A DNA stretch of 64,000 bases from Rhodotorula mucilaginosa. Its lineage: Eukaryota; Basidiomycota; Microbotryomycetes; Sporidiobolales; Sporidiobolaceae. Shown here piece by piece: positions 1 to 64,000 of this stretch. Location of the stretch: positions 806,001 through 870,000 of the forward strand of contig CP137872.1 in the NCBI GenBank assembly GCA_034406715.1. The letters are read 5' to 3'. Within the stretch, counting starts at the first letter, position 1; each line of letters opens with the position of its first letter. The position numbers were made by a program, and so were the translations under genes. The notes beneath the pieces are model-generated. The model saw only the letters and a list, made by a program, of their open reading frames with translations, was not told the origin of the DNA and did no database searches.

Positions 1-1320
1 CAGCAAATGACAAGCGGACCGGTCAATTACAGCGCGCTGTGGGCTGCACGAGCGGGGGAAGAGGCTGCAGCGAGAGGAGTGAGAGTGCATGGAAGCTTCG
101 CGCATGCAGGGATGCAGAGCAAGGACGTGGTGATGTGCCAAGAGGACCGGTAACGGGTACGGTATTGCGCGCTCAGCTCTCGTGGCGTTGGAACGCCTGG
201 CGTTCAGTTCGAAGTCGGAAGGTGGCGAACGCACATGGTGATCCTCACCCTTCGCAGACGACAGCCGGGTCGCTACGCTTCCTCGCGAAGCATATGCAGC
301 GCCGTCGTGTCCGGTGGCACGGAGAGAGTATAGCGGGCCGCGGCGTGCGAAGAGAGCAGCGCGTCATGGCAGGTTCCAGCCAGTAGCCGGGCGCCGCCTC
401 CAGAAACCGACCTAGCCTCGGCGACAGGTTGAGAGCCGTGCCGAGAGATCGATAAAGTAACGGTCCTTGACCGCGAGCGTTCCCAGCTGGCCAGCTGCTG
501 CAGCTGCAGCCTGCCGCGAGCAATCCCGTGCATGGCGGCGTGGACACCTTTCTCGCTCCCGGGCCACGCGTGAAGCCCGCGGGCTCGACTCCGGGTCAAT
601 CGAGAACGGGCGCGCAAATTGGGGGATTTGCTGGACCTCCGCGGGCAGGAGCTGCTTCGAAGAAGGGACCCCAGCACCGCATGGAACGCGGCTCCTGTTT
701 AATCGATTTCTGAACTTCGGAGATCGCCATGAGAGATCTTCTGATGATGAGGCGGCCAAGACGCCGACCGACCACGCGAGGCAACGGTGCATTGTGATTG
801 GTCGAGTTGTCACAGCCAAGCCACCTCAAGGGACTGGCGACGCATAAGTTACTCGGGCAGCAGCGGTTCTCTATGCGTTTGCGCCCTCGTAGTCTATACC
901 GGTCGCTGAGAGGCAGCAGCTATGGTTGTACAGTCTTCGAGCCATTTTGACCGCCGGCAAAGCTCATCTGAGAAGGCTGCCCACGGGCTTGCCTGCCGCC
1001 GGCAGCAGCTTGCAACTCTCCTCCGATCAAAGATCTAAAGGAGATGGATGCGCTTTTAGCTTGGCATTTTTGAGGCTCCGCATTTCGCTTGCAGGTGCTG
1101 GATCGGGACCAGTGGAGGGCTTCAACCGCGTGTTCCCCCGGAGGCTTGCGTGGGTGCCCTCAAGCCCCCGTGCTGCAGACTGTTTGGACCCCCTCGCTCT
1201 CCGCTTGCTTCTCCTCTTTCTGTGTGCTCTTCTCCCAACCTAGTTCCGCTCCCCTACACCTCCGCCACTTCGGGTCCTCTTCGTCGCGACCGTCAAAGCC
1301 TACCGCGCCACAAGCTCAAC
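1..1320. other. Intergenic region / hexose transporter promoter
   Basis: No convincing gene is seen on either strand; open frames here are short, lack recognisable domains and overlap each other. The last 130 bases before the transporter start are pyrimidine-rich (CTCTTTCT/CTTCTCC tracts from about 1195 to 1260), as is usual just upstream of start codons in such yeasts, so the stretch probably holds promoter and 5' UTR. A gene on the far left whose body lies outside the window cannot be excluded. Confidence 0.5.
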
Positions 1321-3542
1321 ATGAGCCTCCTTCAAGGCACCGCGGACGTGAGCGCCATCGAGGCGCCCGTCACCATCAAGGCATACCTGCTGTGAGTCCG
1401 CGGCTTTCACAGAGTGGCCGGAGGGATGTTCTCTCGTCGCCGCAGTTGCACCTGCAGTGCGAGAGTCTTGCATTCTCGTTCTGCTGCCGACGACACCCGC
1501 ATAAACCGAGCTTCAAGCGGCTCCGGAGAACGTTTGCTGACTCGCGTCGTGGTACAACCAACAGCTGTGTCTTTGCTTCCTTCGGAGGTATCTTCTTCGG
1601 TTACGACTCGGGTTACATCAACGGTGTCCTCGCGTCCAAGGTCTTCATCCGCGCTATCCAAGGCCCCGATGCCACGGCAATCTCCTCGTCCAACACCTCT
1701 TTGATCACGTCCATCCTCTCCGCCGGCACTTTCTTCGGTGCCCTGATCGCCGGTGACCTCGCAGACCGATTCGGTCGGAGGTGGACTATCATTTCGGGAT
1801 GCGTTATCTACTGCGGGTACGTTACCTACGGTCTGGCGGTTCTTGGTGTGTTAGCAGCGAATGACTGACGCCTTTGGACCTGCAGTGGTGTCGTTATTCA
1901 AATGTTCGCCGCCTCTGCCCTCGCTACTATCGTCGTTGGTCGTCTCGTCGCCGGATTCGGTGTCGGATTCGTCTCGGCCATCATCATTCTCTACATGTCC
2001 GAGATTGCGCCGAAGAAGGTGAGTCTTGCGACCCGGCGTCCGACGAAGGCGGCCGATTCCTGACCCCTGTTACCTTCTCAGGTTCGTGGCGCCATCGTCG
2101 CCGGCTACCAGTTCTGCATTACGATCGGTATCATGCTCGGTGCCATCGTCAACAATTACACCCAGGGTCGCGACGACTCGGGCTCGTACCGCATCCCCAT
2201 CGGCGTCCAGGTTGGTCTCGCCTTTTTCTCCTTTTTTTCGCCCGGGAGTTTCGGGACTGATTTTCCCCCGCTACGCTACAGTTCGCATGGGCTGTCATCC
2301 TTGCCATCGGTCTCTTCTTCCTTCCGGACTCGCCGCGTTACTTCGTCAAGCGCGGAAAGCTCGACAAGGCTCGCGACGCGCTCGTCCGCGTCCGTGGCCA
2401 GCCGCCCACGTCGCAGTACATCGAGACTGAGCTTACCGAGATCGTCGCCAACGCCGAGATCGAGGCCCGCGCCATCCCGACCGGCACCTGGTACGCCTCG
2501 TGGGCCGCGTGCTTCTCGGGCTCGCTCTTCGACCCGGCGTCGAACCTCCGCCGCACGATCCTCGGCACCTCGCTCCAGATGATGCAACAATGGACCGGCG
2601 TGAATTTCATTTTTTACTACAGGCAGGTCTATTATACCTCTATGCACTCGTCTCGAGTCTCCGCGAAACCGCCGGAACGGAACTAACCCGCGCCCGTTTC
2701 CTCCCACAGTACTCAGTTCCTTTCTTCGACCGGAGCCATCGACGACCCCTTTTTGACTTCGATGATTTTTACCGGGCGTTTAATACACTGTTCTCTTGTC
2801 ACACGAGCCCGTCCTAACGAGTCGCGCACCCACAGATCGTCAACGTCGTGTCGACCCCGATCTCGTTCTGGACCGTCGAGCGCTTCGGTCGCCGCCCTCT
2901 CCTCATCTGGGGTGCTGCCGGCATGTTCATCTGCCAGCTCATCGTCGCCGTTGTCGGTATGACTGTCGGGTTCAACAAGACGTACACCAACGCGGCCGGT
3001 GACCCCGTCGCCCAGAACATTTCCGCCGTCAACGCTCAGGTCGCCTTCATCGCCATCGGAATCTTCTTCTTTGCCAGCACCTGGGGCCCTGGTGGTGAGT
3101 CTCGAGTCGCTTTCGATTTGGCAAAAAGGCCGGAACGCTGATCCCGCCGTCCTCCGCAGCCTGGGTCCTCATCGGCGAAATCTTCCCTCTTCCGATCCGT
3201 TCGCGCGGTGTCGGTCTTTCGACCGCCTCCAACTGGCTCTGGAACACCATCATTGCCGTCATCACCCCGTACATGGTCGGCGAGGACCGCGGCAACATGC
3301 GCTCGGCCGTCTTCTTCGTCTGGAGTGGCACGTGCTTCTGCTGCCTCATCTACGCGATCCTCCTCGTCCCGGAAACCAAGGGTCTCTCGCTCGAGCAGGT
3401 CGACCAGATGCTGTCCGAGACCTCGCCCCGTCACTCGGCCAAGTGGCGCCCGACCACGACTTTTGCCGCCGAGGCTGGCAAGATCCGCGGCGACGCTCGT
3501 CACTTCGAGGACGTCGAGGGCGACAAGAAGACCGAGGTCTGA
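1321..3542 (+). CDS. MFS hexose transporter (sugar porter family)
   Basis: This is a 12-TM plasma-membrane sugar/H+ or facilitative hexose transporter of the HXT/RGT2-like sugar porter family, about 540 residues. Visible signatures in order are GGIFFGYDSGYING (TM1), ADRFGRRW after TM2, GRLVAGFGVG, PDSPRY before the central loop, QQWTGVNFIFYY (TM7), ERFGRRPLL in the second half and VPETKGLSLEQ after TM12. Predicted coding exons are 1321-1391, 1565-1816, 1886-2018, 2082-2210, 2282-2622, about 2710-2777, about 2836-3094 and 3160-3542. The intron at 2623-2709 has a GC donor. The junction between the sixth and seventh exons does not resolve cleanly with one GT-AG pair. The ATG at 1321 is chosen because it reads directly into the first TM through LLCVFASFGG. 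Substrate is inferred from family only. Confidence 0.93.
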
Positions 3543-4042
3543 GCGCGCACGCTTCAGCGACGTTCCCTTCAAGGAGCTTGGCACAGCGGCGTCTGCGTCA
3601 TCTCTCTTGTCGGTAGTCGGTCCTCCCGTGCTCCCCGGGTCCTGTTTTAGTTCCGTTTCGGCGGGAGCTGTAATCTCTAGCACTTTCACACCTACTCGAG
3701 TATCTGCCGGGTTTGCGCGAGCCATATACTCCAGATAACGACTTTCTCCCGCGCTTCAAGAGTTCGTCAAATCTTGAGCTTGACTGGAACGGCTTGTTCA
3801 GTGGTCCTGTGTAGGGTATCACTCACGCCGGGGATGCTGAATAGTCTCAAAACAAGTACGATACGTTGCAGCTAGTCCGCCTTGAGCAACGAGAAGAGAG
3901 GGCGGCGATCAGGCGACGTAGCTGCGGCGAGTCACGTGACCGAGCGCGCAGACGTGGCGGGCGCGAGCGGCGGGCGATGAAGATGAAGAGCTGGGCGACG
4001 TAGACGCACAGAGCTCGTCGCACGGCGGGCAGAGCGGCCAGG
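3543..4042. other. Intergenic region between hexose transporter and SGF29
   Basis: It should contain the 3' UTR of the transporter and the promoter of SGF29. No other gene, repeat or RNA was seen. Confidence 0.5.
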
Positions 4043-5439
4043 ATGGGACCATTGGACCCAATGCAGCTCACTGCGCAAGTGCGCGAGTCGCTCAAGGCGT
4101 GCCTCATGCATAGCGCCGCCATCTCGGCCACCGCGAGCACCGCGAACCGCTTACAGGGCGAGGCGGCGCAGGACCGACCTCTTGGAGAGCTTGGGGAACA
4201 GCTCGATCAGGTAAACGCTGTTCTGGGGCAGCAGTCCCAAGACGAGATTCGGTGCGTCGATTTTTCCACCTTTGCGGCGGGAGCGCCTCATCAGATTCGC
4301 CGTCGTGGACGGAGCGTATTGACGGAGTCCTTTTGACTTTGCAGAAAAATAGACGAGACTGTAGCACTGATCGACGCGCTCGAAGCGCTGTACCAAGCTC
4401 CGACGCGAGAATCTACACCAGGTTGGTCGAGCATGATCCGCTTCGAGAGCCTTCGACGTCGGCGCAGACCTGCGCAGAGCAAGTACTGACACGAGATATC
4501 TACGCTGGCAGCAAAAGCTCGACCGCCGTTGACCAAGAAACGAAAAACGGACAGCTCCGCCTCACGAGCCGGTTCTCCTACCTCGTCTGCGGCTGCTTCT
4601 CCCATGCCGATGTACGGCCATGCGGGCTCTCCGCCGGCTCCGGTCGCGGCAGTTCTTCCCCGAGCACAGTCGGTCAAGCCGAGTCCAGCGGCAGCCCCGC
4701 AACCGCTTCCGATCGCACCAGCGCCTATCGCCAAAAAGCCGACCGCGAAGAGTCGAAAAGATGCTCTCTTGGCACAACTGCCACTCCGACCTGGCCGTAC
4801 CATTGCCGTCAAAGAGTCGAAGAAGGCCTCTGCAAGCGGACCCGCCTCGGACAACTATATTCTCGGGCGAATCGTGCAGTGCCTGCAAGGCGACAAGAAT
4901 CGGTAAATAGCGGCTGGACTTTCAACGACGCCACTACGCGCTCAAAAATGGCTGCATGCTACGCAGATACTCTGTCGAAGACGTCGACTACGATCCGGCG
5001 AATCCGACGCCCGAGGGAGGGTGAGACTCGTCTGCTTTTTGCTGGGGCATATTACCGCAGTTGACCCAATCTTTGCTGCGTCGAGCAGGAAGTGGAACAC
5101 GACGCTCAAGTCGATCATACCGCTTCCCGAAAAGGGAGACGAGCGGACGTACCCCGACTACGATTTCCCGCCCGGCAGCTTGGTGCTGGCGTGCTACCCG
5201 GAAACGACTTCTTTCTATCGTGCGACCGTCGAATCGGGACCGCACACGCTCACGTTCGGGACGGGCAAGGTGCGTACAGAGAACGCACTTGTGGTGGCCT
5301 GCCGCGCCTCGCCTGACTTTGCATGCCGGACGAGCAGAAGAAGGGGATTCAGAAGACCTACCGATTAACATTTGACGACGATGATGGCCAACTTCGGGAC
5401 GTGCCGATCGAACTCGTATGCGACCCGACACCGATCTAA
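4043..5439 (+). CDS. SGF29: SAGA-associated factor 29 (tandem Tudor H3K4me reader)
   Basis: Sgf29 is a subunit of the SAGA and related HAT complexes and binds methylated H3K4 through a C-terminal tandem Tudor domain. The N-terminal exon encodes a helical region (EQLDQVNAVLGQQSQDEI, then KIDETVALIDALEALYQ). A Pro/Ser/Ala-rich basic linker with KKRK follows. The C-terminal SGF29 domain shows KWNTTLKSIIPLP, YDFPPGSLVLACYPETTSFY and the closing YRLTFDDDDGQ with VPIELV. Tyr/Thr/Phe of the TTSFYRA stretch belong to the family's peptide-binding pocket. The gene has about seven exons (first intron donor at 4252; the last exon ends with TAA at 5437-5439). ATG 4043 is the first start that opens the helical region. 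The domain assignment is strong; exact linker exons are less certain. Confidence 0.88.
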
Positions 5440-5838
5440 GCATATACAGTATGGCGACCCTGTGTAGCGCTCCGACGCACCCCACCGATGTTGTAACGCT
5501 ATTGTAACCGTTTAAAAATGTCGGCACTGCTGGTCGACGCCACCGGCTATTTGCTCCGCGACAACGACGTTCCCGGAGCGCACGGAATCAAAGGTATATG
5601 CTCACGGATGCCTAAGGCTCAGGGACGACTGTGCAGACTCGACTCTCCGGCCAAGCCTGTCCGCGCGTCGAGATTTTTTAAGCTGCACGTGACGCTCGCG
5701 AGGCGAATGACGCTGCCAGGACTCACGCCTCGCGCGAACTTCACGTTACCTATCCAGGCCGGTCATGCCGGGACTCTTGTCGTTCCTCCACTGCTCACTC
5801 GCATACGCAATCAGATCCAACGTAACATAAACGACGTT
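5440..5838. other. Intergenic / 5' region of PEBP gene
   Basis: An in-frame ATG at 5518 lies upstream of the preferred start at 5839 with no stop between them, so a longer N-terminus or a 5' UTR is possible. That extra stretch has no recognisable domain and contains many Arg/Pro residues. Nothing else is seen. Confidence 0.4.
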
Positions 5839-6786
5839 ATGTCCACCGCTGCTTCTACCGTTCTCCAAGCGCTCCGTGCAGGAGACGTAATCCCCAACGT
5901 CGTGCCCGAGTCGGCGACTGCTGGGGTGAAGAGCGCGCTCCGCGTCCACTACCCCGAATACACGATCTCTGAAGGCGAGGCCATCCCGCGCGCCGCGACT
6001 CTGAAACAGCCCGACCTCGAGTTCCAGAACGCGGTGAGTTCCCAGTGGGCCAAGTGCGAGTCTTGCCGAACGGGTTGTCCGCACGCATTCGCTCTCCCAT
6101 CCTACACGATGCTAATGTCTCGAAGCATAGGAATCGAACGCGACGTACACGATCATCATGGCGGACCCCGACTTGACGCACAAAAACGACAAGGCAAGCT
6201 CTTTGCAATCGTTCACTCCCATTCGAGCCGGCTTGGCTGATCGGTAGACTTTACGCGTTCAGATCGCTGGTCAAGTCCGTCACTGGCTCCAGAGCGGCGT
6301 TAGGTTTGACGAGACGAGCAAGCGGACCGCGGCGGCTACTTCCGCGACTGCTTTGAACGACTACGTCCCGCCCTCGCCAGCGTACGGAACAGGGTACGTT
6401 GTACCTGTGCACGCTCTCGCAGCCCTAGGAACATTCTGACATGTAGAGGTGTCTGTGCAGAAAGCACCGCTATGTATTCATTGCGGCCAAGGAGCCTGCG
6501 GGATATGCCGGCCCGCAAGGCAAAGATTTCCCAACGAACGGTCCCGCCGACTTGAAAGACCGCATGCGTTTCGATGCTGCTCGTTACTGCTCCGTGAGTG
6601 CAGTCGCTCCCGATCTGACATCTGCGCCGCGCGCTCTCGCTCACCGCCTTGCCCTTGCGTCGCCAGGAGGAGAATCTCACGATCGAGGCTGTCGGCTTCA
6701 TGCAAGTCGACGCGGACGCTGCGGCCACAAAGGACAACATTGCATTGACTGGCGAAGCTATCAAGAATGCCATCATCGGCAAGTAG
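5839..6786 (+). CDS. Phosphatidylethanolamine-binding protein (PEBP/Tfs1-like)
   Basis: PEBP-family proteins are small cytosolic ligand-binding proteins; yeast Tfs1 inhibits carboxypeptidase Y and modulates Ras signalling. Five exons (5839-6033, 6131-6193, 6263-6393, 6461-6593, 6667-6786) give 213 residues, close to the usual length. The family core is visible: YTIIMADPDLTHKND (the DPD motif), QVRHWLQSGV, the pre-strand YVPPSPAYGTGKHRYVF (GxHRYVF), and the helix FDAARYC. The second intron begins with GC rather than GT (6194). The C-terminus ends with AIKNAIIGK. The fungal client or ligand cannot be read from the sequence, and inhibitory activity is not implied. The start could be the in-frame ATG at 5518. 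Confidence 0.85.
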
Positions 6787-7672
6787 GAGGCAACGCGGGG
6801 GCGGCCGAAGGACAACCCTTCGGACCTTCCCATCCGAATGTAAATACCCCGTCGTCCTCCTTTCACTGAGTAGCTTGCTTTCAAGGCGTTCTCTGCTCGT
6901 TCTCTTTTGGGCTAAGGCGGCTCCGGAGCGCACGCGTCTGTACAACCCTGAGAGCAGTCTCCGCGCACGGACACACGCTGTAGAAAGCGCGCAAGAACAA
7001 AGCCCGGCGTTCCGCTCCTGCGCCGACACAGACCTGCAGAGTGAGTCTCAACAGCATCTGCATTCCCTCCCTAGACCTGCAGGGCAATACCCTTGAGATC
7101 GCATAGGGGGGGAAAGAGCGGAAAACTTTGTCCGGGTGGTCAGTCCGACGCGGCGGAACCAGCTTCCGGTCGCTGCATATTCCGTGTGCGTATGTACAGT
7201 ACAGATGCATGGCCTCGATCACGAAGCAAATCTCGTCTGCATGATCAAAAATGAAATCGCTTACGATTGGTCAGGCGTGAACAACACGATTGTCCCACGC
7301 GCGACTGACGTCGGTCCCCTTTCTGCTCGGAGTTCGGTCAGGCGCTGACGTCGTTCTCTGCGAAGTACCGCTTCCTTTCGAACCACAATGCGGAGGGCGA
7401 TCGGTACAAGCGTTGCATTCGAGCATCGCGACTACAAAAGAGTGGAGGCTGTCGACGACATGGCACTGTATCTTGCTGGAACTCTGCAGTGGTTGGGACC
7501 GAATTGGCGCAACGTCTCTGGCTTCGCCTCCAACGAGTGCTCCTCCGCTCCGAGCCTCTTGGTCCTGCTTGGTCCTCGTACAGCTTTGCTACATACTATA
7601 CCGGCGCTCCCGTTGCATCGGGAATTCTAGACGACCGACATTCTCGGAGCTTGCGCAAACTCGACGCGAACC
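6787..7672. other. Intergenic region upstream of DHA1 transporter
   Basis: About 0.9 kb with no supported gene on either strand. It probably holds the PEBP terminator and an extended promoter for the DHA1 transporter, whose ATG lies at 7673. No tRNA-like or repeat structure was recognised. Confidence 0.5.
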
Positions 7673-10425
7673 ATGGCGCCTGGCCTCATACGAGATGCCC
7701 CATTCGGCCAGTTCATGCGCCTCATCACTCGCAATCGAGTGTTCAAATATCCCGAGGAGCAGGCAGACTATGTCGTCCCGGAAAAGTACCTCCTCAAGCA
7801 CGAGAACGCTCGGCAGCTGGACGACTCGCGCGATTCCGAATCGACACTGGCGGCGGAGGAGCGGACTACAGTCGGCCGCAAATCGGTCGACGCGAATACT
7901 CTAGTCGATCACGACCGCTCGGTCAAGCGAAAGTACGAGACGGTTCAGGAGAAACAGGACCGACTCGAGCCGAGACAGTCTCGCGAACGCCGCAGCGGAG
8001 ACGACGACCAGCGACGGGACGAGGAGGCGAACCCGGAGGAGCAGCAGGAGGAGGAGAAGCGTCGCCAGGAGTGGAAGGAAAAGCATCCCGGAACTGCCGA
8101 CCCGATAAAGGCGCTCGAGGAGGATTTGATGGAAAAGTATCAATATCTCGTCGACTTTGAAGAAGGCGACCAGTACAACCCCAAGTGCGTACATGGCTCT
8201 TCTTCACTATAAGTGCAGCTCACAAACTGACATACATCTCGATTGCAGGGAATGGTCGCCGCGAAAGCAGTGGTTCTCCGCCGCGCAAGTCTCGCTCATG
8301 ACGCTCGTTGTCTACATCGGATCAGCTGTGCGTCGTCACACCGCTCCTTGTTTCTTGTGTAGTGTTCCCCGCTCACGTCGAAGCTTCTGCTTGCAGATCT
8401 ACACGCCTGCGGAGCAAGGTATCTCGGAGAAGTACGGAGTCTCGCAAACCGTTGGCATCCTCGGTCTCACGCTCTTCATTCTCGGATACGGAACCGGCCC
8501 GAGTGAGTGGGCAACATTTCATGCTAGTAGCCTCTAGAGACGGGTCACGGACTCGCGAATACGTTCGCTGATCTTTCCTTCGCCCACGCACAGTGATCTT
8601 TTCGCCACTGCAAGAAACACCGCATCTCGGTCGCAACCCGGTCTACTGGGCTGGACTGTTCCTCTTCATCATCTTCCAGATCCCGATCGTCCTCCCAAAG
8701 AACCTCACGTGTCTCCTCATTTTCCGATTCCTGACCGGCTTCGTCGGTTCTCCGATCCTCGCCACCGGTGGCGCGTCGATGGGCGACATCTTCCCGCCTA
8801 ACAAGCTCCCTTACGCTATGGGCGTGTGGTCGGTTGGCGCCGTACTTGGACCGATCCTCGGACCCGTCGTCGCGGGTTTCCCGGCAATGCTCAAGGGCTG
8901 GCGGTGGCCGATTTACGAGCTCATCTGGATGTCGGGCTTTGGCCTCCTGATCTTCGTGAGTTGGCTCGTATACCGCGATCGCACCTCGCAAAGGAAGACA
9001 ATTCAGAAGTCTTACAGACGAACATCGAGATGGACCTACAAAGAATCGTAGCTGACGGAACTTCCCGCCGGAATAACAGACTTTCTTCCTTCCCGAGACC
9101 TTCGGACCGACTATCCTCCTTCGTCGCGCGGAGCGCCTGCGCAAACTCACCGGCAACGACCTGATCAAGACGCGTTGGGAGTTGGAGAACCCGGACGGCC
9201 AGTCGGTGCTCAAGATGGGCGCCAACAACATCAAGATGGCGGTCATTCTCTGCGCCGAGCCGGCTGTCTTCTACTCCAACCTCTACATCGGACTGCTCTG
9301 TACGTATGAGTTCTCTCTAGGCTCGCTGGATATGGCTCCCCAGCCATCCTGACGCCAAATGGCGGCGGAATCGATTCCGGTGCTTCTCCGTCGCTTCTTG
9401 GACCTCTCGCTGACCTCTTGACCTCCTCTATAGACTCCTGCTTCTACCTCTGGTTTGAGGCCTACCCGTTGGTTTTTGCGCAGTAAGCCCTTCAGAAGCG
9501 TCGGCGCCCGCTCCTCATGATCTCCGGATCTCCGTGACTGACCCCCTCCCTGCGCAGATATCATGGCATGAACCTCGGCGTGTCGCAGTTGCCATTCACT
9601 GCGTTCATAGTCACCGGCGCCCTAACGCTCCTCGGTAAGTACTGGAGTCTTCCGAGCGAAAATGTCGGAGCTCACTCGGGCCCGGAAAACGAAAACAGCG
9701 TACATGCTCTATATGAAGTACTACTTCATCCCGCGCCAGACGGAGAACAACTGGAAGCTCCCACAAGAGTTTACGCTCAAGCTCGCGCTGTTCGCAACGC
9801 CGTTCATCCCGGTTTCACTCTTGTGAGTTTGAGATCAGTCGTGCTCGATTCGAGAATACGGGCGCTAACTCGGTTATCCCGCAGCATCTTTGGCTGGACG
9901 GGAAACTCGCCATCCACACACTGGATCGGCCCGACGATAGGAGGAGCCCTCTACTTTCCGGGCGTCTTCTGCGCGTTCCAGTGCATCCTGCTGTAAGTGA
10001 CCCCGTTCCCGAGTATTCTTTGTCGCAGGATACTGACGCCCCCTTCCTTCAGCTACCTCCAAGCTTCATATCCGGCTGTCGCTGCCTCCATCCTCGCCGG
10101 CAACGACTTGTTCCGCTCGTGCATGGCAGCCGGTTTCCCGTGAGTCGCCCCGACCAGTCGCAGAAGCGGCACCCTGTCTGACTTCTTCTCGCCTTTGCAG
10201 ACTCTTCGGCAGCTTCTTCTACAAGAAGCTTGGAGTCGGACCCGCGTGCTCCTTCCTCGCCGGTCTCAACATCCTGTTCATGATCCCGCTCTATGTGCGT
10301 CGTTCTCGTCTCACGCTCTCCGCTCTGTTCAGCGAGCAGGAAACTGACTCCATGTTGACCTCGGACAGCTGCTCTACTTCTACGGAGACCGCCTTCGCAA
10401 GCGCAGCAAGTACGGTCAATCGTAG
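7673..10425 (+). CDS. MFS drug/polyamine:H+ antiporter (DHA1 family)
   Basis: This is a plasma-membrane proton antiporter of the DHA1 group (FLR1/TPO/caffeine-resistance type). It starts with a long hydrophilic cytoplasmic tail of about 170 residues rich in Glu/Gln/Arg, followed by the family hallmark [13 protein letters not shown] just before TM1. Next come [36 protein letters not shown], motif C ([13 protein letters not shown]) and the post-TM6 signature [20 protein letters not shown]. The second half has [65 protein letters not shown] and [16 protein letters not shown] before TAG at 10423-10425. About twelve exons are needed. The tail is acidic/basic coiled-coil-like and longer than in most relatives. 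Substrate is unknown; export of toxic organics or polyamines is inferred from family. Confidence 0.88.
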
Positions 10426-10885
10426 GATAGCTCGACTTTCTCGCAATGCCGCTTGCTCGGCTTTTCTCGGTCTCACCCTCATTCGCCTATTGCCCTACTC
10501 GTGCCACACCTCACTATATTTCCCTAATTATCTGCACATATGTCAACTTGTCTCTGCAATCCGCAATAGAAGCATCGGAATGGTCTAGTCTCGCCACTTG
10601 CGCATTTCGTGGCGAAATGCCGCCCATGAATGTCGGTTTGATCCCTGCAGAGCGGGCGGTCTTGAGCGCATGCCCGTACGGCTGCGGGACATTGCTGGCG
10701 ATGCAGAATCCATGGCAGACCGAGAGCAGTAAACAATGTTGATCGACGAGGCTGGCCTTGCCAATGTCACGTGAAAGCACCTGCAGCACCTCCTGATCCT
10801 GGAGCCACTGTTGCTTGTCCTCCTCCGCCTGCATCCCTATACCGGTGGTGTTCACCTGCAGCAGAACCCTCTACGCCCGAGCGCT
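10426..10885. other. Intergenic region
   Basis: It separates two genes on the same strand and should contain the DHA1 3' UTR and the next promoter. An upstream in-frame start near 10811 would extend the following protein, but that stretch has no domain. Confidence 0.4.
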
Positions 10886-12923
10886 ATGGCTACACAACTG
10901 GCGCTGGCCGGGTTGTCGTACTTGCCGGGCGGTGGGTTGTTGATTTCGACGGTCAACACGGCGAGTTCGACGACGACGAGCGTCCTCAAGTCGGCGTGGA
11001 CGGGTCGGCCGAGCACGAGCACGAGTACGACGAGGCGGACTTCTGGGTCTACGTTCTTTGCGCGGTCTCCCTCTGTCGGGTACGAGGACTCGTCGCTCGA
11101 GTCGGCGTCGTCCTTGTTGGCGCCGAGCACTCCGCCTCCTCCCGCCACGTCGCCGCCTCTCCGCCCGCTCATGCTCAGCACCCTCAGGCAGCACAGGACT
11201 ACCACCCACCACCACCACCACCAGAGGAGCAGCGTGTCCATGGGCGGCCCGGACGTCATGATGCTCGGCACGACCTGCTCCGGCTGTGGCACCCACGTCC
11301 AAGTCCAGGTCCCGCCCTGGATGCTCACCGCCATAGAAGGGAGCCAGCACCGCTACAGCGACACCTGGCGCGACGACCAGGACCACCACTACCACCACTC
11401 GTCGTCCGGACCACCCGGAGCACGTGCGCCGAGGATTGAAGGGCAGCAGCAGCCGTACAGGCGCCCGAGGCAGGCCGACTGGAGGAGCACGATCGTACAC
11501 ACCGCCATAGGGACCGCACACGCCATCAAGGCCTCTCCGGTCCGTCCCCCCAGCCCTCTCGTCCCCTCTCGAACCCGTCGAGCTGATAAGCCCCCCCTCC
11601 GCGTCCGACACGTGACAGATCCCCGGCTTGATCTTGACCTTTTTCCGCGCCATGTTTGCCTTTGCCTTGCTCCTCGACGCGAGGTTCTCGTTGCACCAAC
11701 GCGCCGCCGTCATCCTGTCGAGGTTCCTTGAAGGACTCGTCGAGATCGAAAAGGAGGTCGGCGTCATGAGGGGAGCTGGGGAGGCGCTCAGCATCGGATG
11801 GTGCGCTCTGACGTGCTCGCTTGCTCTGTCTGCTAGACTCTAGACTGACCGTCCTCTCTACCCGCAGGGAAGCGACCGTGAAAGGCATCATCGGTCAGCT
11901 CTTCCCGGTTTCCTGCCACTTCCCCTCTTTGCTGACTCGCAAACACTCGCAGCTTTCGCCAAAGCCGACTCGTTCGCCAACACCTACTCCACGCACGACC
12001 AACCTCGCAAGACGTCGCAGCCGACTACGTCCATCTTTACTCGTCAGCAGCCCTCCTCGCAGCACAACTCGCGCGAATCCGCGCAGCAGAGCTCCTACTT
12101 CCCGCCGTACCATGAAACGCACACCTATACGGCGGCGAAACCTGCGGAACCCGCGCCTTTCTTCAACACGAGCGGCGACTATCCTCGACACGCCTTTTCT
12201 TCCGGACAAGGTGGCGGCGTCCTCCTGGCCGACTCGGAGGAGGACGAGCAAGTCTCGACTTCGTCGCCTCGCCTTGGGGTCGACCTCGACTACAGCCACG
12301 AGACGAGTTGCCCGCCTTCTCCTCCGCCACCTCCGTCGACCTCCACCGCTCATGGACGGGCAGAGATGGCCCACCCTCGTCCGTTGAGGAGGACGCCCAT
12401 GTCCTCGCCGGCTCTTCAATCCGCCTACCTCGCCCAAAGTGGCGGGAGCAGGAACCCGACCGGACTTCCCACTTCCGCTTCCGCCACGTTTGGTCAATCG
12501 TCGTCGTCGTCGTCGAGCATGATGACGACGACTTATCCCTTCCTGGCGAGCTCCTCCTCGCCGGCCGAGACGCTGTTGCCGCCTTACGAACCCACGGGTC
12601 GAGCTGGCACCAAACCTCATCCTCTTCATCACTCTGCGGTGGCCGCGGGAAGCAGCAGCAGCAGTTACGGCACTACCGACGGCGGCGGCGGAGGTGGAGC
12701 GCTCCACCTGCGCCATCACCGCAGTCGTTCCGGACCTGGGAACACGCATGGAGGCGACGACGGCGGAGGAGGAGGTCTTCTCTACCTCGCGCCCGGCGGT
12801 GAACTGCTCTCGAACGGTGGCGGAGCTATGCCAGGTCCGCCGCCGCCTTCGCCCGTCGGGAGCCGAGCAGGCTGGGCCGGCAAGGCGATGCTCGGACTGG
12901 CCGAGCGCATGAAGGTCATCTGA
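10886..12923 (+). CDS. Hypothetical low-complexity protein
   Basis: I do not recognise a family. The predicted protein begins MATQLALAGLSYLPGGG and has a Ser/Thr-rich stretch, then a His-rich run (about residues 100-115, encoded near 11205-11225). After an intron at about 11544-11614 comes a helical segment of about 60 residues (ILTFFRAMFAFALLL, then LHQRAAVILSRFLEGLVEI). Two more introns join WEATVKGIIAFAKADSF. The rest is disordered, with Ser, Gly, Pro and Tyr-rich tracts including a run of Gly codons near 12682-12700. It ends GLAERMKVI with TGA at 12921-12923. The hydrophobic helical core could bind membrane or partner proteins. The exon joins keep the helical region in frame, which supports a real gene; function is unknown. 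Confidence 0.6.
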
Positions 12924-13209
12924 TCACACACTCGCCATCTCACGCTTTTCCTCCTCGTTTCCCTCATGACCACATTTGTACCATGCCTCCTTTTGACTAC
13001 CCCTAATCCTCGTTGTCTTGCCTGCTCCCAATCGGTGTTGTCCGTTTCTATAGACTCGTGTTTTGTCTTTGTTGCCTCCGCTTCTAATTAGCTTTCCCGT
13101 CCGACTTTGTCGACTTGATGTATCCATGCCGTTCCTCACTCTCTTGGCAGTTGAAGAGAATAACTCTATACGCCGCGAGGAGAGGGTGCACCTCGATTGC
13201 AACACGGCT
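12924..13209. terminator. Convergent 3' ends
   Basis: This 286-bp gap lies between the 3' ends of a + strand gene and VPS53 on the - strand. It contains T-rich and C/T-rich tracts such as CTTTTCCTCCTCGTTTCCC near 12942, consistent with polyadenylation signals for both genes, though no exact site can be fixed. Confidence 0.35.
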
Positions 13210-16200
13210 CTACTGACCTGTGCTCGATCCAAAGAAGCGAGTTCCCAGCCGAGCTCCTAATCGCGCAAATGCCGGACCTCCTTGTCCCTGGGTTGCAGCG
13301 GGTGTTCCAGCTCGGCTGCCCTCTCGACTTGACCCGACACCGAGGCCCGGAAGGCCAGGGAGTCCATGTCCCGCACCGCCGACAGAGGTGGTGGCGCCAA
13401 AGCCAAACAGTCCGCCACCGTGACTCGGGAGCGTCGGCGACTGCAGGCCTGACCCGGAAGGAGAATTGAGAGAGGTATGGGCCGCGGGATCCATGTCGAG
13501 CGTGGTGAGGAACGAGGTGTCGGCGAGGCCGCTCGCGGTCGACGTCTTGGCAAGGAAGACATCGAGCAAGTGATTCTGGTCGGCTCGGCGGACACCCTGA
13601 GGGAGAGCCACATAGTCTCGGTCAGCATGAATACGAAATCCGGGAGCGTTGAGAAGCGCACCTTGAGCTCGAGCAGCTTCTGAAAATCGGAAAAGGACTG
13701 GCACGGCACGAGCAAGAGATAATGCCGGACGAATTCTTCGGCCGGGTCTTCCGGGCTCATGATGACCTTGAGCAAGGTATCAATATTCTGCACGCTCCGC
13801 GCGACGTAGCGGGAGTATCTGACCGCGCAATATGAACATGCGAAGTCAGTTCCCAACGCATTGCCGCGGCATTGACGCGCATCACTCACGATGTCGGTAT
13901 AGGCGCAGTGTCTCCGGGTGCGACGACAAGGTGCAAAAGAGTGTTCTTGATGCCTTGCAAGTCGAGAAGGATCTGTGATGGCAAAGCAAGTGAGCTCCCC
14001 GGCGCACGGTGCAGCGGTTAAGACGTCACGATCGAAGCGACGCACCTGTTCTGCGCCGATCTGAGTGATGGGACGACACCGGACAATGGTCTGGGTGAAC
14101 TTGGCAAGGACGAGTCTGCGGCGCAGGCAACGGGTGAGCAAGCCAGCTCCAACCTCAAGACCGCCCAGAGAAGACAAGACCCACCCGACGATTTTGTCGC
14201 AGGTGCTCCGCACATATTTCTTCTGCTCGACACCGTCCCGGACCGCATCGACGACGGTATTGAGCGCCTTCGCCAGCTCCGCGACATAGCCGCTTTCCGA
14301 GCTGACGTACTCAACCTCCCTCCACGGGTTCCGCGCCATGCTCGCTAAGCAGGGTTCGATCGTGAACTCGAGCTCGCGCATGATGGCGAGGAGCGACGCC
14401 GAAGTTGCGCCGGTGAACAGTTCTTTCTCGGCTTCGAGCGAGACCCGATCCCGAAAGTCGGGGTGGATCCGCTCCTGTAGTCGCTCCTCCAGCTAACCGA
14501 GGAGGTAAGAGGTTCGAGTTAGCATACAAAGGCGGATTCTAGAGGAGACTTGAAAGAGCTCACCTGCGTAGCAGTTTCGTGACAGTACTCGGCCGTATTC
14601 AAGACCAAGCACGCCGTCTGCAATTCTTGCATATTCGGGCGACCTTCCGTCGACTTGCGATCGAACCTGCGTGAATGGACCTGTCAGTGCGCAGAACGGG
14701 GGGAGGGTGAGACTTTCGAAAGCCCAAACGTACTTGACGAGCGCCGCCGTGAGAACGTTCTCGGCATAAGTTTTGAGCCACTTGCGGTACACTGTGCAGA
14801 GATCCAGCAGCGGTTGCCGCGTCGACAGCTTGGCGCACCGCTCGAGCGCCTCTCGGTAAAAGTAAAAGAGCTCGGTCGATGACGGCAAGACGGCGGACGG
14901 GTTGTCGGAGGGCGAGATCGAAATGCGGGACGAGACAAAGTTCTGCATCATCTCGGAGAGCGTCCTGCGACAGGAAGGTGAAGCGGTCAACGCCAACGAA
15001 GCTGGAGATGTATAGCGTACAAGAGAAGACGCACTTGTCCTGCGCGTCGACAAAGACTCCGAGGTACGGCTCAAACACACTCGAGATGGCCTGGTCCGCT
15101 TCGACCACGCCGTAGCTGATCTGCGAGAGCCTGAGGATTTCCTCGAACTGATGATTCAGAGTTTGTGTCAGCGCTTGATGGCTCACACTAGCAGAGAGTA
15201 AGCGTTACGGACTGACCGGCAGAGAGTACTTGCGCGACATTTCGCGCTCGAAATCGGCGGTTTGGGCGATCGATTCGAGCAGCAAGCCGACACCCAGCGT
15301 CGCCGAGCTCCTTGCGAGCACACTCTTGAGGTCGTTCCTGTAGACCACCGTAGTCAAGACAAGCTAGTGCTGCACGCCCGCTTAGACGCGATTACTTACT
15401 TGGTCACCTCGCTGAACCCGGCCGTCAGGACCGCTCCGACGTTCCAAGCGGGCGGGAAGATGGCGGCGTTCTCCTCCTCGTGCGATTTGAGCACGCGCCT
15501 GAACCACGCAAAGCGACGCGTGATGTTGTCGAGCTGGCCGGCTTCGGAGGCGGCGCCAAAGATGCGGCGGTAGTCGCGGAGGAGGAGGAGCGAGTACCAT
15601 TTCAGGAGGGCGTTCCTGGAACGGGTGAAGGTTGAATCAGCGGACAGCGAAACGAGCTGAGATGCCCGGGAGCTCACTTGGCGTCCTCGCCCAAAGCATC
15701 GACGACGAGGCAAGCATCAGTAAGCTGAGCGTCCTTGCCCGTTCGAGCCGCCTCGTTCGCAAAGCTGCGCATCAGAAACGATCCGAGTCAGCCGGCGATC
15801 TCGAGGCGTGTTTACCGGAGCGGCAACTCACGCTTCTTCGAATTCGCGCATGACCTGAGCGCGCAGCACGTTCTGCACCTCGACGACGCCTCGGCTGACG
15901 GCTGCGACTCTCTCGACGCTCGAGTAGGCTTTGAAGAAGGCCGACAGCTCTTTGACAGCTCCGAGTGCAGAGGCCGTCTCGCGGTACTTGCGCGACCGGG
16001 CGAGACGGGTGAGTTGGTCAAAGGCGTGAACTGTGAGAGCGCGGGCAAGCAGGCAGCGTGAGCAGACCGGGATCTCGTATTTGATCGCGAGGGGTCCAGG
16101 GCGGTGAGGCTGTCCAAAAGAGCTCACCGAGCATTTGGAAGCGCTTGAGGGCATTCATGCTGGCGACGAGATTCCGCTTGGCCAAGTCGAGGGACTGAAT

Positions 16201-16833
16201 GTCGCGGGTAATCTCGCGCACGACTGCCTCGCTCTCGGTTGCGGCGTCTCGGATGGCTGTCACTTGCGAAAGCAGGTCCTGAGGAGAATATGCTTCGCGT
16301 CAGGATAGAGCATCGATCCAAACGAACTGAAAGACCTACGCCAATCAGCTCTTGCAGGTGGCCCATGGTGGTCGGATCTTGGTCTCGGTCGAGCAAGTCT
16401 GTCAAGAGTTCGACCTCGTGTCGGAGTGCCTGGATCTTGGTCCGCAGCAGCAAGGCGACCAGTCCCGCCTGACTCAAGCTCGTCTCTGTGTGTCAAGGAC
16501 TCGCATCAGCATGCGAGCGAGAGGACCCGGCCGGCTCTCCCCACTTGGCAGAGATGGACCCGGGAAGTGCGAGAGTGGCTACACACCGTTCGGGAGGAGC
16601 TCGTTGAGCACATCTTCAACCTGAATTCCACCAGCGCCTTCTCCGAGTCCGCCTGCTCCGCTCAGGACAAAGCTGTCGAGGGCGTCGCGCTCTGGCGGTC
16701 CGGACCGCGACGACGGCGAAGTCGATGCGGCGTGCTTCTTGGTCAGAAGCGTGAGCAGCAGCTCGGGCGGGAGCTCTGGTAGCGCGATTGGCTGCTCCGG
16801 CGGCAGCGATATGCTCGGAGTCGCCATCGTCAC
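13210..16833 (-). CDS. VPS53: VPS53, GARP/EARP tethering complex subunit
   Basis: Vps53 is a core subunit of the GARP complex that tethers endosome-derived vesicles at the trans-Golgi network. The N-terminal part has the family stretches VEDVLNELLPNG, SLSQAGLVALLL and the coiled-coil block VREITRDIQSLDLAKRNL followed by NALKRFQMLG, the strongest Vps53 hallmark. Further exons carry VHAFDQLTRLARSRKY, ELSAFFKAYSS, REFEEA and, near the C-terminus, VRHYLLLVPCQSFSDFQKLLELK. An intron then joins GVRRADQNHLLDVFLAKT and a Ser/Gly-rich tail that ends FFGSSTGQ. At least a dozen short introns interrupt the gene. Start MTMATPS at 16833 is the first ATG; the second ATG six bases later would serve equally well. 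Confidence 0.9.
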
Positions 16834-17277
16834 GACGATGCGGAGGTCGAAAAGGGCTGCATCAGGACAAGCGATCGTCTTTCTTGTGTGCGGCGCCTGT
16901 ACCGACTTTAGCAGCCAAAACGACCCTAGATAAGAAGTGTATCAATCCAAGATGCATTTGCGATTTCGACAAAAAAAGACTGATGCGAGGGATGGCGCCG
17001 AGAAGAGGGATTGAGGAGCAGGAAGGAGACCCGCTTGGGAGGAAAATATAGCAAAAGCCCAAACGCGTAATCGGATGCCTCCGCAACCCATCCATGGTGT
17101 GGAGCGACATCGTCGTACTCCGCATCCCCCAAGAGGTATATGTCGCCCCGTCTTCCTGCCCGCTCCCCTTCCCTCGCTCTGCTCTTTTCCGTCCATCGCT
17201 TTTCTTTCATATTCCATCCCCTCCACTCTCCTGCGACCTCTTTCTCCTTCGTCGGCTTGCGTGTTCCGGAGAGCGAC
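16834..17277. other. Intergenic: VPS53 promoter and SEC61 3' UTR
   Basis: Both neighbours are on the - strand. The stretch must carry the SEC61 terminator and VPS53 promoter. A pyrimidine-rich block lies at about 17150-17250. No other feature was seen. Confidence 0.45.
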
Positions 17278-19310
17278 TTAGCCCATCAGGTCGCCGAACG
17301 CCTCCATCCCCGGAGTCGACTCCTTGACAGCCATCTCTGCACGTGACGAAACAGAGGACCGGGTCAGCGACGACGAGCGAGATCCGCAAGCACGGAGAGA
17401 GTACGCACCGAAGAAGCTGTAGATGATGGTGACGCAGAGGAGGATTCCGGTTCCGGATCCGAGCGCGCCGACGAGGTCGGCCGTGACCGACAACAACCCG
17501 ATGACGGCACCACCAAAGATGGCCGCCGTCGGGATGACGCGCTTCAGCTCCTTGTACATAGATCCCTCGCGGTGACCGGCAATGACCATCTGCTGGTCCT
17601 TGAGCTGCTTGGCGACGTCGCGCGGCGAAGACCCCGAGATCTCGATCCAGGTCTTGCTGAACAGGGCGCACGCCGAGAGCATAAAGGCGATGTAGATTGC
17701 CGTGTGGATCGGGTCGGTCGCGACTTCGCGGAGCGTGCGGGGCGGCGACATGTAGTAGACGAGACCGGAGCGGGCAAAGAGCTGCGCCGAGTCCTCGAGA
17801 GGCTGTACGTGGGCCATCGGGCAGTAAGGTCAGCGAGCCGTTATTGAGGCCAACACTGACCGCAGTCAAGCCAGAACCTGCACGTACCTCCCAGACACCG
17901 ATGAGGCGGACGAGGAAGTTCTCCGGAAAGCGGTTGAACAGCATCTGGCTGACAATGAAGACGTTGCTAGTCAAGGCCGACTCGAGCATGATGCTGGCGG
18001 AGTAAAAGTCTTCGTGTCAGTAAATGCATTGTACCGCGGATTATAATACCCGACGAGGAGATGACTGACGGCATGTTGGAGGTGTAGAAGAGCTTGACGG
18101 GGTAAGTGCCGCGCTGTCCACGGAAGCGGTTGCTCTTGACGGGGATCTCGATGCGGAAGCCCTGGAGGTAGATGACGAGGGCAAAGACGGCCACAGTCGC
18201 AACGAGGTTCATGACGTTGGGCAACCGCTCGCGGTAGAACGCCTCCTTGAGCGCGCGCGACTTGTCGTTCCAGGTGAACAGGAGGTGGAACAGCGCAATG
18301 AGAGCACCCTCAAACTCGGGTCCGCGACCGGTGTTGACCGTCGTGGGCGAGAAGGCCTTCCAGACGATCGACTCGCAAATGTTGGTCGCGATGAAGAGGT
18401 TGATGCCCGAACCGAGGCCGTATCCCTTCTGGAGCAACTCGTCGAGGAGGATGACGATCAGGGCGGCAACGATGAGCTGGAGGATCAGGAGGAGGCAGAC
18501 ACCGGCGCCGAGGTCAGACGGCTGGCCGTAGAGGCCGGTCAAGACGTAGACGGTCGCCTGGCCGAACGAGATGATCAGGGCGAGGACTGGAGCGCATTCG
18601 GGGATGGCGGAGGACGGATGTCGGTGTGAGGAATATGAGTAGACGACTCGTTAGTAAGTATGCTGTCGAACAGAACTAGAGCAACCGGTAAACGCACGCT
18701 TCTGGGCGGCCCCGAACAAGGCGCGGTCCTCCTTGAGGGTAAAGTCGACCTCGATGAACCCGGCGCCCTGGAGGAGCTGGATGATCATGCCGGAAGTGAT
18801 GATGGGAGTGATACCGAGTTCCATGAGCGTTCCTCGGTTCGAGGCGAGGATGACACGCATCCAGTACAGCGGGTCTGGTGGAAGGGGGTAGGCGCGAGGT
18901 AGCCTGGAGGTCAGTCTCCTGTCCGACTGAGCACCTTGGCAGTCAAATCGGTTCCCGTCCACGCACCGGACGAGTCCGACGAGACAATTCCATAGAGCGG
19001 GATTTGCGAGCAGACGAGGAAGACGAGCAGCGTGATCGCAGTCCATCCGACCTGGGCGAGGGAGCGGCATCGTTAGCTTGGTCTTCCCATTGGACCGCAT
19101 GCACACGCGCGAGAGAGATCTACCTTGGTGTTGAACGGGATCTGCACGCAAGACAGGCGGTCAGCGCGGTTCAAGCTGTCACGACGAGATTGCGAGGTGG
19201 AGGAGGAGCAGCGAGCGGGCTACGCGACTCACCTTGCGATCGGGTGCAGACACTTCCGGGATGAGCGGCAAGAATGGCCGAACCAAGTCGAGCATACGGA
19301 ACCCTGCCAT
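17278..19310 (-). CDS. SEC61: Protein transport protein Sec61 subunit alpha
   Basis: This is the pore-forming subunit of the ER translocon, with ten TM helices. It starts [20 protein letters not shown] and uses an 18-nt exon (19124-19141) for IPFNTK. It continues with [21 protein letters not shown], then [20 protein letters not shown] (plug and TM2 region), [85 protein letters not shown] and [20 protein letters not shown]. All are highly conserved Sec61 blocks, including the cytosolic loops that contact ribosomes. It ends FGDLMG with the stop at 17278-17280. The start is fixed by the conserved N-terminal amphipathic helix. Confidence 0.96.
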
Positions 19311-19636
19311 CCTTGCTGATGTGCGCGTCTCTTGCGGGTGTCGACCTCGAGGGGCGACGACGTGGGGAGCGGAACGGCGAGCACGCGAGCGCCGGAGTGT
19401 GCGGCGGTCGAACGGAGAGAGGAAGGGGAGAGAAAGGAGAGGGAAGGAACCACTCGCTCTGTCCTGTACGCGAGCCGACCGTGCAAGCAGAGGCGAGTCG
19501 AAAGCGGACCGCCTTCACCTCGACCACGTCGCGCCATTTATATTCTTGATCACTGAGCGTCATCTCACCCGGACCCAGAAGCAACATGCACGCTTAGTAT
19601 TGACAACGACAAGATAAAGCATACTACAGTGGGGAT
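19311..19636. other. SEC61 promoter and TERT 3' flank
   Basis: The gap between two - strand genes. Read on the - strand, C/T-rich tracts lie at about 19380-19450, which suits a strong promoter for SEC61. The TERT stop lies at 19637-19639, so its 3' UTR also falls here. Confidence 0.4.
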
Positions 19637-22600
19637 CTAGATCATCCGCGCCTTGCGCTCGCCGTTCCCGCGATCCGCAAACGCAGTCGACGCGTGCCCG
19701 ACCACTTTTTGAAGGTGCACGCGCGCCCCGCCGTACATGGAACCGCGCAAGTCGCGCGCCAGCGCCTTCAGAAGCGGAGAATAGACCGCCGGGCGACGGG
19801 ACAGGACGCGGTGGAACGCATGCAGGCCGAGCCTGTTGCATAACAGAATGTCAGCGAGAACGGGTCGCAAAGGTCGGGGTGCGGGCAATTCGGACAGCTT
19901 GCCAGATCACCCAGTTCCGCCTCAACGTCATCTCGGCACCGAGCGCACGCGCCTTGACGGACCGTGCCTGGTTAACAATCGCCGACCACTGGAATGCAAC
20001 AACCTGCTGCACGTTATCTGACGGGTTTGTGCGCAAGCGCGCGATTAGTACCTTATTCCAAACCGGTCAATGCGAAGCAAAACTGACTGTAGAGGAAGCT
20101 GCTCTTGCGCCGCGCGTCGATGCCCCACTCTTGCACATAGGCCTGGAACTTGAGCGCGACGACGAGCAAGCCGCGATAGACGTTCGCGTACGCAGTCGAC
20201 GGCGAGTTGTGCGCCGTGTCGACGTACATGATCCGAGAGCGAACCTTGACAGCGCTGTCGGAACAAGGTTAGCTACGAGGCTGGACTTGCGGGAGAGGAA
20301 AAGGAAACGCTTACCGGAACATGGCGACGAGGAACGCGCGCCCGGGTTTGCGGTAGCGCTGAATCGTCAGTTGGTCAAACACATCTGCAGGTAATACAGC
20401 ATCCAGATGTCAGAACGAGGCAGATCAGAAGAACTGTACATGATGAAAGCGTACCACGTTCGGACGCCACCGTGCCGAACCGGACTTCGAGCGTCTTGGT
20501 GTCGATCAAGACACCGCACCATGGAAAGTCTATTAGTCATATGTTTGACTGTCAGTCAGGGAGTGTGCCTTCAGATGGTCGAACAGGAGCCGCACCTTCT
20601 CCGGCGGCAAGAGGGGGTACGACTTCGCCCTCGTCGAGGCAGATGTCAAAGTTGGTCAGGCGCTTTTCCGGCGAGATGGCGCAGCCGTATTCGGGTATGC
20701 CTGCCGGACAAGTGTCATGAGGCAGTGTCTTCTGGCGAGCGTCCACGAGTCCGCTCACCTGCATGCATCACGCGCAGGAAGCGCGAAGCGAGTCCGACGT
20801 CGGTCGTAACGAACAGAAAGTCGTCGACGTAGCGCATCAGGAGCTGCAGCATGCCGGACTGTCAGCGCATTCAAGGCGATCGGGAAGCAGAGTCGAGAAG
20901 GGCAGCGCGTCTCACCGACTCGTCCGCAGCCGTGAACGACAATCGCGTCTTTTCCATGTCGCCGTAGAACAAGCTGCACAGCAGACTCGACAGGATCGAC
21001 CCTTGCGGGATGCCCGTCTTCTGCCGATACAGCCTGCCGCTGACCTGTAGAAAGCATAAGCGTCAATGAGCGAGCAAACTGCCCCATGTCGGATTGCTGC
21101 CTGACCTTGACCAGATTCGTCGTAATGTGCTCGCGCAAAAGCTGCAGTAGTCGGTCACGGCCGACGTTGGTATACGCGACCTGTTAAGGGCATGCTGACA
21201 TCAGTCAACTCGTTGTCATCCGCACGCTACCGGTCAAGTTGTCCCAAGACGCACCGAATCGGACAGGATAATGTTGTGCACGTCCTGCGCGAGCTTGATC
21301 GCCAGATCTTCGAAAAGGCCGAGCTCGCCTGTGATACGAATCGAGCCGTGAGCGATAGGTCCACGCTGAAGATGGTGCCGCGCCGTTTCGAGAGCAACTC
21401 ACCGTCCGTGCAAGCCACGCGCTTGAAGCTTTTCAGCGACGAGCCGGCGACGGGCGAGACTTGCGAGTACCTCTGGATCCAGTACATCGTCTGTAGTTTA
21501 AACTGTGTGATGAGACTTTCGCTCTCTCCCATGTAGCACGTAAGGAGCTCACCTCTTCGAGAACAGCCTCGACGATCTGCAGCAGCTTGTCTTGCTGGAT
21601 CGTGTCATAGGCGGCGCGCACATCGACCTTGACAAAGTAGAGTTTCGGACTGGTAGACATTCTTCATGTCAGTATAGATTCGTCAGCGAGGAGAGAGCGC
21701 GGTACGCACAGCTTGTCGCCGCCGTGCTTGGCCAGAAGGTCCTTCTTGAACAGCCGCAGTTTCGCATAGATCTGCTGCGGGTCGACCACGAGCGAGCCTG
21801 TCAATTGCGGTTTGCGCTTCTGCATGCCATGCATGGGGAATTTCAGCACATGAGGATGACACGGGAAGGTGTTTGCTGGAGCAGGGAAACGAGAACGAAC
21901 CGCTTCAAAGGTGAGCACGTCGAAAACGCCCTGCAAGATCTTGTTGATCGGTTGTCCGACCTCACGACGACCTCCCGCCTGTCCACAGATACACAGAGAT
22001 GAGCGCCGCGCACCAAGAGGACAGGGAGTGGACGAGAAAGGAACGCACAGCAACTCTGATTGGCCGCCGAGCGAGATTGACAATCGGTCGAACGCCCGTT
22101 TCTTTCGGCAGAAGGCGGACGAACGACACTCCGAGTTCGCGCTCGCGCTGGAGCGACAGCGCCTGGACCTAATCTCGCAAGCTGGTAAGCGCTCCGCTGG
22201 TGCACGGATACCGTTCAGCGATCGAAAAGCTGGCTTACCAAGGGGACTTTTTCGAAGACTGAATCGCCAAGCTGTTTCAGCAGGGGCGCGCAGAGCGCGG
22301 TCCAGTCGTCCTGGCGGAAGTAGAGCGGACGATTCTGATGCGTCGCGGTGTCGGTCACGTAAAAAGAAGTCTGAGCGAAAGTGGAGAAGTTAGAAAGGAA
22401 GAGCAGACAGCGGAGCATTCGATCAGGACCTTACTCGGACGAGATCGATGATGAACGAATCAAAGAACCAGTACATGAACTCGCTCAGCAGCTCGAGCCG
22501 CTTGCCCGTGTCTGCGGCAGTACTGCGCTGCTGCTGGACCGGTCCTGCCGTAGACGAGCGTTTCGTGGTGGAGAGCCACTCGCAATCGAGGACCGAGAAG

Positions 22601-25258
22601 CCTTGCAAGAGCGCATGGAGCGAGACGGACTCGTAGCGTCGGTATCGGAGAAGCTGTGAGACGTCTGTGGTGCTACGGATCAGCTACTGCACGCGCCGAG
22701 AGCCGTTTCAAGCTCGAAGACAGTGGCTCACTGTTTTCGACCACTTTCTGATTCGCCTCTGACCCCCAAAACGCCTTCGGGATGACGTCCCTCACGCAAT
22801 CAAGCACGTAGCACTCGACTTCATAGATCGTGCAGGCGTACTCCGACAGTTTCGGCTTCTTGACATTCTGGGCGACGGCTTGAGTTTGCCCGTGCGGGAT
22901 CACGAGCGAGGGGTGAGAGGTATCGAGCGAGACTTCGCCGCGCGAGACTTGGGTGCGCGGGGGTTCGGCGCTCGCACTCAAGTCCTGTCCAAACATGAAG
23001 GGATCCTCGAGTCAGTTCGGCTACACGAAGAGTGGAAACAGGTTCATCGTACAAAAATCGCGCTGCGTTCCTCTTGGCTGAGCTGTCGACGTTTTAGCTG
23101 CCGGTGCGTTATCAAGAGGCATCAGCAACACAAAAGACTCTCCCCGATCGTCCCAAGGTACAACGCCCGTGACGCACCTTGGAAGGACAGCGCTTGTCAA
23201 GCAATTTGCGAAAGTTGCACCTCGAGCTGAGCAAGCCCAGCCTCTGCAAGATCGGCAAGACCGGTCTCAACCGCGGAGGGGTCTTGATACTGCCCAAGCG
23301 CTATTCCCAAACCCCGGTGTACGCATCAAGGTTCAGCTCGTCATGAAGAAAGACTCGATTAGCCAGCGAGCCAAAACGCACCTTGATCTCGAGCTCGCGG
23401 TCCGTGTAATCCGGCAACACGTCGACGCTCACGCGCGCCTTCGGACTCGTGAACGCGTTGTGGAGGCCAAACTGTCGCGGGAAGATGTATTTGGCGAGGT
23501 GTCGTGCTGCCGCTTCGGTCGAACCCCTCGTGGCACTCGTGGCGGTCCCTTTAGGGTGCTGAACGGGCTTGATCGAGTACAGCGTCGGCAAGCGGACGAG
23601 CACGTCTGCATGATCAGGATCATCTATTAGCTGTTAGCACCTGTAAGACCCTTGCTGTAGAGGGCGGAATGACTTACGCCTCGAAGACAAACCGTAAGGG
23701 AGTTTGCCGCCGACTCCTTTCGAGAGTCGGTGATGGTACATCTGATGTCTCGCGAGCACGATCGCATTGTTCGAATGCCTATCGACACCACGCGAAAGTA
23801 GGGATCAGTACAAGCTTTCTCTCAAAGGGCAAGGGAGCGAAGAAAGGAGGCAATACGGACAAAGTCTCCAGTCGACGTTGCTTTGCTGGTCGGCCGCTCG
23901 ATTCGGCCGCACCGCCGCCAACACCTCCGCCGAGAACGCTCGCCGCCGACGTCGTCGCCCGCAACGACCGCTTCGTAGGCGAGACCGACGTTGTCGGAGC
24001 GAGCGAGCCCGCCTTGTTTGCGAGGTCCACGCCTCCACCGATCGTCGTCAAGGTGGGATCACCGAGTTGCGGCAGGGAGCGAGATTTTCCCAGCGCAGGA
24101 CAGGCGGACTCGCGCCGAGGAGTCAATTGGGGGTTCGAGTCGGTAGGACCGTCGATGCGCACTTCGGGAACAGTCGCCAAAGTCGGCGGCGCCGGCGGCG
24201 TGCCCTCCTCGAGTACCCCTGCCTCGGATGGTCTCCCTTCGAGCGCCGGCAGCAATTCCTCCTCCTCCTCCTCATCCTCCCTCTTTCGCCGCTGCCGCCG
24301 CTTCCTCTTCCTTGGCGCATGTTCCGTCCGCCTCGATCCCCGCTTCGTATTCGTCTGGAGATCTTGCAACATCTTGAGGTCGGCGACGGGCGTCCCCGAG
24401 ATTTGCATGAGACAAGCGTTCGGGAGGGGGAGGAAGAGGGCCGTGTCGGGAGAGGAGAAGAGTTCGATGAGCCAGTCGGGACCGGTGCTGCGCGCGGCGG
24501 CGAGCGCACAAAGTCATCAGCAGAGAATCAGAACTGTCCAAGGCAAAGTCTTACTCACCGGCTCGCGAGGTGGTCCCAATCGCGCGACGAGACAAGCGTC
24601 GCGACGATCGTGTTTGGAAACACCTCGACGAAACCTTGCTCGAGCTGGCTCCGCGTGCGCTGCAAATCCCGCGTCCGGTCCGTGTTCTACGAGCGACAAT
24701 AAGTCACGGTGGGTCAATCGATGCGAAAAGGCTTTTATAATAGGAACCAGGGAGAGGGAGAGAGCAGGAGAGGGGACGCACGAGTCGGTACCCGAACGCG
24801 AGCATGTTTTTCGGAGTCGCAAACGCGACGTTGCCGGCTTTCCTCTCGCGATAGTACTCTTTTGCGTGCGCGGCAAACAAGCGTTGCTGTACCTGCTCGA
24901 TGATCTGCGCCAAAGGAAAGGGAAGCGGGTGAGTCTGCAGGTTGCGCGAGAACAATACGCCGTCTGGGGCTCGAAAGGGAGGGGGCGGACTGACCTCGGG
25001 CATGGATGCGCCATTTGCTCCTTGCCCCACCGATGCTGCGTCGAGCCTCGGTGGTCCCGCCGGTGCTCTAGACGCGACGACCGTTTCCCCCACCAAGCGG
25101 CGGAACGATTCCGAGTCGTCGTCGTCCCCTCTTTCTGGCGGCAGGAGATCTCGCAGTGTCGATACGGTGGAGTAGTATTTCTGGAGCAGCTTGTGCGTGT
25201 ACGAGCTCGAACGCACGGGTTCGGGAGCGGTTGGCGGATCGATTGGCTCGTTCATCAT
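19637..25258 (-). CDS. TERT: Telomerase reverse transcriptase (TERT)
   Basis: TERT is the catalytic protein of telomerase and copies an RNA template onto chromosome ends. The N-terminus starts [14 protein letters not shown], and early exons contain [14 protein letters not shown] and [20 protein letters not shown]. Of the RNA-binding domain, the T motif is visible as [21 protein letters not shown] (near 22300-22380). In the RT domain, motif 2 reads [18 protein letters not shown] (about 22070-22130) and motif [14 protein letters not shown] (about 21600-21640, first catalytic Asp). Motif B' is [20 protein letters not shown] (about 20970-21030) and motif C is [11 protein letters not shown] (about 20810-20840, catalytic Asp pair). 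Motif D is [13 protein letters not shown] and motif E has [16 protein letters not shown]. The C-terminal extension ends NGERKARMI. The gene is cut by many short introns. All catalytic Asp are present, so it looks functional. The telomerase RNA was not found in the window. Confidence 0.93.
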
Positions 25259-25613
25259 GTTGACAGACGCCGTGGCCGCCCTTCATTCGCTGCGTTGCGG
25301 GAGCAGGGTTCGGGTCTGAATTTGCAAGCTCATGCGATTGCGTGTACGTGCATCAGACCCGCACTTTGAGCTGTCGGAGAGCAGTTGGCAGCGGCTCGAG
25401 TGACTCGCCAAATGTCAAAAAGGCGGGCGACTCTCGCTCTCGCTCTCTTGCCACTCACTCGATCGCCGTACTGCGCCGCGGGAAAGAGGCAAGCACCGCC
25501 AGGAACGACCGCTGAACGACCGCTGAACGACCCAGACTCGCTCGCTTGACTCGTCGTCGCCTCGCTCGACTCCTCGCTCCACTCGCCGCATACAAACTCC
25601 AGAACCTCAAACG
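25259..25613. promoter_or_regulatory. Divergent promoter TERT / SNU23 with 11-bp tandem repeats
   Basis: A 355-bp region drives TERT leftward and SNU23 rightward. It contains two exact and one partial copy of the 11-mer GAACGACCGCT (25503-25513, 25514-25524, then a diverging copy), plus a CTCTCGCT/CTCGCTC-rich block at about 25430-25460 and 25535-25580. No factor is assigned. Confidence 0.5.
25503..25535. repeat. 11-bp tandem repeat GAACGACCGCT
   Basis: Two perfect head-to-tail copies and a third copy matching the first eight bases lie inside the TERT/SNU23 promoter. Confidence 0.8.
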
Positions 25614-26736
25614 ATGTCTACCAAGACAGGCGCGTATGGCGCAAACTCAAAGGTACGTTCTCACAGCGCGGCCTCCTCTGCATCGCACGCTGACTCGAAC
25701 CGTGTCCTTCAGTCCGACACCAACTTCCGAGTACGTCAACCCGCCCTTTCATCGCCTGGACACTCGCCTCTGGGAGCGAGTAAGCTTGAGCTTACCGTCA
25801 AGTCATGCTGCACAGAAAACATGGGACCAGAAAGAGTATGAGGAAAAGGCACGGGCAAAAGTGCGTTTCGATTGCCTCTACCACTCGCGCGAGTGCTCGT
25901 GGGCCGAGAGCCTTTCGAAGCCTTGCTGATCTCCAAACGCTCCGCAACGCACAGGACCAAGAACTCGCCGAGAATGCGAAAGCGGCCGAAGAAGCGATCC
26001 AGCAGGGTGCGTCACTGTTCTCTCTCTCTCTCTTCGCCGCCCTCTCGCCCCTGTCCCGTTCTGCTCTTGCCCGCACTAATGCCTCCTCCTCCTCCCGCGT
26101 CTCCCCACACGCAGGCAAGCGCCCCCCTCGGAAGAAGGAAGACCTCCCGAAAGCGACCGAGATGATGAAGGCGCGCGACCTGCCGCTCGAACTCGACAAG
26201 AACCTGAACAAGACGATCGTGATCGACGCCAGTGTCGGCAGCGGTCAGAAACAACCGGGTTTCTACTGCGACGTGTGCAAGCGGACGTGCAAGGACAGTG
26301 CGAGGTACCTCGACCACATCAACGGTCGGACACGTGAGTTTCCTTGTCCCTCCTCCCCTGCGCGTTTCGCGGGGATTCTTCCCGACTCTGATGCGCGATG
26401 TTTCCCCCGCCCGGTCCCGCAACAGATCTGCGACGACTTGGCCAGACGACCAAAGTCGCCCACTCGACCCTGAACGACGTCCGTCTCAAAATCGCCGAAC
26501 TGCGCGAAAAGTCGGCCGCCTCGGCCGAAAAGAAGCAGTACGACTTTGAGCAGCGGATCAAAGAGATCCAACTCGCCGAGCAGAAGGACAAGGAAGCGGC
26601 GAGGGAGGCCAAGCGGAGGAAGAGGGAAGAGGAGAGGAAAAAGGAGCAGGAAGAGTTGACAAAGGGGGTCGACAAGGACATGATGGCGGCGATGGGCTTT
26701 GGCGCGTTCGGAGGAGGCGCTTCGGCCAAGCGGTGA
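25614..26736 (+). CDS. SNU23: Snu23/ZMAT2-like U4/U6.U5 tri-snRNP zinc-finger protein
   Basis: Snu23 is a component of the spliceosomal U4/U6.U5 tri-snRNP and B complex, near the U6 ACAGA/5' splice-site helix. Short exons give MSTKTGAYGANSK, then SDTNFR, then KTWDQKEYEEKARAK. The central exon has LPLELDKNLNKTIVIDASV followed by the U1-type C2H2 finger GFYCDVCKRTCKDSARYLDH. An intron at about 26334-26424 splits the second His region so that INGRTHLRRLGQTTKV is formed. The C-terminus is an uninterrupted charged helix (STLNDVRLKIAELREKS, then KRRKREEERKKEQEEL) and ends GGGASAKR. This order and the finger sequence match ZMAT2/Snu23 well. Start 25614 is the only ATG that reads in frame into the WDQKEYEEKA block. 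Confidence 0.93.
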
Positions 26737-27980
26737 TGCGCCGCGCTCAGGCGCGTACGGTGTATGTAGCTGTCGTTGTTGTATCCATACCTCACAAGCC
26801 ATCTCTCTCTGCTTTCTTTGGCGGCGAATGAGGCGGAAGATGCCAGATCCGCAATGGCCGGGACCTTGCACAGCGACAGACCTCGCTCTCTCCGTAACAT
26901 AGACCCGTCTCTCTGAAGGAAGCGAGAACAGCCACGAGATAAAATGTACGACGAATTGCTTTGCGATTCAGAGACGAGCTACGTGCGGAACAGGTTCAGA
27001 AAGGTGCACATCCACCGCGCAACGCCGTACAGCCTCAAACCGCAAGCGGCATAAAAGAGGCCGGACAACCCAACCTCGGGAACGAGGGGGAGGTACGAGC
27101 GTGCTCAAGGTCATCGAGGAACGCTCCTCCCTCGAGAGGGAAAGCGTTCATGGGTTCTCGCTTGGATGGGGATGCGCCCAATCGGTCATCGTGACCTGCA
27201 AACAGTGTAGCTCGTTTGAGAGAGCAAGACAACTCGGAAAGAAACCTGGTGGGAGGAAGCGTATGGGTCAGTTCTCGCTCAAGAGCAAAGAGCGACGAAG
27301 ACGAGGCGAAGACTCACTGTATAGAGATCCTGACTGACTGCAGTCGTGTGAAAGCAAGCTAGGTCAGCAAAAGGCCACTCAAGCCGTGCATACAGGCGAG
27401 ATTGGACGGACGTGTGGTCTTAACGAGAACAAGAAGCGTCGCGCTCGTTCGCCGCTTCTTCAACTCGCCAGCGCGAGCTCGCACCCTTCAGTGGCCCCCT
27501 GTCCAGCACATTTTCTTCCAGATTCCAGCAGCCAAGTCTACGCACATGCAGGTACTCGCGTACTCATGAGGAGCCCGCTCAGAAGCTTATACATGCGCCC
27601 TGTAGTTCGAGCGGGCAGCGCGCCCGTGCGAGAGCTGAACATGCGAGCGGGAAAAACTCTTTTTACGTCGAAAAGAAAAAGAAAGAAAGCTACGTTCACA
27701 GGATCCAAGCAGTAGACAGTTAACGCCGAACACACAAACGGGTTCAGCGCATCTGTCCACAGGGCTGGAAACCCGTTACGCAAGAGTGTCAGCCGAATTT
27801 ACGCCCCACGGAGGTGCGAAGTGATACTCGAATGCTTACCGTCAGCTCCTCCTGTACTCGCCCTCTTTACGCCCGGCCGCCCCAAAAAGTGCTCGCAACG
27901 AGCGCCAGCCTTGCTGTATCCTGTACAAAGATACCGTTAATCAGCATCCTGACAGTCCGGTAACGAGTAAACATCCTAGC
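26737..27980. other. Intergenic region holding repeat copy A
   Basis: A 1.2-kb gap between SNU23 and the CCCH gene. Its central part (about 26953-27511) is copy A of a duplicated unit; the flanks show nothing recognisable. Confidence 0.6.
26953..27511 (+). repeat. ~0.55-kb dispersed repeat, copy A
   Basis: This unit is matched in the same orientation at about 30143-30684. The pair begins near the shared TTGCTTTGC, continues through CAGGTTCAGAAAGGTGCACA and ends near GCTCGCACCCTTCAG. A core of about 105 bp (27143-27247 here) appears identical between copies, while other segments differ by substitutions and indels. It has no recognisable coding domain, terminal inverted repeats or tRNA-like boxes. 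It may be a non-autonomous mobile element, a segmental duplication or a non-coding RNA locus. Confidence 0.8.
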
Positions 27981-28824
27981 TCACAATGGCCTCGCGAAAG
28001 GGGCAGTTTGCTCGATCGGGCGGCGCTGCGGGCAATTCATATTCAGCTGGTGCACTGGCTCTTGAGTGTTCTTGAGTTGACTGACCTCCGGTTCCGGCAG
28101 TACCTCCGGCTCCGAGGCTTTCTGGTGGAAGATTTCGCCAGCGATGATGAAGTCCTCGAAGTTAAGCCGCTGAAGGAATCGTCCTGATCCGTCTCGAGCG
28201 AGGTAGCGGTACAGATGACCACGCAAGAGGTGCATGAGTTGACCCGCCACAGCACCGCTGCCCCCGCCGCTCGCAATCGCCGCCAGTCCCTGATCCGCGA
28301 GCCTCTTCGGGGCAGAGGGTTGCGGAGCTTGGCTCTGGCGGTTACTCGAGGCCTCGTCGTCCTTGGTCCGGTCGTGACGATGCTTGCAACTCGTTCCAAA
28401 CTTGCATCTTCCCTCGAGCCAAAAGGCGCGGCAGGTGCCGCGCGGCCCTCCGGCGAGGTACTCCGACAGCTCGAAGGTTTGACGCTGATGGGCCGGCGCA
28501 TTGTCCTCCTTGGTCTGGTCGTGGCGATGCTTGCAACTCGTCCCAAACCTGCACCTTGCCTCGTGCCAAAAGGTGCGACAGGTGCGGTGGGGGAACCCCG
28601 GCGGGGTACTCGTCCTGCGGCACAAGGTTGCTCGGACGGGAAACAAGCGCTTGCGCCACGTTCGCGGTCGTCTGGAGGCCGGTGGAAAGGGCGCCGAAAG
28701 ATGAGAGAGGTTCGGTGGGGTGGGCGAATTTGCACGTCGCGCCGTAGCGACAGCCTCCGGGCTTCGCGTGATGCCTGCACACTGGTCTGGACCCCATTTG
28801 GGAATGGTATAGACCGTGTACCAT
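27981..28824 (-). CDS. CCCH zinc-finger protein with duplicated finger, frame broken once
   Basis: Three C-x8-C-x5-C-x3-H fingers are encoded: CRHHAKPGGCRYGATCKFAH, CRTFWHEARCRFGTSCKHRH and CRAFWLEGRCKFGTSCKHRH. Such fingers usually bind RNA. The second and third lie in a 147-bp tandem duplication (about 28360-28506 and 28507-28653). The first finger is in one frame and the other two in the next. Aligning the two repeat units shows one extra base in the upstream unit, in the G5 run at 28589-28593; without it the text would read DEYPAGVPHRTCRTFW, parallel to SEYLAGGPRGTCRAFW. It could be a sequencing error, a real frameshift or an unrecognised splice. The C-terminal part has LMHLLRGHLYRYLARDGSG and ends APFARPL. 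The gene lies between the two repeat copies. The start is taken at MVHGLYHSQMGSRPV. Confidence 0.6.
28360..28653 (-). repeat. 147-bp in-gene tandem duplication (CCCH units)
   Basis: Two adjacent units start with TCCTTGGTCYGGTCGTGRCG on the + strand and are clearly similar over at least 90 bases. Each encodes one CCCH finger plus the KHRHDQTKED/KHRHDRTKDD tail. Confidence 0.85.
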
Positions 28825-29389
28825 GTAGGAGAGGAGAAGAAGAGCAAAAGAAAGACAAAATCAGCTCAGCGGTCGCGCTCAGCACGACCCTCGTCCGTTG
28901 CCGCGGACAGCCCGCGACTCGCGTGGCGCGTTGCGAGCTTGATCGCCGTGGGAGCTTTGAGTGTAGATGAGCGGCATGTGGATAAAGCGCTCGTGTGCGC
29001 TAAGACAGGCTCGCAAACTCACAACTTAAGTAGCTCCGCATGGGGGGCCGCGGTCCTGGCGTCACCACGACCTGCTTCACCGACAAGCTGCAGCTTGCCT
29101 GTTGGAAGCGAAAGAATCTGCAATTTTGAGTTCCCTTCTCTCTGTAAAGCAGCGGGCCAAACCTGCGGTCTTGTAGGAGGCGGCCTATTTGGCGCTCCGC
29201 CCAAAACGAAACGGCGTTTCGATGCCGCGCGTCGATTTGGCGGCACCGGTCCACCCGGGGACTTTTTGTGTTCGGCAGTCTGGTAGCGCCGAGCTGCTGA
29301 AGCGTGGAATCTGAAGTCAGCATCGCGATACAAGGGTCTGTATGGGAAGGAAGCAAGTTTTTGTGCCTGTCGGAAGAACGGGCCCGCGT

Positions 29390-29830
29390 CCCAGCGAGCG
29401 CCTCGACGAGCGATTTCGCTACTTTGGACGCGTAGAGGAGCGTCGCGTTGGGCGCCTCGCGTGGAACGGCGTTTCGGGAGGCGTCTCTCTCGGGGTGTTC
29501 GATGCATGAAGCTGTAGCACGTACGCAGTGCAGCCGGAACAAGAATTCGGACTTCTCCCCAGCGACGAGGCCGCAGCAACGCGGTGAGCACGAAACGAGA
29601 AGAGCGACGATGACTGGCGAGTACAGCGAGAGCAGGAGCGTGTCCAGATGTTGGGATTGGGACGCTGCTCGGTAGGGAAGGGGCCGCCTGCAGGGGCGTC
29701 ATCCGCCGGTGCTGGTGAGGGCGTCTCGGGCGTCTCGAAGGGCGCCTCGCGGATGAAAAGGCGTCGGCGTCCGTCTTGGGTGTCTCAGCGGCGTCTTGAA
29801 GGGCGGCGACGCCCCACGAGCGGTAGCTGC
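29390..29830. repeat. Degenerate GGCGTCTCG-type minisatellite
   Basis: Variants of a 9-10 base motif recur irregularly, for example GGGCGTCTCGGGCGTCTCG near 29717, GGGCGCCTCG near 29740, GGCGTCTTGAAGGGCG near 29791 and GGGCGCCTCG near 29451. Spacing is uneven, so this is a decayed or loosely organised repeat. Confidence 0.5.
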
Positions 29831-30142
29831 AGCAGGCGACTCGGACGCCCCGGCCCCATCAAGTCGATCTCGACCGCTCGGTGCAGGCCTTCCGAGCGGA
29901 CAGAAGTGTAGCGGTAGCAGTTCCTAGTGCTGGTCAGCAGCCTGTGCTAACGTTTGCCGTGTAACGTGCTCTGCTGCCAGAAGTCTGGCGGCGGCGCAGG
30001 GCTTGAGAACAGGCGGTTCATCGCATCGAAGTTCTCGCGATATACGTTCAGAGGCGCTCAGATTCGTATATACAGCTTCCCTTGCGCGCTCTCTGAATTG
30101 CTCCCTTGCTCCCCGAGTGCGCACGTAGGTAGAAGTAAGAAG

Positions 30143-30684
30143 AGTTGCTTTGCCGACAGACGAGCTACACGAAAGGGACAGGTTCAGAAAGGTGCACATC
30201 CACCGCGCAACGCCGTACAGCCTCAGACCGCGAGCGGTCATAACGAGGCCGGACAACCCAACCTCGGGGACGAGGGGGCGGTACGAGCGTGCTCAAGGTC
30301 ATCGAGGAACGCCCGTCCCGAAGGAAGAGCGTTCATGGGTTCTCGCTTGGATGGGGATGCGCCCAATCGGTCATCGTGACCTGCAAACAGTGTAGCTCGT
30401 TTGAGAGAGCAAGACAACTCGGAAAGAAACCTGATGGCAGAGCACATGGGTCAGTTCTCGAGTTGCCGAGACGAGGCGATGGACGGGAGACTCACTGTAT
30501 AGAGATCCTGACTGACTGCAGTCGCGTGAAAGCAAGCTGGGTCAGTGAAAGGGTCCTCGAAGCCGTGCATATAGGCGAGATTGGACGGACGTGTGGTCTT
30601 AACGAGAACAAGAAGCGTCGCGCTCGTTCGCCGCTTCTTCAACTCGCCGGCGCGAGCTCGCACCCTTCAGCTGCCCCCTGTTCT
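30143..30684 (+). repeat. ~0.55-kb dispersed repeat, copy B
   Basis: It is the same-orientation partner of the unit at 26953-27511, about 3.2 kb away. The identical core lies at about 30328-30432. The block CGCTCGTTCGCCGCTTCTTC near the 3' end is also shared. Differences cluster in short segments, such as the bases after GAAACCTG, where the two copies carry unrelated 40-60 base stretches. Confidence 0.8.
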
Positions 30685-31292
30685 TGCCTCGAGCGAGTGA
30701 AGGCATCTGGCTCCCTCCCGCTCCAAAAGCCTGTGCATAAGCATCGATAGTATGGTCAGATTGAGTAGAAATCTCTAGCCCTAGAGAGGGTCCAAACCAG
30801 CCAAAAGAGCGAGACGAAGGGGAATTTCCGCGGTCGCTTTGGCCCTCGCCGTGTTCGCTGCGCGCTCGGTTTTGTTCCGACTCGTACGTCGACTCGCCCG
30901 CTACCTCGTCAATAAAGTGAGCTGCGATACTGCTGGACTGCACGAGACTCTACGACCGTGTACGACTCAGCTCGACGCGACCGCGAGCGGTGACGGCGAA
31001 GGGCAGGCAGCGGACGCGAGAGGAGGAGCTCGCCCTTTTCGCCGAGTGGACAGCTGCGGTCGACGGGGCAGGACAAGGGCGCTGGGAGGAGGCGGGCAGG
31101 GCTTGCAGACATGCTCTGGACAGCCAGAAGCGCCTCACTGTCCAGTCGTCGAGGCAGGGACGCGAGCGGCGAGGACGAGTCGGCGGGCAGCGACCTCCAA
31201 GTCGGGACCCAGCTTCCGCTTCACGGCCAACGACATCAGCGCTCTACACGCCCGGCGACTACGCGTGCTGACCATACACACCGCCCTATAGA

Positions 31293-32372
31293 ATGTCTGC
31301 CCCTGCCGGTGAACGTGGTGGCTTCGGCCGTGGCCGTGGAGGTGACCGTCGTGGACCGCGTCGCGGTCCCCGTCGCGGTGCTCGCAAGGACGAGGAGAAG
31401 GAGTGGTAAGCACTCGCGCCCTTCCTCTGTCTTACGCTTCGCGGGCATGTAGCTAAGACCACCGCTGCCGCTCACAGGGTCCCCGTTACCAAGCTTGGGC
31501 GTCTCGTGAAGGACGGCAAGATCAAGTCGATCGAGGAGATCTACCTCTTCTCGCTCCCGATCAAGGAGTACCAGATCATCGACATCCTCCTTCCCAAGCT
31601 CAAGGGTGCGTTGTATATGAACGGCGATCGCACAAACGAGCGGGGGGTGTTGACGCGTTTTCCCCGGATTGCGCAGACGAGGTCATGAAGATCCACCCCG
31701 TCCAGAAGCAGACCCGTGCCGGTCAGCGTACCCGCTTCAAGGCGTTCGTCGCCATCGGTGACTTTGAGGGCCACGTCGGTCTCGGTGTCAAGTGCGCCAA
31801 GGAAGTCGCGACCGCGATCCGCGGCGCCATCATCCTCGCCAAGCTCTCGGTCGTCCCCGTCCGTCGCGGTTACTGGGGCAACAAGCTCGGAGAGCCGCAC
31901 ACGGTTCCTTGCAAGGTCCAGGGCAAGGCCGGTTCCGTCTTCGTCAAGCTCATCCCCGCCCCCCGCGGTACCGGTATCGTCGCCGCCCCGGCCTCGAAGC
32001 GCATGCTCCAGCTCGCCGGTGTCGAGGACTGCTACACCCAGTCGCGTGGTAACACCTCGACGTGAGTCCGATTCTACGGGAGAGTTCTCGTCGCCCCGGA
32101 AAAACGGTACTGACTCATCCCCGCGCGCGCACAACAGCATGGGCAACTTCATCAAGGCGTCGTACGCTGCCATCACCGCCACCTACGGCTTCCTTACCCC
32201 GGACCTCTGGACCAAGATCGAGGTATGTCCATCCATCCCGCCGCTATCGAGGTCTCGCGCCGGCGTACTGATTTCGCCGCCTTTGCCCCCCCCCTCCCCC
32301 CCGCAGCCCTCGCCGTCGCCCTTCGAGGAGTTCTCGTCCCACCTCCAGCTCGCCGCCAAGAAGGTCTACTAA
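31293..32372 (+). CDS. RPS2: 40S ribosomal protein S2 (uS5)
   Basis: uS5 is an essential small-subunit protein near the mRNA entry channel and is important for decoding fidelity. Five exons (31293-31405, 31478-31605, 31677-32061, 32138-32222, 32307-32372) give about 258 residues. The N-terminus is a Gly/Arg-rich tail ([18 protein letters not shown]) typical of eukaryotic uS5. The family signatures follow: [103 protein letters not shown] and [15 protein letters not shown]. The C-terminus is [16 protein letters not shown]. All splice junctions are canonical and keep the conserved protein intact. Confidence 0.97.
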
Positions 32373-32788
32373 ACGCTTCCTTATGTTCAGGATGCGCTCG
32401 TAGTCTAAATCTTGGTGACGGGAAACCGGGGGAGGAGGAGGTCGTTCTGCGTTGGTTTTCGACTAGCAAAAGCAATGGTTTCCTTCTCTCTCTTCCCTTT
32501 TTTATGCCGTGTCGAAGCAATGTTGATGTTGTTTCACGGTACCGCATCGGTTTTGAGAGAGTATATAGCAGGGTGATTCGGAGCGAAAAGGATGGTCAGG
32601 CAGATCGAGAGGTTCTTAGCGGCATCTCTCTCAAACTTCGTCAGCGCCCCTGCAGACCCTCACGTTTTCGGTATACGCCGTGTGCGAATGCGGATTGCAA
32701 GGATACATATGTGTATGGGTTTCGAGAGGTCCCCGAATCATCGCTGATCAAGAAACGGCAGAGAACCTCCCTCCGAAAGAGTCGATCT
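32373..32788. other. Convergent 3' ends of RPS2 and DUF1765 gene
   Basis: A 416-bp region with T-rich tracts (for example around 32480-32505), no gene, expected to hold both polyadenylation regions. Confidence 0.4.
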
Positions 32789-35700
32789 TCAGTTTTCCTC
32801 CGAGTTGAGCGGCCAGTTGACGGCCAGGCGTGGGACCTGCAAAATGATCTCCATGTCAGCATCATCCAGCCAAATACAATGCCGAGTCGAGTGGTGTACT
32901 CACGATGTCAAAGGCGGAAGGAGCCTGCTCCTCCTCTTCCTGCAACCTCGCCACCCAGTCCGTCCATTCATCCAGCGCATCCTCGTAATCGCGCAGTCCT
33001 CGCACCGCGTACGGATGCAAGCGCCTATCGTAACCAGTCTCGACCGTCCGACGGAAGCGCTCCGGAATCGGCGGGACTTCGTCCATCCCGGTCGATTTGA
33101 GCAGATCGAGCGCGGCGGGAGGGAGGATGCTCGAGCGCTTCGAGAAGCGGACAGACACCCGCGGAGAGAGCGCGGATGCTCGATCTGCGCTCCGTGGCCG
33201 AGTCGGTGAAGACGCGTCCAAAGCAGGCGGCGGAGAAGTTGCTCCAGCCGCGGGTTCGCCCGGTGAGAGAAGGTTCGGGTCGACGTCGGCCCGCGAGACG
33301 ACCCCGTTCTCAAACTCGAAAGCGAAGAACGCCGATCCACGAGATCTGCGCTTCTCACGGTTGGAACTCGTAGACGCTGACGATCCTTGCCGAGTCAGAC
33401 CGGGTGAGGCGTTGCCGCTAGTCGAGCGTGATGGCGGAGGCTGCTCCCGCTGCGTAATGACGTCGCCAGTTTCGACCTTGGTCGGCAAGGGAGCTGTCGA
33501 CCACTCTTGAGCTGCGGTGGACGATCGAACCGGAGGTACTGCAATCGGCTTAGGCCGGTCTGCGCGTCCGGACTTTTTCGAACGGCCGCCCTTGAGCCAT
33601 GATACAACCTTGGAGACGGCGTTCTGGTCCGGCTTCGCATTCTCCGGCGACGCCTTCTCCTCTTGCAGCCGCTCAGTGTTGTTCGACTTGACGTCGACGT
33701 TTGGCACCCGAGGCGGCACCGTGGGCAGCTTGACCTCGGAGCCTGGGCCAGCTTCATCGCCAGTTTCGTACAGCGCCCAGGGCGCCTCCTTGACACCCCG
33801 GGTCGAGCAGATGGTCGATCGCTTTGGTCGGAAGAAGGCTTCATCGGTGGACAGGTTGTCGGCAGGTTCGAGCTGCTCGTGCCGTTTCCGAACGGCTTCT
33901 AGTCGGACGTTGAGCAAGTTGAAGATGCTGACGATACTCTGATCCGGCGTCGGCGGTGCGCTGGCGTCGCGGGCGATGGCACCCAAGCGAGAGACTCGCC
34001 AGACGAGCTGTGGCGACGAGAAGTCAGCCGGCCGTCCGCTTCGAGCCACCCGTTTAATTGCGATCCACTCACGAGGCGAATGAAGAAGCCGCGGCACCCG
34101 CTGTTCCAGTGCAAGAACAGCCGCTGGAACAACGCCTCGTCCAACAGAAGGCTCTCGCACAACTCCGTCCGGTCATGCGGCCGCAGCGTCAGGCTGTACA
34201 AGGAGACAAGACGGTCAGGGGTTGGACCAAGCAGTCGGATCAGGTCAAGACTCACATCTCGAAATGGGCATAGACAAAGGCGATCGTCCGCATGATTGTG
34301 ACCGTGTTGTCTGCTTCTGACAGTATCCGTCGGACAAAGTCGAAGATGAAGCCGATGTCGAGGAGATCGAGAGACCGCTCGTCCGGACGGGCAGCGCTAT
34401 CATCGTCCTCGACCGAATCGCCCATGGGCGCGACGGGGTACGCGAGAGTGTAGATGAGGCCTTCGATGAGATCGAGCAGGAGGAAGACGCCACGCTGGTC
34501 CCACATCGAGGTCCGCTTGACGGTCGCGCGGATCCAAACTTGAAGCATGGTGCCGAACAGGTACCGCCGGGCGGCAGCGTCCGGGGCCGCCTCCATCGCA
34601 CCATTGTTGCCTGCTCGCGGACCGCCGACGACGTCAAGCATAGTGGTCGTCACGCGACGCTGTGCCAACTCGAGCACCTTGGGCTTCTGGCCGAAAGCGA
34701 GATTCGCCGAGTCGTTCGTGTTGAAGTTGCCGCTCGAGTGACCGATCGACGTGACCGAACGCAGGTTGCGGTGAACCAGGGCATCGCTCTTGTCCAACAG
34801 CGATGCGGCGACAAAGAGGAATCCCGGGGCGGTAATGACGTGGGCCGCAGGTAGGCAAGCCTCCCCGGCGGTCGCGCCTCGCAGCTCAAACGGCACGAGC
34901 AGTGACGACAATTGGCGGAAGTAGGCGCGGTAGAAGGAGAAGGGAAGATCAGAGTCGGAGGCGGTCCAGCGAATGAGCCTGTATGACGCATTCGTCAAGG
35001 GCTGCTCTGCAGTTTGCTCTTTAGCGGGAAATCAGACTGACCAGTTCCCGCTCATCTGGAGATGGACATCCCCGTCGTGCACCAGTATCTGACTGTCCTC
35101 GGATTGCCGGGTCTGCGGAGTCGAAACTTGCGCGGCGTAGTCGCGGAAGTTGGTCAAGCACAAAGGCAACAGATGCGGCGGGTAGCAGTCGCGGTCCACC
35201 GCGGGAAGTGCACTGCGAGGTTCGAGGTCAGGCTCAATACGGCTCTTGTTCTGACAAAGAAGGACTGACTTCTCGTTCGCGCCGGCTTCTTGCAGAACGC
35301 GTCGCAGTGTGAGGCGCTTGACGGGCGGAAGGGCGCGGATGAGCTTCAAAGCGACCCCGTCGATACGGAAGAAGGCGAGGGCGAGGATGCGACCGGAGAA
35401 AACGAGCGTGTTCGCGTAGACAGCTGCAAGAGCGATTTATAGAGTCAGTCGATGACAAATTCCCGAGGAGCGGTTTCGTTCTCGGCCTACCTTTGTCGTT
35501 GAGTTTTTCGATAGCAAAGTCGAGAATGTGAACAACGGCCGAGCGGAACCTCTTCTGATCCGCCTCGTCATCACCGAGGGAGGCGATGGAGAGGTTGTGG
35601 CTGCGATGGAAAGCGGACGAAGGTCAAGTGCTGATACGCAATGACGGGAAAAGCGTTGAAGGATCACCTTTCCAGGATCGTGGCGACTGCCTCGAGCAAT

Positions 35701-38700
35701 GCTCCACGATGGGCCGGCTGGGTACGCTTGAGCTCCGAGGTTATGAGCTCGACCCTGCGGTGCAGAGGAAGGTCAGGATTGCGCCATGATGAGAACCTGA
35801 TCCTGCGACTCACCAGCTGAAGAGCACGTCTCGTTGCCGCTTCGCGAGGCGTTTGCTGAGGTTGGTTCGGCCCTGCTGTTCCTCACTACGCAAGAACGGC
35901 AGCAGGACAGTCGAGATGATCGCCCCGCGGTCTGGTCGACCTTCGTGTAGCAGGTGCTCATAACTGCACGGGAACAGACCGTCAGTTGCGCTTCGAGCTG
36001 AGGACGAGCGAATGCAGCAGCGCACCTCCCGATAGCCTCCTCCAACGACATCCACGCGCTGTTCATGCTCGTCTGCGGAACGCCCTGAACGGTCTGAGAC
36101 CCGAGTCGGGGCTGACGCCAAATTGGTTCGGCGGGAGGAGGCGTCGGCTGCCGCCGTGGCGCAGCTGGCTGAGGCCGATCGACTACGACTGGATCAATGG
36201 GCGCAACAGCGTGGGTGGACGGCGGAACCGAGTCTTTGGACAGGAGGGGCTGGTCGTCGCCAGGCGTCTCCCCCGTCGGCAGGTCGCTGGAAGTATGAAC
36301 TTGAGTAGCTACAACGACGGTCGTTTCGCCGCTTGCGTGGTCGATAGAGCCATCTGACTCGGAGGTAGTTTGCGCTGGCGAGGTCGGGACCTCGGGAACG
36401 TTGGCAGCACGGAGGGCGGCAGGTTCGGGTCGACTCGAATTCTCGACTTCGACTGTCTTGGCAACGGGCGGTGGCGCGGTGGCCCTTGGCGGTTCCCTGC
36501 TCGGCGAAATGATCTGCGGAAAGTCGGAAGCTATTAGAGCAGAGAGGGGTGATCGGATTGGACCCTTGACGTACAAGAAGATCGTCGTCGCCAATTGACC
36601 CGCGAGGTTTGCGTTCGGTGAGAACGTCAAAGCTGCGGCGGCTCTCGGGCCCTCTGAAGTGTCGCGTCTGACCCGATTGCTCGCTTCCGCCTCTGCGACC
36701 ACTGGTGAGCAAGTCCTCGCTCCTTCGACCGGCGGGCAAGCTCATCCCCAGAAGCGTTCTAGGCGCGTCTGACTTCTCGGACTGCCCCGAGACGCTCCGT
36801 TTGCTGTCGCTGCCGCCGCTGCCAAAGCCGAGCAAGCTCGAGAAGGAGCCTCTACGGCGACCAAGGCGTGGGCGAGGAGTCGAGTCTTCGGCCGAGTGGT
36901 CCTTCAGCGGAGCGGACCAAGACTGAGCGGGACCCTCCGGAGTCGGTCTTGTCGCCGCACCTCGCGTAATCTTCTCGACGAGCCGACGCCCGAAGGGCAA
37001 AGTCGCTGACGGCGCGCGCTGATGCCGCGAGTCGGTCTTTTCGGGGTAGATGTCGGATTTGCCGCGAGAAGAGAGTCGATAAAAGTCGAGGGACGGGCGG
37101 CTGTGCAGATCGGAGCTGTCGGTCTCGGAAGTATGCAGAGACGAAACCGAACCGGACGCGTTCCGCGAAGGCTGTCGCGAACTCGTCGCCGAAATGACCT
37201 GGAACGCAGCGCCTGGACCGCGCTTTCGCGGGTTGTCTGGGCTGGCGTCCAGGTTGTAAGATCGCTGGCGGGCGACAACAGGGCCGAGAATCGGCTCAGG
37301 CGCATGCCGGTTCGGTTGCGGCAGTGAGCCAAACTCGCGCTCCGAAGTCGTGTGACTTGAGTATGGTCCAGTTTCTCGCGACCCCTCCTCTTGCGGCGTA
37401 TAACGGCGATGTGCCGCGCCGTCCGTCGAGTCCGGTGGTCCGTGCGTGTCGTCCACAGAGTGATTGGTGGAACGGAAAGAGAGCAGGCTCGCCAGGCTTT
37501 TTCTCCGTTTCCGCTTCGGTCGGTCCGGGCTGGCGTCCGAGCCCGAGAACAGGGGACTTGTTTTGACCTGCTCGTCGGCGATGGCGCTGGCGTTTGAGGT
37601 CCTTCGCGTCTCGAAAGAGCCTGCTTCGTCGGTGGCCGGAGCGCCGGCGACGGCGAGAACAGAACGAGGGGAAGAAGGATCTCCGGAGGACGTCGCGAGG
37701 GGCGTCCTGGCTAGCGTCTCCGCGGGCACATGTGGCGTGGACGAGCTGCGCGTCGGCGTGGACGGTTCCGGCTCTTTGGTTCGAGATGGACCGCGTTCAG
37801 GCGCGTGGATCGGCTCGGCGACGTCTTCCGCGATGCTCCCCCGTTCGATGTCTTCAGACTTGAGTGGTGGCGGAGCTGTAGGTGTCACGGATCGGTGCTT
37901 CGGCGTCGCGTCTCCTCCGAGCTGCAGGTAGTCGGACAACCCAAACATCGTTTCGGCGCTGCTGAAAGTGGAGCCAAAGTCAAAGTCGAGCTTGAGTAGC
38001 GGTGAGGCAGGTCCAGCAGCTTGTTGTTGTTGTTGATGGGGATGGGAAGCGGATTCGACAGACGGCCGGAAGGACGAGACGGTCGAAGCTGGAGAGGTGA
38101 CGGAGACACTGCTGCTGCCGCTGACCGGACCGATCGAATCGAGAGACCCGCTCTTCGACGACGAGAACGCAGTTCCAGACGTTGCGATGGAATAGTTTGG
38201 TCGCGCATGGTGTCCGGTTGCGGCCGGTCCTTTGTGGCCCGCACCGTGTAGCCAACTTGCAGCGTCCGGCGTCTTAGGGCGCGGTCGATCGAGCACACTC
38301 GGCTTCGGTAGGACCGGATCGGGATCCCTGATGCTCTTTTCGTCGTCCGCAACAGTCTGTCTTGATGCCGAATCGCCGTCCAGGCTGGGTGAAAGCAAAG
38401 GGGACGACGGCTCCCGATTCCTCGATTCGGTCCGCACGACGTCGTTCGTCACAGGCGCGGAGACGGGCGACTCGGACATATGTACGCTCTCTTCGGTAGG
38501 TGCGGCGGACCGTGGCGTCCTTGGACGCGGCCGATCCAGTACGCTGGTCCGAGGCTTGGACGGGAAGATAGGAGTCGGCGTGGTCGTTCGGCCGTCGGAT
38601 TGTCGAGAAACCGAGTCGCGAGGACTCGTGGCAGTCTTCGCAGACGACGGAGACGAGTCGAGTCGCTGGAACACCTCGGGCGTCTTTGGTCGAGGCCGAT

Positions 38701-39697
38701 CGAGGACGGAGGTCTTGCTGGCGGACGAAGGTGGACCAGGAAAGATGGGCGCGGCAGCGAATGCGGGCAGGACTGCCGGAGCGGAAGGTCGCGGAGCCAG
38801 TAGACGAGAAGAGGTACCGTTCTGCGGGGCGAACACGGAAGACGACGAGGGTTCTGGAGTTTTGGGTCGCGGGCGATCCATCACCGAGTACTGGGAAGGA
38901 CTCTCTCGTGACCTCGGCGACGGCGAAGCTGACCTTTCTCGCACTCGAGACTGCTGTTGATGGTACGAATTTGGCGATGTGTGGCCGTCGTTGCTGCCGA
39001 TATAGGAATGCGGGTGCAGCGAATCGGTTGGCGATGCCGAGATCGGGGTCGAAGGGAGACTAGGCCGACTTGTCGGGCTGGCAGATAGGACTGGCGAAGG
39101 TACTCGCGCCACCGCTGTATCTATCATACGCAGCGAGGTAGGGGTCGAGCTGAGATGGCCTGGTCCCCCTGTCGAAGAACGAGGCGCTCGCGGTCGGGAA
39201 CTCGTGCGCACCGCCAGCCTCTCGCTCGTTGCCCCTTGAGCAACAGCCGTCGAATCGTTCGCACGGGAGTCGAATTTCTGCGAAGGCCCAAGATCCGCAA
39301 CGGGGACCGGAAGCGGTAAGGTCTGTGACCGACTCTGCGCGTCGCGGGGTCGAGTTCGGGTGTCGCCATTGACGAGAGCAGCACCTCGTTCCGACGACTG
39401 TGACGGCTCGGGCATCTGCGGCAGATGTCTTGCGCTGCGACCGTTTGTGGTGGCGTGCTGCGGGGGCGACTGCGCGGGTCGTCGAGGTCCAGACATGGCG
39501 AACGCTTGCGGCGGTCCCGGGAAGATCATCTTTGGCTTCGGCAGACCCTTGTCAGGTCGCAGTTCCTTCGGCGGCAGTGCTGGCGGTACATCGGGATCGT
39601 CTGCGCCTGCCGTGGTGGTCTTCCGAGCTGACGGCTCGAACGCAGGCACAGGTGGGGCCAGAGCAGGCAATCCGGACCTCGTCGCTTCCGTCATCAC
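32789..39697 (-). CDS. Very large DUF1765-like fungal protein with N-terminal disordered region
   Basis: The first coding block (39697 to about 36575) is one uninterrupted, disordered stretch of about 1,040 residues, rich in Pro, Ser, Arg and Thr, with four copies of a DRPRPKTP-type motif. An intron joins GSIGDDDLL to IISPSREPPRAT. Later exons carry SMNSAWMSLEEAIGRCAAAF, YEHLLHEGRPDRGAI and a folded helical region. That region includes WIRATVKRTSMWDQRGVFLL, ILSEADNTVTIMRTIAFVYA, HFE, FQRLFLHWNSGCRGFFIRLV and VWRVSRLGAIARDAS. These resemble the DUF1765 (UPF0592) core as I remember it. A further disordered tail ends FDI-VPRLAVNWPLNSEEN after a last intron. The total is roughly 1,900 residues. 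Function is unknown. It could be two genes, but the joined reading frames and lack of an internal promoter-like gap favour one. Confidence 0.6.
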
Positions 39698-41021
39698 CTG
39701 GACGAGTTGATTCCGTTACTGCAATCGAGGGCGAGACCTGTTCTCCATGACATGGGATCAGCGTAGTCCCTCTCGGGCAGTGTATGCCTCGTCGATCATG
39801 GAAATGTGCAAGGCGTACCGAAGAGTTGCCGAGTGGACCGTCCAGACGTCCCCTTAACGCTGGGTCGAGGCGAGGGCGCTTTCCTTCCCAGCTCCTGATC
39901 TTGTACGCGCCGTTTCCGACCTGCGGAGACTGCTACGTCGAGCCGCCAAGTACCACTGCCTGCTGGTCGTCTGAGGGGATCGTCCGCGGTGACGTGAAGT
40001 TGTCTTGCTCCTCGAGCCCACGTACGGCGCAGCCGAATCGCCTTGCCGAGTATGGAGCTGCTATCCGCGGTACTCGTCTGCTCGCTCAGTTCGCAGAGCT
40101 AGGGAGCTGAGCGCGTGTTGCGGGGTTCGCCGTGTCGGAGCCTTCCGCTCGAGTCCTTGAAGCGCCGAGTATCCTCAGGCGAGCAATGCGCCGGGCTAGT
40201 ACACAGCACCAGTCTGCCCAGAGACAGAGCGAGTCTCCTCCGCGTATAGTACGCTGTAGGGAGCGGACAGACGCGTCCACCTCTCGAAGTGATCTCTTCG
40301 GCTTGCTCGTGTCTCGATCCAATCTCACTCCGTGTAGGCTGCGTGCACCAGAGCTAACGACGCTTCACATAATAGCGCGCCTCAAACATGCAAAGAAATT
40401 ATTCGGCAGCGACCAGAAAATGCTTCGTCCGGGCAAAAATGCTTTCTGAGCTCCCTACAGTAGCCTGGCAGCCTGCAACGTCTACCGGCGCAAGGTCAGA
40501 AACGGCTACTAGAACCTTCAAGTCCTCGAGCATCGCTACTGTGCCGTGCATAATTTGATCCTTCCGTAGTGAGCCTGCAGAGGCGAATGTTGAACTCTCG
40601 AGTGTGGAATCTTTGCCACACAGCCGTTTGTTCTCTTGCGAGCATAGCAGGTCGGGACGCCCGACCTGCTCCCCCGTGCGAGCTATCGATGTGTGAACTG
40701 ACGTGCATTGTATTGCCACCGAGTGCCCGACCAGCGCAAGGTCGAAAGGAAGCTGGCTAGCATGAATGGTCGCCATTGCCCGACCACCTCTTCCCTGAAG
40801 CCGCTCGGAAGTAGATGCCACGGGTCTGTGAAGATGGTACGAATGACAGTATGATCTCCTCTGAAGGAGGCAAAGCTAGGCGAGGAGGGCATAGCTGTAA
40901 CATTGCCAAGTGAGCAAGGGGAAATCAAAGTCGGTCTTCCGTCGTCCGATCGTCCGGTCGCTGCTGAAACGCGCTTGTTTCTGCAAGGTAAAAGAGGCAT
41001 CATGGAACTGTAAGCAGTGCT
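39698..41021. other. Intergenic region, possibly with unrecognised exons
   Basis: It includes the DUF1765 promoter. Open frames on the - strand at about 40400-40820 and 40690-41000 could be distal exons or 3' UTR of the membrane-protein gene to the right, but they have no recognisable domain. Nothing else is supported. Confidence 0.35.
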
Positions 41022-43507
41022 TCACGCCCGCTCCGAAATCGACCAGCGAGTCATTCGTACGGAAGCAAGAACCGGCACTTGACTCCGCTTTGACCTTCTC
41101 AGCCGCGAGTCGCCTCCGTTTACAGCTTGCGATGTTGCCGACGTCGACGCAAGTACCTCCAGATGGCTTTCCTGCATGGAGGGGGCATGATCAGCTACCC
41201 TTTCTGCGAGGGGTACAGCCGCGACGCGCACAGAAGATCGCAGGCCGGACGGACGGCGAGCGCAAGCGCAAGCGACGAAGCAAAAGTTGGCAACTCTTCC
41301 TGCATCGCGCAGAAGTACGCTTTAGGCTCGAATGATTGAAAACGGTGAAGCGCGTACACGTACCGTCTCGTGCAGTAGCGAAGACTCGGCGTGGTGGAGA
41401 GTTCGTAAGCGGTCCAGAGGAGGGTGAGCCTGCCACAATCAGGATGTAATTCCTAAGCACAGCCCTCGGGTATACCGGTAAGGGGAAACACTGACCACGT
41501 GCAGTAGATCACGCCGGAAAAGATTGCGGGAACGAGAGCTCTGGTCCACAACAGCCCTCCGCGCGAGTAATCGAATACACGCCTTAGTCTGCGCGCAACT
41601 TGTGTCAGCGAAGAGCGAAGACAACTTGACTCGTGAGCGAATCTCACTGGATGTGCAAATGGTGCGAATAGAAGCTGCGGGGAGTTGTGCTATCAGTTCG
41701 CCTGGAGAAGAAAAGAAACGGTGAGGACCAGGACTGCTCACTTTGCCCAACAGATTAAGCCCACAATGAAGGACGCGATGATGCCGGCAGTCTGTGCCGC
41801 AGCTAGTAGCACTGTACCGCTCGGATCTGGACAATCCGCCTGACCAAGTCGGTACGCGTTGCCAAAACTGCCGCGCACGAGCACTGCCGATCCGTTTTGC
41901 ATCACTGTGTGCGCAGCTTCTCCGGTAGATTTGAACTCACAGAACTCACAATATGTAGCTAGCCAAGCGGCAAAGAGGGTTGCGTTCGCGTTGATCATAC
42001 CGTAACGCCGCCAAGCGATTCGCTGTCTCGACCGCTCCGAGTAAGTCGTCCCAGTTGAGCCAATCGAGCCTCCGCGCCCCTTATGAGATTCTCGGTGACT
42101 TCTAACGCTTTTATCGGGCATAGCAGTGTCGTCCGAAAGGCAGGAGGAAGAGCGCGGACGGCCGGGGCGGATCACGATGGGTCGGATGGACGGGCTCGGT
42201 AGCTGGATCGGATCCAGAAGTGCTGAATCCTGATGATGCACCGAGCCTGACTGCTGATCGTTGTATCTCCGAGAGCGAGCAGAAGGTGAAGGGTCCGGCG
42301 GTGTCGTGAAAAGCGGTTCGCCCGCTGCGAGTAGGGAAGCCGGAGTGGCGCGCGAAAGGGGCCCCAGACCGGACTGGCGAGGCTACGGGCCGCAGTGTCA
42401 GTCGTGGGAGCGTTATGGGCGGGGCGATAACGTCGCGACGCACCCTGAGTCCGAGAGGAGAATTTTTGGCATCCGTTCCTTCCTCGAGGGGCCACTCTCG
42501 CGGCATACCTTCTTGCGTGGGCAGGAGCGCGGGCGTACTCTCGATACTGCTCGAGCCATGAGTCGGTTCCCAAACACGAGTCGAAGCAAGAGGTCTTCGT
42601 TCTGCGCTGTCTTCCTTCGCGCGTCGTTGTTGCGAGCGGAACCGGCGGACATGAGCGTAATCTCCATCGCGCGAGGGCGAGAACGGCCCGAGGGAACGCT
42701 CGACGTGCGTTCGACTTTCTGACATTGCGGCAGAGGCGCGTCTCTCCCCGTTGCGCTGGCGCCTGGAGATGCGGCGGTTCAGTCAAGGAGATTGCAAAGC
42801 GGGCAAGGAAGACTGGCGGAGCGGACTTACCCGATATCTGACCCGTATCGTTTCAGTCGTTTACCAGGCTCATGCGACCCGCCGTGGTTGTAGTGAGGCG
42901 CAGTCACCGCCGAGGCTGCGAGCGGGCAGAGGAATCCCAAAGCAGCGACGAGCGCGTAGTAAGCGTGGACTGCCAGCACAAAATTGTCAGCAAGGGTAGT
43001 TAGTCGAAGTTGAGCAGGGGATCGAGCCCAACATCTCGACAGGGGTGTGCCGCCGAACCCGTGCAGTAGGATCGCGACCAGGTAGGCGACCGCTTGTACG
43101 CAAGCGGTGAGCTGCAACATCCCTTCTTTCCTCGTCAGTCAAGTCTCTCTAAATCGGCTTCGGTGGACTCACAAATTTGAAAGGAGACTCGGCGCCATCT
43201 AGGACGGTCACAGCAGTTGAGAAAAAGACCGTCGCTGCATTTCTTGAGGTCAATTTTCCGCCGCCAACGTCTGACAAAGAGGACTCTCACCGCTCAAGCC
43301 GACTCGAGAGCCGAGAGATGCGAGTCTGCCCAACTCGTGTGCGAGGTCAGAAAAATGCTGTGTTGAGAGACGAAACGAGCTCCGGCTGACGGGACGCACG
43401 TGTTTCCGCAGATACCGCAACACACTCCTCTGTGAACCATTTTCGCCATTAGCCAGCGCTCCAACCTTCCCCTTTGTGTCAAAGCTCACTCTTGAGTCAC
43501 ACACCAA
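41022..43507 (-). CDS. Unrecognised multi-pass membrane protein with long disordered loop
   Basis: I do not recognise the family. Exons joined by good splice signals give an N-terminus starting MVCDSRVSF, then hydrophobic segments ATVFFSTAVTVLDG, LTACVQAVAYLVAILLHGFG and HAYYALVAALGFLCPLAASA. A basic, disordered cytoplasmic-like loop of about 200 residues follows. It contains RRASAAMSESRTHVERS and SARSRRYNDQQSGSVHHQ. Further hydrophobic segments are YGMINANATLFAAWLATY, VLLAAAQTAGIIASFIVGLI and WTRALVPAIFSGVIYCTW. A basic tail ends near 41022. Example introns on the - strand run GTAAGTCC...CTCCAG (about 42835-42764) and GTGCGTCG...CGCCAG (about 42454-42388). The topology (three TMs, big loop, three or more TMs) resembles receptors or transporters split by a regulatory loop, but this is only inference. 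Both ends are approximate. Confidence 0.5.
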
Positions 43508-44721
43508 ATCTACAGTGTGCGGCGACGAAGCGTCAGTCTTTGATTGCGCTTAACAGGCAACAGGAGAGAACGACCGCTTACTTGAGCCCCTTGAAGCGTC
43601 GGAGGTTGCGCCGGACATGTCGACACGAAGTATGCGAGACCCATGGGTGCTGGATCAGCCCGGTAGAGGAGTAAGAGCAAGGCAGTTTTGGCTCCAAGCC
43701 CTCCATCTCCAGAAAGCAGTCGGCTGGAGGGGCAGGAAAGTGACTTTGTGCCCCGGAGCAGCCGCGCACGTTCGGCCCTTCAAAAGGTTCAAAGCCAGCT
43801 TGGAGGCTGTGTCAGTCCGTCCAGATCAAGCACGTGGTGTGGGGCGCTCGAGCCTCCTCTGCGCCGGACAGCCTGCTGCTTGTTTTGGGGAGCTCATGGC
43901 GCAACGTGCAGCTACGTCTGAGCAGAAGCCGCGAGGTTCGGTAGAGCGCGCACTAATCACCGAGCGTGTCCAGCATGAACCTCCCCCAGCAGGCGAGCTG
44001 GCGTCTCGTGGTCGGAGCTGCGTCATCGATGCGATCTCTCGGAAGAGGAAGAGCGAGGGTCCCGGAGTAGCTCTGGTTCGGGCTGGAAGCGCAGTAGCGA
44101 GTGAGTGCAGAAAGCTGAAGTCTCTCTACAGCCTGCGTGCCTCGAAAGCATCTTGATGTGGCTGACAGAGAGCCAAAAGAGTCGAAATTCCGCTCTGTCG
44201 CGGTTTTGCTCTCGCTTGTCAGCCCATCTGTACAAGGGCGCTGTGCGCTGGTTATAAGCACTGTGATCTACTCCTGCTTTAGCTTGCTTCAGCCTTCACG
44301 CCTTGCCCAGCTCCGCCAAGAGCTCGCTCGCTTCTTTCTCGCTCCATCACCACCGTCTGATTCTGGCGGAGAGCTGGACCTCGTCAGCACCCCGAGCTCG
44401 AGCCGAGCGTCGCCATACACCGACGTAAGTCTATTAGCGAGCTCGTGCAGCCGCGTCAAGGCCCCGCGTGTCGGCGAACGATGTTCACTTCGTGTCCTCC
44501 TTGCGACAAAGTTGACTGACCAACCTCTGTCCCTCTGCGCGTCCAGCGAAGCGTATAGACTGCATACAGGCCGAGCTTCAAGCCTGCCAGAGTCTTTTCA
44601 GCGCCTCACGCGGCTGTCGCCTCGTCTCGGCCAGCTTTTTATCTCCACAGCACCTTGCGACATCTCTCGACTCAGGTTCGCTTCGGCGGGCTCGCGCGCG
44701 ACCGAGCATCGACAGCACATC
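43508..44721. other. Divergent promoter region
   Basis: It separates the membrane-protein gene (-) from the unknown gene starting at 44722 (+). An open frame runs in phase into the latter from 44137, but it lacks domain support. A pyrimidine-rich block lies at 44270-44345. No RNA gene or repeat was recognised. Confidence 0.4.
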
Positions 44722-47070
44722 ATGGCGACACCTGAGATGAGCGAATCAGCACCCGGCCCGGCGTCTGATGCACAAAGAGCCTTGCAGCACCACTCGACGC
44801 CAGAGCGTTCGCACGAGTCGTCCGGCAGCGGCGTCTCGGTCATCTACCATCCGTCCGAGAACGGGTCTTCCTTCGAGTCAACATTCGAAGCTTTGCGCAT
44901 CTCGGGGGACCACGAGCCAGACTCTTCGATCGAGTTTATCCTGACCCCGCCGCGCGCGCCCAACGTGCCCGCCTTGGTCGTGGTCGACGACTCGATGATC
45001 GTCTCCCCGCTGCCGGATCCAGTCACGCACATGCCTTGCGCTTCGCCAGATGACGCTCAACGAAGAGACGCGTCCTCCGAGGAGACGACAGAGCAGACCC
45101 CGAGACCAACGGTGCTTAACCCGCTCGTTCCGCCTTTCCGCGCCGTCCCGATCTCAACGGCAGACGAAGCAAGGCCTCTCACGGGCCACGTGATACTTGC
45201 TCGCTTCCACAGTATCATCAAGGATGGCAAAAACATGATCGGCGAGCTCCGTTTGGACGCAAAGGTCGCGCTTGCAGACCTCGGCCTCAAACCGATTCCT
45301 TCGCTTCATGGATCTGCTCTGCTTCCGTATGCCCGGAACCCGTCGTAAGCACAACGATTTGACTGTCATATCTGGAAAGAAGCTGCATGCTGACTCGCAG
45401 GTGGCGAATCACCCTCAGCGGCGTCGACTCGTTCCGCTTCTCGGTCGAAGAGGACGAGGAAGCTTTCAGCGTGAGTTGCCATCTCGAGACGCATGTCGAA
45501 CGACGGATGCCGAGCGGTGCGCTAACGAGCATCACTGTAGCCTGTCGAAGAAGGGGTCAGCGCGCGCCCGCGGCCAGGACCGCTACCGCTGCCGGGCAAC
45601 GCACGCTACACCTACGCAGGAAGACTTGCTCAACAGCGAAACAGCTCGGCGCCGGCAGCTCTCGGAGGCTCGGCGAACGCCACCGACGCCACCTCAAGAG
45701 GCACTCCACAGAAGAGCGCCACCAAAAGTCCACGCCGCCGCGGACAAGGAACCGCCGCGGTCCAACAACCAGTGCTTGCTCCCGAACCAGGTTCCACGAG
45801 CCATGCTCCCAAGGAAAGCATCGGTAGCGAGGACGGCGCGGCGGCGCAGAGCGCACATGAAGCGGCGATTTTGGAGCAACGACGGCGCTCCTTCTTGCAG
45901 CACGCTCAGCAGGTTCAGCTCGCGCAACAAGCTCAACTGGAGTCGCTCAGGGCTCAACTCGCCTCCACGCTCAACCTCTACACCGCGCCAAGTCCCCAAC
46001 CTTTTCAGGCAGGGAGAATTGCCGCGCCGTCGCCTGGCCTTCCTTTTTCTCCTGCTCACAGTCCGCAGCCGAACAGTCCCAGTTTTACCAGCCCGATGCT
46101 GTTCTCTCCTCCGACCGCGGATGTTGCGCATTTCCAGAACGTCGTCATGGGACCTGGCGGTCATGTTCGCGTCGTCGATCCGCTTGAGCTTGCGGGACTG
46201 AGCGCGCATCAGCCGGCGCCGTCGACACTTTACCAACGTGCCTCTGTCTCGAGCCCGCTTACCGACACGTCTAGCAGCGCGTGGGGCTCGGCACCTGAAG
46301 CAAGCTCTCAGTCAGCGCAGGTCGTCGACCAGTCGAGCTCTCAACGCGGTGCTTCGGCGGACAAGCAAAAGAGCGGAGGTCGGCGCCGTGCTCATGGGAG
46401 GAACAAGAGTGACATCGGTACGGCGAAAAAAGTCTTGCCCGAGCAAGCCAGACGCAAGTCAACTACGTCCAGCTTCCCCTCGCGCGATCAAGAGCGCAGG
46501 TCATCGATCCCGCCCTCGATCAAGGTCTTGCCGGCGTCGCCGACTCAAAAGCGCACCATTCCTGACGATGACTTGGAACAAGTCGCCAAACCTACCGAGG
46601 GTGCCGTCGCTGCTACAAATCCGCCTGACTCGTCTGACTTGCCCCGCGCGGATGTTGGCAAAGGTGCTTCACGTGTCAAGGCACGTCGCGCTTTCACCGA
46701 AATCGGCAACCAAGCGGCGGATGAGAAGCAGCCAACCGCAGACAGCGTCAAGCAACGTCGCGCTTCAGAACCGGCGCTGAGCGCCTCTGCCGATGCGATT
46801 CCAACCTTGCCTGAGCCAGCCAAACACTCGAAGCAGCTGAAGAAAGGAGAATCTCAAGGCAGGAGTGATCTCGATCGGGCGAGCATGCCGGAAACTTCTC
46901 ACCTGAGCCCGGGACGCGACTTCTCGGACGCGACTTGCCCTCCTTCACCTAGCACGTCTACTACGTCGAGCTCGACTCCGGTCCCCAAGGCGTCAAAGGG
47001 CAAAAGGCGCTGGAAACGCCGCGGCAAGAAGCAGAGCGCTCCCTCGCCGGCGGGCGAGACCGAAGCGTAG
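44722..47070 (+). CDS. Unknown Ser/Pro-rich protein with Gln-rich helix and basic C-terminus
   Basis: No family was recognised. The start MATPEMSESAPGPASD is chosen because an acidic, disordered N-terminus follows. A structured portion is suggested by GHVILARFHSIIKDGKNMIG, ELRLDAKVALADLGLKP and, after an intron at about 45345-45401, WRITLSGVDSFRFSVEEDEE. A second intron (about 45471-45540) joins PVEEGVSARPRPGPLPLPG. A likely coiled coil follows (SAHEAAILEQRRRSFLQHAQ then QVQLAQQAQLESLRAQLAS). The rest is low complexity with several basic clusters, and the C-terminus has KGKRRWKRRGKKQ, a possible nuclear or RNA-binding patch. It ends at TAG 47068-47070. A role in RNA or chromatin is a guess. 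Confidence 0.6.
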
Positions 47071-47285
47071 GGGATCCCGCCGCTGTTCATCGCTTGTTTC
47101 TCCAGTACTGTTCGTATATCGCTTGTTTGCAATGCTTCCTGACAGAGCCTAAGAGTTCGTCACGAGAACGTTGCACTTGAGAAAGCGGCGGGCACAACTC
47201 AATCCCTCTCCGACCGACGCATCAGGATGCGGTCTTTACAGCACACACGCAACGAAATAGACTAAATACACTTAGTGGCACAGCA
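47071..47285. terminator. Convergent 3' ends
   Basis: A short gap between the convergent + strand unknown gene and the P450 gene; it probably contains both polyadenylation sites. Confidence 0.35.
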
Positions 47286-49734
47286 TTACTCGTCGACCGG
47301 CGCCAAACTGACGCGAAGCGGGAGCTTGTTGCCGTCCGTCTCTTCGCCGATGACGAGCGGGCGCGTGACGATGACCGAGCGGCGTTCGACTTTGAAGTCG
47401 GGGTCGCGGAGGTCGAACTGGAACGTGTCGACGAGGACCGAGAGGATCGCTTTGAGTTCGAGGACCGCAAACTGCGTAGGGGAAATCGGCGAGACGTGAG
47501 TAAGAGCCGTCTCCTTGCTTTCGTACACTCCCGGCCACCGTTTCCCCCGTTCGCCTATACCACGTACCTTGTAGCCGATGCAGCTCCTCGGTCCAGCAAT
47601 GAACGTCAAGAGGTTGCTCCACACGCCGACGCCACCCTCAATCTTTTTCGACCCCGGCGTCCCTCGCTCACTCTCGATCCACCGCTCAGGCCTAAACTCG
47701 TCCGCGTCCGGTCCGAAGATCTCTTTCGAGTGGTTCATGGCGTAGATCGGGATAAAGATCACTTGCCCCTTCTTGACCGGGATCGACGAGATGGTCTTGT
47801 TCGGGTCGGTTGCGGACCGGACGGGCTTGGAGAGCGGGATGTGGTCCGTAATGGCCGAGTGGCGGACCGTCGCGGTGACGGGTGGATCGAACCGCAGAAT
47901 CTCGCGCTGCAGCGTCATGTATAAAAGTCAGTATTGTGGTCCGCGCCAACCAAAAAGCGGTCAGAAGGCGGAAAGCGCACGCAAACGGCGTCAAGGTACG
48001 GAAGCGCGTCCAGCTCGCGACTGTCGAGTTCGTCCCTCCCCTCCGCAAGCGCCTTTCGCCTTGCCTCGCGCAACTCGTGCCTCAGCTTGGTCTGGATCTC
48101 GTGCTTCTGAGCGAGCGCAAACAAAGTCCACGTCGTCGCCGTCGAGGTCGTCTCGTGTCCCGCAAGCAGGAAAGTCTGTGCGTGTGCGCGCGCGTGACGA
48201 ACAAGGTAGTTTTAGTCTCGAGATGGAGCGCGGAGATGTGACACTTTGCGGGATCTTTTTGACGCACCGTGAGCTGACCGCGCAGTTCTTCTTGGGTCAT
48301 CCGCGCTTTGCCTTCGCCCTGAGTCGATTTGACTGCATCGCGAACGCAAATCAGGAGGGTGTCCGACGCACCAGAAGAGTGGACGTGACGTGGCGAACTC
48401 ACGGAGCAGCGCAATCAAGTCCTTTCCACCTCGGACGCTGTCAACCCCGTCCTTCTCAACCTCGTCGCCAATCTTGTACTCGATAATCTTGTTACTCTCA
48501 CTCTCGACCGTCTTGAACGCCTCTCGGACTTTACGGATCCGCTCGTTCGGGATCCAGTCGGCAATCTTGAGGATCGGGACGGCGCGGACGACCTTGCCGA
48601 GGAAGCGTTGGTACATCAAGCGGCTTGCGGAAGGTCGCCGGGCAGAAGCGTTGGGGGAGAACATGCCGTTGAAGGCGCGGCCGAGGGCGTTGGTCGAGTT
48701 GGGGTCGAGCGAGTGGAACTTGTACCCAAAGCCGGCTGGAGATGGTCATTTTGCATTAGCTGCGTATTCCGAGGAAGAAGGAGAGGCTCATTGACTGACC
48801 GTCACCGATAATGTCGAGTGTGAGCTTGTTCAACCACGCGACAACGTTGAGGACTCGTTCTCCCTCTTTCCTCCCCTCGCGACTCGCATAATACCTGTCC
48901 TCGCTCTCCTTGTCCTTGAACGCGTGTTCGTCGCGGTGTGTTGACCCTTCATCGAGGAGCAACTCTTTCCACAAGTCTCGCAACTGATGCGAGTACTGAA
49001 AGAACGTCGGGACGAGTTCGCGGAGGTGCGCGGGCCCAAAGGAAGGATTCATGATCCGGCGTTGGCGGCGGTGGTCGTCCCCCTCGGCAAAGAGGATCCC
49101 CTTGCCGAGGATCATGGCCAAGTCACCGCGGACTTCCTCCGGTTTGGGATAGTCGTACGAGCGCGAGACGAGGACATGATTCAGTGCCGCCGGGTCGCAC
49201 AGCATGAGTCGGTCTTCTCTGCACGCCGTACATGCCGGAAAATGTCAGCGGACTATGGACGCTTGCAATCCTGTTGATACGCCGTATAAGTCGCAGGCAG
49301 CGAAACGCTCGCTTCCGAGCTGGCATCCGCTCGAGGGAGCATGACACGGCCACTTACCCAAAGAACCCAGTATAGCGCACGACCGAGCCGAACTCGTCCA
49401 TCCATTTCACGCCCGGTCTGCCTGGTTCCGCCTCGAGGATGGTCGGCAACGATCCCCAGAGGAACGATTCCCTCTTGGGTCCGGGCACCTCGCGCAAGTT
49501 GGACAAATGCGGGTGCAGGAGCGTATAGAGCAGGATGTAGACGATGTAGCCGATCCAGGTCCCGATGGCGGAGAGTCTGCATGGACGCAAAGCACGGACG
49601 GACTGTCAGCGTAGGCGAGCGCGTTCGGAGCGTAAATCGGAACTTCCGAGTGGGGGCAGGAGGAGCGAGACTCACAGAGCGAACCAGATCGGATGCTGCC
49701 AGCCAAAGGCGAGCACGCGGTCTACGAAGGTCAT
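47286..49734 (-). CDS. Cytochrome P450 monooxygenase
   Basis: A microsomal P450 of roughly 550-600 residues. The N-terminus MTFVDRVLAFGWQHPIW and the following hydrophobic exon (IGYIVYILLYTLLHPHL) form an ER anchor, followed by the proline-rich hinge REVPGPKRESFLWGSLP. The C-helix region WxxxR is replaced by DDHRRQRRIMNPSFGPAHLR, typical of the CYP family. The I-helix oxygen-binding motif is LLAGHETTSTATTWTLFAL, the ExxR motif is in LQREILRFDPPV, the PERF-like segment is DEFRPERWI, and the heme-binding loop is FIAGPRSCIGYKFA with the axial Cys. The C-terminus reads GNKLPLRVSLAPVDE. About nine introns split the gene. All key residues are present. Substrate cannot be predicted; its neighbours (an unknown protein and FKBP12) give no pathway hint. 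Confidence 0.92.
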
Positions 49735-50093
49735 CTTGGCCCTCTACACGAATCTCCGGAGGCAAGCAACCGAGAGAGAGAGACGGAGAGAGGAAGAGGA
49801 GCCGACGGGCATCGGTCTGTCTCTTGCGCCGACCCTCGTATTTTTGGTCTTTCCACGTACTGACTGTATGGAACTTCCACGTAGCGACATCCGAGAACCC
49901 CGCGAAACGTCGAGCTGAGACGAATGATACGACTTCTCTTTTGAATTGTCACACTCAATGCGGCCAAGATACCGAATCACAAGAGGGCGACGCTCCTCCC
50001 ATCGATAAAGACCTTCATTTTTGTTCACCCGTATTCCGGTTCAGTTCAGGGTGGAGTACCCCGGCGACTGAAAATCGAGGCGGAACCGGCTCT
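49735..50093. other. P450 promoter and FKBP12 3' flank
   Basis: Both genes are on the - strand. A GA/CT-rich tract (GAGAGAGAGACGGAGAGAGG near 49771) lies just upstream of the P450 start, perhaps a GAGA-like promoter element. No gene is seen. Confidence 0.4.
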
Positions 50094-51227
50094 CTACTGG
50101 ATCTTGAGGAGCTCGACCTCGAAGACGAGGGGCGAGTTGGCGGGGATGACGGGCGGGAAGCCACGCTCGCCACTGTCGGTACGGGACATGGTCAGCAAGT
50201 TTAGATGACTCGTATAGAGAGAGAGAAAGGGAGAAAGACGCACTAGGCGTAGTCGGGAGTGCAGATCAGCTTGGCCTTCTGGCCGAGCGAAAGCTGCGGG
50301 ACACCCTCATCCCAGCCCTTGATGACACGGCCGACACTGTCCGGTCAGCATGGGCAAAACTGTCAGCTCGAGTCGGTCTCGGTCGGGGGTAACACAAGCG
50401 AGCGAGGGAGCGAGCGAGCGAAGGGAAACGAAAAGCAAGGACGGACCCGATCTGGGTGACGAACGGCTGGCCGCGGTCGCGCGACGAGTCGAACTTGGAG
50501 CCGTTCGACTGGAGGGTGCCGACGTAGTGCTGTCGGGACGTAGCGAGGACAACCCAGAGTCAGAGTCAGTTGCGTGAAGACGGCGAAACTCTGTTGACGC
50601 TAAAGGAGCTTTTTTTCTTTCCGGCTCCGCCCGTTCTTTGAGGTAAAAGGCTCACCATGTGGACTGCAAACAGTTGATCAAGTGAGTGCCGAGGACAAGT
50701 GGGCGCACGCATCAGCTACACCGCGCGCAAGAAGACGCAGGGACCGGCCGCGGAATCGGCCGTCTCTCGCTGCGCACTCACCGGTCTGGCCGGGCTTGGG
50801 GAACTGCATCATCCAGATAGCCGGTGTGTCAGCTGTCAGGGGAACGAGCGAGGATGAACTCGGGAGCGGGAACCCACGTTCTGGCCGTCGCCGGGGGAGA
50901 TGGTCTCGACAGTAACACTATTGTCGGCGCACTCGGGTCAGTCACTTTGGTCCCTCGACACAAATTTCATTGGTTGTCCGAGGCGTCTTGGGTTTAAGAG
51001 CAAGAGACCGGCCTCGCGCGGCGCAGAGCGGGATATCTCCTTTTGGGGAGGGAGGTCCACACCCCCGATGGAGAGCGAGTGCCTCTGTAACGTGTCGCAC
51101 GCCGTGTTCGAATCCGGGCTCGACAGCATCGAAGACGCCCTCCCTCTAGCCGGCGTCCCCGATTCCCGTAGAAGACCCGGGGCGAGGAGGTGATGACGAT
51201 GAGAACGCGGGAGCAGACTGACCCCAT
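50094..51227 (-). CDS. FPR1: FKBP12-type peptidyl-prolyl isomerase
   Basis: A small cytosolic PPIase and receptor of rapamycin/FK506. Seven exons are predicted, giving [91 protein letters not shown] and [17 protein letters not shown], about 108 residues in total. These include the FKBP drug-pocket residues: Tyr of HYVG, Phe/Asp of KFDSS, Phe of QPF, VIKGW, and the 80s-loop Tyr in YAYGERG. The first coding exon is only five bases (ATGGG, 51223-51227), and exon 4 is eight bases (50656-50663, encoding part of Val-His-Met). The 305-bp first intron is long for this genome. These tiny exons restore the exact family sequence, so I trust them. The symbol follows the yeast name. Confidence 0.93.
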
Positions 51228-51503
51228 GTTGCGAGCTGTAGCGGAGAAGGACCTGGCGGAGCGCGAGGCACAGAGACCGAGGGATTGGCGGGTGAGTACA
51301 CTGGACAGCATTAGCGCAGCTCGTAGACGCGTGCGGACAGACTCACAGAAGAGGTTGGAGCACGAGAAAGAGGACGGCGCGCCTTGGCTCGCCCCTTGGC
51401 TAATTCCAATTTGTATAGCGAAGCATCTGTAATCCGTCAATACAAACCTGCCTCCCAATTCGCCGCGACCTTCTCTCGTCCTCATTCACTCTAACGCACA
51501 ACG
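51228..51503. promoter_or_regulatory. Divergent promoter FKBP12 / small protein gene
   Basis: A 276-bp shared upstream region. An AATTCCAATTTGTATAG stretch near 51401 is the only A/T-rich part and may act as a core promoter; no specific factor site is assigned. Confidence 0.4.
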
Positions 51504-52424
51504 ATGTCTGCCTCGCCGACAGCCCCCACAGCCTCGAATAGCCGCACACTGGCGCCCAGCACGTCGCCGCAGCCTCAGTCGACCGTCATCACCGTGCCGA
51601 AGCGGATCGAACCTCCAGCGGCCGCCTCTGCGAAACCCAAAAACCTCTTTACAAAGTGAGTGCGGGCGGATCCTCCACCATTCCGTGAGAGAATGAGCAG
51701 CCTTGTACAGTAGAGCTGCTCGCCCGCCGCGTCGACGCATGGGAAGTTCGCCCGCTCACCTGTTTACCCCACTTCTTCCCTTTTGGCAGCGACGGCTCCT
51801 TTCTCGAGCGGTTCAAGAAGAACGCAGTCCCGACACCAGATCAGGAAAAGAAGGAACGAGAAGAAGCCCTCGCCAGGTGAGCTGTCCCAACCCTTGATCC
51901 CCGTCGCGCTGACCGAAAAATCGCGCTTTCGAGACGGAGACAGGGCCGCGGGTCAAAGGTGCACATGTACAGTACGCTGACGCGTGTTGCCTTCTTCTCT
52001 TCCCACGCATGCTCTCCCTCCTGCCCTCCGCGCTGACCTGCCGCCCCCTCTCGAAACTTCCGCTCGCTGCACCCGCAGGAAAAAAGCGCTCGAAGAACGC
52101 TTGTAAGTCGGCGAGTTGTGTAGTATCAAGCATACAATCAGGCGCTGATCAGTCCTGTTGGTGTCACCGTCGACTTGCAGCAAGCGGCGCGGCAAGCGTC
52201 CCTCGTCCGCAACTGCTTCCACCTCGCCAACTGACGGCGCCACACCTTCTCCCTCGCCCACCGACGACACGAGCAGCAGCAGCAGCAAGCGAAGACGAAC
52301 CGAAGACGGCAGCAGCGGTGGCGGCAGCGAGAGACCACTGACCGAGTACGAGAAAGAGGTGCGCAAGCTCGAGTCGAGGCTCCTCAAGGATGAAGGGTCG
52401 TCGCTCCGTCCGCTCATGAAATGA
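51504..52424 (+). CDS. Small charged, disordered protein with DGSFLERFKK motif
   Basis: Exons give MSASPTAPTASNSRTLAP, a Ser/Pro-rich part with KPKNLFTN, then DGSFLERFKKNAVPTPDQEK and KEREEALAR. After further short exons (KKALEERF) comes SKRRGKRPSSATASTS, a Ser run, KRRRTEDGSS and the conserved-looking end PLTEYEKEVRKLESRLLKDE, LRPLMK. It is about 170 residues. The DGSFLERFK stretch followed by a basic tail resembles small nuclear proteins of unknown function, but I cannot name the family. KRRR-type clusters suggest nuclear location. It shares its promoter region with FKBP12. Exon joins in the middle are moderately certain. Confidence 0.6.
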
Positions 52425-52582
52425 GAACCCCGCTTTTTTCGACCGCTGCCACCTCTCTCCTGTCTCTCGAGAAAGAGAAAGATTGTTCGCCATTCTCGCG
52501 AGCTTTACAGATTCCAAGTCGTGGCCTCTCCTACGACTTCCGCTCCCGCTCCTCCTCCTTCTTTGGATGGCGCAGGGCGAGT
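52425..52582. terminator. Convergent 3' ends
   Basis: A short gap between two converging genes with C/T-rich sequence; it likely contains both polyadenylation signals. Confidence 0.35.
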
Positions 52583-53297
52583 TTAGGCCTCGGCGGCAAA
52601 GTCCTCCTTCTCCGACTTGATAGTCAAGTCGGACAGGTCAGCCTGGGTCCCGACCTGGACGTTGTTCGGCGATTGCTGGTTGAACGTGCTGTTCACATTG
52701 CGCGGGGTCAGTTTTTTCGGACCTCGCGGTTGATGAGAGAGAGGGGGGGGGGCAGCGGCCGACTCACCCGAGGTACCTGAGCCTGCGCATCCGCGGCCTC
52801 TCTGCCTCCTGGAACAACAACTTGTCATCGGCAGCCTGCTTGGCCAACTCGAGGTGCTTCTCGTTCCGCTCCTTGTACTTGTCGGCGTCGGGCGCCAAGT
52901 TGTGCGAGATGTACCGCGTCAGGTACGGCGGGACGGTGCCGACCTTCTCTTCGACCTTGTCGACGAGTTCAGAGGGCGAAGGGACCTTGTCGGACGAGTC
53001 GGCGAGGCGGAGGTACAGGAAGACGCCGACCGCCGCGAGCGACAGGGTGCGCCAGAACGGAGCGTTGAAGCCTGGCGGGGGAGGGGGATCTATGTCAGTC
53101 TACTGGATGTGTGATAGAGATCGGAAGGCGCCCGCTCACCCTCTTGCGGGTAGACTTCGGCCGTCTCGGCAGCAGCAGCACCAGCGTGCGCCTCTGTCGA
53201 AGCGAACCTGCGCGCCGCGGGCAGGCGAGCCGGCACGGGCAAGCGGGCAGCAGTCGCTGTTGGTCGTGCGAGGCGAGTCAAGACTGCGCGCTGCATC
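52583..53297 (-). CDS. Small mitochondrial single-pass membrane protein (unknown function)
   Basis: The N-terminus MQRAVLTRLARPTATAARLP followed by ARLPAARRFASTEAHAG is a typical Arg-rich mitochondrial presequence with a likely cleavage near RRFAST. One predicted TM (APFWRTLSLAAVGVFLYLRL) is followed by KVPSPSELVDKVEEKVGTVP, PYLTRYISHNLAPDADKYKE and KQAADDKLLFQEAERPRMRR. After a last intron it ends STFNQQSPNNVQVGTQADLS and FAAEA. The pattern looks like a conserved fungal inner-membrane protein, but I cannot name it. The start is taken at 53297 because an upstream in-frame ATG would add a poly-Thr run encoded by an ACG repeat. Confidence 0.65.
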
Positions 53298-53322
53298 GTC
53301 GTCGTCGTCGTCGTCGTCGTAG
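53298..53322. repeat. CGT/ACG trinucleotide microsatellite
   Basis: About eight uninterrupted CGT units on the + strand (ACG on the - strand) abut the ATG of the mitochondrial gene, so they lie in its 5' UTR. Confidence 0.8.
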
Positions 53323-53629
53323 TTGGTGTGAGAGGCCGCCCCGTCGTCGTCTCGCTCCGCGCGCCAATCGAATTCGCACAAGTCCGGAGTCGGAATTTCA
53401 CTTTCGCACGGTATAGCTTTCTAAACTCATCTAAGGGGCTTTAGTAACGCTTCTTGAGACCAGATCTGGCTCGAGATGAATTTTTCTTCTTACGTCTAAT
53501 CAGGCAAAGGTCGCACGCGCCCGAGGGGATGCTCGAGGAGGACATAGAAGGCACACACAACAAGGCTAGAAGGAGATCGATGCGCAGGTATACAAAGCAC
53601 AAGCCTTCCGGGATAGAGGCAGCGGAACA

Positions 53630-53646
53630 AAGAGAGAGAGAGAGAG
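53630..53646. repeat. (GA)n microsatellite
   Basis: An AGAGAGAGAGAG tract lies a few bases beyond the stop of the Zn2Cys6 gene, in its probable 3' UTR. Confidence 0.75.
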
Positions 53647-53652
53647 CTCAGC

Positions 53653-56600
53653 TCAGACATTGACGGCGGCCGGAGCAATGTTGCTCATGACACTCGTCAG
53701 GTTGGCGAGCGCCGTCTGACCGGTCGGGTCCACCTTGACGCGGTCGCACTCGGGCAGGCAGATATCGGGTCGGTCCAGCAACGAAACAAGCGAAGCCGCC
53801 ATGAGAGCTGCGGCGCAAAGAAGTCAAGCGTGAGCATCTTAGCGCCCGCAGAGAGAGAGAGAGTGAAGAACGGACTCACGGCCGACCGGCGTCCGGAAAT
53901 GCTCCAAGCGGGCAATGATACTCGTCACGATTTGGGTCAAGTGTCGCACCTCGTCCTCGAGCGTCGGGCTCGAAGCCATACCCGGATGCCCGGATGAGGG
54001 AGGGTACGTCGGCGGCATGCCCTTGAATTGACGGATCGCCATCTGCCGCAGGTAAGTGCGCGCGGCGACGGTCCAGCAAAAGGAGAGGAACGGCGGGATT
54101 TGCCGGGGATGGAAAGAAGCGTCTGTGCAGACGAGATGAGAGGGAGGCGAATGGTCATCAGGATTTGCGCGTCGACGGTCAGCGGACGGAAAGCAACCGG
54201 ACGTACTGTTCAACACCTGCATATTCTGTAAGATGCTATTCGCCGCCTCGAGACACTTGAGCATACTCGGGTCGTTGTGCTCGCTCGTGCAGAACCGCTC
54301 GTGCAGGATGATGACGCTCGTCGCGACGAGTGACGGGCACAAGAACGCTTCGGGCTCGAGCAGCGCGACGAGCTGCGCGGGGGCTTTGCGACCAAAGTTC
54401 TCGAGCGCCGCTTCGAGCTTGGTAAAGGCGGGACTGCGGCGCCGACACCACCGCCGAGGTAAGCACGTATTGCAAGAGGTTGAGAAAGGGGCTGACAGAG
54501 TACGCACGAGGATCGGATCTTGGGGAACTCGGAAGGGTGCAGAGCTGATCTTTCGGGCGTAGCATTGGCCAAAGCGGTTGTGCCTATCGGACAGAGAACC
54601 GGATCAATCTCAAAGCTGCCAAACACGTCCGCAGAGAGGAACCGAAACTCACGGCTGACAAAGGTGCACACCCGGTTCAGCAGCACCGTCACCTTGAGGT
54701 TGATCTGCACGAGCCGGACGAGGTGCGGCGGATTCGTGACGAAGAAGCTCGGCGAATGTAGGTAGAGCGCCTCGCGCGCCAACGGGTCGTCCTGCAGTCG
54801 TATCGTCAGACGGGGCCGCGGGAAAGATAAAGCGGACGGAACAGGGGGATGAAGCTCACCCCGACTGGACCTGCCGCGGGGACTAGCGTAGTGATATCGC
54901 GCTCGTCGATGCAGCAAGCCCAACCCTTTCCATTCTCCGACGCGAATCAGCCCGACGTCCATCCGCTTATTGATTCAAGCGTCAGCACTCACCGTCGCCG
55001 CAGCCGAGAACGTTTCGACCGTGTAAGCGAACCACCAGGTGACCGACCGTTCCCGCGCTTCCTCCTCGTCCTGCGGGGGCGGTAACGCAGTACGGTGCGC
55101 GAGGAACGAAGACAGCGGGAGATGGTTCGGGAGGAAGATGTTGTGATTCAGGCCGAGCGAGGTGCAGATCCGGACGGCGATCGAGGTATCGATATAGGCG
55201 CGCGAGAAGCTGCGGGGAGGCGAGATTGCAGCCTGTTGAACGGGCATAGAGAAATCCAGGTCAACGAAGAGAGGACTTACCGGCCATGGTACAGGTTCAG
55301 ACAAGCAAAGAGGACAGCGGCTTGAGCCACTTGGAGGAGATTCCGCTCGGTGCGGAAGCCGAGCGGCAAGAGGTACTGCACGACGCAGAACTCGGTCAGC
55401 ATGGTTCCCAAACATTCTAAGCGCGACAGAACGATTTACCTCTGCCAGATCAGCATGGAAGACGGCCGGGCTCTGCCCCTCCGTCCAGTACCTCGCCTCT
55501 CCTTCCCAAGCATCCAGTCCCGCCAAATCCGTCGCCGTCGCAACCATCGCGTGCAGCAAGCACTCGGCCGGGTACTCTGGATGATCAGGCGGGCGTGCAA
55601 ACGCCGCCATGAAGCGCCTCCGGTTGATCAGGTCGATCGCCTCGTGCGGGTAATCGAAAAAGATGTTGACGAGCCGCGAGAGGGTCGTGTAGGAAGGGAG
55701 GCGAGGTCCGCTCGGCAAGATGGCGGCGGCGGGAGCAGTTAGGTCGTTGCTCATGTGCGCGGGGGCGGGCAGCAATTGCGGAGGATCTGAAAACGGGACG
55801 GGCCGCGGCGGACCGGACGAGCTGCTCGCGTCGGCGGTCGGAGGACCCCCCATCGGGGCGTAGGTCGGACTGGCGACAAATTGAGATGACATGATATGGC
55901 TGCCCGGATGGGAGAACGGAGGAGGCGGCGCTGCCGAAACAGGCGGGTTGTGCGGATGCGCTGCAAACGGCGGGTAGCCACCATTCCCCGACGCCGGTGT
56001 CGAATCTGCTCTGAACGGCGGGCCTTGCGACGTCGATTCAAAGCCGAACGCGCCGAACGGCGACCCGAGCGATCCGTTGTCCGACGCGAACGGGAACCGA
56101 GGTCCGAGGGCGGGTGCGGTCGCAGGATCGTAGAACGCTTGACCGCCCGCCGAGGCATGCCGAGGTCGCGGAGTTCGCTCAGCTGAGAGGCCCTGCATGC
56201 CCGTAGCCCCGGAAGTCGTGGCCGTGTGCGGTCTCGGTTGGTCGAGGTCGAGCTGCTGCGGGAACGGCAACATGGGCGGGTGCGGACCCTGAGCCGCGAC
56301 TGCCGCCGATTGGGCGTTGGCCTCGGCGCGGGCTTCGGCTTCGGCGAGTTTGCGCTCGAGGGTCTGGATCTTGGCTTCCAGGGCGTAGACTTTGCCGCCG
56401 CCGACGGGTTTCCGGCGTTCTTCCTCGGACGGGAAGTCGCACACGACGAGCGAAGGGTCTCTGCGAGTTCGCCTGGTCAACGCCGCTTCGTATGTGTCCC
56501 CTTTGCGCGACTCACTGTCCGAGGCGTATTGCGGTCGATATACAGACTCCGCATTGCGGCTGAACGCCGTCACCTGTGAGCGGGAGGTGTCAGGCCATGA

Positions 56601-56984
56601 CCGGCTGGGCGAAGGAGCGCCGTCCTTCTTGCTCACACCTGCGGAGGGCGCTAGGTCAGCATCTCTGTGCTCGCTGTGACGATGCTCTGGACACGTACTT
56701 GACTTTGCGTTTGCGGCAAGTGAGGCAAGCCTGTAACCCGGTCGAGCAAGATTAGCGCCGGTGCAAAGCGCCGAGGCGGGAGAAAGGGGGCAACTGACTC
56801 GACCGCGGCCTATGCCTCTCGTGTGTTTCCTCTTGCCCTTGCTCCCTTCTGGTTCGGCTGAAGGCGAAGCGCTGTGGTCGTCCTCTTGACCGGCGGCGCC
56901 ATTCGAGTGCACGTCGGCGGCGTAGTGCCCGCCCGTGGGCGAAGAGATCGAGCCCGCCAAGGACGGTCTCCGATCTGGTGGCAT
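53653..56984 (-). CDS. Zn2Cys6 fungal-specific transcription factor
   Basis: The protein starts MPPDRRPSLAGSISSPTGGH with a disordered N-terminus and a basic KGKRKHTRGIGRGR. A zinc cluster follows, assembled over several exons: ACLTCRKRKVK (exon 56699-56730), then CDGVQPQCGVC, and a last Cys in LVVCDFPSEEERRK. A linker and a coiled-coil dimerisation helix come next (VYALEAKIQTLERKLAEAEA), then a Pro/Ser-rich region. The middle homology region begins about LPSYTTLSRLVNIFFDYPHE and contains FARPPDHPEYPAECLLHAMV, YWTEGQSPAVFHADLAE and SFSRAYIDTSIAVRI. The C-terminus ends SVMSNIAPAAVNV. Joining the first two cluster exons in frame needs a 2-nt exon (GT at 56637-56638) or a recursive splice site. 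The cluster spacing between Cys5 and Cys6 is longer than usual. It is divergent from an SDR gene it may regulate. Confidence 0.85.
56637..56638 (-). other. Putative 2-nt microexon or recursive splice site
   Basis: On the - strand the bases read CTCCGCAG-GT-GTGAGC: a good acceptor, two bases and a good donor. Including GT between exon 56699-56730 (ending GTCAA) and the exon starting GTGACGG creates Lys-Cys-Asp-Gly, exactly the third zinc-cluster Cys. Skipping it gives an in-frame stop. Confidence 0.5.
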
Positions 56985-57231
56985 CTCCTACTGTCTCGGC
57001 CTGCAGCTCGCAGTACAGTAGTTACAGCAGTTGGTCGTGCCAGGCGGCGACCTCGTGGAACTGCGGAGTCCCGGAGATCAACGCGTTTGTATTCGATCAT
57101 TACAAACGCTCGCAATTTCGTCATCGTCCGCGCGTCGATCGGTTTCCCCACTTCGCCTCCACTTTTCCCGTCTGCAAGTTGCACTTTAAAGTCCAGCATA
57201 TACAGTTAGTCGCCACAGCACGCACGAAGCC
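56985..57231. promoter_or_regulatory. Divergent promoter Zn2Cys6 factor / SDR with inverted repeat
   Basis: A 247-bp shared promoter. It contains a perfect 9-bp inverted repeat, GCGTTTGTA at 57083-57091 and TACAAACGC at 57101-57109, separated by nine bases. This is about 120-150 bp upstream of the SDR ATG. It is a candidate operator; no binding data are implied. Confidence 0.55.
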
Positions 57232-58289
57232 ATGCCGGGAACGGTCTACAAGCCGAAAGCGGGAGACACGGCAGTCATCACCGGCGCCGGCTACGGCGGC
57301 ATCGGGTACGCCGTCGCCGAATTGCTCGCGAGTCGCTTCAAGGTGCACGTCGTCCTCGTCGACCGCGACCCGGACGCCCTCGAACAAGCGAGCAAAGCAC
57401 TCGTCATTGCCGGAATCCCCGAGAGCGACTTTGAGACCCGCCTCACGGACGTGAGCGACCCGGACGAGGTGTTGCAACTCGCCAATGCCGTCTACGAGCT
57501 ACACGGCAAAGTCGACTTTTTGCACCTCAATGCGGGCGTGAGTGCCAAAGTCAAAGCGTACGGGCAAGACATTGTCGACGAATGGCAAAACACGTTCGCC
57601 GTCAACCTGTTTGGAGTCGTCAACGCCACCTCGGCTTTCGTCGACCGCATGATCGCGCAGGTGCGTTTCCCCTGTCTCGGAGGTCACGCTGAAACGTCCC
57701 TGATTATACGAGAGAGCCTTTGGGCAAAGCTAACACCCCGGACTTGGCAGGACTCGCCCGCCGCCGTGGTCATCACCGGTTCCAAGCAGGGCATCACCAA
57801 CCCGCCCGGAACTTCTGCAGCCTACAACGCCTCCAAAGCCGTGAGTAGACCCGCTTGTCCCATTCTCAGAATTCAGCTTCTCTGACATTGAGAACTTGCA
57901 CGCGGATGCAGGCCGTCAAAACCCTCGCCGAAGCGCTCGCGCACCAACTCCTCTCCACCTCCGTCTCGGTCCACCTCCTCGTCCCAGGCTGGACCTGGAC
58001 CAAGCTCGCTTCCCCCGCCGGCGGGTCCCTCTCGGCCTTCTCCGCGGCTGACAAACCCGCCGAAGCGTGGTCCGCCGCCGAGGTCGCCGAAGAACTCTTG
58101 ACGAGGATGCAGCAGGGCGAGTTTTACATCATCTGCCCTGACGGAGCCGTCAACTGGGAGCTCGACAAGGCGAGGATGGAGTGGGGCTTGGGCGACGTGC
58201 TCGAAAAGAGGCCGCCGCTCAGCAGGTGGCACCCCGAGTGGGAAGAGCGACACCAGAAATGGGTCGAGGAGAAGCTTGCCCAGAAGTAG
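57232..58289 (+). CDS. Short-chain dehydrogenase/reductase (SDR)
   Basis: A classical SDR of about 298 residues in three exons (57232-57660, 57751-57840, 57912-58289). The Rossmann nucleotide motif is TGAGYGGIGYAVAE, with an acidic residue in VLVDRDPDAL after strand 2 that usually favours NAD(H). The LNAG motif replaces NNAG, active-site Ser is in VVITGSKQGI, and the catalytic YNASK lies at the end of exon 2 (Tyr-x-x-x-Lys). VPGWTWTKL follows as the post-catalytic Pro-Gly. The C-terminal extension PPLSRWHPEWEERHQKWVEE ends KLAQK. Substrate is unknown. Divergence from a Zn2Cys6 regulator suggests inducible expression. Confidence 0.92.
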
Positions 58290-58529
58290 TTGGCCTTTCG
58301 CTTGCATGAGAATGATTTTTGTACATACATGCCGTCCTTCGAGACTTGTTATGCGCGGAAGTGTCTCTGAAGATTGATTGCACAGTGTTTTGCGGAGGGA
58401 GGAGGACATTCGAGCCTGCAAGGCTATGGGAGCGGGAGAAAGCCCGACAGGGCATGTATGATAATGCTGGGTTTTTGGACGAGGGGGGAAAAGGGAAAGA
58501 AGGAGACATATCATCCACATGCCGCCTGG
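58290..58529. terminator. Convergent 3' ends
   Basis: A gap between the SDR gene and the CNNM gene that converges on it, with T-rich sequence near 58305-58330 consistent with polyadenylation. Confidence 0.35.
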
Positions 58530-61035
58530 TTACGGATCCGACGAGTCCTTCTTCCCATTCTTCAGCAACGGCGTCCGCTCGCTCTCTCCCCGCGTCCGAC
58601 TCGTATTCCTCGAACTAGGCCGAGACCCATTCGGGATCGGCGTGTTGACGCCGCTAAAGATGCGCCGTTCGGGGATGCCCCCGCCCCGAACGCGGACCTT
58701 GTCAAACCCGGACGTGACGTGGTGCTGCAGCGGCGGCATGACGGGCGTGTTCCGGCCGGCTTGGGCGGTACTCGCGCCAGTGTTGAGACCCGTGCTGGAA
58801 GAAGCGACGGTCGAGCTCGTGGTGTTGGCGCCGTTGCCGTTGCCGTTGCTGTTGCCGTTGTCTGTGACGTGGATCGCAGGACCGCCATCGATCGTGTTTT
58901 GTCTTCGTGCTTGCCGGCGACGCTCGATGACGCCTGGAGGGTACAAAGTCTCTCAGCTTTCGACTCTCCCCCCCGAGGAGGTCCACACCAGCGAAACTCA
59001 CCGGCAATCAGTGGTGCAAGTTTGCCTTCCTTGGCCGAACGGCGCGCCGGCGCACGGACGACTTTGGTCTTGGCGTGGATGTCCTGGAGAGCGAGCGGAG
59101 CGTCAGCTACGTGCCTATCGAAGCGCACGGGAAGCCAAACTTACGATGTACAGGTCGGTCTCGTCGACGATCTGGTTACACAGGGGCAAGAGTTCTAGCT
59201 CGGGTGGGATGAGATACGCACGCATCGGGACTCACCTCTTCACCGATCATCTCCTCGATGACGTCTTCGAGACTGACGACGCCGAGCGCGCCGCCCGGCT
59301 CGCCCGGAGTCTGGCCAGGTACGTAATGACAGTCAGCCTCCGCCCATCCTCTCGAGAGAGCGTTCCCTTGTGATAAGAGGAACCACAGGTCGCGCATCGT
59401 GTATTGAGAGAGGTCAGACTGACCCGCGACACGAGCAAGATATGCGAGCGACCCTGCTGGAAATAGTTGAGCACGTCGAGGCAAGTCGAGTCCGGACCGG
59501 TTTCGGGCAAGACTGAAAGCGCAAAGTCGCCGATTTGTCTGTGTACGCACCGAGTAGATGTCAGTGCCCCGTCCAGCCGAGCGCCCCGATTGAAAGTCAC
59601 TCACTGCTCGTCCTCCGGGTCGTACGAGATGAGCTGGAATACATGGAGAAAAGGTCAGTTTCGAAAGCGCAGGCGTGCTCTTGGCAGCTCCGCGCACCTT
59701 CTTGACAACTATGGCACGAGTTCAGTTAGTACTGACGCTTAGAATCATCCCGAGCGAGTAACGGGACTCACTGAGCATGCCCACAAAGTCAGTCGGGTTG
59801 CCCGGCGCATGGATGGGAATCCGACTGTGTCCCGATGCGAGGATCTGATCGACGACCGTCTGGCTCAACTTCGTGTCGACCGGAAGCGAGTAAATGTCTT
59901 CGAGCGGAGTCATGATCTGCGCGACGCTCTTGTCTCCCAGTTCGAGCACCGAGGAGATGATGGTCACTTCGTCGTCGTTGAGCGTCTCTTCGCCGAACTG
60001 CCGATGCAGGCCGACAAAGGTCTTGAGTTCGGCCTTCTTGTACGTGACGCCCTGTTCTTCGCCGAGGAGACGGTCGAGGAGTTTGGCGATCGGGTATGCG
60101 ATCGGGAACTCGATATACATTAGGGCGAGGACGAAAGGCGCGGCGACGGCGCCGATGCGGAGTCCGTACCGTGCGCAGATCGCTGCGGACCCTCAGTCCG
60201 TCAGTACGGGATTGAATGGTACACGCCCAGCCGCGATATACCCACACTGCGGGATGATTTCACCAAAGATGACGATGAGAGTCGTCGAGAGGATGACGGC
60301 TCCGAGGCCGCCGCCGAGAATACTGTCGAGGAAGATGGCTGAGAGCAAGGGTTACATTGTGTCAGTCCTATGCCAGGTAGACTGAAGACCAGGCAGAGCG
60401 AACTCACGAAGAGATTCGTTGACGACGACGTTGGAAAGCAAGAGGACCACGAGCACCCAGTGTCGACCTCTTTCCAGCAAGCGCATGACCTTGGTCGCGT
60501 CTTTCCGTTCCTGTTCATCTCCCGAGGTCGACAACACTATGTGAATTCGGGGGGAAAGTCAGCTCTCAGTCCGTGAAGACGGCTCCTGGTGATCGAGAAA
60601 TGACTGACCTTGGAGATTGACCAAGTCGAGGCCCATCAACCCGAGGGTCAGACCGGCAAAGACACCTCCGAGCAGCACCAACATTCCCGACAAGCCCAGT
60701 TTCCACCAGAACGCTGTTCCGTGGCAGCAGTGCCATCGTCGAGAAGTCGGAGGAAGAGCGATTCGTGGCGCGGAGATTCCAGACCGCATAGTCAGCTCAC
60801 TCGGCCTGTCCTTCCTGGACCCCGCCTGAGAGCACCTACCTGATGAGCCTGGCGGTGTCTCTGGGTCGCTATGCCCCGCGATCGCGATCCCTTCGTCGCC
60901 GAATCCATTTGAAGTGATCAAGACGGCGGCAGCAGCAGCCGTCGGCGCAGCGTAAGTGCGCACCAAGCGGGGCACGAGCACGGCGAGCTGAAGCAGACTC
61001 GCTGCACGCGGCGTACGCCATGCTTGGCTCGGCAT
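58530..61035 (-). CDS. CNNM/CorC-type membrane protein (Mam3-like, DUF21-CBS)
   Basis: Members of the CNNM family affect metal homeostasis (Mg, Mn); yeast Mam3 sits in the vacuole membrane. The N-terminus [16 protein letters not shown] has a signal/anchor. The DUF21 core has [34 protein letters not shown] (a conserved motif), [43 protein letters not shown], and [21 protein letters not shown] linker with [19 protein letters not shown] precedes the CBS pair ([44 protein letters not shown], and [19 protein letters not shown]). The cytoplasmic tail is Ser/Thr/Asn-rich with an Asn-Gly run and ends [10 protein letters not shown]. About ten introns. Start MPSQ at 61035 matches an N-terminal hydrophobic segment. 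Confidence 0.88.
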
Positions 61036-61835
61036 CCCTCTCCTCGCGTACAGTCTGCAGTGGTCAGATTTGACTTTCTTCCGAATGACGAACTCGTTTC
61101 CGACAGTTGTTCCGCGTGAGAGGTGGCGCCACGTGGCCTTTCATCGAGCACGCTACGTACAGCCCCATAGGCTTAGCAGACCCTGTGATACGAGCGAGTA
61201 GGGTACTCCGGCTGCACCGCGGCTCGAGAGTAGTTACTCCGGTGCTCGCAGCTCGAGACGGAAAGCTTGTTCGCTTTCCGCAGTTGGGTCGTCGCGACTC
61301 GATTCAACCTCGCCGATTTGCGCCAATGTTTGCACTGCACGACAACGACAGCCTAACGTACCCATACAGACGTCGAGGTAACAAGTCTCCGCCACCCCCC
61401 GTCCCTTCCCACGAGATAAAACACTTCAGAGGTTGGCCTGCCTCTTGTCGGCCCAAAAGTCGCTCGTCGATTTGTTGTGGATGTACGCCGAGTATTCGAC
61501 CACCTGCGCTCGGAAGCTCCGTCAGCCGTGGTCTAGGCGTGGCTTATCGGGACGAGCGAGTAAGACTCACCGGCGGTGCGATGGCGCTGCAATGCGCAAA
61601 GACACGCTTCGAGACTGCGGACGGCGAGGTATCATCAGCACGCACTTTCTCCTTGGTCTGCAGCAAACGCGCAAACAACCGTACCCGTCTTGTTGTCTCG
61701 GCGGCTGCAGGACCGGGCGAGCATGCATCATGCATCGGGTCAGCGATGATCTGAGAAGGTCGTCTCTGCCGCTCCTCGCCAGCACCTCGCGTAGCGAGGT
61801 CTGCCATCTCGCACTATCACATGAAACACCTGAAC
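61036..61835. other. Intergenic region: CNNM promoter and acyltransferase 3' flank
   Basis: An 800-bp stretch without a supported gene. Open frames on both strands (for example 61107-61754 +) have no recognisable domain. The acyltransferase stop TGA at 61836 overlaps a good donor-like GTGAGT, so an extra downstream exon in this region cannot be excluded. Confidence 0.4.
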
Positions 61836-64000
61836 TCACTTCTTGCCCTCGCGTCTGAACCTCGACAAGCGATCCACAAACTCCCACAGTTTGCCCTCGG
61901 GCGCGATCGATCCGTCGGCAGTGCGTCGCGGGACCCAGTCGGGGTGAAGGGCCATCAGCGGCACCGACGCGGGCTTCTTCGGCAGTTTCTTCTGCCCGTC
62001 TTTGCCCGTCTTGCTCGAGATGGCGGCGTTGGCGGCGACGGAAGAGGAGCGAAGCGTGAGCAGGACGCCGACGTCGACGAGCTTCTGGAAGGCATTCAAC
62101 AGGGTCGCTGCAGGTTGGATCGGGGGCGGCGGAAGCTGTCAGACCTCGCACTGTTAGCGGAAGGACAGGTTGCGCGTCTGACCCACCTTGATTGACTGCT
62201 TCGAGGTAGCTGACGTCGCCCTGCGCGAAAAGCGTCTTGGCGAGGAGCTGCGCACTGCTCTGGAACGACTTTTCCAGGTACCACGCGACCGGTTCTTCGG
62301 CCGAGGGTGGCGGAGAGAGTGGCGCAAGGGCGAAGAGCGAAACCGCGGCGAGCCAGTCTGCAGGAAAAGCAAAAAGTCAGCCTCAAACTCACTCGCCCAT
62401 ACGGCCACCCAATGCGCGGGCGAAACTTTGCAGGAAGTGCGCCGCGTGCTTCGAGGGGTAAAGAGTTCTGACTCACAAGTGTCGATGAAGGGCCACAGCA
62501 AGAAGCAGAAAAAGTCGAAGTTCTCCCTGCCGAGCGCACGCTCCTGCGGGTTCAACCCGACGAGCGTCTCCTCGGTGAGGATGACCTGGTCCGTCTCGAG
62601 GCTCTGGAAAGTCCGCTCGGCGTTCGCTTCGAGTCCTTCAGGCGAGTAGATGAACTCGTTCGAGAGGAGTCGCGAGATGAACTGAAGCTCGTGGAGGCAA
62701 TCGGCCTTCTCGAGCCGCTGCGAGGGCGCGGCACCGCCAGCTTTGACTCGCGTGTAGAGGACAGCGCAAAGCATCGCCTCCTCGACGAAGAGATGAATGA
62801 CCTGCGCGAAGTGACTAACTGTCAGGAGAGTGTTGTCGAGGCGTTCGACTTTAGACAACCACGAACCTGGTTGCGATAGAACGATAACTCGAAGCGACTG
62901 ATCGGGTGATACGTCGGCTCGATCAAGCCTTGTTGTTCGCCGATCAGATCCTTCAAGACGAGGAGAGCCCTACGAGAGACCGGTCGTCAGTTCTCGCGAG
63001 GACGGCCAGCATCCACCAGCTGCGCGAAGAAGCCTGACCTGTCGACAACCTCTTCAACCGTCATCTCGCCAAAGTCTGCGACTTTTCCTCCTCTTGCCTC
63101 GATCGCGCTCTTGAGCCACACCACTTTTGCGACGAGCTCTCGCTTGCCGATACCCTGCCAAAGCGAATAAAGATTAGCCCTGCTCGCCTGACGTGCAGCA
63201 CCTATGCTCTCGACGGCGGGACGTACCCGACCACGAATGGTCAACATGACCGTTCCGACGAGGCCGGCCGGCATGATGATCCTAAACAGTAGTAGCTTGG
63301 GTTAGCCTTCCGCGCCTTCCATCAGGACGCCGTCGGGACTCACGCGCAGTCGTTGATGCCAGCCAAAACTTCGTAGCCCAACGCCCTGAGTAGTGTCGTC
63401 TGATCGCTCTTGGGCTTTCGAGAGCCAGGAGGGGCGTCCACCGGTGCGGTTCGTCGCTTCTTCTGGTCGTCGAGCCAACCCTTGAGCGAGAACGGCTCTT
63501 GGAAACGGACGTCGATGCGACCGAGCTGCAGCTGGATCACCCGCGTATTGAGAAGCAAGCCGGCGAGACTGCAGTTCGCTCAGAGGTCAGCGACAGGACA
63601 ATGAATGGAACGATGAGTTCGAACGCACGTCTCTTTCTCCTTCGGGTTTCCGAGCAGCTCATTCACGTACGACTCGGTTTCGATGACCTGTCGCCTGATC
63701 GTCAGCGCAACGTTTGGATTACGGACTTGATGAGGTACAAGCCGACTCACCTTGTCGTACTGAAGCGAGATCGGGCAAATCCACACATCTTCGGTGCGGC
63801 CGCGATCGAGCGCGTCGAGCACATACTTGAGAATGCCGAGCTTTGGTGGGAGGAGCTTGCCTGTACGGCTCCTCGTTCCCTCGATGAAGCACTCGACTGA
63901 GATCGCCAAGTCTCGCTTGTCAGCTCATCGCTAGGATTCTTTCCAGTCCGGGGGAGAGACCCACTGTTCTTGCCGTTCTCGAGCAGCTCTTCGATGTACT
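61836..64000 (-). CDS. Glycerol-3-phosphate / DHAP acyltransferase, C-terminal part (partial)
   Basis: The gene runs off the right end, so its N-terminus is missing. It is a PlsB/GNPAT-type acyltransferase that makes lysophosphatidate or acyl-DHAP, the first step of glycerolipid synthesis. The visible part starts [11 protein letters not shown] (63965-64000), followed by the acyltransferase motif III block [20 protein letters not shown] and [18 protein letters not shown] (motif IV-like Pro). [14 protein letters not shown] and [19 protein letters not shown] come next. Later exons carry [74 protein letters not shown] and YLEAVNQ. The C-terminus is [18 protein letters not shown]. The FxEGTRSR and downstream blocks are diagnostic. 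The stop coincides with a donor-like sequence, so the last residues are provisional. Confidence 0.88.

Follow-up and report, generated by a model that had tools for sequence, protein, structure and literature searches.

The window analyzed here, a stretch of 64,000 nucleotides from contig CP137872.1 of the red yeast Rhodotorula mucilaginosa, carries on its minus strand a gene for a Zn2Cys6 regulator of the Fungal_trans (PF04082) type. In our gene model, the gene (53653..56984) extends from an ATG at 56984 to a stop codon at 53653 and contains 13 exons and 12 introns, which together encode a protein of 838 aa. Pfam detects PF04082 in this protein at 44.2 bits (cut-off 23), placing it in the Fungal_trans family, and PF00172 (Zn_clus) at 29.8 bits (cut-off 21). 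From DPSLVVC to its end, the model is identical at 731 of 746 aligned positions to P0001, a protein from the Sporidiobolales yeast Rhodotorula sp. CCFEE 5036, which suggests that the species of the window is closely related to this strain. Judged by eye, the divergent neighbor on the plus strand (57232-58288) resembles a short-chain dehydrogenase gene with two short introns, and an intron-rich gene on the minus strand (58500-60900) resembles one for a CNNM/CBS-domain transporter.

The six cysteines of the zinc cluster are C64, C67, C74, C81, C84, and C100 in the 838-aa model, and they follow the Zn2Cys6 pattern C-x2-C-x6-C-x6-C-x2-C plus a sixth cysteine. The Pfam match to PF00172 covers only profile positions 1-25 of 39. 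In Zn2Cys6 clusters, the fifth and sixth cysteines are usually separated by 6-8 residues; in the regulator, the spacing is 15 residues. Because of this wide gap and because the C100 column is invariant across the model and 22 homologues (22 of 26 homologues were taken into the alignment), the orthologous group has a C5-C6 spacing of its own (56544-56439, minus strand), which the Pfam profile fits in part. A phmmer comparison with PDB sequences matches the HAP1/CYP1 zinc cluster, with a best E value of 2e-4. The AlphaFold model of P0002, a homologue described below, has a mean pLDDT of 62.4 and a pTM of 0.55. Block means for its residues 71-110 are 77-87, and its helices include two short ones (69-74 and 86-94) and a long one (118-152).

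The codons for the cluster are distributed over several exons of the minus strand. Exon 1 (56799..56984), which runs from the ATG to GRGR, agrees with P0001 and P0002 and is followed by intron 1 (56731..56798, 68 nt, GTCAGT..CTAAT..TACAG). Exon 2 (56699..56730, 32 nt) encodes ACLTCRKRKVK, including the first two cysteines, and ends with the AA of its last codon. Intron 2 (56639..56698, 60 nt, phase 2, GTACGT..CTGAC..CCGCAG) separates it from a putative exon of two nucleotides, GT (56637..56638), which would end the lysine codon AAG and start the codon TGT of the third cysteine. Intron 3 (56574..56636, 63 nt, phase 1, GTGAGC..CTGAC..CTCACAG) follows. Exon 4 (56516..56573, 58 nt), which reads (C)DGVQPQCGVCISTAIRLGQ, supplies the fourth and fifth cysteines, and P0002 has the same residues. 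Intron 4 (56461..56515, 55 nt, GTGAGT..CGCAG) leaves the junction LGQ-DPSLVVC, which matches P0002. A shorter intron 4 (56515-56473), with which the sixth cysteine is apparently missing, was rejected, as P0002 puts the acceptor at 56461. Exon 5 (55440..56460) begins with DPSLVVC, which holds the sixth cysteine, C100, and continues through a linker into a coiled coil. Farther along the gene, the modeled exon GWACCIDERDITTLVPAAGPVG (54925-54860, minus strand) keeps the frame near 54870.

The original prediction for this locus proposed that a 2-nt microexon, or a recursive splice site with the same product, may lie inside the zinc cluster, and the features on which it was built are all present on the minus strand. 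Exon 2 (56730-56699) ends in GTCAA ahead of GTACGTG, and the next recognizable cluster exon, which carries CDGVQPQCGVC, starts at 56573 with GTGACGGCG. Translation of the directly joined exons 2 and 4 affords ..RKRKVK and then a stop. Between them, at 56646-56631, an acceptor stands two bases before a donor in CTCCGCAG-GT-GTGAGC, the intervening GT being 56638-56637. When GT is inserted, the translation becomes AAG TGT GAC GGC (KCDG), and the third cysteine is regained.

The candidate exon has an acceptor and a donor of its own and lies between introns of normal length that each contain a branch site. The branch-site A of CTGAC is located 17 nt from the end of intron 2 and 16 nt from the end of intron 3. 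The other ten introns of the gene are 55-84 nt long, the donors of eight of them fit GTRNGY, and both GTGAGC and GTACGT recur among them as donors. CTNAY is present in seven of these ten introns and absent from three, so a branch site of this form is not a universal criterion.

To enumerate splicing paths, we set a minimum intron length of 35 nt, allowed one or two GT/GC-AG introns, and followed every combination from exon 2 to the CGVC codons; a cluster was accepted when it read C-x2-C-x6-C-x5-12-C-x2-C. Four of the 1821 paths (155 with one intron and 1666 with two) yield a cluster. A single one of the four uses GT-AG introns throughout, namely the path with the 2-nt exon, which is therefore the sole route of this kind to an intact cluster. 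To assess chance, the 125-nt interval was dinucleotide-shuffled 50,000 times, its outer 6 and 5 bases being held fixed. A bare AG|NT|GT slot appears in 2.9% of the shuffles; when Y-AG and a GTRNGY donor are also required, the share is 0.10%. The whole arrangement, in which each half also contains a CTNAY branch site, appears in one of the 50,000 (0.002%).

The 16-mer CTCCGCAG-GT-GTGAGC has one occurrence in the window at up to two mismatches (0.07 expected), and a search of the whole genome (20.35 Mb, 19 contigs) with the interval returned one match, the interval itself. A scan of 264 kb of this genome on both strands, made up of the window that prompted the idea and 20 stretches of 10 kb, found 15 slots in which two model introns stand 0-40 nt apart. 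The slot of the regulator is the only one of at most 3 nt, and the other 14 are longer; the strict intron model of the scan passes 6 of the 12 introns of the regulator gene, so these numbers are undercounts.

The product expected from the 2-nt exon, KCDGVQPQCGVCISTAIRLGQDPSLVVC, is found in the apparently spliced sequence of a relative. P0002 is an uninterrupted protein of 854 aa whose source contigs do not exceed 3752 nt, and it reads KCDGVQPQCGVC / CRKRKVKCDGVQPQCGVCISTAIRLGQDPSLVVC / RACLTCRKRKVKCDGVQPQCGVCISTAIRLGQDPSLVVCDF, exactly as predicted. P0002 shares an identical stretch of 343 aa with P0008, the longest contig of which is 6799 nt. Past these 343 aa, P0002 goes on as protein, whereas P0008 enters intron-like sequence; the two part a second time after SAAAT. 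Because P0002 is without introns, it most likely represents a translation from spliced RNA of the species of P0008. Its source tag, 'lgn', presumably denotes an assembly of public reads. The gene structure at the slot in P0002's own species is bracketed by relatives only; an uninterrupted exon there would read AG|GTGTGACGG. The matches of three protein searches, two of which scored only the approximately 8000 best candidates, included no transcript of the window's species.

Related red yeasts were compared through their translations. All four unspliced translations that span the slot (P0006, P0021, P0027, and P0029) are codon-compatible with it; being translations, they show compatibility only. 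The pattern YAGGTGTRNGY fits P0006 and P0027, and YAGGTGTGA fits P0029, at one place each; the P0029 fit depends on the assumption that its frame ends at TGA. P0021 is 49% identical to the search query and by eye is closest to R. taiwanensis P0005. YAGGTGTRNGY fits it at one place, bare AGGTGT at four, and AGGTGTGAG at none. The inferred counterparts of intron 2 would be 61 nt long in P0006, 62 nt in P0027, and 63 nt in P0029, and a 63-nt counterpart of intron 3 is compatible with P0006; in P0021, both introns would measure 68 nt. P0006 and P0021 also fit CAG|GTGACGG as the start of the next exon. The length and letters of intron 2 vary among the relatives, and a compatible slot is retained. 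Three further translations fall outside the slot, P0028 ending in intron 2 and P0008 and P0022 starting after the slot. Searches for the DNA of relatives, in collections not meant for fungi, returned 34 pattern stretches from genome contigs and 13 from viral contigs, none of them confirmed. In R. pacifica P0004, GRGR-SSDGVQPQCGVC (..GRGRSSDGV..) has no obvious fit to a CAG|GTGACGG acceptor. This hints that the acceptor ahead of this exon may differ in P0004, perhaps together with another microexon length.

These data suggest, with a probability of roughly 90%, that the zinc cluster is encoded across a 2-nt exon situated between ordinary introns of 60 and 63 nt. As read from the genome, the exon is likely used in the window's species. 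Each intron has a donor, a CTGAC branch site, and an acceptor to itself and could be removed by the spliceosome separately if short fungal introns are recognized across the intron, by intron definition. A paper on S. pombe cited in PMC11121469 names intron definition in its title. Because both introns of the slot are short and complete, each should be recognizable across itself. A two-nucleotide exon is too short for splicing factors to occupy both of its sides simultaneously, so the exon would be a direct test case for sequential, intron-defined splicing. The 2-nt spacing of AG and GT would thus have the two introns removed sequentially rather than at once. If intron 2 leaves first, the intermediate would read GTCAAGTGTGAGC, in which the +0 register leads to Lys-stop and the +2 register to the cluster. 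If intron 3 leaves first and intron 2 is kept, the intermediate would read CCGCAGGTGTGACGG. The mature mRNA would be GTCAA-GT-GTGACGGC, encoding V K C D G and leading to the six-cysteine cluster, and a cDNA over 56730-56516 is predicted to contain GTCAAGTGTGACGGC.

In a recursive, or ratchet, splice site, an acceptor is directly followed by a donor. The CAG|GTGTGAG of the regulator is ratchet-like; unlike a ratchet, its productive register keeps two nucleotides. A recursive splice, the alternative mechanism of the original prediction, and a microexon yield the same product. The zero-length register fails, as the donor regenerated without added bases gives Lys-stop, and the locus is not a zero-length ratchet.

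The same mRNA could also result, with no separate exon, from the excision of one 123-nt AC-AG intron, after GTCAAGT to CTCACAG. This is the sole single-gap solution that gives the exact product, but its AC-AG ends are non-standard and it would leave an internal acceptor, a donor, and two branch sites purposeless. The codons at the presumed donor of P0021 (V-S) moreover bar GTAC, which makes the AC-AG solution inapplicable there, and we regard it as very improbable. A GC donor behind the middle exon accounts for the other three of the four cluster-yielding paths, in which that exon is 20 nt (56638-56619), 28 nt (56638-56611), or 2 nt (56662-56661) long. Two of these routes give KCEQEGRR..., which is missing in P0002 and in the intact homologues aligned, whereas the third needs a 36-nt intron, below the 55-84 nt of the gene's other introns; splicing through a GC donor is very improbable. 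Direct joining to a stop, and the lack of a Pfam zinc cluster in 9 of 10 named Rhodotorula models, would be consistent with a chance GT slot in a pseudogene or in a sequence that had lost two bases in assembly. Against this highly unlikely origin, the remaining gene is intact (731/746 identical to P0001), and P0002 has the intact cluster. P0006, from another source, shares the read-through VSKKDG...SQVTAFSRNAE, and P0021 fits the CAG|GTGACGG start; the slot is therefore not a private error.

Sequential splicing across the 2-nt exon would be compatible with a frame switch, in which 0-nt and 2-nt donor registers behind one acceptor set the DNA-binding domain on or off. Such a switch would act by donor register and not by skipping. 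Its substrate after removal of intron 2 would be GTCAA-GTGTGAGC, with GTGAGC at +2 giving the cluster and GTGTGA at +0 giving Lys-stop. Both registers begin with GT, the +0 product ends after residue 73, and Xlr2 of Trichoderma virens, with a 20-nt microexon under glucose regulation in its Zn2Cys6 cluster, provides a precedent (PMC11121469). However, the sixth letter of GTGTGA is A, which is T or C in 10 of the 10 other donors of the gene; GTGAGC, in contrast, fits GTRNGY, as do eight of those ten. The switch also lacks a conserved alternative open frame, the frames of P0027, P0028, and P0029 ending within the interval, presumably at stops. When introns 1-4 are retained (56984-56461, minus strand), the frame continues without a stop into the remaining protein and encodes no cluster; the interval frame is also open in P0006 and, from exon 2 on, in P0021. 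A conserved zinc-less isoform produced by intron retention was rejected, because 13.6% of shuffles are likewise open with introns 1-4 retained and because the frames of P0027, P0028, and P0029 end. Sequential splicing accounts for the slot; a regulated switch, which we consider unlikely, is possible but unsupported.

The putative 2-nt exon of the regulator would represent an extreme, very small case of known ultra-short exons. The original prediction called exons of this size very rarely described. That is fair for fungi in the literature searched, but in plants, APC11 and VPS55 contain 1-nt microexons that have been verified by RNA-seq and RT-PCR (PMC8831610). Like these, the putative exon of the regulator would be an ultra-short exon between two introns that is missed by annotation and required for the frame. 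The APC11 and VPS55 microexons are conserved among relatives, and the slot of the regulator is codon-compatible in the translations of four relatives. The regulator differs from these 1-nt plant cases in that its exon is 2 nt long, belongs to a basidiomycete yeast, and is read from genome sequence. Xlr2 of T. virens, likewise a regulator of the PF04082 type, is alike in that its microexon lies within the Zn2Cys6 cluster and in that missing the microexon costs the annotated protein its DNA-binding domain; it differs in the length of the exon (20 nt), in its glucose-regulated inclusion, seen by RNA-seq, and in its phylum (PMC11121469).

Among basidiomycetous yeasts, the bglA genes are likewise intron-rich and contain very small exons, the minimum being 6 bp in Rhodotorula minuta and 5 bp in Sirobasidium magnum; three of four have introns of about 60 nt (PMC9142197). 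In contrast to the regulator, bglA, an unrelated enzyme gene, has no 2-nt exon in the table of that report (PMC9142197). A literature search over titles and abstract openings, covering few subscription journals, found no 2-nt fungal exon. If real, the exon of the regulator would be the smallest fungal exon in the literature compared, the next being those of 5-6 bp (PMC9142197). The locus also resembles [D] stwintrons, in which two short introns undergo obligatory successive removal (PMC9024468, PMC7138796, PMC6616335). In a stwintron, however, one intron splits a splicing element of the other, whereas in the regulator both donors are whole and two exonic bases stand between the introns. The internal intron does not interrupt the external donor, and the locus thus lies outside the [D] stwintrons.

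Two, or with P0020 three, more distant homologues point to an older arrangement. P0009 (R. araucariae) and P0019 (Rhodosporidiobolus lusitaniae) read through what is apparently one intron, possibly of 62 and 66 nt, respectively, the end of which is AG|GTGYGAYG. Neither P0009 nor P0019 contains an AGGTGTRNGY-compatible place upstream. P0020 resembles both, but has one further AGGTGTRNGY-compatible place and is therefore a weak example of a gene lacking the microexon. Because P0009 and P0019 have no slot upstream, the older state was probably a single intron ending in AG|GTGYGAC, and the 63-nt intron 3 was probably gained later, two bases inside an exon that formerly started AG|GTGYGACGG. Neither tandem duplication nor a repeated element was accepted as the source of intron 3, as its alignment scores are at the level of shuffles and the interval matches the genome only at itself. 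Its local alignment score was reached by 475 of 1000 shuffles for exon 4, 365 for intron 2, 192 for intron 1, 437 for intron 4, and 205 for exon 2.

Automatic annotation tends to miss exons this small. Among ten named Rhodotorula orthologue models (P0001, P0003, P0004, P0005, P0007, and P0009-P0013), Zn_clus is found at E 0.001 in one, P0007. The other nine (P0001, P0003-P0005, and P0009-P0013) are without a Pfam zinc cluster, and several of them break at or near the junction, each differently. Most public models of the group therefore miss the DNA-binding domain. For Rhodosporidiobolus (P0014-P0020), Zn_clus is present in two of seven models, P0014 and, by precomputed annotation, P0015; the Pfam rescan of this genus excluded P0015, P0016, and P0020. 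Some of the losses need no microexon, as P0009 looks like the product of a single retained intron.
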